Program-made: the position numbers and the translations under genes
Part shown: positions 1 through 34,239 of the stretch, piece after piece
Layout of the letters: every line of letters begins with the position of its first letter
Position numbering within the stretch: the stretch's first letter is position 1
The notes under the pieces: generated by a model
Told to the model about the DNA's origin: nothing
What the model saw: the letters and a program-made list of their open reading frames with translations, nothing else
Database searches by the model: none
DNA from: Clostridia bacterium
Lineage (GTDB): Bacteria; Bacillota; Clostridia; Oscillospirales; Acutalibacteraceae
Direction: 5' to 3'
Assembly (NCBI GenBank): GCA_017439545.1
Contig: JAFSIW010000030.1
Coordinates: 1 to 34,239, forward strand
DNA length: 34,239 bases

Positions 1-1248
1 CGCTACCTTTCTTATTGCACCACAAAAATGAGCCGTTTTTTCAGCAAGCGGTCTTTGGGATTGTCGTTGGTTGTGCTGGTAACCTGCTGTGCCATTTTTG
101 TGTCGCAACTTAACGTGGTTTCTTATGTAGATACCGTTTCCACACCGTCGGACTTTATTGAAGAGCATTACGTTGATCCCGGGAAGACCAAAATCACCTT
201 CCCCGAGCAAAAACGCAATCTCATTTATATCTTTTTGGAGTCTATGGAAAACACCTTTGCCGATCCCTCGGCGGGTGGACTGATCACGCATAATTTTATC
301 CCTGAATTGTGGCAATTGGCAGACAGTAACATCAACTTTTCTCATACACAAGGATTGGGCGGCGCTTACTCCTATAACGGTACAACTTGGACCGCCTCGG
401 CAATGGTGGCGCAAACCTGCGGAATGCCGGTGAAGGTGTCCCTTGCGGCGCAGGACGTGTACGGCTCTGACGAGGTCTTTTTGCCGGGCGTTGTTTCCAT
501 TGGCGAGATCTTGCAACAGCAAGGCTATCAGCAAACGTTGTTGGTGGGATCAGACGCTAAATTCCACGGAAGAGCTCCCTATTTTACCCTACACGGTGCC
601 TATGACATTGTGGATACCGTCAGCCTGAAAGAGCAAGGGCGGCTTCCCAAAGATTACAGCGAGTGGTGGGGCTTTGAAGATGAAAAACTGTTTGCTTATG
701 CAAAAGAGGAATTGACCCGTATGGCGGCAAAGGGGCAACCCTTCAACCTGACTATGTTGACGGCGGACACTCATTTTCCCGACGGCTACGCCTGCCGATT
801 GTGTCCCGATACTTATGATAAGCAATATGCCAACGTGCTTTCTTGTTCATCATCGCAGGTGTTTGCTTTTGTAAAATGGATCCAACAGCAACCCTTTTAT
901 GAGAATACCACCATTGTTATCAGCGGCGACCATCTTTCGATGGACTCGGCTTTTTTGGATGACGTCAGCGAAAGCTATACGCGCACGGTTTACAATTGTA
1001 TCATCAATGCGGCGATAGCGCCAAAGCAAGAAAAAATGCGCGGCTTTTCTACGCTGGATATGTATCCCACCACCTTGGCAGCCATGGGCGTGGCCATTGA
1101 AGGGGAACGACTGGCGTTGGGGACCAATCTGTTTTCGGATGAAAAAACCCTCACCGAGCAATATGGCTACCAGACGTTGGACGTGGAATTGCAAAAGAAA
1201 TCTGAATTCTATAACACCCATTTTTTAGACATGGAAGAATGGACATAA
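1..1248 (+). CDS. LTA synthase / phosphoglycerol transferase (OpgB-like) family protein, 5' truncated
   Basis: The reading frame is open to the left edge of the window, so the gene starts upstream; an internal ATG at 28 is probably not the start. Counting from that ATG there is one hydrophobic segment (about residues 9-30), which would be the last helix of the usual multi-pass N-terminal membrane domain, then an extracellular alkaline-phosphatase/sulfatase-fold domain. Visible family landmarks are FLESMENTF (metal-binding Glu71), GTTWTASAMVAQTCGMP (likely nucleophile Thr122) and ISGDHLS (metal ligands Asp301-His302). The TASAMVAQTCGMP stretch resembles OpgB/MdoB-type phosphoglycerol transferases more than classical LtaS. 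The known family role is transfer of glycerol phosphate from phosphatidylglycerol to a surface glycan or teichoic acid; the acceptor here cannot be told from sequence. The domain is complete at its C-terminus, and a hairpin terminator follows directly. Confidence 0.85.
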   Translation, partial: RYLSYCTTKMSRFFSKRSLGLSLVVLVTCCAIFVSQLNVVSYVDTVSTPSDFIEEHYVDPGKTKITFPEQKRNLIYIFLESMENTFADPSAGGLITHNFIPELWQLADSNINFSHTQGLGGAYSYNGTTWTASAMVAQTCGMPVKVSLAAQDVYGSDEVFLPGVVSIGEILQQQGYQQTLLVGSDAKFHGRAPYFTLHGAYDIVDTVSLKEQGRLPKDYSEWWGFEDEKLFAYAKEELTRMAAKGQPFNLTMLTADTHFPDGYACRLCPDTYDKQYANVLSCSSSQVFAFVKWIQQQPFYENTTIVISGDHLSMDSAFLDDVSESYTRTVYNCIINAAIAPKQEKMRGFSTLDMYPTTLAAMGVAIEGERLALGTNLFSDEKTLTEQYGYQTLDVELQKKSEFYNTHFLDMEEWT

Positions 1249-1251
1249 ACC

Positions 1252-1283
1252 AAGCCCTGCGATGCAAAAGCATTACAGGGCTT
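1252..1283. terminator. Bidirectional hairpin between convergent genes
   Basis: AAGCCCTG (1252-1259) pairs with CAGGGCTT (1276-1283), and the interior GATGC/GCATT extends the stem around an AAAA loop with one C-A mismatch. It lies in the 55-bp gap between the convergent phosphoglycerol transferase and alcohol dehydrogenase genes. The T-tract is weak on the plus strand (ATTTGTTT). Confidence 0.65.
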
Positions 1284-1303
1284 ATTTGTTTCCTTGATTG
1301 TTT

Positions 1304-2479
1304 CTACCGTGCCGCTTGATAAATAGTCAGCATATCGTTCTTTTGTAAAACCTTGGCCGATCCTTTTTTGCCGCCGCAGGCGATGGCAAATTTTTCAGCT
1401 AATTCATTTACCTGTTGGGGACTGGGATCAACGCCAAGCTCTCGAATGGAGGTAGGCATTCCAATGGAGCGGAAGAATTCTTCGGTCTTTTCTATTCCTT
1501 GCAAGGCGACCGTTTTGGCATCTCCTTCGGGAACGTCCATTACCTTTACGGCATAACGATAAAACCGATCCAAGCAGTTGTCACATACATACCGAGCCCA
1601 ACTGCCCCAAACCGCCGCCAAACCTGCGCCGTGCGCCACGTCAAACATTCCGCTCAGCTCATGCTCCAAGCCGTGGGTGGCAAAATCGTTGCCGGCATTG
1701 CCGCATCCCGTCAAACCGTTGTGCGACAGACTGCCTGCCCACATGATCTCGTAACGGGCCTGCTTGTTTTGGGGATCCTCCTTTAAAATACGGGCATATT
1801 TCATCACTGTGCGCATTAGTCCCTCGGCAAGGGAATCGGTCAGTTCCATGTGACCGCCGTTGGTAAAGTATCGCTCCATGGTGTGCATCAAAATATCGGT
1901 GCACCCGCAGGCGGTTTGGTAATCGGGGAGGGTGAGGGTCAGGTCTGGATTCATGATTGCAAAACGGGGACGGCACAGATTACTGCTGTAACCCCGTTTA
2001 ATGCCCCCTTCATCTTTGGTGATGACCGAGGAATCGCTCATTTCGCTGCCTGCCGCCGCAATGGTCAGCACTACGCCGATGGGCAGACAATCAGATGCAT
2101 GCCGTTTGCGGTCGTAAAGATCCCATACGTCCCCGTCGTTTGCCACCCCGTAGCCGATGGCTTTGGCTGAGTCGATGACACTACCGCCACCAACTGCTAA
2201 TATAAAGTCCACCTGCTCTTGCTTGCATAGTTCAATGCCTTCATATACAAGGGATAAGCGGGGATTGGGCACTACGCCGCCCAAGGTAACGTATTCAATG
2301 CCTTCTGCTTTCAGCGAGGCTTCTATGGCATCCAGCAGTCCCGAACGACGGGCACTGCCGCCGCCGAAGTGCAACAGCACCTTGCGACAGTTTTGTTCTT
2401 TGACCAGTTTGCCTACCTGATGATGAGTGTCACTGCCGAACACCACCTTGGTAGGGGTGTAGTATTGAAAAGAATTCAT
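1304..2479 (-). CDS. Iron-containing alcohol dehydrogenase (butanol dehydrogenase / YqhD type)
   Basis: 391 residues, the usual length for the YqhD/BdhA branch of group III (Fe or Zn) alcohol dehydrogenases, which reduce aldehydes to alcohols with NAD(P)H in the cytoplasm. Visible landmarks are LHFGGGSARRSG and AVGGGSVIDSAK (dinucleotide binding), GCTDILMHTMERY (metal ligands Asp and His) and HGLEHELSGMFDVAHGAGL (two more metal His). The FGGGS near residue 38 resembles the NADP-binding loop of YqhD-type enzymes. The ATG at 2479 is chosen because a GGAGG lies 8 nt upstream; a longer reading frame from 2515 would run into the promoter's -10 box. It is transcribed alone from a sigma-A promoter (2496-2523). 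A fermentative role (butanol or ethanol formation, aldehyde detoxification) is inference; substrate is unknown. Confidence 0.92.
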   Translation of the reverse strand: MNSFQYYTPTKVVFGSDTHHQVGKLVKEQNCRKVLLHFGGGSARRSGLLDAIEASLKAEGIEYVTLGGVVPNPRLSLVYEGIELCKQEQVDFILAVGGGSVIDSAKAIGYGVANDGDVWDLYDRKRHASDCLPIGVVLTIAAAGSEMSDSSVITKDEGGIKRGYSSNLCRPRFAIMNPDLTLTLPDYQTACGCTDILMHTMERYFTNGGHMELTDSLAEGLMRTVMKYARILKEDPQNKQARYEIMWAGSLSHNGLTGCGNAGNDFATHGLEHELSGMFDVAHGAGLAAVWGSWARYVCDNCLDRFYRYAVKVMDVPEGDAKTVALQGIEKTEEFFRSIGMPTSIRELGVDPSPQQVNELAEKFAIACGGKKGSAKVLQKNDMLTIYQAAR

Positions 2480-2495
2480 GGTATTCCTCCTGACT

Positions 2496-2523
2496 ATTAT
2501 ACTCTTATCATACAAGAAAACAA
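2496..2523 (-). promoter_or_regulatory. Sigma-A-type promoter of the alcohol dehydrogenase gene
   Basis: On the minus strand TTGTTT (2523-2518), a 16-nt spacer, then TATAAT (2501-2496), a few bases before the AGGAGG of the alcohol dehydrogenase. The leader would be very short (about 10 nt). Confidence 0.7.
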
Positions 2524-2536
2524 GGTAAAATGCAAC

Positions 2537-2567
2537 AAAAAACCGCCGATTTGCATCGACGGCTTTT
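2537..2567 (-). terminator. Terminator of the dockerin protein gene
   Basis: On the minus strand GCCGTCGA (2563-2556) pairs with TCGGCGGT (2549-2542) with two G-T wobbles and a 6-nt loop, followed by a run of Ts (2542-2537). It ends just before the alcohol dehydrogenase promoter and so separates the two minus-strand genes. Confidence 0.75.
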
Positions 2568-2588
2568 CGCTATAAAGAGGTAATTCGA

Positions 2589-3911
2589 TTAAGCTTCAAC
2601 AGGGAATTTATCGATTTTGATAACAACCTTTTGCAGGATCATCAAAGCATCGGCAGCATCGGCTTTTTTGTCGCCGTTTACGTCAGCAGCAAGCAGTTGT
2701 TCGTCGGTAAACTTCACTTTACCTACAACATTTTTCAGAACTTCCAAAGCGTCGGCGGAATCAGCCTTTTTGTCACCGGTTACGTCACCGTATACTTCCA
2801 CAGTAGGACCAATGGGGTCGGGCCAGCCGATACCAACGGCGGCGGCGCAGGCAACCAGCTTTTCATAAGCGGCAGGATCAACCAAAGGCTTTTGTTCATC
2901 GGTCAAAGCTTCATAGGCGTCAATCTTTTCTTGTACGTCGTATGCTTCCCATTCTTCAATTTCGTCGGGATCGGTCAGTTGATTGATCAAAGCAGTTACA
3001 ACGTCGGCTGCCGTTTGGTTTTCGTCGGCAGGGTAGAAGAAGGGATTGACAGCTGCGGGATCATATACAACGGTTTTGCCGGTGTCATAAGCGAGCCACC
3101 AACGGTAACCGGTGGCGATGGCGCAGGGCAGCTCGTCCATCTCGGTCTTAGAGTTGGTTACGGCAATGTTGTAATAGAAAGAGGTGTAGTGTTCATAACC
3201 TTCATAGTTGTGAGCCAGAGGAACACGGGTTTCGCAAACGTAGCCGGTCAGCTTGCCGCTGGCATCGGTTTTATGTCTGGCAACCATGTTGTCACTGCAT
3301 TTGAAATAGTTGTCAGCGCTCTTGTTGCCTTCGGGATCCTTCAAGGGTTGATCGGCAAAGATGTATTTGTTATTGTGACCTTGGGTGTCGGTAACGGCCA
3401 AGTTGTGAGCTATCAAACGGAAGTGGGTATCGGCATCCACGTCGCTGGGTTCGTTGGTGTTGAAGTGACCGGAGCAGGACATAACGTCGGTATCGATGTA
3501 AAAGTCGATGTTTTCCATTTGTTGATGGTATTCATTTCTGGTACCGTCATCATTCATTATGTGGTCGATGATATTGGGGTCATCTACGTCTACGTAGAAA
3601 TAAGCATATTGGTCGTCATAAGCGGCATAGATCTTAACCTTAACTTTTTCAAAAAATTCAGGCAGATCCAATTCACCCATGCCAATATTAAAGTCGCGGG
3701 AGATAACGGGCAGGGTGGTGTCGTCAATGCTGTTAAAGTAGAAGTAGCAGTTGTTAGCAACCGCCCATGCGTCGTCACGATAAAATTCGTCTAACTGAGC
3801 GTCAACCACAAACTTGGGTTCTTCGGCCCCTTCTTCAGCCGCAACGGTAAACATCGTGGCAAAAGAGGTGATCATAGCAAGTGCCAAAATAAGGCAAAGC
3901 AATTTTTTCAT
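2589..3911 (-). CDS. Secreted protein with CBM9/DOMON-like domain and C-terminal type I dockerin
   Basis: 440 residues. Residues 1-25 form a signal peptide (MKKLLC, hydrophobic core, VAA cleavage site). Residues about 33-285 look like a CBM9-like beta-sandwich: VVDAQLDEFYRDDAWAVANN at the start and a VKIYAAYDDQYAYFYVDVDD strand pattern typical of carbohydrate-binding family 9. Around 310-355 is a short helical segment containing YEALTDEQKPLVD, common as a spacer in clostridial surface proteins. Residues 371-440 are a dockerin with two Ca-binding repeats, GDVTGDKKADSADALEVLKN and ADVNGDKKADAADALMILQK. No glycosidase domain is seen, so it is probably a non-catalytic sugar-binding subunit docked on a scaffoldin. 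ATG at 3911 has AGGAGG 8 nt upstream; the TTG at 3914 would be only 5 nt away. It is a single-gene unit. Confidence 0.85.
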   Translation of the reverse strand: MKKLLCLILALAMITSFATMFTVAAEEGAEEPKFVVDAQLDEFYRDDAWAVANNCYFYFNSIDDTTLPVISRDFNIGMGELDLPEFFEKVKVKIYAAYDDQYAYFYVDVDDPNIIDHIMNDDGTRNEYHQQMENIDFYIDTDVMSCSGHFNTNEPSDVDADTHFRLIAHNLAVTDTQGHNNKYIFADQPLKDPEGNKSADNYFKCSDNMVARHKTDASGKLTGYVCETRVPLAHNYEGYEHYTSFYYNIAVTNSKTEMDELPCAIATGYRWWLAYDTGKTVVYDPAAVNPFFYPADENQTAADVVTALINQLTDPDEIEEWEAYDVQEKIDAYEALTDEQKPLVDPAAYEKLVACAAAVGIGWPDPIGPTVEVYGDVTGDKKADSADALEVLKNVVGKVKFTDEQLLAADVNGDKKADAADALMILQKVVIKIDKFPVEA

Positions 3912-4138
3912 CAATAATTCCTCCTAAAAATTGTTACACCCAATCGTACAGTTTGGGTTATCTATATCATAACATTATTCTTTGCAAAAAAACATTGCTT
4001 CTGTGATTTTTCAAGACGGTTAATATAGTAATTATGAACAAATTATCTCATCGCTTCCGATAGAAAGAGGGATTCTAAGAAAAATATAGCAAAATCCACT
4101 CGATATTGCGGGAAAAACAAGAATTCATTACAAAAACA
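3912..4138. other. Divergent intergenic region with a 5' leader hairpin
   Basis: This 227-bp stretch separates the minus-strand dockerin gene from the promoter of the plus-strand AraC gene. It holds a small hairpin, ACCCAA (3938-3943) with TTGGGT (3953-3958), which would lie in the dockerin gene's 5' leader. The dockerin promoter is not clear: minus-strand TATGAT/TATAGA-like boxes occur around 3960-3975 without a convincing -35. Nothing coding is seen. Confidence 0.4.
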
Positions 4139-4167
4139 TTGACTTTATGACGTGATGTTTGTATAAT
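4139..4167 (+). promoter_or_regulatory. Sigma-A promoter of the first AraC gene
   Basis: TTGACT (4139-4144), 17-nt spacer, TATAAT (4162-4167). The leader to the ATG at 4231 is about 57 nt. The bases just upstream (AAAAACATTGACT) match those at the second AraC gene's promoter (AAAAATATTGACA), as expected for a tandem duplication. Confidence 0.85.
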
Positions 4168-4230
4168 ACAGGGGAATAAGACCATGGTTTTCGGATCAAA
4201 ATCATTGCAATCGTGAAGAAGGTGCCACAA

Positions 4231-5112
4231 ATGGATCATCAATTTGAAAAGGTCATGCTGATCAAGAGCCAAAAAGATGACGGGGAATACTCCCCCCTTT
4301 CCCTCAATCACGTGCGGGAACTGTGTTACGGTCGCTGTTGGGAGATTAATGAGCCGTTCCGTTTTTATGAGATCAACGTGCACGTAGAGGGGACTACCAC
4401 CCTGTGCATGGATAATCAGACCTATTATCCCCGTCGGGGCACGGTGGTGACTTTCAGACCGGATGAAGCACATAAGCAGTTTGTTACCGGATTGGAAGCT
4501 TATGAACGGTACATTCTGTGGTTTGATTATGACTATGTACGGGATTTGTTTGAGGGAGCAGAGGAAAGTCTGCTTGCTATGTTTTCTCATCGCAGTCAAT
4601 ATGAAAATAACGTGTTGCAACTGGCACCTCATCAAACCGGACGCCTGCTGAATACCTTAGAAAAGGCCGCCGATTATTCCCAAAGTGATGCGCCCGAAGC
4701 AAGGGGACTGTTTCTTTCTGCCTGCCTGAAGGCGTTGGCCATTTTGTCTGAAAACTACGCCACTGCTGTGAGCAAACACGGAGTGGGGAACTATTCACCC
4801 ATTGTGAGTATGGCGTTGGAGCTGATTGAAAAGCAGTTTGTTGAATTGCAAAGCGTGGAAGCCTTGTCAAAGCAACTGCATATCAGCAATTCTTATTTGG
4901 CAAGAATGTTTAAAAAGCAGGTGGGTACGTCAGTATACGAGTATATCCAGAATATGAAGTTGGCCCATGCGGTCAAATTGCTGGCGGACGGCAAAAGTGT
5001 CACCGAGGTGTGCTTTGATGCAGGCTTTAACAATTATTCTTACTTTATTCAGCTGTTTAAAAGAAAGTATGGCATTACTCCTCATAAATATCAAAAAGGA
5101 TTGGACGTTTAG
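4231..5112 (+). CDS. AraC family transcriptional regulator (paralogue 1)
   Basis: 293 residues. The N-terminal 120 or so residues form a cupin-type sensor domain (FYEINVHVEGTTTLCMDNQT, then RRGTVVTFRPDEAHKQFV), the fold that binds sugars in AraC. The C-terminal 100 residues hold two helix-turn-helix motifs, LSKQLHISNSYLARMFKKQV and the signature VCFDAGFNNYSYFIQLFKRK followed by YGITPHKYQ. A GTG at 4213 is in frame, but ATG 4231 has an AAGGTG element 6 nt upstream and gives an N-terminus that aligns residue for residue with the neighbouring paralogue, so I prefer it. It has its own consensus promoter. No terminator is visible after the stop, so some read-through into the next gene is possible. 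Ligand and targets are unknown; the nearby transporter and radical SAM genes are obvious candidates. Confidence 0.93.
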   Translation: MDHQFEKVMLIKSQKDDGEYSPLSLNHVRELCYGRCWEINEPFRFYEINVHVEGTTTLCMDNQTYYPRRGTVVTFRPDEAHKQFVTGLEAYERYILWFDYDYVRDLFEGAEESLLAMFSHRSQYENNVLQLAPHQTGRLLNTLEKAADYSQSDAPEARGLFLSACLKALAILSENYATAVSKHGVGNYSPIVSMALELIEKQFVELQSVEALSKQLHISNSYLARMFKKQVGTSVYEYIQNMKLAHAVKLLADGKSVTEVCFDAGFNNYSYFIQLFKRKYGITPHKYQKGLDV

Positions 5113-5176
5113 TAAGATTACTGAACTGAATTGCACTGGTTTTTCTTGAAATATAGAAAATAATCTGTAAAAAATA

Positions 5177-5205
5177 TTGACATCCCGAAGCAATAATGGT
5201 ACATT
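5177..5205 (+). promoter_or_regulatory. Sigma-A-like promoter of the second AraC gene
   Basis: TTGACA (5177-5182), 17-nt spacer, TACATT (5200-5205). The -35 is perfect and the -10 imperfect, which is the reverse of the first AraC promoter. It would drive the AraC-radical SAM-MFS run. Confidence 0.7.
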
Positions 5206-5262
5206 GAAAGCATCGTAGTATTGCGGAATCAAAATGCGTTGCTGTGTCAGGAGGTCTATGGA

Positions 5263-6144
5263 ATGCACGAGCATACAGAATCGTCAATGCGGCTCACCAA
5301 AATCACGGAGGACAAGGTGATCTATCCCATTTCCTTGACCCATATTAAAGAAGATACCTTTGGCAGAGATATGTTGTTTGGTGGGCGGACGGTTTGTGAG
5401 CACGAAATCTACATTTGCATTGAGGGAGAGGCGGTCTCGTATGTAGGAGACGCTTCTTACTCCATTCAAGGGGGAACGGTGCTGACCTATAAGCCGGAGG
5501 AACACCACCGCACCTTTGTGACCAGCACGCAACAATATGATCGGTATATTCTGCTGTTCCATTACGATCTGTTTGCCAATCTGTGGCAAGATGCCGACCA
5601 CTCTATATTGTGTATGTTTTCTCAGCGGGAGGCCTATGAAAAAAATGCCATTCGACTGCTTCCCAAAGAGTTCGGACAATTGAAATTCCTGCTGGAACGT
5701 GCTGTGCAATATGAAGAAGGCGATACAGCACAGCAAGCCGCGTTTTTGGTGGATTTTATTAAGATTATGCAACTGCTCAGCGTCGGCTTTGCCAATACCA
5801 AAGGGCATAACTACATCGGTACCCGTGTTCCTGTGGTGGATATGGCGCTGGAAATCATTGACAAACATTACTGTCAACTGCAACGGGTGGACGAAATATC
5901 CAAAAAACTCAACGTCAGCGACTCTTACCTTGCCCGTACCTTTAAAAAGCAGGTGGGCACGTCGGTGTACGATTATATTCTGAATATGAAATTCGCCCAC
6001 GCGGTGCGGCTTTTGTCGGCGGGCAGTTCGGTGACCGATGCTTGTTTTGAATCGGGTTTTAACAGTTATTCTCATTTTATCCAAATGTTTAAACGCCGCT
6101 ACGGTACCACCCCACGCAAATATCAAAAGAATCTGGATGTGTAA
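5263..6144 (+). CDS. AraC family transcriptional regulator (paralogue 2)
   Basis: 293 residues, exactly the length of the upstream paralogue and colinear with it. The cupin sensor domain shows HEIYICIEGEAVSYVGDASY and QGGTVLTYKPEEHHRTFV; the DNA-binding domain shows LNVSDSYLARTFKKQVGTSV and ACFESGFNSYSHFIQMFKRR. The DNA-binding halves are much more alike than the sensor halves, suggesting overlapping operators but different ligands (inference). ATG 5263 is chosen because AGGAGG lies 8 nt upstream (5249-5254); in-frame codons from 5221 have no such site. The stop codon is only 3 bases from the ATG of the radical SAM gene, so these two are co-transcribed and probably translationally coupled. 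Confidence 0.93.
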   Translation: MHEHTESSMRLTKITEDKVIYPISLTHIKEDTFGRDMLFGGRTVCEHEIYICIEGEAVSYVGDASYSIQGGTVLTYKPEEHHRTFVTSTQQYDRYILLFHYDLFANLWQDADHSILCMFSQREAYEKNAIRLLPKEFGQLKFLLERAVQYEEGDTAQQAAFLVDFIKIMQLLSVGFANTKGHNYIGTRVPVVDMALEIIDKHYCQLQRVDEISKKLNVSDSYLARTFKKQVGTSVYDYILNMKFAHAVRLLSAGSSVTDACFESGFNSYSHFIQMFKRRYGTTPRKYQKNLDV

Positions 6145-6147
6145 CCA

Positions 6148-7842
6148 ATGAAGGTGGTTCTTTGCTCCCTTAATTCTCAATATATCCACTCGTCTCTGGC
6201 ACCTTGGTGCTTGCTGGCGGGTGTAAAACAATATGGCAACAGCCGATTGCAGGTGTCGGTGGTGGAAGGTACGGTCAACGAAGACCTTGCCGCCGTGGCA
6301 GAACGGATCATTCGTTTGGCACCGAAATGCATCGGCTTTTGCTGTTATATCTGGAATATTCAGCGGGTGCATCAACTCCTGCCTCTGATCAAAACCGCCT
6401 TGCCCCAAACGGTCGTTGTATTAGGCGGACCGGAGGTGGGGTATTGCGCCTACGAAGTGCTGACCGAACATCCTTTGGTGGATTACGTGCTGACAGGGGA
6501 AGGGGAACGCTCCTTTGCTCACTTGTGTAATGCTTTGCTTTCAGGCGAAAGCCCAATGGTAGCAGGAGTGAGCGGTCGGCAGGACGGAAACGTTTTTTCT
6601 GTGCCTGAAGCACCGTTGGAGGAAGAACCGCCCTCGCCTTATTGCGATGCGTATTTTGCGGCTTTAAACGGGCGCATCACCTATCTTGAAACCTCCCGTG
6701 GATGCCCCTATGCCTGCGCTTATTGCTTGTCTGCCCGATGCGGTAAGTTAAAGTTCTTTTCGGTGGAACGGGCCAAGCGTGAAATGCTGTTGTTAGCAAA
6801 AAGCGGTACCAAAACCGTAAAATTGGTGGATCGTACCTTCAATGCCCATCGGGAGCGAGCCAAAGATTTGTGGCGGTTTATTATTGAAAACTACGGCACA
6901 AACATCCCCGAGGGCGTGTGCTTTCACTTTGAGATCGCAGGGGATTTGTTGGACGATGAGTCCATTGACATCATACAAACCGCACCGGCGGGCTCTATGC
7001 AGTTTGAAGTAGGCATTCAAAGCTTTCACGAGCCAACGCTTGCCTATATTCGTCGCAAGACCGATCTTCAAAAATTGTGTCATCGGGTAAGACGATTGCT
7101 TGAAAAAGGCAACGTGCACGTTCATATTGACTTGATTGCAGGCTTGCCGTTGGAGGATTTTGATACCTTTGGACAAAGCGTCAATCAGGCATATGCCCTT
7201 GGCGCCAATATGCTGCAATTGGGATTTTTAAAGCTGATCCACGGCTCGCCCATGCGGGAAGATCCCCACCGCTATCCTTGTAGTTATCATTCCATGCCGC
7301 CTTATGAGGTAACCGAAACCCCTGCATTGTCGGAGCATGACCTTGCCCGCTTGCATCAAGCAGAATGGGCGGTGGATAAGCTATATAACAGCGGCCATTT
7401 TTTCGGCAGTCTGCCTTACGTGCTGTCGGTAAGCGGCCAAACGCCCTTCAACTTGTTTTTGGCCTTCGGTGAATGGGCGAACGAGAAACAAGGGGCACCC
7501 TTGAGCCGTGTTGCCCATTGGTTTTATGAATTTGCTCTTACGCAAGGCGCCGATGCCGTCACCCTGCGGGACGTGATGGTGTGCGATTGGCTTTCTACCG
7601 TGAAAGGGGGACAGCTACCGCCCTTTTTGCAAAGAGAAGATCCTCGTTTGTCCACATTCCGCAAGTTTTTGCGTAAAAATTCCGCTACCAAGCCCTTGGC
7701 AGGCGTTGCCAGAGGGAGTGCCTTGCTGTATGGCGAAACGCAAGGGGTGTACGTAGATTATGTAAACCAAGATCCCGTAACGGGACGATATGTATTGCAT
7801 CCCATTGATTGGGAAGGAGAGGACGATGATGCATCCTTATAA
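6148..7842 (+). CDS. B12-binding-type radical SAM protein (DUF4080-like C-terminus)
   Basis: 564 residues. The N-terminal 150 residues have the layout of the cobalamin-binding-like domain of COG1032 proteins (VVVLGGPEVG and YVLTGEGERSF), although the DxHxxG lower-ligand motif is not seen. The radical SAM core carries the 4Fe-4S motif in TSRGCPYACAYCLSARCG, with Cys186, Cys190 and Cys193 as cluster ligands, followed by VKLVDRTFN and LIAGLPLEDFDTF typical of the barrel. The C-terminal 200 residues match what I recall of DUF4080. The reaction is unknown; characterised relatives do methylations, ring formations and methylthiolations. It starts 3 nt after the AraC stop and overlaps the MFS gene, so it belongs to that operon. 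Confidence 0.88.
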   Translation: MKVVLCSLNSQYIHSSLAPWCLLAGVKQYGNSRLQVSVVEGTVNEDLAAVAERIIRLAPKCIGFCCYIWNIQRVHQLLPLIKTALPQTVVVLGGPEVGYCAYEVLTEHPLVDYVLTGEGERSFAHLCNALLSGESPMVAGVSGRQDGNVFSVPEAPLEEEPPSPYCDAYFAALNGRITYLETSRGCPYACAYCLSARCGKLKFFSVERAKREMLLLAKSGTKTVKLVDRTFNAHRERAKDLWRFIIENYGTNIPEGVCFHFEIAGDLLDDESIDIIQTAPAGSMQFEVGIQSFHEPTLAYIRRKTDLQKLCHRVRRLLEKGNVHVHIDLIAGLPLEDFDTFGQSVNQAYALGANMLQLGFLKLIHGSPMREDPHRYPCSYHSMPPYEVTETPALSEHDLARLHQAEWAVDKLYNSGHFFGSLPYVLSVSGQTPFNLFLAFGEWANEKQGAPLSRVAHWFYEFALTQGADAVTLRDVMVCDWLSTVKGGQLPPFLQREDPRLSTFRKFLRKNSATKPLAGVARGSALLYGETQGVYVDYVNQDPVTGRYVLHPIDWEGEDDDASL

Positions 7843-9085
7843 ATGGACCAAACGGGCCTGTTATACCGCCTATTTTACCATGTCCACCATTTTCAGTTTG
7901 CCGCCTGTGCTGTTTATGACCTTTCGGGAACTGTACGGTATTTCTTATACCTTGCTGGGTACTTTGGTACTGACCAATTTTTGTACCCAGTTGGCCATCG
8001 ATTTGATCTTTACCCTGTTTGCCAAGCATTTTAACGTAAAAAAAGTGGTGCGTGTTATGCCGCTCATCACCACCATGGGCTTGTCCGTTTATGCGATCGT
8101 CCCGATGCTTTCACCGCAAAACGCCTATGTGGGGCTTTTTACGGGAACGGTGTTGTTTTCGGTTTCGGCGGGACTTTCTGAAGTGTTGCTCAGCCCTATC
8201 ATTGCCGCCATCCCCTCAGATACCCCCGGTCGGGATATGAGTCTGCTCCACTCCCTGTATGCCTTTGGCGTGTTCACCGTGGTGGTGGTCAGCACCGCCT
8301 TTTTGCGATTGTTCGGGCAAGAGTATTGGATGTATCTGACCTTGTTTTTAGCGGTTTGGCCCATTTTGGCGTCGGTGATGTTCTTCTGTTCCCCCATGCC
8401 CGATATGGCAACCGATCACGCCCCACAGCAAGCCAAAACAAGAACGGGTAAGCGTGCGCTGGGACTTGCGCTGTGCGTAGGATGCATCTTTTTCGGCAGT
8501 TGCGCCGAGAATGCGATGTCCAACTGGATCTCGGGCTACGTAGAAAAAGTGCTGAACATTGACAAATCATGGAGCGATTTGTTGGGAATGGCTCTGTTCG
8601 CCATCTTGTTAGGACTTGCCCGTATCACCTACGCCAAATACGGCAAAAAGATCATTCCTATTTTGCTGATTGGTATGATCGGCGCTTCGGTTTGTTATCT
8701 CACGGTGGCCTTTACCAACAACACGGTGGTAGCGATTACCGCTTGCGTGCTGACCGGCTTGTTTACCTCTATGCTCTGGCCCGGCACCTTGATTATGATG
8801 GAAGAAAACATCCCCGGTGCAGGGGTGACTGCCTTTGCTTTAATGGCGGCGGGCGGTGACCTTGGGGCATCGGTTGCGCCCCAATTGCTTGGCGCGGTCA
8901 CTGACTGGGTGGCAGCAGGACCTGCCGCCGACCGTATGGGACAGATTCTGTCGGTATCTGCCCAACAGGCGGGACTGAAAACGGGAATGCTGGTCTGTTC
9001 GGTTTTTCCCATATTGGGCACGGTCGTGGTTTTGTGCCTCATCGCATATTTCAAAAAGCAAAAAAAGGGTACTGTCGCTCACTGA
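7826..9085 (+). CDS. MFS transporter
   Basis: About 419 residues with around 12 hydrophobic segments and a basic central loop near residues 200-215 (QQAKTRTGKR), the standard two-times-six MFS layout. The PGRDMSLLHSLYAFGV and GSCAENAMSNW segments resemble sugar-transporting MFS members of the FucP/glucose-mannose symporter type, but substrate and direction are not decided. Start is ATG 7826 or the adjacent ATG 7829; AAGGAG at 7814-7819 serves either. It overlaps the end of the radical SAM gene by 17 nt, showing tight coupling. The stop codon lies in the loop of the following terminator, so this is the last gene of the operon. Confidence 0.9.
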   Translation: MMHPYKWTKRACYTAYFTMSTIFSLPPVLFMTFRELYGISYTLLGTLVLTNFCTQLAIDLIFTLFAKHFNVKKVVRVMPLITTMGLSVYAIVPMLSPQNAYVGLFTGTVLFSVSAGLSEVLLSPIIAAIPSDTPGRDMSLLHSLYAFGVFTVVVVSTAFLRLFGQEYWMYLTLFLAVWPILASVMFFCSPMPDMATDHAPQQAKTRTGKRALGLALCVGCIFFGSCAENAMSNWISGYVEKVLNIDKSWSDLLGMALFAILLGLARITYAKYGKKIIPILLIGMIGASVCYLTVAFTNNTVVAITACVLTGLFTSMLWPGTLIMMEENIPGAGVTAFALMAAGGDLGASVAPQLLGAVTDWVAAGPAADRMGQILSVSAQQAGLKTGMLVCSVFPILGTVVVLCLIAYFKKQKKGTVAH

Positions 9086-9103
9086 ACGACAGTACCCTTT
9101 TTT
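9061..9103. terminator. Strong bidirectional terminator
   Basis: A perfect 17-bp inverted repeat (9061-9077 with 9087-9103) and a 9-nt loop, flanked by A6 and T6, so it works on both strands. It ends the MFS gene (whose stop codon is in the loop) and the convergent holin gene. Confidence 0.95.
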
Positions 9104-9105
9104 GT

Positions 9106-9543
9106 TTATTCCTCGGTTTGGTTTTTCAGCAAGGCGATGGCCTTTTGCAAAAAAGCGGGGATGGGCGCACCCAACGCCCCCGCGTTTTCAATAATCGAGC
9201 CAAGCTCGGTACAAATATACCAGATGCATACCAATGGGAGCAATAAGGTTTTGTATTCAAAGGGTAGGGTAAGCATGGGCAAATTGGCCGTAATCAAGTG
9301 CACCAGCAAATCAAAAATGGCTGATGCGCCTACTGCTAAAAACATACCGATCTTGCCGAAAATTCCTTCCCTGGCAAGGCGGGAACACCACGCCCCACAG
9401 CGAAAAGCGGCAACCGTGCCGGTGATCCAATCCACACCTGCGCATACAATGACCAGACAAATCAGCCAACCTGACCAACCCAATAAAGCGGCGGGCAGCG
9501 CAAGCAGAGCGGCCAGAGAAAATTTTGCCAAAGTAACATTCAT
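9106..9543 (-). CDS. Phage holin family protein (toxin secretion/phage lysis type)
   Basis: 145 residues with three hydrophobic segments (about 8-35, 65-85 and 95-118), the shape of the phage_holin_4/TcdE-type family. The conserved AGVDWITGTVAAF segment followed by SRLAREGIFGKIGMFLAV matches the D-x-(I/L)-TG...S-x-x-G-x-x-G-K pattern of that family. These proteins form inner-membrane pores that let an endolysin or toxin pass. Its ATG overlaps the endolysin's TGA in an ATGA arrangement, so the two are translationally coupled. In Clostridia, holins of this type act both in prophage lysis and in non-lytic protein export (TcdE); which applies here is unknown. Confidence 0.88.
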   Translation of the reverse strand: MNVTLAKFSLAALLALPAALLGWSGWLICLVIVCAGVDWITGTVAAFRCGAWCSRLAREGIFGKIGMFLAVGASAIFDLLVHLITANLPMLTLPFEYKTLLLPLVCIWYICTELGSIIENAGALGAPIPAFLQKAIALLKNQTEE

Positions 9544-10478
9544 TGCTTGTTCACCGTCCTTCGCAAAATCAGATTGGCGTCTTGTGCACCTACCTTGCCG
9601 TCTGCATCCATATCGGCAGTTTGCTGCTGGGAAGCATCAAAGGTTCTTTTGCCTACCACCGCTTGTAATACGTTAAGAGCATCTGCGGCGTTTACCTTGC
9701 CGTCGGCGTTCACGTCGCCGTAATTATATCCCAGTGCCGCCCAGGTTTTCGGCCCGGCAATGCCGTCTACCGACAGCTTGCGCGCTGTTTGAAAAGCTCG
9801 TACCGCTTCACGGGTCTTGGCTCCGAAGATGCCGTCCACCGTCAGAGGGTTAAAGGCAAGCGCCAAGGCGATCTGCATATGATTCAGTCGTTTTTGCAGG
9901 GAAGTGACGGCATCACCGCTGTCGCCTTGCTGCACCGTTTGGGGCAGGATAACAGGAGTCACCGTAATCGGTTTGTCAGCAAGCTTGCGTTTCACGTCAG
10001 CTCTGAACATATCCATGGTGTAGCCGAAATGGGTCCACCAATGCTCGGGATCTCCGTGATTACTGGCAATGCCTTTTTGGTAGCCCTCCTTGTGGCTGAT
10101 CACGTGGTTCTCGTTCAGGGAGTACAAGCGGCACAAATAGGCGGTTAGTTCCACCGCATTTTGATAGCAAGCGGTAAAGTAGGTTTGATTGGTTTTCCAA
10201 TCAGTAGGCTCGCACATCTCAAAGGCGATGTGGGTATTGTTACCGCTGTCAGCACAATGCCACGCTCTGTGGTTCCAAGGCAAATGCTGACAAACCACGG
10301 TGTCGTCTACAAAAGCGTGCACCGCCACCGCCAGATCTGCCCGATTCCAGCGGCTGTACCAACTTGGTGCCATCACCCCGGGAGTTGCGGTAGAATGCAC
10401 CATAATGCCCTTGGGGGTAATGGTACGCCCTGCCTGATAACAATCGTTTTTGGTGATATAGGTTTGTTGTAAATTCAT
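9540..10478 (-). CDS. N-acetylmuramoyl-L-alanine amidase (endolysin) with peptidoglycan-binding domain and dockerin
   Basis: 312 residues, three modules. Residues about 15-165: Amidase_2 domain, with zinc ligand His28 in IMVHSTATPG and the SHKEGYQKGIASNHGDPEHW segment (128-147) holding the other ligands; this arrangement is typical of clostridial phage endolysins. Residues about 183-250: PG_binding_1 domain (VTSLQKRLNH, VDGIFGAKTREAVRAFQ, VDGIAGPKTWAAL). Residues 253-312: type I dockerin with two Ca-binding repeats, GDVNADGKVNAADALNVLQA and ADMDADGKVGAQDANLILRR. No signal peptide is present, so export would depend on the holin. ATG 10478 is chosen for its GGAGG 9 nt upstream; the longer form from 10499 has no such site. 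A dockerin on a holin-partnered endolysin is unusual. Confidence 0.9.
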   Translation of the reverse strand: MNLQQTYITKNDCYQAGRTITPKGIMVHSTATPGVMAPSWYSRWNRADLAVAVHAFVDDTVVCQHLPWNHRAWHCADSGNNTHIAFEMCEPTDWKTNQTYFTACYQNAVELTAYLCRLYSLNENHVISHKEGYQKGIASNHGDPEHWWTHFGYTMDMFRADVKRKLADKPITVTPVILPQTVQQGDSGDAVTSLQKRLNHMQIALALAFNPLTVDGIFGAKTREAVRAFQTARKLSVDGIAGPKTWAALGYNYGDVNADGKVNAADALNVLQAVVGKRTFDASQQQTADMDADGKVGAQDANLILRRTVNKQ

Positions 10479-10524
10479 ATCCGTATTCCTCCGATTCATA
10501 TTCAGTTAAGAGTTCGTACCTATT

Positions 10525-11757
10525 CTATACCGGCGGATTTAACAGCTTGACCACGGAATAGGAGTAGTTGGACGGATCGTAGTCCAGATACATCAAAAGG
10601 GGCTGTCCCGCAGGTATGACCTTTCCGTTAAGGTGTGAGGTGTTGGTCCACTTACCGTTGTAATAGACGGTGACACCCGAACACATCGGTCCGTACCAAT
10701 AACTGCCATCAAAGACCACATCATCCGTTGCCGTGGCAATAACCGAGCGTCCGCCGGAAAAAAAGGTATCGCTGACCTCAGGGAAGGTTAACTGAGGCAT
10801 CCCTGTGTTGGAATAGTCGGGAGTAACCGTAAGCACCGCCGGGACAGACTGATGAGAATAGTTGGGGTTGAGATATACCGGCTGTCCACTTTGGTTTACA
10901 TAAATCAGCATCGGACGGTTGGGAACAATGGCATTATTCGGCATTTGGTCGGATAAAGAAGCACCGTCATATCGATACAGTGTATGATAAATTCCCGCGT
11001 TGGTGCAAATATACGTTTGATGCCACGTATTCGTATACCGGGGATTGACCAGAAATACCATCCCCACGAGATCGGGAAGATCCTCGCTGATGGGTAGATG
11101 CAAATAAGAGTAAGAGTTTTCTGATGCCTGATAGATCCTCTGATGCATCTTCACCGATACGGCACCGTTGGTAATAGAGATTCCGTTGCCTTCCGTAAAA
11201 TCGCCGTCACCTTTTTCTCCGCATGGGATCCCCAAATCCAGCGTAAACTTCATATCGGTATTTTGGCTTACCGTGGCGGTAGCAGCCTGATCGTAGGGCA
11301 AGGTTTCCACCTTGCCTACCGTCAGATCAAAGTGCTCGGCAATGTCCTGTACCCGATTCAGGTATTCTTCCATTTGATTGGTCAAGGGCGAGTCTGCTCC
11401 TTGACTTGTGTCGGGCAGAGAGGTGGCCAACCCCAGCGGGAAGGGGTCGGATTTGAATACTAAGGTGAATTCTCCCGCCTGTTCGGTGTAGGCACATAGT
11501 TGACATAATACCGACGTCCCCAAACGGGTCACCCGATCGGGCAGACTGTAGCGGATTATCCCGTCAGTAGGATAAAGTTGCTCTGAAACAAGAGTTTTAT
11601 CGGCATTAGCAAAGTATAGGCGGTAGTAGCCCGCACCCTCCGGCGGCTCGCTCAAAGCAAGGCAGAGTGTTGCGGCATGATGATCTCCCATCACACCGCC
11701 GTTGACGCCGTGGGTAATATGACCGTTGGCATCCATGGTTACGTTGATCTGTTTCAA
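10525..11757 (-). CDS. Phage baseplate/tail-fibre-like protein (BppU-type N-terminus)
   Basis: 410 residues from a TTG start at 11757, which has a perfect AGGAGG 7 nt upstream; the first ATG (11738) has none. The N-terminal 110 or so residues look like the immunoglobulin-like domain of phage baseplate upper proteins (INVTMDANG..., ADKTLVSEQLYPTDGIIRYS, then the GTSVLCQLCAYTEQAGEFTL strand pattern). A linker follows with TFTLDLGIPCGEKGDGDFTE-like composition (the string LDLGIPCGEKGDGDF is visible), which resembles the short collagen-like G-x-K-G-D joint seen in phage tail proteins. The C-terminal half is beta-rich, rich in Tyr, Asn and Ser, and unrecognised; it may be receptor-binding. It is first in the three-gene cassette with endolysin and holin. 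Confidence 0.65.
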   Translation of the reverse strand: MKQINVTMDANGHITHGVNGGVMGDHHAATLCLALSEPPEGAGYYRLYFANADKTLVSEQLYPTDGIIRYSLPDRVTRLGTSVLCQLCAYTEQAGEFTLVFKSDPFPLGLATSLPDTSQGADSPLTNQMEEYLNRVQDIAEHFDLTVGKVETLPYDQAATATVSQNTDMKFTLDLGIPCGEKGDGDFTEGNGISITNGAVSVKMHQRIYQASENSYSYLHLPISEDLPDLVGMVFLVNPRYTNTWHQTYICTNAGIYHTLYRYDGASLSDQMPNNAIVPNRPMLIYVNQSGQPVYLNPNYSHQSVPAVLTVTPDYSNTGMPQLTFPEVSDTFFSGGRSVIATATDDVVFDGSYWYGPMCSGVTVYYNGKWTNTSHLNGKVIPAGQPLLMYLDYDPSNYSYSVVKLLNPPV

Positions 11758-11770
11758 TCCAATTCCTCCT

Positions 11771-11839
11771 TTAAATGGTGGGCAAACCAATAATAGGTAC
11801 AAAAAAGGCGATCGTTGCATAAAAATGTGCAACGGGGAA
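11771..11839 (-). promoter_or_regulatory. Divergent upstream region of the phage-like cassette
   Basis: The minus-strand promoter of the tail/endolysin/holin cassette must lie here or beyond. A TATTAT (about 11795-11790) is the best -10 candidate, but no acceptable -35 is found at the right distance, so the cassette may use an alternative sigma factor or an activator. Confidence 0.25.
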
Positions 11840-11868
11840 TTGCATTTTTTAAAAAAATGTTGTATAAT
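11840..11868 (+). promoter_or_regulatory. Sigma-A promoter of the 11899 membrane-protein gene
   Basis: TTGCAT (11840-11845), 17-nt spacer, TATAAT (11863-11868), about 24 nt from the likely transcription start to the ATG. Confidence 0.8.
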
Positions 11869-11898
11869 CAAATCAATATCAAGCAATGGGAGAGTACT

Positions 11899-12438
11899 AT
11901 GGATATTTTTTGCGAACAAATTGTTAAAAAGAAAAAAACCACCTTTGAAAAATGTACCGTGCTTCTGATCTGGGTGGCAGGTTGGTTTTTATGTATGGGT
12001 CTGGTTTTCTTAGGATTGGTGTTAATGGGCGGTCGCTTTTTTATGCCCGCTTTGCTTTTGGCAGCAGGCGTGGTGTTCGGTGTGTTTAAACTCAGTTCCC
12101 GCTTTAATCTGGAATATGAGTATTCGGTCACCAACGGCGTGCTGGACGTGGATAAGATCATCAACCGCAGTGATCGCAAACGGATGATCTCGGCTGAAAT
12201 CGCAACATTTGACCGCTTTGAGGTGTATAACGACGAAAAAGCTATGACCGAACAAAACAGTTATGACCTGACCGTGACCGCCGTAGCCGACTCCCAAGGG
12301 GAGGAGGAGATCTACGTGGCAGTGTTCCGCCATCCTGTAAAAGGTCGGGTGCGGGTGATTTTTCAACCCGGTCAAAAGGTGCTGGACACGGTGATTGCCG
12401 CATTGCCCCGCCATATGCAGCCCCGTCGGTTCGGATAA
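11899..12438 (+). CDS. Small membrane protein with two transmembrane helices (possibly DUF6106)
   Basis: 179 residues. A basic N-terminus (EQIVKKKKTTFEK) is followed by two hydrophobic helices (about 23-45 and 48-65) and a soluble C-terminal domain of about 110 residues. That domain has YEYSVTNGVLDVDKIINRSD and FRHPVKGRVRVIFQPGQ, a pattern like PH-like/bacterial membrane-associated beta domains. It is reminiscent of the DUF6106 family of Oscillospirales, but I am not certain. ATG 11899 has GGGAG 6 nt upstream, and sits 31 nt after the -10 box; the longer ORF from 11815 would start upstream of the promoter. Function unknown. A terminator follows. Confidence 0.75.
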   Translation: MDIFCEQIVKKKKTTFEKCTVLLIWVAGWFLCMGLVFLGLVLMGGRFFMPALLLAAGVVFGVFKLSSRFNLEYEYSVTNGVLDVDKIINRSDRKRMISAEIATFDRFEVYNDEKAMTEQNSYDLTVTAVADSQGEEEIYVAVFRHPVKGRVRVIFQPGQKVLDTVIAALPRHMQPRRFG

Positions 12439-12445
12439 GAAAAAC

Positions 12446-12477
12446 GCCGCAGTCCAATGGTCTGTGGCAGTTTTTTT
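12446..12477 (+). terminator. Terminator (possible attenuator) before the NAD(P)H-hydrate repair gene
   Basis: GCCGCAG (12446-12452) pairs with CTGTGGC (12462-12468), with inner CC/GG pairs, followed by seven Ts (12471-12477). The next gene's AGGAGG begins at the very next base (12478), so no separate promoter fits between; that gene depends on read-through or on transcription from upstream. Confidence 0.8.
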
Positions 12478-12488
12478 AGGAGGATATT

Positions 12489-13985
12489 ATGGAATTGTTA
12501 ACCGTTGCGCAAATGCGTCAGGCAGAAAAGCAGGCCTATGATAACGGGCTATCCTATGAACAAATGATGGAAAACGCAGGGAAGTGTGCGACCGATTGGA
12601 TCCTATCTCGGTCCTTTGGTCATCATGCCGTGATCCTCTGCGGTAACGGCAACAACGGTGGCGACGGTGCCGTGGTAGCCCGTCGGCTGTGTCTGGCAGG
12701 CTATTCGGTATGTGTGATCTGGCTGCAGGGCGCTCCCAAAACCGAAGCGGCAAGCCGCATGGCAAATCGATTATCCGACCTTTCGCTTTTTCAAGTGGAT
12801 TACACTCTTGATTCAAAAGCGGCGCTGTCAGCTTTAGAACCCTGTGATTTTGTTGTGGATGCACTGTTTGGCATCGGTTTTCACGGGCAGTTGCCGCCGG
12901 CGGCAATCGAAGTGTTTTCTCGGTGCAAAGAGCGATCCTTGCCGGTGATTGCGTTGGACATACCCTCGGGTGTGTCAGCGGATCATGGCGTGGTTGCAGC
13001 CGGTACGCCATTGTGTCAGCATACCCTGTCCTTCCATAGTTATAAATATGGACAGGTGCAGTATCCCGCCGCTGAGTATTGCGGAAACACCGTGGTGTTA
13101 GACATTGGATTGCCTCACCAAAACGAACACCAGGCCTTCGTTATTGACCGTGATTTTGTGGCTTCTCTGCTTACCCGACCGAAAGGTGACACCCACAAGG
13201 GAACGTTTGGCAAGGCTTCTCTGCTTGTGGGTAGTCTTGGAATGGCAGGAGCGGCAACCCTTGCGGTACAAGGCTGCTTGCGTTGTGGTGTAGGATTGTG
13301 TTATCCTGTGGTACCGCGAGCCATTTATCCCATAGTAGCGTGCGCCGCACCGGAAGCGGTCTATCGTTTATACGAGGAAGGTGCCTCTCCCGCTGAAATA
13401 TTGCGCCAATGCGATGACGGCTCGGCTTTGCTTGCGGGGTGCGGACTTGGCGATACGCCCCTTACCCGTGACCTTGTTTATGAACTGGTGAATTCCTTTT
13501 CGGGATGTCTTGTGCTGGATGCGGATGGTATAAATGCCTTGGTTTCGCATATAGATGAAGGGAAGAAACGGAAAGCCCCGTGGATTATCACGCCCCATCC
13601 CGGAGAAATGGCACGTCTGCTTCATACCGATATTGCCACGGTACAAAAGAGTCGGGTAGCGGTAGCTACACGCTTTGCCGCTGAACACGGTTGTGTGGTG
13701 GTGCTAAAGGGAGCGGGCACGGTGATTGCCTCGCCCGACGGTCGTGTGGCTGTGAATACCACCGGCAACAGCGGATTGTCCAAAGGGGGGAGCGGGGATC
13801 TGTTGGCCGGTATGATTACCTCTTTTTGTGCCCAAGGAATCTCTCCTTTTGAGGCTGCCTGTGTCGCCGTTTGGTTGCACGGCACAGCGGCTGATATGAC
13901 CGCAAAGGAACTGTCTTGTCGCAGTATGTTGCCTACGGATTTGATTGGGCAATTGCCTCGTCTGTTTCTTCAATTTGAAGCATAG
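12489..13985 (+). CDS. nnr: Bifunctional NAD(P)H-hydrate epimerase / ADP-dependent dehydratase
   Basis: 498 residues, the normal size of the fused enzyme. The N-terminal YjeF_N domain (1-215) epimerises damaged R-NAD(P)HX to the S form and carries GNGNNGGDG (52-60), VDALFGIGFHG and ALDIPSGVSAD. The C-terminal ribokinase-like domain (about 225-498) dehydrates S-NAD(P)HX with ADP and carries GSLGMAGAATLA, LDADGINAL, ITPHPGEMARL and the nucleotide-binding NTTGNSGLSKGGSGDLLAG. The canonical GNPGMATGGTGDVL is here GNSGLSKGGSGDLL, a conservative variant. ATG 12489 has AGGAGG 5 nt upstream. The lipoprotein gene follows 11 nt later, in the same unit. A housekeeping metabolite-repair enzyme. Confidence 0.95.
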   Translation: MELLTVAQMRQAEKQAYDNGLSYEQMMENAGKCATDWILSRSFGHHAVILCGNGNNGGDGAVVARRLCLAGYSVCVIWLQGAPKTEAASRMANRLSDLSLFQVDYTLDSKAALSALEPCDFVVDALFGIGFHGQLPPAAIEVFSRCKERSLPVIALDIPSGVSADHGVVAAGTPLCQHTLSFHSYKYGQVQYPAAEYCGNTVVLDIGLPHQNEHQAFVIDRDFVASLLTRPKGDTHKGTFGKASLLVGSLGMAGAATLAVQGCLRCGVGLCYPVVPRAIYPIVACAAPEAVYRLYEEGASPAEILRQCDDGSALLAGCGLGDTPLTRDLVYELVNSFSGCLVLDADGINALVSHIDEGKKRKAPWIITPHPGEMARLLHTDIATVQKSRVAVATRFAAEHGCVVVLKGAGTVIASPDGRVAVNTTGNSGLSKGGSGDLLAGMITSFCAQGISPFEAACVAVWLHGTAADMTAKELSCRSMLPTDLIGQLPRLFLQFEA

Positions 13986-13996
13986 CAGGTGAGAAT

Positions 13997-14488
13997 ATGA
14001 GCAAAATAAAAAAAGCAGTAGCATTGTGTTGTGTGCTACTGCTTTTTGTTGGTTGTCAATCAACGTCAAGGGGCGTGGGAATAGCCTATCCTTTTGCGTG
14101 CGACGTTACGGTGAAATTGGATGATATGACCTTGCAGGGGCGGTGGGAAGCGAGTCTCATCGGTTGCTACAAAATGACCGTAAAGGAGCCCGAAGCATGG
14201 CAAGGACTTGCTTTTTCTTGCCAAAACGGAAAAACCACTCTCGCGTTGGGCGACATTACCTATGATGTCCCCGATTCTTTACCTGAAACGTCCTTTTTTG
14301 CCATGCTTTCAGCGGCGCTGGATCAGGTTGCCTACGCTGAGCATCCGGATCACACAAGCAAAACAACGGCGGTCTATCAGGGGCAGATTGCAAGCGGTTC
14401 CTATTCGGTGGAGGTAGACAAGGCAACACGAAGACCCTTACGGTTTTATACCGAGCAAGGTGTAGAAATTGAAATGAGTTACAACTAA
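13997..14488 (+). CDS. Putative lipoprotein of unknown function
   Basis: 163 residues with a lipoprotein signal: MSKIKKAVALCC, then LLLFVGC with lipobox Cys20. The mature part is a beta-rich domain (YPFACDVTVKLDDMTLQGRW, KMTVKEPEAWQGLAFSC, TTLALGDITYDVP; late strand SYSVEVDKATRRPLRFYTEQ) whose repeated antiparallel strand pattern recalls LolA/LppX-type lipoprotein folds; this is a guess from pattern only. It follows the NAD(P)H-hydrate repair gene by 11 nt with its own AGGTGAG site and is the last gene before a strong terminator. No functional call is made. Confidence 0.75.
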   Translation: MSKIKKAVALCCVLLLFVGCQSTSRGVGIAYPFACDVTVKLDDMTLQGRWEASLIGCYKMTVKEPEAWQGLAFSCQNGKTTLALGDITYDVPDSLPETSFFAMLSAALDQVAYAEHPDHTSKTTAVYQGQIASGSYSVEVDKATRRPLRFYTEQGVEIEMSYN

Positions 14489-14491
14489 AAG

Positions 14492-14525
14492 AAAAATCCT
14501 TTGAACTTTCGTTCAAAGGATTTTT
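14492..14525. terminator. Bidirectional terminator shared by the lipoprotein gene and the tRNA pair
   Basis: A perfect 15-bp stem (14492-14506 with 14511-14525) with a TTTC loop, flanked by A and T runs. On the minus strand the stem starts within the encoded CCA of tRNA-Glu: position 14525 is the terminal A of CCA. The tRNA precursor would therefore have almost no 3' trailer before the hairpin. Confidence 0.93.
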
Positions 14526-14599
14526 GGTGACCCGTACGAGAATCGAACTCGTGTTACCGCCGTGAAAGGGCGGTGTCTTAACCGCTTGACCAACGGGCC
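14525..14599 (-). tRNA. tRNA-Glu (anticodon TTC)
   Basis: A full cloverleaf can be drawn on the minus strand: acceptor GGCCCGT/ACGGGTC (one G-U), D-arm with TTGGTCAAGCGGTTAAGAC, anticodon stem ACCGCCC-TTTC-ACGG with anticodon TTC, T-arm ACGAGTTCGAATCTCGT. CCA is encoded at 14527-14525. It is 3 nt downstream of tRNA-Met in the same transcript. Confidence 0.97.
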
Positions 14600-14602
14600 G
14601 TA

Positions 14603-14679
14603 TGGTAGCGCTAGTCGGATTTGAACCAACGACACTTCGGGTATGAACCGAATGCTCTAGCCAACTGAGCTATAGCGCC
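14603..14679 (-). tRNA. tRNA-Met (anticodon CAT, elongator type)
   Basis: Minus-strand cloverleaf: acceptor GGCGCTA/TAGCGCT (first pair G-U), D-arm TAGCTCAGTTGGCTAGAGC, anticodon arm ATTCGGTTCATACCCGAAG with CAT, T-arm with GTTCAAATCC, encoded CCA at 14605-14603. The close match to Bacillus-type elongator tRNA-Met argues against initiator (which lacks the first pair) and against tRNA-Ile2, though the latter also carries CAT. Confidence 0.95.
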
Positions 14680-14713
14680 ATATTTTTGACGCTTTTTCTT
14701 AGCGACAAGGATG

Positions 14714-14742
14714 ATTATATATGATGAAGTCGGTTTTGTCAA
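14714..14742 (-). promoter_or_regulatory. Consensus sigma-A promoter of the tRNA-Met/tRNA-Glu operon
   Basis: On the minus strand a perfect TTGACA (14742-14737), 17-nt spacer and perfect TATAAT (14719-14714), with A/T-rich sequence upstream of the -35 (UP-element-like run at 14743-14771). This is as expected for a highly expressed stable-RNA operon. Confidence 0.93.
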
Positions 14743-14790
14743 TCTTTTTTTTCATTTTTTTTAAAAAATTTTGATTATTGGATTCTCACA

Positions 14791-14820
14791 CAAAAAATCG
14801 GCGGTGTTGCACCGCCGATT
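14791..14820 (-). terminator. Terminator of the zinc-ribbon/DUF2628 gene
   Basis: Perfect 11-bp stem AATCGGCGGTG (14796-14806) and its complement (14810-14820) with a 3-nt loop; on the minus strand it is followed by TTTTTTG. Confidence 0.9.
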
Positions 14821-14841
14821 GCTTGGTTGATACAAGGAATC

Positions 14842-15819
14842 TCACGTTAAAAAACTTAAAATCAGGTTTTTGGCAATGTTGATCAGATAATACAACACCA
14901 ATGGCATAAAGAAGTTTACGCCGCCCAATCGAATAGCCAGAGCATTGGCTTCATCGGGGGGGAGCGCATCCAATCGTTCAATGCGGCGCATACACTCTTT
15001 TTTATAAATATAGTTCCCAAATAAGCCGAAAATAATCGCCCGTGCCACCAACAACAGCATAGCGACCTGAGCGGCAAGCAGCGCTACGATAGAAATCTCA
15101 GAAATCGGTTGGGGCATTGCTTGCACATAGGCTTCATATCCCTGTTCCAAAAAGGGAGCGACCTGTTGATACAACGGCACCATAAAAACTACCGAAAGCA
15201 GATCAAAGAATGCGGCGGACGCTGCCCACACATAGCACTTGCGAAACGCCAGCCAATAGGGTGCCAAAAAGAATGCCGCCCAATTCCAACTGACAATGCC
15301 CTTGCCCTGTGCCTTTAGATTGCGAAAACGTGGCAAATAGTATGTGGCTTTATGCAAAACCATTTTGGCGAATTTTTTAGCATCGATCCCGTCGATAGGT
15401 TCGCTTACATCAAGAGCAGTCTCACCGAAGGACAGGGGAACGGTGGATAATTGGGGGATTCCCTCAATGGGATGCTGACAGTGGTTACAGGTGGTTTTGG
15501 TGGGATACACCCGTGTGATCTTGCCGCATGCGGGACATTTTACCATTGCGATCCCGTTCATATAAATAATGGTGTGGGGCGCAGAGGGCGTGGGCTGTTC
15601 TGCCGCCTCCTCGGGGACCTCTTCGGTTTGAGCAGCAGGTGTCCACTCATCCTCTGTACCGTGGGAATCGGCATGATGGCAATGACCCTCAGCCTGCCAA
15701 CAGGCGCGGTGATGCGGGGCGCCGCAATCGGGACAAAAAACCACGTCATCTTCAGCCGAGAACGGTTCACCACAGGTAACACAGCTTCGTGCTTCATCTA
15801 CGTAAGAAATAGGAATCAC
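14842..15819 (-). CDS. RING-finger/zinc-ribbon membrane protein with DUF2628-like domain
   Basis: About 325 residues. N-terminal prokaryotic RING-like cluster: Cys13, Cys16 (CVTCGEPF), Cys29, Cys32 (CPDCGAPHHRACW) with nearby His and Cys40. An acidic Pro/Glu-rich linker (55-82) follows, then a second zinc ribbon (CPACG at 95 and CNHCQ at 111). From about 170 on it is DUF2628-like: WNWAAFFLAPYWLAFRKCY followed by three or four hydrophobic helices. Function unknown; relatives are common in gut Clostridia. The start is uncertain: GTG 15819 has no separate ribosome binding site because it is itself part of GAGGTGAT, whereas an in-frame ATT at 15810 lies 8 nt after GAGG. A TGA lies four codons upstream, so no longer form is possible. 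Confidence 0.85.
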   Translation of the reverse strand: MIPISYVDEARSCVTCGEPFSAEDDVVFCPDCGAPHHRACWQAEGHCHHADSHGTEDEWTPAAQTEEVPEEAAEQPTPSAPHTIIYMNGIAMVKCPACGKITRVYPTKTTCNHCQHPIEGIPQLSTVPLSFGETALDVSEPIDGIDAKKFAKMVLHKATYYLPRFRNLKAQGKGIVSWNWAAFFLAPYWLAFRKCYVWAASAAFFDLLSVVFMVPLYQQVAPFLEQGYEAYVQAMPQPISEISIVALLAAQVAMLLLVARAIIFGLFGNYIYKKECMRRIERLDALPPDEANALAIRLGGVNFFMPLVLYYLINIAKNLILSFLT

Positions 15820-15839
15820 CTCAAAATTTCATCATTCGT

Positions 15840-15868
15840 CCTATATGATAATCTACAAATGTGAACAA
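15840..15868 (-). promoter_or_regulatory. Sigma-A-like promoter of the zinc-ribbon/DUF2628 gene
   Basis: Minus-strand TTGTTC (15868-15863), 17-nt spacer, TATAGG (15845-15840). The leader would be only about 15-25 nt, which limits the start-codon choices to the GTG/ATT region. Confidence 0.55.
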
Positions 15869-15954
15869 ATCAATAACTAAAATGAAAAAAATCCGAAAAA
15901 ATTGCTTCTAATAAAATATTTAGCGAAAAACCCTTTAGAAATCACGGTAAAAAC

Positions 15955-15983
15955 TTTACAAATCGGGAAAAATAGTGTATAAT
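15955..15983 (+). promoter_or_regulatory. Sigma-A promoter of the prfB operon
   Basis: TTTACA (15955-15960), 17-nt spacer, TATAAT (15978-15983). It gives a leader of about 60 nt to the prfB ATG. No other good promoter is seen before 22320, so it may serve six genes. Confidence 0.85.
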
Positions 15984-16051
15984 CTATTGAATTTATGTTT
16001 AATATCGGATAATACCATATTATCCTTGTATAAAAAGGATGGATTACACGT

Positions 16052-17182
16052 ATGTTACAATTTGATGAACAACGGTTGCGCCTGACCGGCGCAAAGGATG
16101 AATTGGTGGATCTGGGCGAAGCCTTGGGCATTGAAGCCGCCAAGCAAGAGATCGCAACCTTAGAAGAACAAACCGCCGACGAAAACTTCTGGACCGATAT
16201 GGCGGCAGGTCAAAAAGTACTGCAAAAAATCAGCCAACTGAAAAATAAAGTGGCGGCTTACGAAAAACTGTGTGCCGATTATGACGATACATTGACGTTG
16301 ATCGAAATAGCCAACGAAGAGGAAGATGAATCCCTGCTGGGTGAAGTAGTAGAAGGGGTGGACGCTGTGCTGAAAACCATGGCGGATATGCGTCTGACCA
16401 CCTTGCTTTCGGGAGAATACGACAATAACAACGCCATTCTCACATTCCATGCGGGAGCGGGCGGCACCGAAGCGCAGGATTGGGCGCAAATGCTGTTCCG
16501 TATGTATGGTCACTGGGCGGATGCCCACGGCTTCAAAACCAAAACGTTGGATTATCTGGACGGAGAAGAAGCGGGACTGAAAAGTGCTGTGATGCTGGTA
16601 GAAGGGGTCAATGCTTACGGATATCTGAAATCTGAGGCAGGGGTGCACCGCTTGGTGCGGGTCTCTCCCTTTGACAGCAGCGGCCGTCGTCATACTTCCT
16701 TCGCTTCTTTGGAAGTGATGCCCGAAATTTCCGATGATACCGAAGTGGAAATTCGGGACGAAGATATGAAGGTGGATACCTACCGCAGTAGCGGTGCAGG
16801 CGGTCAGCACGTGAATAAGACCGAATCCGCCATCCGTATTACCCATATTCCCACCGGCATTATCGTGGCTTGTCAAAATGAACGAAGCCAGCACCAAAAC
16901 CGTGAAATGGCATTGAAAATGCTGAAATCCAAATTGGTAGAGATCAAGGAACGGGAACATTTGGAAAAGATCGAAGACATCAAAGGTGTACAAAAAGAGA
17001 TCGGTTGGGGCAGTCAGATCCGCTCTTACGTGTTTATGCCTTACACCATGGCCAAGGACCATCGTACGGGTTACGAAATGGGAAACATTAATGCGGTGAT
17101 GGACGGCGATCTGGACGGCTTTATCAATGCCTACTTAAAGGCTGCAAGCCTTGGTCAGCTTGGCAATCATTCGGTTGAATAG
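16052..17182 (+). CDS. prfB: Peptide chain release factor 2
   Basis: 376 residues. RF2 recognises UGA and UAA stop codons on the ribosome. It has the SPF anticodon-like tripeptide (RVSPFDSSGRRHTSF, SPF at 205-207) and the catalytic GGQ (SSGAGGQHVNKTESA, 250-252). The HAGAGGTEAQDWAQMLFRMY and GWGSQIRSYVF segments are also typical. Many prfB genes need a +1 frameshift near codon 25 (CTT TGA C); this one is open in a single frame throughout, with the N-terminal helices (RLRLTGAKDELVDLGEALG) aligned to the region where that site would be, so it has no programmed frameshift. The ribosome binding site is weak (AAGGATGG). It leads a plus-strand run of six genes. Confidence 0.97.
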   Translation: MLQFDEQRLRLTGAKDELVDLGEALGIEAAKQEIATLEEQTADENFWTDMAAGQKVLQKISQLKNKVAAYEKLCADYDDTLTLIEIANEEEDESLLGEVVEGVDAVLKTMADMRLTTLLSGEYDNNNAILTFHAGAGGTEAQDWAQMLFRMYGHWADAHGFKTKTLDYLDGEEAGLKSAVMLVEGVNAYGYLKSEAGVHRLVRVSPFDSSGRRHTSFASLEVMPEISDDTEVEIRDEDMKVDTYRSSGAGGQHVNKTESAIRITHIPTGIIVACQNERSQHQNREMALKMLKSKLVEIKEREHLEKIEDIKGVQKEIGWGSQIRSYVFMPYTMAKDHRTGYEMGNINAVMDGDLDGFINAYLKAASLGQLGNHSVE

Positions 17183-17191
17183 AGGATAAGA

Positions 17192-17956
17192 ATGAACATT
17201 ACCGTTAACGGATTACAATTACATTATGAACAGTACGGGCAGGGGGAAGACGTTCTGCTGCTCCACGGCTGGGGCTCGTCGTTGGACGCATTTACGTATC
17301 TTGGCGGCCGCATTGCCAAGGGGTATAAAGTAACTGCCTTGGATTTCCCCGGTTTTGGTCAAAGTGATTTGCCTCCCAAACCGTGGGACGTGGAAGACTA
17401 TGCCGCTTTAACCCTCGCCTTTATGCAAGCCATCGGGCTGAAAGACCCTATTATGCTGGGGCACTCCTTTGGGGGACGGGTGATCATCAAACTGTGCGGA
17501 ACCGGTCGGGTGAATCCCGCTAAGATTCTGTTGGTGGATGCCGCAGGCGTGCGGCGCAAGCCCTCTTTTAAAACCCGTTTTCGTACCCGTTGCTTTAAAA
17601 TCGCCAAATGGGCGCTGACCCGCAAGCCTTGGGCAAAGGCCTGCGAGCCGACTTTAAACCAAGTTCGTGCTTATTTCGGCTCGGCAGACTATAACTCGGC
17701 TCCTCCCGTGTTGCGGCAGACCTTGGTGCGGGTGGTCAATGAGGATTTGACTCCCATTTTGAAGAATATTACCGCCTCTACCTTGCTGATTTACGGTGAG
17801 AATGACACCGCCACCCCCGTAGCCGATGCTAAAATTATGGAACGGGAGATTCCCGATGCAGGATTGTGCATCATTCCCGAGGCAGGTCACTGGGCATTTG
17901 TAGAAAAAGCAGGTCACGTGGCGGCGATTGTAGACAGTTTTTTGAATATAGGATGA
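17192..17956 (+). CDS. Alpha/beta hydrolase
   Basis: 254 residues, single alpha/beta-hydrolase domain without signal peptide. The oxyanion-hole motif HGWGSS (25-30), nucleophile elbow GHSFGG (Ser92), acid in YGENDTATP (about 208) and catalytic His in PEAGHWAF (about 233) are all present. A basic helical cap lies around 125-155 (KTRFRTRCFKIAKWALTRKP), which could contact membrane or an acidic substrate. Substrate unknown. It starts 10 nt after prfB and ends 4 nt before the MurF-like gene, so a link to cell-wall or lipid metabolism is a reasonable inference from position only. Confidence 0.93.
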   Translation: MNITVNGLQLHYEQYGQGEDVLLLHGWGSSLDAFTYLGGRIAKGYKVTALDFPGFGQSDLPPKPWDVEDYAALTLAFMQAIGLKDPIMLGHSFGGRVIIKLCGTGRVNPAKILLVDAAGVRRKPSFKTRFRTRCFKIAKWALTRKPWAKACEPTLNQVRAYFGSADYNSAPPVLRQTLVRVVNEDLTPILKNITASTLLIYGENDTATPVADAKIMEREIPDAGLCIIPEAGHWAFVEKAGHVAAIVDSFLNIG

Positions 17957-17960
17957 TAGT

Positions 17961-19538
17961 ATGATCTATTTGAGTTTTGCGGCAATGCTTTTGATTGGCG
18001 TGGGAACAGTGGCCGGTCTTGTACGCTGTTTTCATATGCTACAACAAAATTCTTATAAACCCGAGCGGTACGTAGCCTTTGGCAAAACCGTAAAAAAAGG
18101 TCGGTTTGTCGCTTGTTTGCTGGCGGCATTGATTCTGTCCGCCCTTTCTTTTTGGCAACAATCGGCGCTTTTGGTGCTGTTTTTGGTGTTCGCGTTGCTG
18201 TTTACCCTGCTTCGCATTGCCAAAAATCGCAAGGAACAGAAAAAGGCCATCAAGCCTCTGGTGCTGACCGCCCGTGTAAAGCGGCAGTTTGCTACCGCCA
18301 TTCTTTTGCTGGGGGCGGATTGCGCTCTGTGGTTTGTGTTGCCCCATCTGCGCTTGGTTTGGGTGAGTGTGGCGTTATTTTTCTATGCCTTTACTCCTGT
18401 GCTTGCGTTGTTGGTACTGTTTGTGAATATGCCCACGGAGAAAATGGTTTCACAGCATTATGTGAACGATGCCAAACGCATTTTGAAACAATCTCCCAAT
18501 ATGAAAATTATTGGCGTGACAGGCAGTTACGGCAAAACCACCACCAAGTTTATTATTACCCGTTTGCTTTCTGAAAAATATACCGTGACTGTTACTCCCG
18601 AAAGTTTTAACACCCCCATGGGGGTAGTGCGTACGGTGCGGGAAAAAATGAAAGCGGGCACCGAGATCTTTGTGGTAGAGATGGGCGCCAAAAAGGTAGG
18701 GGATATCAAAGAGATCTGTGATTTGGTACATCCTACCTACGGGGTGATCACTTCGGTGGGTCCTCAACATTTGGATACCTTCCATTCCATTGAAAACGTG
18801 GTAAAAACCAAGTTTGAACTGGCTGATTGTGTGGAGCAGACAGGAGGTTCGCTGTATCTCAACTGCGACAGTCAACTGATTGCCCAAAACAAACGGGAGA
18901 GCGCAGTGTGCTATGGTACCGACCCGTCCTTTTCCGCCTATGCTACCGACTTTGTCTGTCATGAGGGCGGCTCCACCTTTACGGTCCATTATAAGGGAGA
19001 GAGTATCCCCTTGACCACCCGATTGCTGGGTAGTCATAATGTGTTAAACATCACGGTGGCCGTTGCGGTTGCCCGTGATTTTGGTGTGGAGATTCCCGAT
19101 ATTCAGTATGCGGTGTCCACCTTAAAGCCCACCGAGCATCGGTTAGAGGTCAAATCCTTTACCGCAGGCGCAACCTTGATTGACGATGCTTACAATGCCA
19201 ATCCCGAAGGATGTTTGGAAGCGGTCAACGTGCTTGGTCGGTTTGCGGGCAAAAAGAAGATCATTGTCACCCCCGGTTTGGTGGAATTGGGGGATAAGGA
19301 ATATGAGTGCAATTATCATCTGGGTGTACGAGCGGGTCAGATTTGCGACCAAATCGTGTTAGTGGGGATGAATCGCAGTAAGCCCATTGCCGACGGGGTT
19401 CGCTCTACCGCATTTGCGCAGGAGAATCTGCACGTTGTCCCGTCTTTTAAGGATGCTATGGCGCTGATAACTCCTACTTTGGATGAAAATTGTGTCGTTT
19501 TGTTGGAAAATGACCTGCCCGATAACTATTTGTATTAA
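17961..19538 (+). CDS. MurF-like Mur ligase with N-terminal membrane domain
   Basis: 525 residues. Residues 1-158 have about five hydrophobic segments (3-22, 50-66, 68-86, 110-128, 132-156), with the conserved-looking QQNSYKPERY between the first two. Then comes a Mur ligase catalytic core: ATP loop GVTGSYGKTTTK (185-196), ESFNTPMGVVRT, VVEMGAKKVGDIKEICDLV, GVITSVGPQHLDTF, LLGSHNVLNITVAVAVA, and a C-terminal domain with HRLEVK, DDAYNANPEG and TPGLVELGDKEYE. These match MurF (addition of D-Ala-D-Ala to the UDP-MurNAc-tripeptide), but the soluble N-terminal UDP-binding domain of classical MurF is replaced by the membrane part. It directly precedes ddl, which makes the dipeptide. Whether it is the main MurF or a specialised paralogue is not decided. 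Confidence 0.9.
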   Translation: MIYLSFAAMLLIGVGTVAGLVRCFHMLQQNSYKPERYVAFGKTVKKGRFVACLLAALILSALSFWQQSALLVLFLVFALLFTLLRIAKNRKEQKKAIKPLVLTARVKRQFATAILLLGADCALWFVLPHLRLVWVSVALFFYAFTPVLALLVLFVNMPTEKMVSQHYVNDAKRILKQSPNMKIIGVTGSYGKTTTKFIITRLLSEKYTVTVTPESFNTPMGVVRTVREKMKAGTEIFVVEMGAKKVGDIKEICDLVHPTYGVITSVGPQHLDTFHSIENVVKTKFELADCVEQTGGSLYLNCDSQLIAQNKRESAVCYGTDPSFSAYATDFVCHEGGSTFTVHYKGESIPLTTRLLGSHNVLNITVAVAVARDFGVEIPDIQYAVSTLKPTEHRLEVKSFTAGATLIDDAYNANPEGCLEAVNVLGRFAGKKKIIVTPGLVELGDKEYECNYHLGVRAGQICDQIVLVGMNRSKPIADGVRSTAFAQENLHVVPSFKDAMALITPTLDENCVVLLENDLPDNYLY

Positions 19539-19552
19539 GGAGTGCTTGTGTT

Positions 19553-20734
19553 ATGAAATGGAATTTAGGGGTATTTTTCGGCGGTGCCTCGGTGGAACAC
19601 GAGGTGTCGGTGATTTCCGCTTTGCAAGCCATTACCAATATGAAGGGTGAAGATTATACCATCCACGGAATCTACATTACCAAAGACGGTCGCTTTTTCA
19701 CCGGTGAAGGGGTTAAGGATATTAAGAATTATAAAGACATCCCTGCTTTGCTGGAGCAGAGCACCCAAGTTACCTTGGTAAAAGATGGGGGACAGGTCAA
19801 ATTGGTGGAACTTCGTCCCAAACGCTTCCGTAAGCCGTTGGAAATTGTTATTGATTTCGCCTTTCCCATCGTCCACGGCACCAACTGTGAGGATGGCTCG
19901 TTGCAAGGTTATTTTGAAGTGCTTGGTCTGCCTTATGCCGGTTGTGACGTGGTGTCCTCCGCTGTTGGTATGGACAAAGTTCTGTTTAAACAGGTTATGC
20001 AACAAAACGGTCTGCCGGTGGTGGATGGTGTTGCTTTTTATGCTCGTGAGTTCGCGGTATCGTCGGATGCGATTTTAGAAAAAATCGAAGCCTTGGGCTA
20101 TCCTGTGATTGTGAAACCTGCCAATCTTGGCAGCAGCGTGGGGATTGCCAAAGCCGACAATCGTTCTGCTTTAATCGAAAAAATCAACCTCGCCGCTTCC
20201 TTTGCTCCCAAGCTGTTGGTGGAAAAAGCCGTCACAGGACTTCGTGAGATCAACTGCTCGGTGGTGGGGGATGCTAACAACTGCAAAGCCTCGGTGTGTG
20301 AAGAGCCTGTAATGAGCGATGAAATTTTATCTTACAGCGACAAATATCAACGGGGCGGCGGCAAATCCAAAAGCAGCGGTATGGCAAGTTTAGACCGTCT
20401 GATTCCCGCTCCTATTGAAGACGAAAAACGGGATGAAATCTGCGAACTTTCTTGCCGTGTGTTTAAGGCTTTGGGTTGTAACGGTGTGGTGCGCATTGAC
20501 TATTTGATGGACACCGACGATAACAATAAAGTGTATGTAAACGAAATCAACACCATCCCCGGCTCCCTTGCTTTTTATCTGTGGGAGGCGGCAGGGGTTA
20601 AATATTCCGATCTGTTAGAAGAAGTGATCGCCTGCGGCCGCAAGCGTCAACGGGAAAAAGAACAGTTGATGTTCACCTATGACACCAACATTTTGGAAGG
20701 CGGCTCTTTCGGCGCCAAAGGATGTAAAAAGTAA
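19553..20734 (+). CDS. ddl: D-alanine--D-alanine ligase
   Basis: 393 residues, slightly longer than the usual 300-370. It has the ATP-grasp fold of Ddl: VFFGGASVEHEVSVISALQA at the N-terminus, GSLQGYFEVLGLPYAG, VGMDKVLFKQVM, VIVKPANLGSSVGIAKA, and metal-binding VNEINTIPGSLAFYLWE. The omega loop reads LSYSDKYQRGGGK, with the Tyr and Lys-Tyr typical of D-Ala-D-Ala enzymes rather than VanA-type D-Ala-D-Lac ligases. The ATG has AAGGAG 10 nt upstream, overlapping the stop of the MurF-like gene. Its stop overlaps the start of the galactokinase-like gene by one base. Next to a MurF-like ligase, it makes that enzyme's dipeptide substrate. Confidence 0.95.
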   Translation: MKWNLGVFFGGASVEHEVSVISALQAITNMKGEDYTIHGIYITKDGRFFTGEGVKDIKNYKDIPALLEQSTQVTLVKDGGQVKLVELRPKRFRKPLEIVIDFAFPIVHGTNCEDGSLQGYFEVLGLPYAGCDVVSSAVGMDKVLFKQVMQQNGLPVVDGVAFYAREFAVSSDAILEKIEALGYPVIVKPANLGSSVGIAKADNRSALIEKINLAASFAPKLLVEKAVTGLREINCSVVGDANNCKASVCEEPVMSDEILSYSDKYQRGGGKSKSSGMASLDRLIPAPIEDEKRDEICELSCRVFKALGCNGVVRIDYLMDTDDNNKVYVNEINTIPGSLAFYLWEAAGVKYSDLLEEVIACGRKRQREKEQLMFTYDTNILEGGSFGAKGCKK

Positions 20735-21915
20735 TGGATCAAAACACTCGTATAGCACAACTGCAAGCGGATTTTGCTGCCGCTTTCGGAGAAACAACAC
20801 ATCTCCGCTACTTTTCTGCCCCCGGTCGGGTGGAACTGTGCGGCAATCATACCGACCACCAAGGAGGCCAAGTGGTTGCCTTGGCAGTCAATTTGGACAT
20901 TATCGGCGCCGCCGCCCCGCGGGAGGACGCCATTGTTCGTCTGTTTTCCTTTGGTGCAGAGCCTGGTATAGTTGATTTGAAGGGCGAATGTCCCCCAAAA
21001 GGCACGTCTGATGCTCTCATTTGGGGCGTGGCAAAGGCTTTACAAGAAAAAGGGTACGCTGTGGGTGGCTTTGATTGTGTTACCCGCTCGGCTGTTCCCT
21101 TTGGGTCGGGACTTTCGTCCTCTGCCGCCTTTGAAAACTTTGTTGCTACGGTATTTGATGGTTTACATAACAACAATTCAATGGACCCGGTACATAAAGC
21201 GTTGGCGGGGCAATGGGCAGAAAATAATTGCTTTGGCAAGCCATGCGGGCTGATGGATCAATTGGCATCCTGCCTTGGCAATGTAACTTATATGGACTTT
21301 GCCGATCCCGATCATCCCAAGACCCAAACGGTGGCAATGCCCCTCGAAAAGGTCAATCGGGTGCTGTGCGTTGTCAAAACCGGCGGCAGTCACGCCGATC
21401 TGACCCATCATTATGCCGCCATTCCTGCAGAAATGAAAGCAGTAGCCGCTTTTTTCGGCAAAAACCTGTTGTCCCAAATTGTGAAAGAACAGGTGATGGA
21501 CAACCTGCCTGCCCTGCGCGAAGCAGTCGGCGATCGCGCTGTTTTGCGCGCGCTCAATTATTTTGATGAGTGTGACCGCTCCCGTCTGGTGCTTGCCGCC
21601 TTGCAAGAGGGTAGAGTGGAGGATGTATTGCCCATTCTTACTGCCTCGGGAATCGCTTCTCAAACGTTGTTGCAAAATGTCAGCAACCCTGAGGATACCG
21701 CTTTTGACGGGGTAGGGATGGCGTTGTATCTCAGCCGACAAGTCTGCCCTGACGGTACCTACCGTGTTCACGGCGGTGGTTTTGGCGGAACCATGTTGGG
21801 TTTGATTCCCACCGAGGAATTCGCCGGTTATAAATATGCCATGGAATCTGTGTTCGGTGCTGACACTTGCATTGCCTTGCAAGTGCGTGCCGAAGGCGGA
21901 ATGGAAATAAATTAA
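20734..21915 (+). CDS. Galactokinase family protein (GHMP kinase)
   Basis: 393 residues, the normal galactokinase length. GHMP motifs: APGRVELCGNHTDHQGG (29-45), VPFGSGLSSSAAFE (phosphate loop, 121-134), catalytic Asp174 in KPCGLMDQLAS, and HGGGFGGTMLG near the C-terminus. The first motif differs from the canonical GRVNLIGEHTDYN: the Glu that contacts the sugar in known galactokinases is Asn38 and the Tyr is His42, while Arg32, His39 and Asp41 are kept. A galactose substrate is therefore likely but not certain; another sugar is possible. No other Leloir-pathway gene is nearby. The TAATG overlap with ddl indicates translational coupling. Confidence 0.85.
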   Translation: MDQNTRIAQLQADFAAAFGETTHLRYFSAPGRVELCGNHTDHQGGQVVALAVNLDIIGAAAPREDAIVRLFSFGAEPGIVDLKGECPPKGTSDALIWGVAKALQEKGYAVGGFDCVTRSAVPFGSGLSSSAAFENFVATVFDGLHNNNSMDPVHKALAGQWAENNCFGKPCGLMDQLASCLGNVTYMDFADPDHPKTQTVAMPLEKVNRVLCVVKTGGSHADLTHHYAAIPAEMKAVAAFFGKNLLSQIVKEQVMDNLPALREAVGDRAVLRALNYFDECDRSRLVLAALQEGRVEDVLPILTASGIASQTLLQNVSNPEDTAFDGVGMALYLSRQVCPDGTYRVHGGGFGGTMLGLIPTEEFAGYKYAMESVFGADTCIALQVRAEGGMEIN

Positions 21916-21930
21916 AAGCGAGGAAACGGT

Positions 21931-22320
21931 ATGGATTGGATCTCCTATGTGCTTCTCATTGTCTTTTTGCTGTATTTTATCGGCTTATTTGTTTGGATAC
22001 TCTGGCGTAGAAAAATCAAACGGCAGCAACAAAAAGCCGAATTGGCTCAGCCGCTTGAAGAGCCCACCTTGGTTGTAACGGGCGCAACGGTAGTCGAAAA
22101 AATGATTGCCGATGACGTTTCGGGCAGTCCCCGTATGCCTCGCAGAACGCAGGTTTTTTCGGTCTGCTTTAAAACCGATGACGGCAACCGGCGTACTTTG
22201 TCTGTTCCCAAAGAAGTCTTTGACACGCTGAACGAAGGCGACAGCGGTGCCCTTGCCTTGCAAAACGATGGATATTACGACTTTTTGAAGGGTGAGACTG
22301 CTACTCAAAACCAGGAATAG
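21931..22320 (+). CDS. DUF2500-like single-pass membrane protein
   Basis: 129 residues. One N-terminal helix (about 4-25) is followed by basic WRRKIKRQQQK, then a small beta domain. In this domain PTLVVTGATVVEK, TQVFSVCFKTDDGNRRTLSV and FDTLNEGDSGALALQNDGYY follow the pattern of DUF2500 (YhhM-like) proteins, where a short OB/SH3-like barrel sits outside or inside the membrane. Function unknown. It is preceded by GAGGAAA and is the last gene of the prfB run. Its 3' end overlaps the convergent DUF4363 gene by 16 bp, and no terminator is seen between them. Confidence 0.75.
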   Translation: MDWISYVLLIVFLLYFIGLFVWILWRRKIKRQQQKAELAQPLEEPTLVVTGATVVEKMIADDVSGSPRMPRRTQVFSVCFKTDDGNRRTLSVPKEVFDTLNEGDSGALALQNDGYYDFLKGETATQNQE

Positions 22321-22682
22321 ACCGACAGGTTCTCCCGTTGTTTTAGTTCTTTCAGCTTGCCCAGACATAGGGTGGCGGTGGGAACAAACTCATCGGGATG
22401 ATGGTCGGCCAGCGCTGCCATATGGGCCAAATGGTCGTCGATCTCATCCAAAACCGATTGATCGGTATACATCATCAATATCAGCCGCTCTTGCTCCCAC
22501 TGTCCTTTGGTGGAGGCAAGGGTGGCTTTTGCTTTGTCCATTTTGCCCTCCTCGGCATGGTGTATGCATATAAGCAGTTGTTCTTCCATTACATCGGTAG
22601 CGTGATTTACGTAAATAATGCCCAATATGCAGCATATGGTAACCACACAAGCCAAAACGGCGGCGATCCAAAGCCCTTTCAT
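22305..22682 (-). CDS. DUF4363 family protein
   Basis: 125 residues. One N-terminal transmembrane helix (about 4-27) is followed by a mostly helical domain (VMEEQLLICIHHAEEGKMDK, ATLASTKGQWEQERLILMMY, VLDEIDDHLAHMAAL) of the DUF4363 type. Such proteins are often encoded directly after a DUF421 gene in spore formers, as here: the ATG overlaps the DUF421 stop in an ATGA arrangement. Function unknown; a role at the spore membrane is inference from that pairing and from the adjacent germinant receptor operon. Confidence 0.8.
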   Translation of the reverse strand: MKGLWIAAVLACVVTICCILGIIYVNHATDVMEEQLLICIHHAEEGKMDKAKATLASTKGQWEQERLILMMYTDQSVLDEIDDHLAHMAALADHHPDEFVPTATLCLGKLKELKQRENLSVYSWF

Positions 22683-23356
22683 CGTATCGTCTCCTTTTTG
22701 ATCAGGGTATAATTGCCGCTTTTGTCAGCGGTCATAACAAAAACGTCCTGCAAGGCTGTTTTCTCTTTTTTTAGGATCGTATTGATTTGCTTTTCGGTCA
22801 TATGGCATAGTGCAAGAGCGGCGTGATGCAATGTTCCGTCGCCGATGACTACACAGGGCAGACCGTTGTCCGGCTCAACCTTGCAAACCATTTGTGCGGT
22901 TGCGGTAGCGGTTTGCGGGGTGGGTAATACGCTTAGCTTGCCGTCGGTCTCTACAATGCAATATGAGATGTCTTCCAATTTAAAATACCCTTTTTGCCGC
23001 AAGCTGCTTAGCAGATCTTCCACCGTCAGTCGCAGTTTCGCCATGGTTTTTTGCTGAATCACGCCGTCTCGAATTACAATGGCAGGTTTGCCGTCGAACA
23101 TGTTTCGTAGCACAGGTAGTTTTAATGACAAAAAAGAGAAGAGGATCTCCAGAATAACCAAGGTAAAAATGGCAATAATACCGTTGATAACAGGACGATT
23201 CAGATCTTGTATGGGTGCGGCGGCACATTCTGAAATTAAAATGGTAATCACCAGTTCTTCCGGTTGCAGTTCGCCGATCTGCCGTTTGCCCATCAGTCTG
23301 AGCGCTAAAATAACAACGCCGTATAAAATTACAGCGCGAATCAAGGTAATGACCAT
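22679..23356 (-). CDS. DUF421 (YetF-type) membrane protein
   Basis: 225 residues. Three N-terminal hydrophobic helices contain the family hallmark ALRLMGKRQIGELQPEELVI and the following ITILISECAAAPIQD. After these comes the soluble YetF domain (PAIVIRDGVIQQKTMAKLRL, LRQKGYFKLEDISYCIVETD, LSVLPTP). In Bacillus and relatives, YetF-domain proteins are found in the spore inner membrane, and the two-domain 2Duf form raises spore heat resistance; this supports, but does not prove, a spore role here. ATG 23356 is preferred, with AAGGAG 10 nt upstream; the in-frame GTG at 23365 abuts that site and is unlikely. It is divergent from gerAA. Confidence 0.9.
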   Translation of the reverse strand: MVITLIRAVILYGVVILALRLMGKRQIGELQPEELVITILISECAAAPIQDLNRPVINGIIAIFTLVILEILFSFLSLKLPVLRNMFDGKPAIVIRDGVIQQKTMAKLRLTVEDLLSSLRQKGYFKLEDISYCIVETDGKLSVLPTPQTATATAQMVCKVEPDNGLPCVVIGDGTLHHAALALCHMTEKQINTILKKEKTALQDVFVMTADKSGNYTLIKKETIR

Positions 23357-23375
23357 CGTTATCACTCTCCTTGAG

Positions 23376-23382
23376 TAGTATG
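23376..23382 (-). promoter_or_regulatory. Possible sigma-F/G-type -10 element for the DUF421-DUF4363 pair
   Basis: CATACTA on the minus strand fits the CATNHTA -10 consensus of forespore sigma-G promoters and lies just upstream of the DUF421 ribosome binding site. A matching -35 (GHATR) at 17-18 nt is poor (GTTAA is the nearest), so this is tentative. Confidence 0.35.
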
Positions 23383-23438
23383 TGGCAAAGCGGAGAAATT
23401 AACGATGGTGTTTTTTACCACCAAAAAGGAGAGAGTGT

Positions 23439-24899
23439 GTGGAACAGACCAAATTATCATCATTGCTTATACAAAATGTGATGCAGGTGCGTAGTGCGTA
23501 TGCCTCGTCCGGCGACTTGAACGTACGGATGTTGTCGTCAGGCGAGCATCGGTTTGCTTGCATCACGTTAGAAAATATGGTGAACAAACAAATATTGAAT
23601 GACATGCTCTTAAAGCGATTGGTACGGCAACCGCTTTCCGGCCCGCCGATGAACTGCTTTATACAAATTGAGGAAGAAATTTCAACCGCCTCCGAGCAAA
23701 AGCGCATATCTACCTTAGAGCAGTTGTATGAAATGATGGCATCCGGTTTTGCTGTGTTGTTAATGGATGGCGTTCCTTTGGGACTTGCTTTGGGTTTTCA
23801 GGGGTTCCCCGCCCGTGGGGTACAACCACCCGAAAATGAGGTGATGGAGCGAGCGTCTCATGAAGCCTTTGTAGATGTGCTGAAGCTTAATACACCGCTG
23901 TTGCGCCGACGGATGAAGACCAAGGATTTTGTGATAGAAACCATGCAGGTGGGGAGAAGCAGTCAGACACAGGTGGCTGTTTGCTATTTGCAGGGACGGG
24001 CATCAGAGGGTACCGTTGCTAAAATCAAACAGCAACTTCGTTCGGTGAAAATAGATACGGTGCTGGAGTCGGGCTATCTACAACCTTTTTTAGAGGCGGA
24101 TTCCCGCTCTTTGTTTCCGTCGGTGGGTGTGAGTGAACGACCGGATACGGTTTGTGCCAAAATCAGTGAAGGACGGGTGGCAATTCTGGTAGATGGCTCG
24201 CCCTTTTGCCTGATCACACCGTTTCTGTTTTCGGAACATTTTCAAAGCATGGATGATTACACCATGAATCCATACTATGCCACCTTTATCCGATTGCTGA
24301 AGTATCTATCTTTTTTCTTAGCAATGCTGCTGCCGGGCTTCTATGTGGCAGTGGGGGAGCACAACCCCGAGGTGTTTCCGTCAGCTATCTTTTTTAAGGT
24401 GGTTGACGCCGAGGTTGCCACGCCTTTTTCGTTGCTTTGGGAGGCGTTGATCATCCATACTATTTACGAGATTATGCGAGAAGCGGGATTACGCTTGCCT
24501 AAATCAGTGGGTCACGCCGTTAGTATTGTGGGAGCGTTGGTCATTGGTGAGGCGGCGGTTACGGCAGGTCTGATCGGAGCGCCTATGATCATTGTAGTGG
24601 CGGTCACAGCGTTGGCATCCTATGTGATCCCGTCGTTGTATTATCCCACTGCGATCCTGCGGTTTTTATTTATTATCGTTGGAGGCCTTTCAGGGCTGTT
24701 TGGCGTAGTGCTGTTGTTTGCGGTGGTCCTGACCGAGATCACCTCCCTTAACGCCTTTGGTGTGCCGATATCCGCGCCCATTTCCCCCTTCGATCTGCGA
24801 TCTATGCGGGATACGGTGGCTCGGTTGGGATGGAAGACCCTGTCCCGCCGTATTGCAAAAGTGCAAGAACTCCACGGAGCAGAGGAGGAAACAAGGTGA
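23439..24899 (+). CDS. gerAA: Spore germination receptor subunit A (GerA family)
   Basis: 486 residues, typical for GerAA/GerBA/GerKA. The soluble N-terminal part (about 1-270) contains QPFLEADSRSLFPSVGVSER and the strongly conserved DTVCAKISEGRVAILVDGSP. The rest has about five membrane helices (LLKYLSFFLAMLLPGFYVAV, VSIVGALVIGEAAVTAGLIG and ITSLNAFGVPISAPISPFD near the end). With GerAB and GerAC it forms the germinant receptor of the spore inner membrane, which senses nutrients and starts germination. The start is GTG 23439 with AAGGAG 7 nt upstream; no ATG fits. It overlaps gerAB by a GTGA junction. Confidence 0.95.
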   Translation: MEQTKLSSLLIQNVMQVRSAYASSGDLNVRMLSSGEHRFACITLENMVNKQILNDMLLKRLVRQPLSGPPMNCFIQIEEEISTASEQKRISTLEQLYEMMASGFAVLLMDGVPLGLALGFQGFPARGVQPPENEVMERASHEAFVDVLKLNTPLLRRRMKTKDFVIETMQVGRSSQTQVAVCYLQGRASEGTVAKIKQQLRSVKIDTVLESGYLQPFLEADSRSLFPSVGVSERPDTVCAKISEGRVAILVDGSPFCLITPFLFSEHFQSMDDYTMNPYYATFIRLLKYLSFFLAMLLPGFYVAVGEHNPEVFPSAIFFKVVDAEVATPFSLLWEALIIHTIYEIMREAGLRLPKSVGHAVSIVGALVIGEAAVTAGLIGAPMIIVVAVTALASYVIPSLYYPTAILRFLFIIVGGLSGLFGVVLLFAVVLTEITSLNAFGVPISAPISPFDLRSMRDTVARLGWKTLSRRIAKVQELHGAEEETR

Positions 24900-25999
24900 C
24901 GTCCAATCAAAGAATTGGTGCCGGACAGTTCTTTTTAATGATCTTTCTTTCGCGAGTGGTGCTGACTCTTACCTACAGCATCAACTCAGGCGGACATACT
25001 ATTAGCAATGCGGATTGGTTTGCCGCTCTGTTTATGCCCTTGATCTTGCTGATTATGGGCGTTCCCGCTTTTGTCTTTTTGCATCATTCTCCCGGAGGTG
25101 ATCTATGCGATTTCGCCTTCACTTTAGGAACGGGGGTTGGCAAGGCGGTCTCCCTGTTATACGGATTGTTGTTTTTGCTGTTAACCTTTACGCCGGTGGC
25201 TCGTTTCTCCTTTTTTGTAACCTCCACCACACAAACCGAAAAAGGGGAGTGGTTTTTTCCTTTGTTGATTATGGCAGCAGTGTCTTTTGGTGCCGCCAAA
25301 GGGGTACAGGCCATTGCCCGAACGGGCGCAGTGTTGGCGGTTATTGGGATTGCCGCTATTGCCGCCATCGTGCTGGCGCTGATTCCCCGTATGGATATGC
25401 TGAATATATATAATCCCTTGGCCGGCGGCATCCGAGAGGTGGGCTCATCGGTCTTACTGCTCATTGCCAATTCGCTGGAACTTAGCATGCTCTATATGTT
25501 GGCACCTCACATACGCGGCAGTGTGAAAAAGGCGTATCTGGGCTATTGTGTTACCGCGCCGCTTATGCTGTTTTTGGTGCTGTTTACCGTAATGGCGGTA
25601 TTGGGCCCCTATGCTACGTTACAACTCTTTCCCTTCTATTCGGTGGCGGGAATCGCTAAAATCGGGGAACTGACCAATCTGTCTGCCTTAGAGGCGTCGG
25701 TTTGGATCGTTGGGGTGTTTGCCAAGTGCGCCTTGTATTTGTATTTTAGTTACCGTTGTCTATCCAAAGTTGTTTCATTGCCCCATCGGTGGATGTGGTT
25801 TGTTCTGTTAGGGAGCTTGTCAGCAATCGCGGCAGCTATGAGCTCAGATAACGTAAAAAAAGCCCAACTGAATTTTTCGGTGGTAGGCAGTCTTTGGATC
25901 AACGCCATATTTTTGATTGTATTACCACTGATTCTAACGGTGGCAGGCGCCATCAAAAGGAGGAAGCAGAATGCGACGATGGATTCTATGGTTGGTTAG
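24896..25999 (+). CDS. gerAB: Spore germination receptor subunit B (GerAB/APC-type permease)
   Basis: About 367 residues with ten hydrophobic segments, the APC-superfamily permease layout of GerAB, which forms the ligand-binding membrane part of the germinant receptor. Characteristic start IGAGQFFLMIFLSRVVLTLT, and later WIVGVFAKCALYLYFSYRCL. The start is GTG 24896: AGGAGG lies 7 nt upstream (24883-24888) and the GTGA overlap with the gerAA stop is a standard coupling. An in-frame ATG at 24830 lies well inside gerAA and lacks such a site. It overlaps gerAC by 29 nt. Confidence 0.93.
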   Translation: MTSNQRIGAGQFFLMIFLSRVVLTLTYSINSGGHTISNADWFAALFMPLILLIMGVPAFVFLHHSPGGDLCDFAFTLGTGVGKAVSLLYGLLFLLLTFTPVARFSFFVTSTTQTEKGEWFFPLLIMAAVSFGAAKGVQAIARTGAVLAVIGIAAIAAIVLALIPRMDMLNIYNPLAGGIREVGSSVLLLIANSLELSMLYMLAPHIRGSVKKAYLGYCVTAPLMLFLVLFTVMAVLGPYATLQLFPFYSVAGIAKIGELTNLSALEASVWIVGVFAKCALYLYFSYRCLSKVVSLPHRWMWFVLLGSLSAIAAAMSSDNVKKAQLNFSVVGSLWINAIFLIVLPLILTVAGAIKRRKQNATMDSMVG

Positions 26000-27080
26000 T
26001 TTATCCTTGCTGTTTGGTCTTACAGGCTGTTCGGATACCGCCCCCTTAAAAGAGAAATTGATTATTGAGGGAATCGGGGTAGACTACGCTGAAAATCGGT
26101 TTGAAGTGACCTTGCAGGTGTATGCACCCTCCACCGAAGGAGTTTCAAAAAAAGGATATCAGACCTTTTCAGCCGTTGGTGAAACTTTATATCAGGCATT
26201 ACGATTGGTGGACGAAAACACGGGAAAATATTCCTATTACTCCGATACCAAGGTTGTGGTGTTTTCGTTGGACGCTTTACAAAAAGGCTTGTGGAATAAC
26301 GTGGAATACTTTGTGCGAAGCAGCGAGATGGGCTCAAACGTGGCGCTGGCGGCAACCCGCGGGCGGGCGGCGGATCTGCTGACGGTGGAGGGGGAGGGAA
26401 ACAATATTCCCGCCCGTGTGCTGTCCAATGCCTTGCATTACGGTAAAAGCGACGTGGGACCCATCAGCGGTGAACTGATGACGGTCAGCGCCATGTTGGT
26501 CAACGATTGGGGCGAGGTTTCACTGCCGATGCTGGCCGTAGAGAAAAAAGAAGGAAAAGGATATCCCTATTTTGACGGAGTGTTGTGTTTTCATCAGGAT
26601 ACTCCGCAGTATCAGATGACAGAACAGGAGAAATGGGTCTATAATTGGATGCATGAATATTACGATGATCGGGCGTTTGTACTGCCATATGATAATCATT
26701 TGTATGCCCTGCAAATCCGCGACAGTAAGAGAAAAATAAAGGTTTATGTTGATAAGGATGTTCCTGTTTTCACGGTGAGTCTGACCTTGACTTGCGATAT
26801 TATGGAGACCAATTCAGCCCATGGCGTGGTACTGACTGATCTGGAGGACCTAAAGACCAAAATGGAGGAAACGGTCAGTAATCTGACGCGATCCACCTTA
26901 CAGCAGGTGGCGGTTACACAGCAATGCGATGTGTTTGACTTGGGGCGCACCCTGCGCAAACAGCATCACGACTTTGTAAGGCGGGCGGGCGATCTGTCTA
27001 CTGCCCTGAAAAACAGTCGGTTCGAATGTATAACAGAGGTGATAATCGCACGAGCGGGTCAGGGTAGCGTGGATGAATGA
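25971..27080 (+). CDS. gerAC: Spore germination receptor lipoprotein (Ger(x)C family)
   Basis: 369 residues, standard length. It starts with a lipoprotein signal (MRRWILWLVSLSLLFGLTGC, lipobox Cys20) and continues with the GerAC N-terminal pattern KLIIEGIGVDYAENRFEVTL and QTFSAVGETLYQAL. The C-terminal domain has FTVSLTLTCDIMETNSA and ends in a typical Ger(x)C region with HHDFVRRAG. It is the lipid-anchored outer subunit of the receptor. AGGAGG lies 8 nt upstream of ATG 25971, inside gerAB. A strong terminator follows, closing the ger operon. Confidence 0.95.
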   Translation: MRRWILWLVSLSLLFGLTGCSDTAPLKEKLIIEGIGVDYAENRFEVTLQVYAPSTEGVSKKGYQTFSAVGETLYQALRLVDENTGKYSYYSDTKVVVFSLDALQKGLWNNVEYFVRSSEMGSNVALAATRGRAADLLTVEGEGNNIPARVLSNALHYGKSDVGPISGELMTVSAMLVNDWGEVSLPMLAVEKKEGKGYPYFDGVLCFHQDTPQYQMTEQEKWVYNWMHEYYDDRAFVLPYDNHLYALQIRDSKRKIKVYVDKDVPVFTVSLTLTCDIMETNSAHGVVLTDLEDLKTKMEETVSNLTRSTLQQVAVTQQCDVFDLGRTLRKQHHDFVRRAGDLSTALKNSRFECITEVIIARAGQGSVDE

Positions 27081-27083
27081 ATA

Positions 27084-27122
27084 AAAAAAGAGTTTTCGGC
27101 ACATTGCCGAAAACTCTTTTTT
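27084..27122. terminator. Bidirectional terminator after the ger operon
   Basis: A perfect 18-bp inverted repeat (27084-27101 with 27105-27122), with a 3-nt loop and A/T runs on both sides. It serves gerAC and the convergent DUF2809 gene. Confidence 0.95.
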
Positions 27123-27130
27123 GTCTGATA

Positions 27131-27514
27131 TTATTTTTTGCGGTAAGCCAATCGTTCAAATCCCCAAAACAGCAAGCAACCAAACGCGTAGCAGATCACG
27201 TCTGCCACCGAGAAGGTATTGCCGACCAGTATACGAAGCGGAGTTATGTGGTTAAGACCCAATAAAGCAACGGGATCGACAAGCTGAATCAACTCCACCA
27301 ACAAAGCGAATCCCAATACGTAAAGGGGAAGCAATTTTGGTTTGTTTGGTAATACAACTCGCACCAGACAACATAGTAAAACCGTAACCAGCAGGTCACC
27401 GCCGTAGGGGCGGATCCAATCGTCGTGGATGAACAAGGCAATGAGCACCTCGGTTATCAGCAAAAGAAGAGCGCATCCACCGTAAATCAGACGAGCTTTT
27501 GTTTTATTGTTCAT
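27131..27514 (-). CDS. DUF2809 family membrane protein
   Basis: 127 residues with about four hydrophobic helices. The pattern FIHDDWIRPYGGDLLVTVLL, then LGFALLVELIQLVDP and VGNTFSVADVICYAFGCLL matches DUF2809, small four-helix membrane proteins distantly like VanZ. Function unknown. ATG 27514 has AAGGGAG about 7 nt upstream and lies inside the end of tmcAL (11-bp overlap), so the two are one transcript. A longer ORF upstream of this ATG would run back through tmcAL and is not credible. Confidence 0.85.
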   Translation of the reverse strand: MNNKTKARLIYGGCALLLLITEVLIALFIHDDWIRPYGGDLLVTVLLCCLVRVVLPNKPKLLPLYVLGFALLVELIQLVDPVALLGLNHITPLRILVGNTFSVADVICYAFGCLLFWGFERLAYRKK

Positions 27515-28706
27515 AGCCGTCTCCCTTGGTAAAGCGATACAAATTGGCGGTATATTCCATGCCGCACGTGCCCATCGGCTCATACGCCATAGTATACAGG
27601 TCAGTGGCAAGATTTTCCAATCGGAATAACCGTTTGCCTCGCTCCGATACCGTAGCCATATCCGAAGTTCGTAAAATTACCGGTAGTTTTGCCGTTTGCC
27701 GCATCACTCGCAAAATCTCGTTACCACGCTGATTTTGTCCCAATACCCGTATATAAGCGGGAGACCCCTCTTGGTCTTTGGCGGTAATGCCGATAGCGGC
27801 GCAAAGTAAAATGCGGCGAATACGAGAGAGGGGATACCGTTTGGTTTTAACGGCATTACAGATTTCGTCAAAGGAGCGCCCCTGCCGAATGGCTTCGTAC
27901 AGGCGGTTTTCCAGTCCCTCCGATACTCCGGCAATGCGGGCAAGATAAGCGGGCTCAACCATTCGTAATCGTGAAAGAATCGCCCGATCCAAAGCGGAGA
28001 GGGTAACGGGAGCGCGTCCGTTCAGCTTGCAATCGGCAAGAATGTCCAAGGTTTCTTTTGGTGCGTAGCCCTCTGCCACGGCAGGGTCGGCTTGTATGAT
28101 CCGCCGCAGTTGAGAAGCGGAACAAAATTCATCGGCAACAAGGCGGCTGTCGTGTTGCGAGCCCGCCCGTTTAACCGTTTCGGGCAATACGTGAGAATAG
28201 GCAGAGCGTAATGCCAGCATATATTCAACAGCAAGTAGGTTGTTGGGCGTATCCATCAGCGCCGCTTCGGCAGCGTATCCGTTATCAAGCAGGGCTTGTC
28301 GACGCATTTGCGCGCCTTGCTTTTTGTCTACTGCGCCAACGGCTTCCAAATGCTCTATGGCGGCGGCGGTACGCCGCAACGGCTCAGTATCACCGCATTC
28401 GCTGCCAAAATGCAAGGCATCCAAACAGCCTGTAGCAAGCAAGGTTTCTATCCCTCCCTTGGCAAAAATGCCTGCATTGCCAAGGGCGTATGCCACCGGC
28501 AACTCCAGCACCAGATCCGCACCGTTTGCCAGAGCACAGCGGGTGCGGGCTATTTTGTCCATAATGGCAACATCGCCCCGTTGGGTAAAGTTGCCGGACA
28601 TGGCGCAAACAATATGGGTAGCGCCGTTTTCTCCGGCGGCACGGATCTGATAGGCATGGCCGTTATGAAACGGATTGTATTCCGCAATGATTCCCGTGAT
28701 TTTCAT
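27504..28706 (-). CDS. tmcAL: tRNA(Met) cytidine acetate ligase (TmcAL, YlbM family)
   Basis: 400 residues, normal for the family. TmcAL activates acetate with ATP and acetylates the wobble cytidine (ac4C34) of elongator tRNA-Met. The nucleotidyltransferase motif is at the N-terminus: ITGIIAEYNPFHNGH (HNGH as the HIGH-type box). It is followed by AMSGNFTQRGDVAIMDKIAR and GADLVLELPVAYAL, and later SQLRRII and YPLSRIRRILLCAAIGI, all conserved in this family. ATG 28706 is chosen by homology; GAGGAG lies 12 nt upstream, slightly far, and the upstream in-frame TTG (28730) is unlikely. The target, tRNA-Met, is encoded at 14603-14679. Confidence 0.95.
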   Translation of the reverse strand: MKITGIIAEYNPFHNGHAYQIRAAGENGATHIVCAMSGNFTQRGDVAIMDKIARTRCALANGADLVLELPVAYALGNAGIFAKGGIETLLATGCLDALHFGSECGDTEPLRRTAAAIEHLEAVGAVDKKQGAQMRRQALLDNGYAAEAALMDTPNNLLAVEYMLALRSAYSHVLPETVKRAGSQHDSRLVADEFCSASQLRRIIQADPAVAEGYAPKETLDILADCKLNGRAPVTLSALDRAILSRLRMVEPAYLARIAGVSEGLENRLYEAIRQGRSFDEICNAVKTKRYPLSRIRRILLCAAIGITAKDQEGSPAYIRVLGQNQRGNEILRVMRQTAKLPVILRTSDMATVSERGKRLFRLENLATDLYTMAYEPMGTCGMEYTANLYRFTKGDGYEQ

Positions 28707-28724
28707 AGAAATCCCATTCTCCTC

Positions 28725-28753
28725 TTGCAATTCATGGTGGATTCGTGTATACT
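28725..28753 (+). promoter_or_regulatory. Sigma-A-like promoter of the small membrane protein gene
   Basis: TTGCAA (28725-28730), 17-nt spacer, TATACT (28748-28753). It overlaps the promoter and leader of the divergent tmcAL gene. Confidence 0.7.
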
Positions 28754-28756
28754 CAT

Positions 28757-28785
28757 ATTATATAAACGTATCCATTAAAAAGCAA
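28757..28785 (-). promoter_or_regulatory. Sigma-A-like promoter of tmcAL
   Basis: Minus-strand TTGCTT (28785-28780), 17-nt spacer, TATAAT (28762-28757). Its -10 box lies only 3 nt from that of the opposite promoter, so RNA polymerase can occupy only one at a time. Confidence 0.7.
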
Positions 28786-28821
28786 GAGTTTTCCTTGTGT
28801 TTATCAGAAAGGACGATGATT

Positions 28822-29016
28822 ATGTTCGATATGATGTTGGCGGCAGGTCAGCTGTTGAATCCTGCAACGGGAGACAATTCTGACTCGCTGGTTAAAATTC
28901 TGATTATTGCGGGCGTGGTGTGCGTGCTTGCGGTAGCCGCGTTGATCCTGCTTCCCAAGCTGTCTAAAAAGGATGAATCCGAAGAATCCGAAGTAGAAGA
29001 GATCGATCAGGAATAA
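28822..29016 (+). CDS. Small single-pass membrane protein of unknown function
   Basis: 64 residues. A short N-terminus with MMLAAGQLLNPATGDNSDS is followed by one helix, ILIIAGVVCVLAVAALILL, then KLSKKD and an acidic tail (EESEEVEEID-like composition). The stop-transfer KLSKKD after the helix suggests N-out, C-in topology. It could be read as a tiny membrane anchor; there is no LPxTG motif. Start: ATG 28822 has AAAGGA 8 nt upstream, while ATG 28816 is too close to that site. It is transcribed alone from the promoter at 28725 and closed by a terminator. Not recognised. Confidence 0.7.
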   Translation: MFDMMLAAGQLLNPATGDNSDSLVKILIIAGVVCVLAVAALILLPKLSKKDESEESEVEEIDQE

Positions 29017-29020
29017 TGGG

Positions 29021-29048
29021 AAGGCAGTCGTTTTCGGCTGCCTTTTTT
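29021..29048 (+). terminator. Terminator after the small membrane protein, directly before the rhamnosidase RBS
   Basis: AAGGCAGTCG (29021-29030) pairs with CGGCTGCCTT (29035-29044, one G-T pair) with a TTTT loop, followed by a T-run to 29048. The next gene's ribosome binding site begins at 29049. Confidence 0.88.
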
Positions 29049-29061
29049 AGGGGAATATAGA

Positions 29062-31644
29062 ATGATAAAACCATGTTTTCTAAAATTGAATTTGTTGACT
29101 ACTCCCTTTGGCGTGAGCAAAAAGGAGATGTCCCTGTCGTTTGCGCTTTCCGGCGGTCAAGAGGAGCCTTTGCAGTCGATGAGGGTCGCAGTAGCTTGCA
29201 GTCTTGATGCCTTTCACAAAGCCGAATATGCGGCCGATACCGGTTGGTTTGACGCTACTTGCAGTAACGGCATCGATTTATCCCATCGCTTTGCCAGCCT
29301 TGAAGAGGGTCAATTGTACTATCTTGGTGTGCAATGCAAGGTGGGAGACACCCTCAGTCAATGGTCGAATCCCTTGGCATTTTCTCTTGCCGATGGGTGG
29401 GATCCCACGTCGGTTTGGTGTGATTCCGACAGCGATTTTTGTCTGCTGCGGCGAAAATTTACTCTGCGTGAAAAACCTGCCAAGGCGCTTTTGTACGTAA
29501 CCGCTCTGTCACCTGAGCCTTCGCGACAGTTTGTGTATCACGCATACTGCAATGGGGAGCATGTGTGTTTAGGTCCTGCTCGGTGTGGGAAAGAGAACGA
29601 TCGTACCGTGCTGTATTATGAGGTGGCAGAGGTTACCGATTGCCTGAAAGCAGGGCAAAACTGCTTTGGCGCAAGCTGTTATACAAGAGAATCTCATCAG
29701 TTTGCCGCCCGATTGGTTGTTTTTGATGCGGTTGGCACCAAAACCACCGTCTGGGAGACCGATTCGGAATTTGAAGCTATGGATGCTACTGCTGTATACC
29801 GTCCCGATGGCTCTATCGGCACCAACTATTTTACGGCACACGGTCAAAATCTGAACGGAGAAGCCTATCCCTTTGGTTGGGACACGGGTGCCGATTGCCA
29901 TAGTTTTTCTGCGGCGACAGAAAAAGAAAAATTGGGGCAAACGATGTTGCTGCAGACCTATCCTGCGCCACCTGTAAAGCGATTCGTGCAAGAGGCGACG
30001 CGTTATGAATGGCTGGAAGACGGCACGCTGTTTGTGGATCTGGGACAAGAGATCATTGGTGACCTGTCGATAGACGCTTCCTGCGACACGGCGAAAGACA
30101 TTGTTGTACGTTGCGGCGAGGAATTGAAGGAAGACGGTCGCTTGCGTTATGCTATGCGTACCGGCAACGTGTATGAGGAGCATTGGCGTTTTGCCGCAGG
30201 GGAGCAACAACTGACCGCTACGGGACTGAAAACCTTTCGTTATGTTGAGATTGAAGGGTTGAGCGAGGAGGATGCTCCCACCGTATACGGATGCGCTTAC
30301 CGAACGGATTTTGACGAAAAAGCATCTTATCTGTCCTGCTCCAGCGAGTTGCTCAATACCATTTATGATTTGTGCAAATATACCATTCAGGCCACCAACC
30401 AGAATCTTTACGTCGATTCCCAGTCCCGCGAGCGTTGCGCCTATGAGGGAGACGTGTTGATCAATATGCTAACCGCCGCTGTCGTGCAGGATTGTGACGC
30501 TTTGTCCCGCTTTAGCGTGGATTATCTGCTGACCCACCGTACTTGGCCTGCGGAATACGTGTTGTTCTGCATTTTGATGGCGCGGGCGGATTATGAATAC
30601 ACAGGGGATATGGGCTTGATTCAAAAACGGTATGATCTGTTGAAGAATAAGCTGTATTTGACCCATCTGGATGAATCGGTGGGACTGATCCGTAATATTA
30701 CCATGGCGGGTAACGTGATGGATGCGGTGTTGGTGGATTGGCCCATGACCGAGCGGGATGGCTATGAGTATAACAAGGCCATCTATAACACGGTACTCAA
30801 CAGCGTGCACTATCGCGCGTTAGAAGATCTTGCCTACCTTGCCCGCATTATCGGCAAAGAAGAGGACGCCGCCTATTATCAGCAAAGGGCTGATGCGCTG
30901 AAACGTGCCATGATTCAAAAACTATATGATGCTGAGCGGGGATGCTTTGTGGACGGTCTGGATACCGACGGCAATCCCTTGACTCACGCCGCCCAGCACG
31001 CCACCGCCTTTGCACTGTATGCAGGGGTGTATGAGGATCGGGCAATGCAACTGGCAATGGCGGACTACCTGAAAGAGCAGGGCAACATTCGTATGAGCGT
31101 ATACGGCGCTCACTTCCTGTTAGAAGGTCTGTATCAGGCGGGAGCGGGGGAGTATGCCAATTCTCTGCTTATGAGTGATGATGTTTCTGACGGTGCTCGC
31201 ACCTGGGCGTATATGTTGGATCAATCCGACGCTACCATTACCACCGAGGCGTGGAACACCGCCAACAAGCCTAATATGACCTGGTCCCATCCTTGGGGCT
31301 CTGCCGCGGGCGCGGCTATTATACGTGGCTTGTTTGGTATTCGTCCCGTCACCCCCGGTTTTGATCGGTTTGCCATTCGCTTGCAACCCGGTGGGTTGCG
31401 CTACGGTGCGCTTACCACTCCTACGGTGAAGGGTCCTGTTACGGTGTTCTTTGACCTGACTACACCCGAACAGCAAGCGACTCTGAGTGTTCAGATACCT
31501 ATGCTGACTACGGCACTGATCTCACTACCCGGCAGAGAGGGCGGAAGCGTATTCAGCAATGGCAAGCCTGTTGCCGCTCGTTATGAAGATGGTTGCTATC
31601 ACTTTGAGGTGCAGGGCGGTAAACACGAATTTCAACTGGTATAG
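29062..31644 (+). CDS. Alpha-L-rhamnosidase (GH78-type)
   Basis: 860 residues, the usual multi-domain length of GH78. Beta-sandwich domains come first: about 1-110 (fibronectin/Ig-like, ending LSQWSNPLAFSL), then about 120-230 and 250-410, which carry TLFVDLGQEIIGDLSIDASC and GLKTFRYVEIEGL. From about 420 to 770 is the (alpha/alpha)6 catalytic barrel with NLYVDSQSRERCAYEGD (450-464), where Glu457 occupies the place of the catalytic acid region in GH78. The tail TEAWNTANKPNMTWSHPWGS, then FGIRPVTPGFDRFAI, is the conserved C-terminal stretch. There is no signal peptide, so it acts in the cytoplasm on imported rhamnosyl oligosaccharides or glycosides. AGGGGA lies 7 nt before the ATG. Confidence 0.92.
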   Translation: MIKPCFLKLNLLTTPFGVSKKEMSLSFALSGGQEEPLQSMRVAVACSLDAFHKAEYAADTGWFDATCSNGIDLSHRFASLEEGQLYYLGVQCKVGDTLSQWSNPLAFSLADGWDPTSVWCDSDSDFCLLRRKFTLREKPAKALLYVTALSPEPSRQFVYHAYCNGEHVCLGPARCGKENDRTVLYYEVAEVTDCLKAGQNCFGASCYTRESHQFAARLVVFDAVGTKTTVWETDSEFEAMDATAVYRPDGSIGTNYFTAHGQNLNGEAYPFGWDTGADCHSFSAATEKEKLGQTMLLQTYPAPPVKRFVQEATRYEWLEDGTLFVDLGQEIIGDLSIDASCDTAKDIVVRCGEELKEDGRLRYAMRTGNVYEEHWRFAAGEQQLTATGLKTFRYVEIEGLSEEDAPTVYGCAYRTDFDEKASYLSCSSELLNTIYDLCKYTIQATNQNLYVDSQSRERCAYEGDVLINMLTAAVVQDCDALSRFSVDYLLTHRTWPAEYVLFCILMARADYEYTGDMGLIQKRYDLLKNKLYLTHLDESVGLIRNITMAGNVMDAVLVDWPMTERDGYEYNKAIYNTVLNSVHYRALEDLAYLARIIGKEEDAAYYQQRADALKRAMIQKLYDAERGCFVDGLDTDGNPLTHAAQHATAFALYAGVYEDRAMQLAMADYLKEQGNIRMSVYGAHFLLEGLYQAGAGEYANSLLMSDDVSDGARTWAYMLDQSDATITTEAWNTANKPNMTWSHPWGSAAGAAIIRGLFGIRPVTPGFDRFAIRLQPGGLRYGALTTPTVKGPVTVFFDLTTPEQQATLSVQIPMLTTALISLPGREGGSVFSNGKPVAARYEDGCYHFEVQGGKHEFQLV

Positions 31645-31653
31645 AGGTGCTGT

Positions 31654-32649
31654 ATGAAACAACGAATCGCCAAGTGGGATAACGCCAAATTCCTGCTGAT
31701 TTTGATGGTGGTTTTGGGACACTTTTTGGATTATTGCGATACCGACGTAACAGAGTTTCGTTGTGCATTTTTATGGATCTACAGTTTTCATATTCCTGCC
31801 TTTATGTTGCTGTCGGGACTATTAAGCGGTAGCACCTTGCGCAGTAAATTTCCTCTGCGCCGCATAGGAGCCTATCTTGTGTTTTATTTGATGTGCAATG
31901 GAATGGACGCCTTGGTTCGCTTGGCTTTGGGGCAGTCGGTGGATCTGTGCTTGTGGGGGCAGGACCATTACTCTTGGTTTATGGCGGTATTGCCCGTCTT
32001 TTTGCTGGTAACAAGTCTGCTGCATAAATTGCCTGCTGCCGTAATGATTCCTTTGAGTATACTGATTGGTTGCCTTGCGGGATATAGTGAGTATATCGGC
32101 GATGAATTTTATCTTTCTCGCATTTTGACTTTGTATCCTTTCTTTTTGATGGGCTTTTATTGGAATGGGCAAACGCTGTATAAAACTTTACAAAAGTGGT
32201 ACGTTCGGTTGTTCTCGGCTGTTATGGTTTTGGGCAGCATGGTGTTGGTTTATCTGTATTGCGACAGACTGTACGCTTTGCGTCCCTTGTTTACTGCCCG
32301 CAACTGGTATGGGGCAATTCAGATCCCCACCGAATACGGCGGTTTATTCCGCCTTGGATGGTACGGTCTGGCTTTGATTCTGACCCTTTGCTTTTTGTCT
32401 CTCGTTCCTGCGATAAACACTTTTTTTACTGATTGGGGTACCCGCACCCTGCAGGTTTACGTGTTGCACCGTCCGCTGTTGCGGTTGCTGATCGGTATTG
32501 GGTATTTGTCTGCCTTGCAAACTGTTTTACCCCAAGGCTGGCAGGCGGTTTACCTGTTGTCAGCTGTCGGTCTTACCATGCTCTTGTCGATCAAGTGGCT
32601 GGAGCCACCCTTTACTTTGTTTTTGGGCAAAAAGAAGAAAGGAGCATAA
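31654..32649 (+). CDS. Membrane acyltransferase (Acyl_transf_3 / OafA-like)
   Basis: 331 residues with about ten hydrophobic segments. The start RIAKWDNAKFLLILMVVLGHF with His23, followed by FLWIYSFHIPAFMLLSGLLSG, is the classical Acyltransferase_3 (O-acetyltransferase) pattern: Arg and His residues at the cytoplasmic face hand an acyl group from acyl-CoA to a sugar or cell-wall glycan. Related clostridial proteins are often called fucose-4-O-acetylases. Substrate unknown. It starts 9 nt after the rhamnosidase stop and ends 3 nt before deoD, so these three are likely co-transcribed. Confidence 0.9.
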   Translation: MKQRIAKWDNAKFLLILMVVLGHFLDYCDTDVTEFRCAFLWIYSFHIPAFMLLSGLLSGSTLRSKFPLRRIGAYLVFYLMCNGMDALVRLALGQSVDLCLWGQDHYSWFMAVLPVFLLVTSLLHKLPAAVMIPLSILIGCLAGYSEYIGDEFYLSRILTLYPFFLMGFYWNGQTLYKTLQKWYVRLFSAVMVLGSMVLVYLYCDRLYALRPLFTARNWYGAIQIPTEYGGLFRLGWYGLALILTLCFLSLVPAINTFFTDWGTRTLQVYVLHRPLLRLLIGIGYLSALQTVLPQGWQAVYLLSAVGLTMLLSIKWLEPPFTLFLGKKKKGA

Positions 32650-32652
32650 CCA

Positions 32653-33390
32653 ATGTTAGATTATCCAACCCCGCATATTCAAGCGTCCCCGTCGGACTTC
32701 GCCCCCGTGGTGCTGATGCCCGGCGATCCCCTGCGTTCTCAATACATAGCCAAAGAGTTTTTAGAAAACGCCCGTCTTGTCAATAACGTGCGCGGTGTGC
32801 AGGGCTATACGGGAATCTATGAGGGGGTACCGGTCTCGGTGATGGCCAGCGGAATGGGAATGCCCTCTATGGCGATTTACAGTTATGAACTGTACCACGC
32901 TTTCGGGGTGGAAACCATTATTCGCATAGGTTCTTGCGGCGGCTTGCAAGACCAAGTAAAGGTACGGGATCTGGTGTTGGCTCAGGCTGCTTCCACCGAT
33001 TCAGCCTATGCTGACCGTTACGACCTGAAGGGAAGCTTTGCCCCCGTTGCGGATTTTGGCTTGTTGCAAAAAGCCGCTGCCTTAGCGCAGTTGAATAAGA
33101 TGCCCTATCACGTGGGCGGCATTGTAACAAGTGACCGTTTTTACGAGGAACAGGAGCATTTGCCCCCAACCGAGCGAAACGCCGCCCTATGGAAAAGGAT
33201 GGGTGTGCTGGCAGTAGAAATGGAAACAGCTGCGCTGTATATCAATGCCGCTCGATCGGGAAAACGCGCCCTTTCGGTTTGCACCGTGTCGGATCATTTG
33301 TTTACCGGTGAATCTCTGTCTGCCCATGAACGGCAAACGTCGTTTAACGAGATGATCGAATTGACCTTGCAGGTAGCAAAAACAATATAA
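32653..33390 (+). CDS. deoD: Purine-nucleoside phosphorylase, DeoD type
   Basis: 245 residues, close to the 230-240 of hexameric DeoD. It cleaves purine (deoxy)nucleosides with phosphate to base and (deoxy)ribose-1-phosphate in the cytoplasm. Visible: VVLMPGDPLRSQYIA (phosphate-binding GDPLR), VMASGMGMPSMAIYSYELY, IIRIGSCGGLQ, GGIVTSDRFYEE, LAVEMETAALY and CTVSDHLFTGE, with the catalytic Asp in SDH. AAAGGAG lies 8 nt upstream of ATG 32653, within the end of the acyltransferase gene. Last gene of the run, closed by a GC-rich hairpin. Confidence 0.97.
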   Translation: MLDYPTPHIQASPSDFAPVVLMPGDPLRSQYIAKEFLENARLVNNVRGVQGYTGIYEGVPVSVMASGMGMPSMAIYSYELYHAFGVETIIRIGSCGGLQDQVKVRDLVLAQAASTDSAYADRYDLKGSFAPVADFGLLQKAAALAQLNKMPYHVGGIVTSDRFYEEQEHLPPTERNAALWKRMGVLAVEMETAALYINAARSGKRALSVCTVSDHLFTGESLSAHERQTSFNEMIELTLQVAKTI

Positions 33391-33399
33391 ATTATAAAT

Positions 33400-33427
33400 A
33401 ACGCCGCACAGATTGCTGTGCGGCGTT
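33400..33427 (+). terminator. Terminator after deoD
   Basis: Perfect 12-bp stem AACGCCGCACAG (33400-33411) with its complement (33416-33427) and an ATTG loop. The T-tract is short (TTTGTTG). Confidence 0.85.
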
Positions 33428-33525
33428 TGTTGATAGAGCGGGAGTGATGATATATTTGATATATTGATAAACACTTCCGATCATTTGTCAAAAAAGAACA
33501 ACAGGTTGAGATGCTCCCCCTCTCA

Positions 33526-33650
33526 GTGTTCGAATCCCACCGACACGTAAAAAAAGAAGCATCACCTGACGGTGATACTTCTTTCTTGAAAGGGTTGCAC
33601 AAATTCGAAGCCCTTTAGATTTTTAACCTATGTGTTCGAACCCCCGTAAA
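33526..33650 (+). repeat. Pair of short tRNA 3'-end-like repeats (possible attachment-site relics)
   Basis: GTGTTCGAA occurs at 33526-33534 and again at 33632-33640, followed by TCCCACCGACACGTAAA and by CCCCCGTAAA respectively. GTTCGAATCCC is the standard T-loop sequence of tRNAs, but neither copy can be folded into a full T-arm or tRNA and no CCA follows. A third, weaker TTCGAAGCCC is at 33604-33613. Such fragments are often left where integrases target tRNA genes. Confidence 0.4.
33549..33586. terminator. Hairpin between the T-arm-like repeats, likely bidirectional terminator
   Basis: AAAGAAG then ATCACC pair with GGTGAT and CTTCTTT, with one C-A mismatch and a TGAC loop. The A-rich and T-rich flanks allow termination on either strand; it would end the minus-strand gene beginning beyond the right edge. 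Confidence 0.7.
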
Positions 33651-33656
33651 TAGAAA

Positions 33657-34239
33657 TTAAATTTGTTTTAATGTTTTTTCTGCACTTGATACACGTTCGT
33701 TTATTTTTTCTTTAGTAGTATTCCAAGATGCATCAAGGTCACCCTCAATAAACATTAGACAATGCTTATCACTGGGATTATCAACACATGCGAAAAACTC
33801 GTCTCGTGTTTTCAATAGCTCCTGCATATGTTCTTTGGCTTTATCAAAATTACCCAATTTGATATTTTGAGAAACTAACCCAGGCAAAAGACTTGTTTTT
33901 TGAAAGATTTGTCGGTGTGGTAAATAGTCTCCACCGGATAAAAATGCATTTATGAGTCTCAACATATACTCATCCAATTCAAGACTAATTTTATCAGCAT
34001 CAGGGTTGCCTTCTGCTCTAACAATTCTACCAGCAAGTCTTATGCAACGAGAAGTAAATCGAGCCATTTGAGCAAAACTCTTTTTGACTTTCTCAAGAGC
34101 AATATCATTCTTACCGTCAGCAAAAGCAATTTCAGCTTCCCAATAATCTCTAAAGCCAAAAACGTAGGGTAGATTTTGCAGATAACTTTCTGATTTTTTA
34201 TTATCTCCGCACAAATCATAAGCTCGTGCCATCAAATAA
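33657..34239 (-). CDS. TPR-like helical protein, 5' truncated by window edge (possibly C-terminus of an XRE-type regulator)
   Basis: The frame stays open to the right edge, so the N-terminus is missing; 194 or so residues are seen. The visible part is all-helical, with TPR-like pairs: YLMARAYDLCGDNKKSESYL, EAEIAFADGKNDIALEKVKK and LGNFDKAKEHMQELLKTRDE. The G-x-x-x-x-A spacing of the last two is characteristic. Similar helical C-terminal regions occur in clostridial XRE-family regulators, but the DNA-binding part would be outside the window, so that is only a suggestion. Codon use is much more AT-rich than in all other genes of the window. Function not known. Confidence 0.6.
   Translation of the reverse strand, partial: YLMARAYDLCGDNKKSESYLQNLPYVFGFRDYWEAEIAFADGKNDIALEKVKKSFAQMARFTSRCIRLAGRIVRAEGNPDADKISLELDEYMLRLINAFLSGGDYLPHRQIFQKTSLLPGLVSQNIKLGNFDKAKEHMQELLKTRDEFFACVDNPSDKHCLMFIEGDLDASWNTTKEKINERVSSAEKTLKQI

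What the first reader, a model, noticed from the sequence alone, without database searches (positions are those of the whole stretch)
9106..11757. Stand-alone tail-fibre / dockerin-endolysin / holin cassette
Three phage-type genes form a tight minus-strand operon: a baseplate/tail-fibre-like protein, an Amidase_2 endolysin and a TcdE-type holin. No capsid, terminase, portal, integrase or regulator is nearby, and both flanks are ordinary chromosomal genes with clean terminators. The endolysin lacks a signal peptide but carries a complete two-repeat dockerin. An enzyme that leaves through a holin and can then bind a cohesin would join phage-derived lysis or export to the cellulosome. Possible roles: non-lytic export of wall hydrolase to the scaffold, release of cellulosomal proteins by controlled lysis, or a killing device with the fibre as receptor binder. 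The role is inference; the domains are visible.
Basis: partly seen in the sequence, partly recalled or inferred. Interest (0 to 1): 0.8.

Follow-up and report, generated by a model that had tools for sequence, protein, structure and literature searches.

The report
Cellulosome-tagged phage lysis gene cassette
An uncultured Clostridium relative keeps three phage-derived genes on their own in its chromosome, and the wall-cutting enzyme they encode carries the same docking tag that the cell uses to hang enzymes on its surface, so a lysis or export device seems to have been wired into the cellulosome system.

Summary
Minus-strand genes for a fibre-like protein, an Amidase_2 + PG_binding + type I dockerin lysin and a Phage_holin_4_1 (TcdE-type) holin lie alone among ordinary genes. 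The trio sits beside the same DUF6106 gene in two sister species. A fourth genome keeps fibre, dockerin-lysin and holin near that gene, but with CHAP for Amidase_2 and another holin family; a fifth lacks the trio at the site. Of 35 complete dockerin genes read in the genome, 34 have a signal-like hydrophobic segment; the lysin alone does not. Membrane-anchored cohesins are encoded. Leaderless dockerin-lysins by holins also occur in four other genera, with Amidase_3, NlpC/P60 or an unassigned lysin; one lies in a prophage-like cluster. None of 19 complete related lysins in viral contigs has a dockerin. Dockerins were apparently recruited repeatedly onto holin-linked lysins in cellulosome-bearing Clostridia. 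Best reading: a domesticated, T10SS-like lysis/release cassette whose lysin uses the dockerin as a host-derived surface anchor. Export, cohesin binding and role are inferred. Not found in print in the searches made. Verdict: new variant of a known kind, high interest.

The parts
10525..11757 (-). fibre-like protein, 410 aa, conserved N-terminal ~180 aa with a G(D/E)H(N/H)A motif, variable C-terminus; no signal-like segment
   Evidence: homologues in 16 other genomes of 300 searched
9540..10499 (-). dockerin-bearing endolysin as listed (319 aa); more likely start ATG at 10478 (312 aa)
   Evidence: orthologues start at the equivalent codon
10044..10418 (-). Amidase_2 domain; His28, His129, His141 (numbered from 10478) are among the residues invariant in 10 lysins compared
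9732..9920 (-). PG_binding_1 domain
9561..9722 (-). type I dockerin, two repeats
   Evidence: 45.4 bits, cut-off 22.9
9106..9543 (-). holin, Phage_holin_4_1 / TcdE-type, 145 aa; overlaps the lysin stop by 4 nt
   Evidence: only PF05105 match in this genome
9061..9103 (-). intrinsic terminator after the holin (20-pair stem, T-run)
11801..11834 (-). hairpin (CGTTGCA..TGCAACG) and T-run in the leader upstream of the fibre gene; a similar hairpin is seen in all 4 cassette-bearing genomes of the genus
11899..12438 (+). gene with a DUF6106 match (24.8 bits, just under the cut-off of 25), conserved divergent neighbour that marks the site

Best explanation
A chromosomal, vertically inherited, phage-derived fibre-lysin-holin cassette that works like a Gram-positive type 10 secretion (lysis/release) device. 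The holin lets the leaderless lysin (and the leaderless fibre) out of cells that express it, and the amidase opens the wall. The dockerin serves as a host-derived surface anchor in the place where phage endolysins carry a cell-wall-binding domain: it holds the freed lysin on cohesins at the surface of the producing cell, its remnants or its kin, so that the enzyme acts locally and does not spread. Shown by sequence: the domains, lack of a signal-like segment, coupling to the holin, conservation at one site, replacement of the lysis parts with the dockerin kept, cohesins in the genome, independent recurrence. Inferred: holin-dependent exit, lysis, cohesin binding, the purpose.
For: Same trio beside the same DUF6106 gene in 2 sister species, with the NAD(P)H-hydrate gene also there in G002. 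Lysin and holin differ mostly at third codon positions, like the neighbouring DUF6106 gene. In G003, near the same marker gene: fibre N-domain, CHAP + dockerin, holin_5_2. 34 of 35 complete dockerin ORFs read in the own genome have a hydrophobic segment near the N-terminus; the lysin is the one without. Two cohesin proteins that end in a membrane helix; cohesins over cut-off in 12 of 12 genomes tested. Leaderless lysin + C-terminal dockerin beside a holin, or one small gene away, in 8 genomes of 5 genera (a 9th, G189, has the lysin where the contig ends), with Amidase_2, CHAP, Amidase_3, NlpC/P60 and an unassigned lysin type. In those outside Amidase_2 the dockerin is the only C-terminal Pfam domain apart from overlapping minor hits, mostly EF-hand; a relative of the G419 lysin in G250 (55% identity) carries PG_binding_1 there instead. 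20 viral contigs hold relatives of these lysins: 19 are complete and have no dockerin, 1 is cut by the contig end. Precedent: a host-derived wall-binding domain keeps endolysin CD16/50L on post-lytic remnants and is proposed to spare neighbours (PMC9045149, abstract and outline read).
Against: The window lysin keeps a PG-binding domain, so the dockerin is not its only anchor. Its dockerin departs from the genome consensus at conserved columns; G002's lacks the same Leu, G001's has it. The sister genome G004 lacks the cassette at the site, so it is dispensable. In G012 the dockerin-lysin sits at the end of a cluster with terminase-, sheath- and baseplate-like genes, so phages can use it too. 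G071 and G189 have a second leaderless NlpC/P60-dockerin gene with no holin beside it. Of 35 holin matches in 26 dockerin-rich genomes only 4 lie by a lysin with a full dockerin.
Confidence: 0.45

Rival explanations
1. Non-lytic holin export of a wall hydrolase to the cell-surface cellulosome, where it digests the walls of other bacteria (a bacteriolytic cellulosome component, the 'lyticome' idea).
For: Dockerin-bearing wall hydrolases are reported in cellulosomes and the 'lyticome' was proposed (PMC6403190, passages read); R. flavefaciens has an NlpC/P60-dockerin protein at the surface (PMC3573020, passages). Holins are argued to move folded proteins without lysis in clostridia (PMC9527704, abstract and passages).
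Against: Amidase_2-dockerin proteins of genus g114 in this family (L088, L089, L093, L097) and the R. flavefaciens protein start with signal peptides or signal-like segments, so a holin is not needed for that. The trio keeps the phage lysis layout with a fibre gene.
Confidence: 0.22
2. A kin- or competitor-killing device: lysis of a few producers frees the fibre as receptor binder together with the lysin, the dockerin joining the parts or holding them on cohesin-bearing cells.
For: The fibre diverges faster than lysin and holin (37% against 59-68% identity), as receptor binders do. In G419 a second protein next to the fibre also has a dockerin (27.8 bits).
Against: No tail or injection genes found in the contig; no known domain in the fibre; no immunity gene recognised. 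An endolysin acting from outside needs no fibre.
Confidence: 0.13
3. A prophage relic, or a lysis module that still serves a phage, tailocin or gene transfer agent encoded elsewhere in the genome.
For: Related fibres, lysins and holins are found in phage-type surroundings and phage records. G012's dockerin-lysin is in a prophage-like cluster. The own genome is only 87% complete.
Against: Same site and intact frames in 3 species, with differences concentrated at third codon positions; parts swapped but layout kept in G003. Whole-genome search for capsid, portal, terminase or sheath was not done, so a partner elsewhere is not excluded.
Confidence: 0.2

Closest known systems
Type 10 secretion system / lytic cassette (Serratia ChiWXYZ, Yersinia YenLC)
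   Same: Holin + peptidoglycan hydrolase outside a phage, among chromosomal genes; release of cytoplasmic proteins (PMC10847048, abstract and passages)
   Different: Gram-positive host (inferred from kinship), no spanins seen, fibre gene included, lysin carries a dockerin, no known cargo gene next to it
TcdE/TcdL holin-endolysin remnant of the C. difficile toxin locus
   Same: Phage-derived holin and endolysin remnant kept in a chromosome (PMC6200909, abstract and passages); that TcdE belongs to TIGR01593 is recalled from the family's name
   Different: Here the endolysin is whole and carries a dockerin; no toxin gene recognised alongside
Endolysin CD16/50L with a host-derived CWB2 wall-binding domain
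   Same: A host surface-anchoring module at the end of an endolysin, with an anchoring role shown by assay (PMC9045149, abstract and outline)
   Different: CWB2 binds wall polymer; a dockerin would bind a protein (cohesin). CD16/50L is in a phage, this is a chromosomal cassette
Cellulosomal wall-hydrolase-like proteins, e.g. RflaF_05439 (NlpC/P60 x2 + X-dockerin)
   Same: Wall-hydrolase-type domain + dockerin (PMC3573020, passages; its activity was not proven there)
   Different: That protein has a signal peptide; this lysin has none and is coupled to a holin

Membership tests
Phage endolysin, Amidase_2 type | Amidase_2 domain over cut-off with conserved histidines | tested here: met
   72.7 bits, cut-off 26; H28, H129, H141 invariant in 10 lysins. 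That these are the zinc ligands is recalled
Phage endolysin, Amidase_2 type | No signal peptide, gene next to a holin | tested here: met
   crude hydropathy test
Dockerin protein of a cellulosome | Dockerin_1 domain over cut-off, two repeats | tested here: met
   45.4 bits, cut-off 22.9; with departures at conserved columns
Dockerin protein of a cellulosome | Cohesin in the same genome | tested here: met
   2 over cut-off, 1 under it
Dockerin protein of a cellulosome | Sec signal peptide | tested here: not met
   the only one of 35 complete dockerin ORFs without a hydrophobic segment near the N-terminus
Dockerin protein of a cellulosome | Binds a cohesin | not testable with these tools
   needs protein work
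TcdE-type holin | PF05105 / TIGR01593 over cut-off | tested here: met
   99.4 and 58.7 bits
Type 10 secretion system | Holin + peptidoglycan hydrolase outside a phage | tested here: met
Type 10 secretion system | Spanins (Gram-negative members) | tested here: not met
   no further gene in the operon; not expected without an outer membrane
Type 10 secretion system | Holin-dependent release of a cargo | not testable with these tools
   no experiment
Prophage | Capsid, portal, terminase, tail or integrase genes nearby | tested here: not met
   none found among the ORFs scanned in this 34 kb contig; the rest of the genome was not searched for them
Phage tail fibre | Match to a known fibre/baseplate family or fold | tested here: inconclusive

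The most novel reading that the evidence does not exclude
Cellulosome-bearing Clostridia have repeatedly built a device from phage parts: stand-alone fibre-lysin-holin cassettes whose lysin, and in one genome also a fibre partner, are delivered through a holin and displayed on surface cohesins. It would be a second, Sec-independent entrance to the cellulosome and a way to arm or localise programmed lysis.
Probability: 0.3. Interest if true: 0.85.

Novelty: new variant of a known kind. Interest (0 to 1): 0.72.

Why it matters
All 34 other complete dockerin proteins read in this genome look Sec-secreted. A dockerin on leaderless, holin-linked lysins in five genera, with several catalytic domain families, points to selection for linking phage-type lysis or export to the surface scaffold. 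It makes testable whether holins deliver folded proteins to cellulosomes, whether a dockerin can serve as an endolysin's anchor, and whether fibre-degrading bacteria use programmed lysis.

Tried and rejected
Rejected: 'only inside prophages'. Rejected: 'no cohesin'. Rejected: dockerins as a common phage-lysin domain: the dockerin alone matched 3 of 50,697 phage records; the 2 examined (H16, H18) are proteins with signal-like starts, not lysins; H17 was not examined. Led nowhere: Rfam scan of 8500-12600 gave 3 matches, all far below gathering scores; the fibre profile has no PDB sequence match; no promoter-like site was found in the fibre leader. The genome-contig scan gave two distant amidases without the trio. 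The second holin of G012 (contig C83) lies by a GH25-like frame without dockerin (by eye); its third is at a contig start. Papers PMC9377139, PMC9012536, PMC5967307 and PMC6700490 were opened for passages; those shown hold nothing on dockerin lysins.

Limits: the contexts of the fibre homologues (L064-L076) and of G012's phage-like genes other than Baseplate_J and LysM were labelled by eye from ORF translations. 'XhlA-like' (used in my notes and script tags) for the small membrane/coiled-coil proteins is a label from recall; Pfam gave no XhlA hit. In one search only 25 lysin loci were scanned for dockerins, though 47 genomes had matches. The profile used to find dockerins was built from 15 dockerins of the window's genus and may miss distant ones. 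The 26 'dockerin-rich' genomes were picked by the number of first-look candidates, plus G000, G003 and G004. Cohesins were not searched in G071, G189 and G327. The fibre profile is not known to have been run on G004: it is not named in the answer.
Full report
What is in the window. The window is a whole 34,239-base contig of an unnamed draft genome of 1.88 Mb in 85 contigs, 87% complete. The lysin has Amidase_2, PG_binding_1 and Dockerin_1 domains over their cut-offs, and the holin matches Phage_holin_4_1 and TIGR01593. Lysin and holin overlap by four bases. The more likely lysin start is ATG at 10478, after a GGAGG, as in the orthologues. The fibre has no family match apart from a weak PHROG tail hit (E 9e-4). 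The other genes scanned are ordinary chromosome: alcohol dehydrogenase, AraC regulator, radical SAM, MFS transporter, NAD(P)H-hydrate enzyme, release factor, Mur ligase, D-Ala ligase, spore germination genes and others. The 10 other genes scanned with PHROGs showed no phage structural family.

Conservation in the genus. Five genomes of the genus are held. G001 and G002 carry the same trio beside the same DUF6106 gene; in G002 the NAD(P)H-hydrate gene, the AraC gene and the dockerin gene 2589-3914 are also nearby, and in G001 (a short contig) the dockerin gene. Lysin identity to the window is 65% and 59%, holin 63% and 60%, fibre 37%. Differences fall mostly at third codon positions: lysin pairs 0.26-0.33, 0.23-0.25, 0.44-0.53 for positions 1, 2, 3; holin 0.26-0.33, 0.14-0.22, 0.53-0.66; DUF6106, the control, 0.30-0.38, 0.26-0.32, 0.49-0.58. 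That fits purifying selection and not a decaying relic; the fibre is looser (0.50-0.54, 0.37-0.42, 0.57-0.65). G004, judged nearest by its AraC gene (72% against 54% in G002), has the block without trio and MFS gene, so the trio can be lost; no PF05105 or PF16079 holin was found elsewhere in G004. In G003, two genes away from DUF6106, there is a fibre with the same N-domain, a 74-residue membrane/coiled-coil protein, a CHAP + dockerin lysin (54.5 and 45.6 bits) and a Phage_holin_5_2 holin (71.4 bits). Enzyme and holin type have been exchanged while the dockerin and layout stayed; whether by swap in place or by a second insertion is not settled. PF05105 occurs once each in G000, G001 and G002 and not in G003 or G004.

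The dockerin is out of its usual setting. The lysin search gave 85 matches in the own genome, nearly all of them to the dockerin part. Of 53 dockerin ORFs in the stretches taken, 35 were complete; 34 of these have a strongly hydrophobic segment within the first 70 residues of the longest frame (12-residue mean hydropathy 2.18 or more) and the lysin does not (1.38). This is a crude test, but the gap is clear. The genome encodes a cohesin protein with a C-terminal membrane helix, a second with an NPATG-helix-charged tail that looks like a sortase signal (both my reading), and a cohesin match under the cut-off fused to a dockerin. A freed dockerin protein would therefore have surface partners. 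Caution: the lysin's dockerin keeps most calcium-loop and core columns, but has Asn for an otherwise invariant Leu in repeat two and differs at column 21, where Glu prevails. Binding is thus plausible, not shown.

The pattern recurs. In 26 genomes, chosen mostly for many dockerin candidates, PF05105 gave 23 matches in 13 genomes (two of them pieces of one frame) and PF16079 12 matches in 8 (two under the cut-off). Of these 35 matches, 4 lie by a lysin with a full dockerin (G000, G003, G012, G419) and one by a lysin with half a dockerin, 19.7 bits and under the cut-off (G020). The lysin of G419 as query in 398 genomes of the family (9 matched) brought in G071 and G189 (NlpC/P60 + dockerin) and G327 (Amidase_3 + dockerin). 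With G001 and G002 this makes 8 genomes in 5 genera with a full dockerin lysin beside a holin or one small gene away (in G012, G419, G071 and G327 a 97-112-residue gene lies between); in G189 the contig ends where the holin would be. All these lysins lack a signal-like segment (G001 and G002). G071 and G189 share the neighbour gene of a stand-alone cassette that also holds a fibre with the GEHNA motif, so a second genus shows inheritance at one site. G419 has, divergent from the lysin operon, a fibre and a further protein with a dockerin of 27.8 bits. In G012 the lysin ends a prophage-like cluster: Pfam Baseplate_J and LysM matches, and terminase-, sheath- and tube-like genes recognised by eye. 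G071 and G189 also have a second leaderless NlpC/P60-dockerin gene without a holin beside it, which speaks against a strict need for an adjacent holin.

Controls. With the window lysin, 47 of 398 family genomes matched; only G000-G002 matched through to the dockerin, and G020 partly. Of 25 lysin loci scanned, four (one genus, g114) have a dockerin on the N-terminal side of the amidase or in a frame just before it, with signal-like starts and no holin tagged: probably secreted enzymes. Relatives of four lysins in viral contigs: 1 + 2 + 2 + 15 = 20; 19 are complete and none of these has a dockerin, 1 is cut by the contig end. In 50,697 phage records the catalytic part is found in 412 at up to 50% identity; of the 60 best rows listed, one (a Streptomyces phage, 28% identity) covers 84% of the query and reaches residue 283, and two Burkholderia phages match the stretch 187-302; these were not read, and the dockerin alone did not match them.

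A wider class. The fibre profile matched 17 of 300 family genomes, 13 of them outside the genus. By eye, 7 of these 13 sit in stand-alone cassettes between ordinary genes with varied lysins and small membrane proteins (L064, L065, L067, L068, L070, L074, L075), 5 in phage-type surroundings (L066, L069, L072, L073, L076), and 1 is unclear (L071). No dockerin was tagged on a lysin in these 13 loci; in L071 and L072 no lysin was made out. Three cassettes, two of these (L074, L075) and the dockerin-bearing one of G419 (L135), have a regulator with sigma-70 region 4 and Cro-type HTH matches, some below the cut-offs. The dockerin version thus looks like the cellulosomal edition of a broader domesticated cassette, for which I know no name.

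Mechanism. The layout (leaderless lysin, coupled holin) makes holin-dependent exit the simplest route; whether cells lyse is open. T10SS cassettes were proposed as non-lytic, and later work found controlled lysis (PMC10847048, abstract and passages); a review argues for non-lytic holin transport in clostridia (PMC9527704, abstract and passages). For the dockerin, the most telling precedent is CD16/50L, whose host-derived domain keeps the enzyme on remnants (PMC9045149, abstract). In the G003, G012, G327, G071 and G419 lysins the dockerin is the only C-terminal Pfam domain apart from overlapping minor hits, in the place of a wall-binding domain, and G250 shows a related lysin with PG_binding_1 there. 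Hence the anchor reading, at 0.45. Export to a bacteriolytic cellulosome, a killing device, and service to a phage or tailocin remain open.

Novelty. Searches for dockerin with endolysin, holin, prophage, wall hydrolase, lysozyme or lysin found reports of dockerin-bearing wall hydrolases in cellulosomes, but no dockerin on a holin-linked lysin (listings, with passages of the nearest papers). The library lacks most subscription papers.

Noticed in passing
window 11801-11834 and leaders in L024, L025, L045: A GTTGCA/TGCAAC-type hairpin (GTTGCC/GGCAAC in G003), with a T-run close behind in three of the four, lies upstream of the fibre in all 4 cassette-bearing genomes of the genus; operator, attenuator or terminator is not decided.
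   Followed up: partly
L135 13493-14059 (G419): A 188-residue protein next to the fibre also carries a dockerin (27.8 bits), so fibre parts too may be docked.
   Followed up: partly
L239 1390-2124, L240 1321-2001 (G071, G189): Second leaderless NlpC/P60 + dockerin gene, downstream of a large membrane protein and with no holin beside it.
   Followed up: partly
L136, L165 (G012 contig C92): Prophage-like element with terminase-, sheath- and baseplate-like genes beside what looks like a cell-division gene cluster ends in an Amidase_3 + dockerin lysin and a holin_5_2.
   Followed up: partly
L064, L065, L067, L068, L070, L074, L075: Stand-alone fibre/lysin cassettes without lysin dockerins between ordinary genes in other genera (by eye); L074 lies next to a Cas9-like gene. 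Two of them have a regulator with sigma-70-region-4 and HTH matches, and several a ~70-100 residue helical protein just before the fibre.
   Followed up: partly
window 2589-3914: Dockerin protein with a signal-like start and an otherwise unassigned part, found near the cassette site in G001, G002 and G004 too.
   Followed up: no
L088, L089, L093, L097 (genus g114): Signal-like start and dockerin ahead of an Amidase_2 domain with no holin tagged: probably Sec-secreted amidases. In L097 the two parts are in different frames.
   Followed up: no
L147, L157 (G003 cohesin loci): G003 has 21 cohesin matches against 3-4 in the other four genomes of the genus, so scaffold complexity differs sharply between close relatives.
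   Followed up: no
L163 538-1626 (PV036439.1): A dockerin protein with a signal-like start lies at the end of a Ruminococcus phage record; it may be flanking host DNA or a cargo gene.
   Followed up: no
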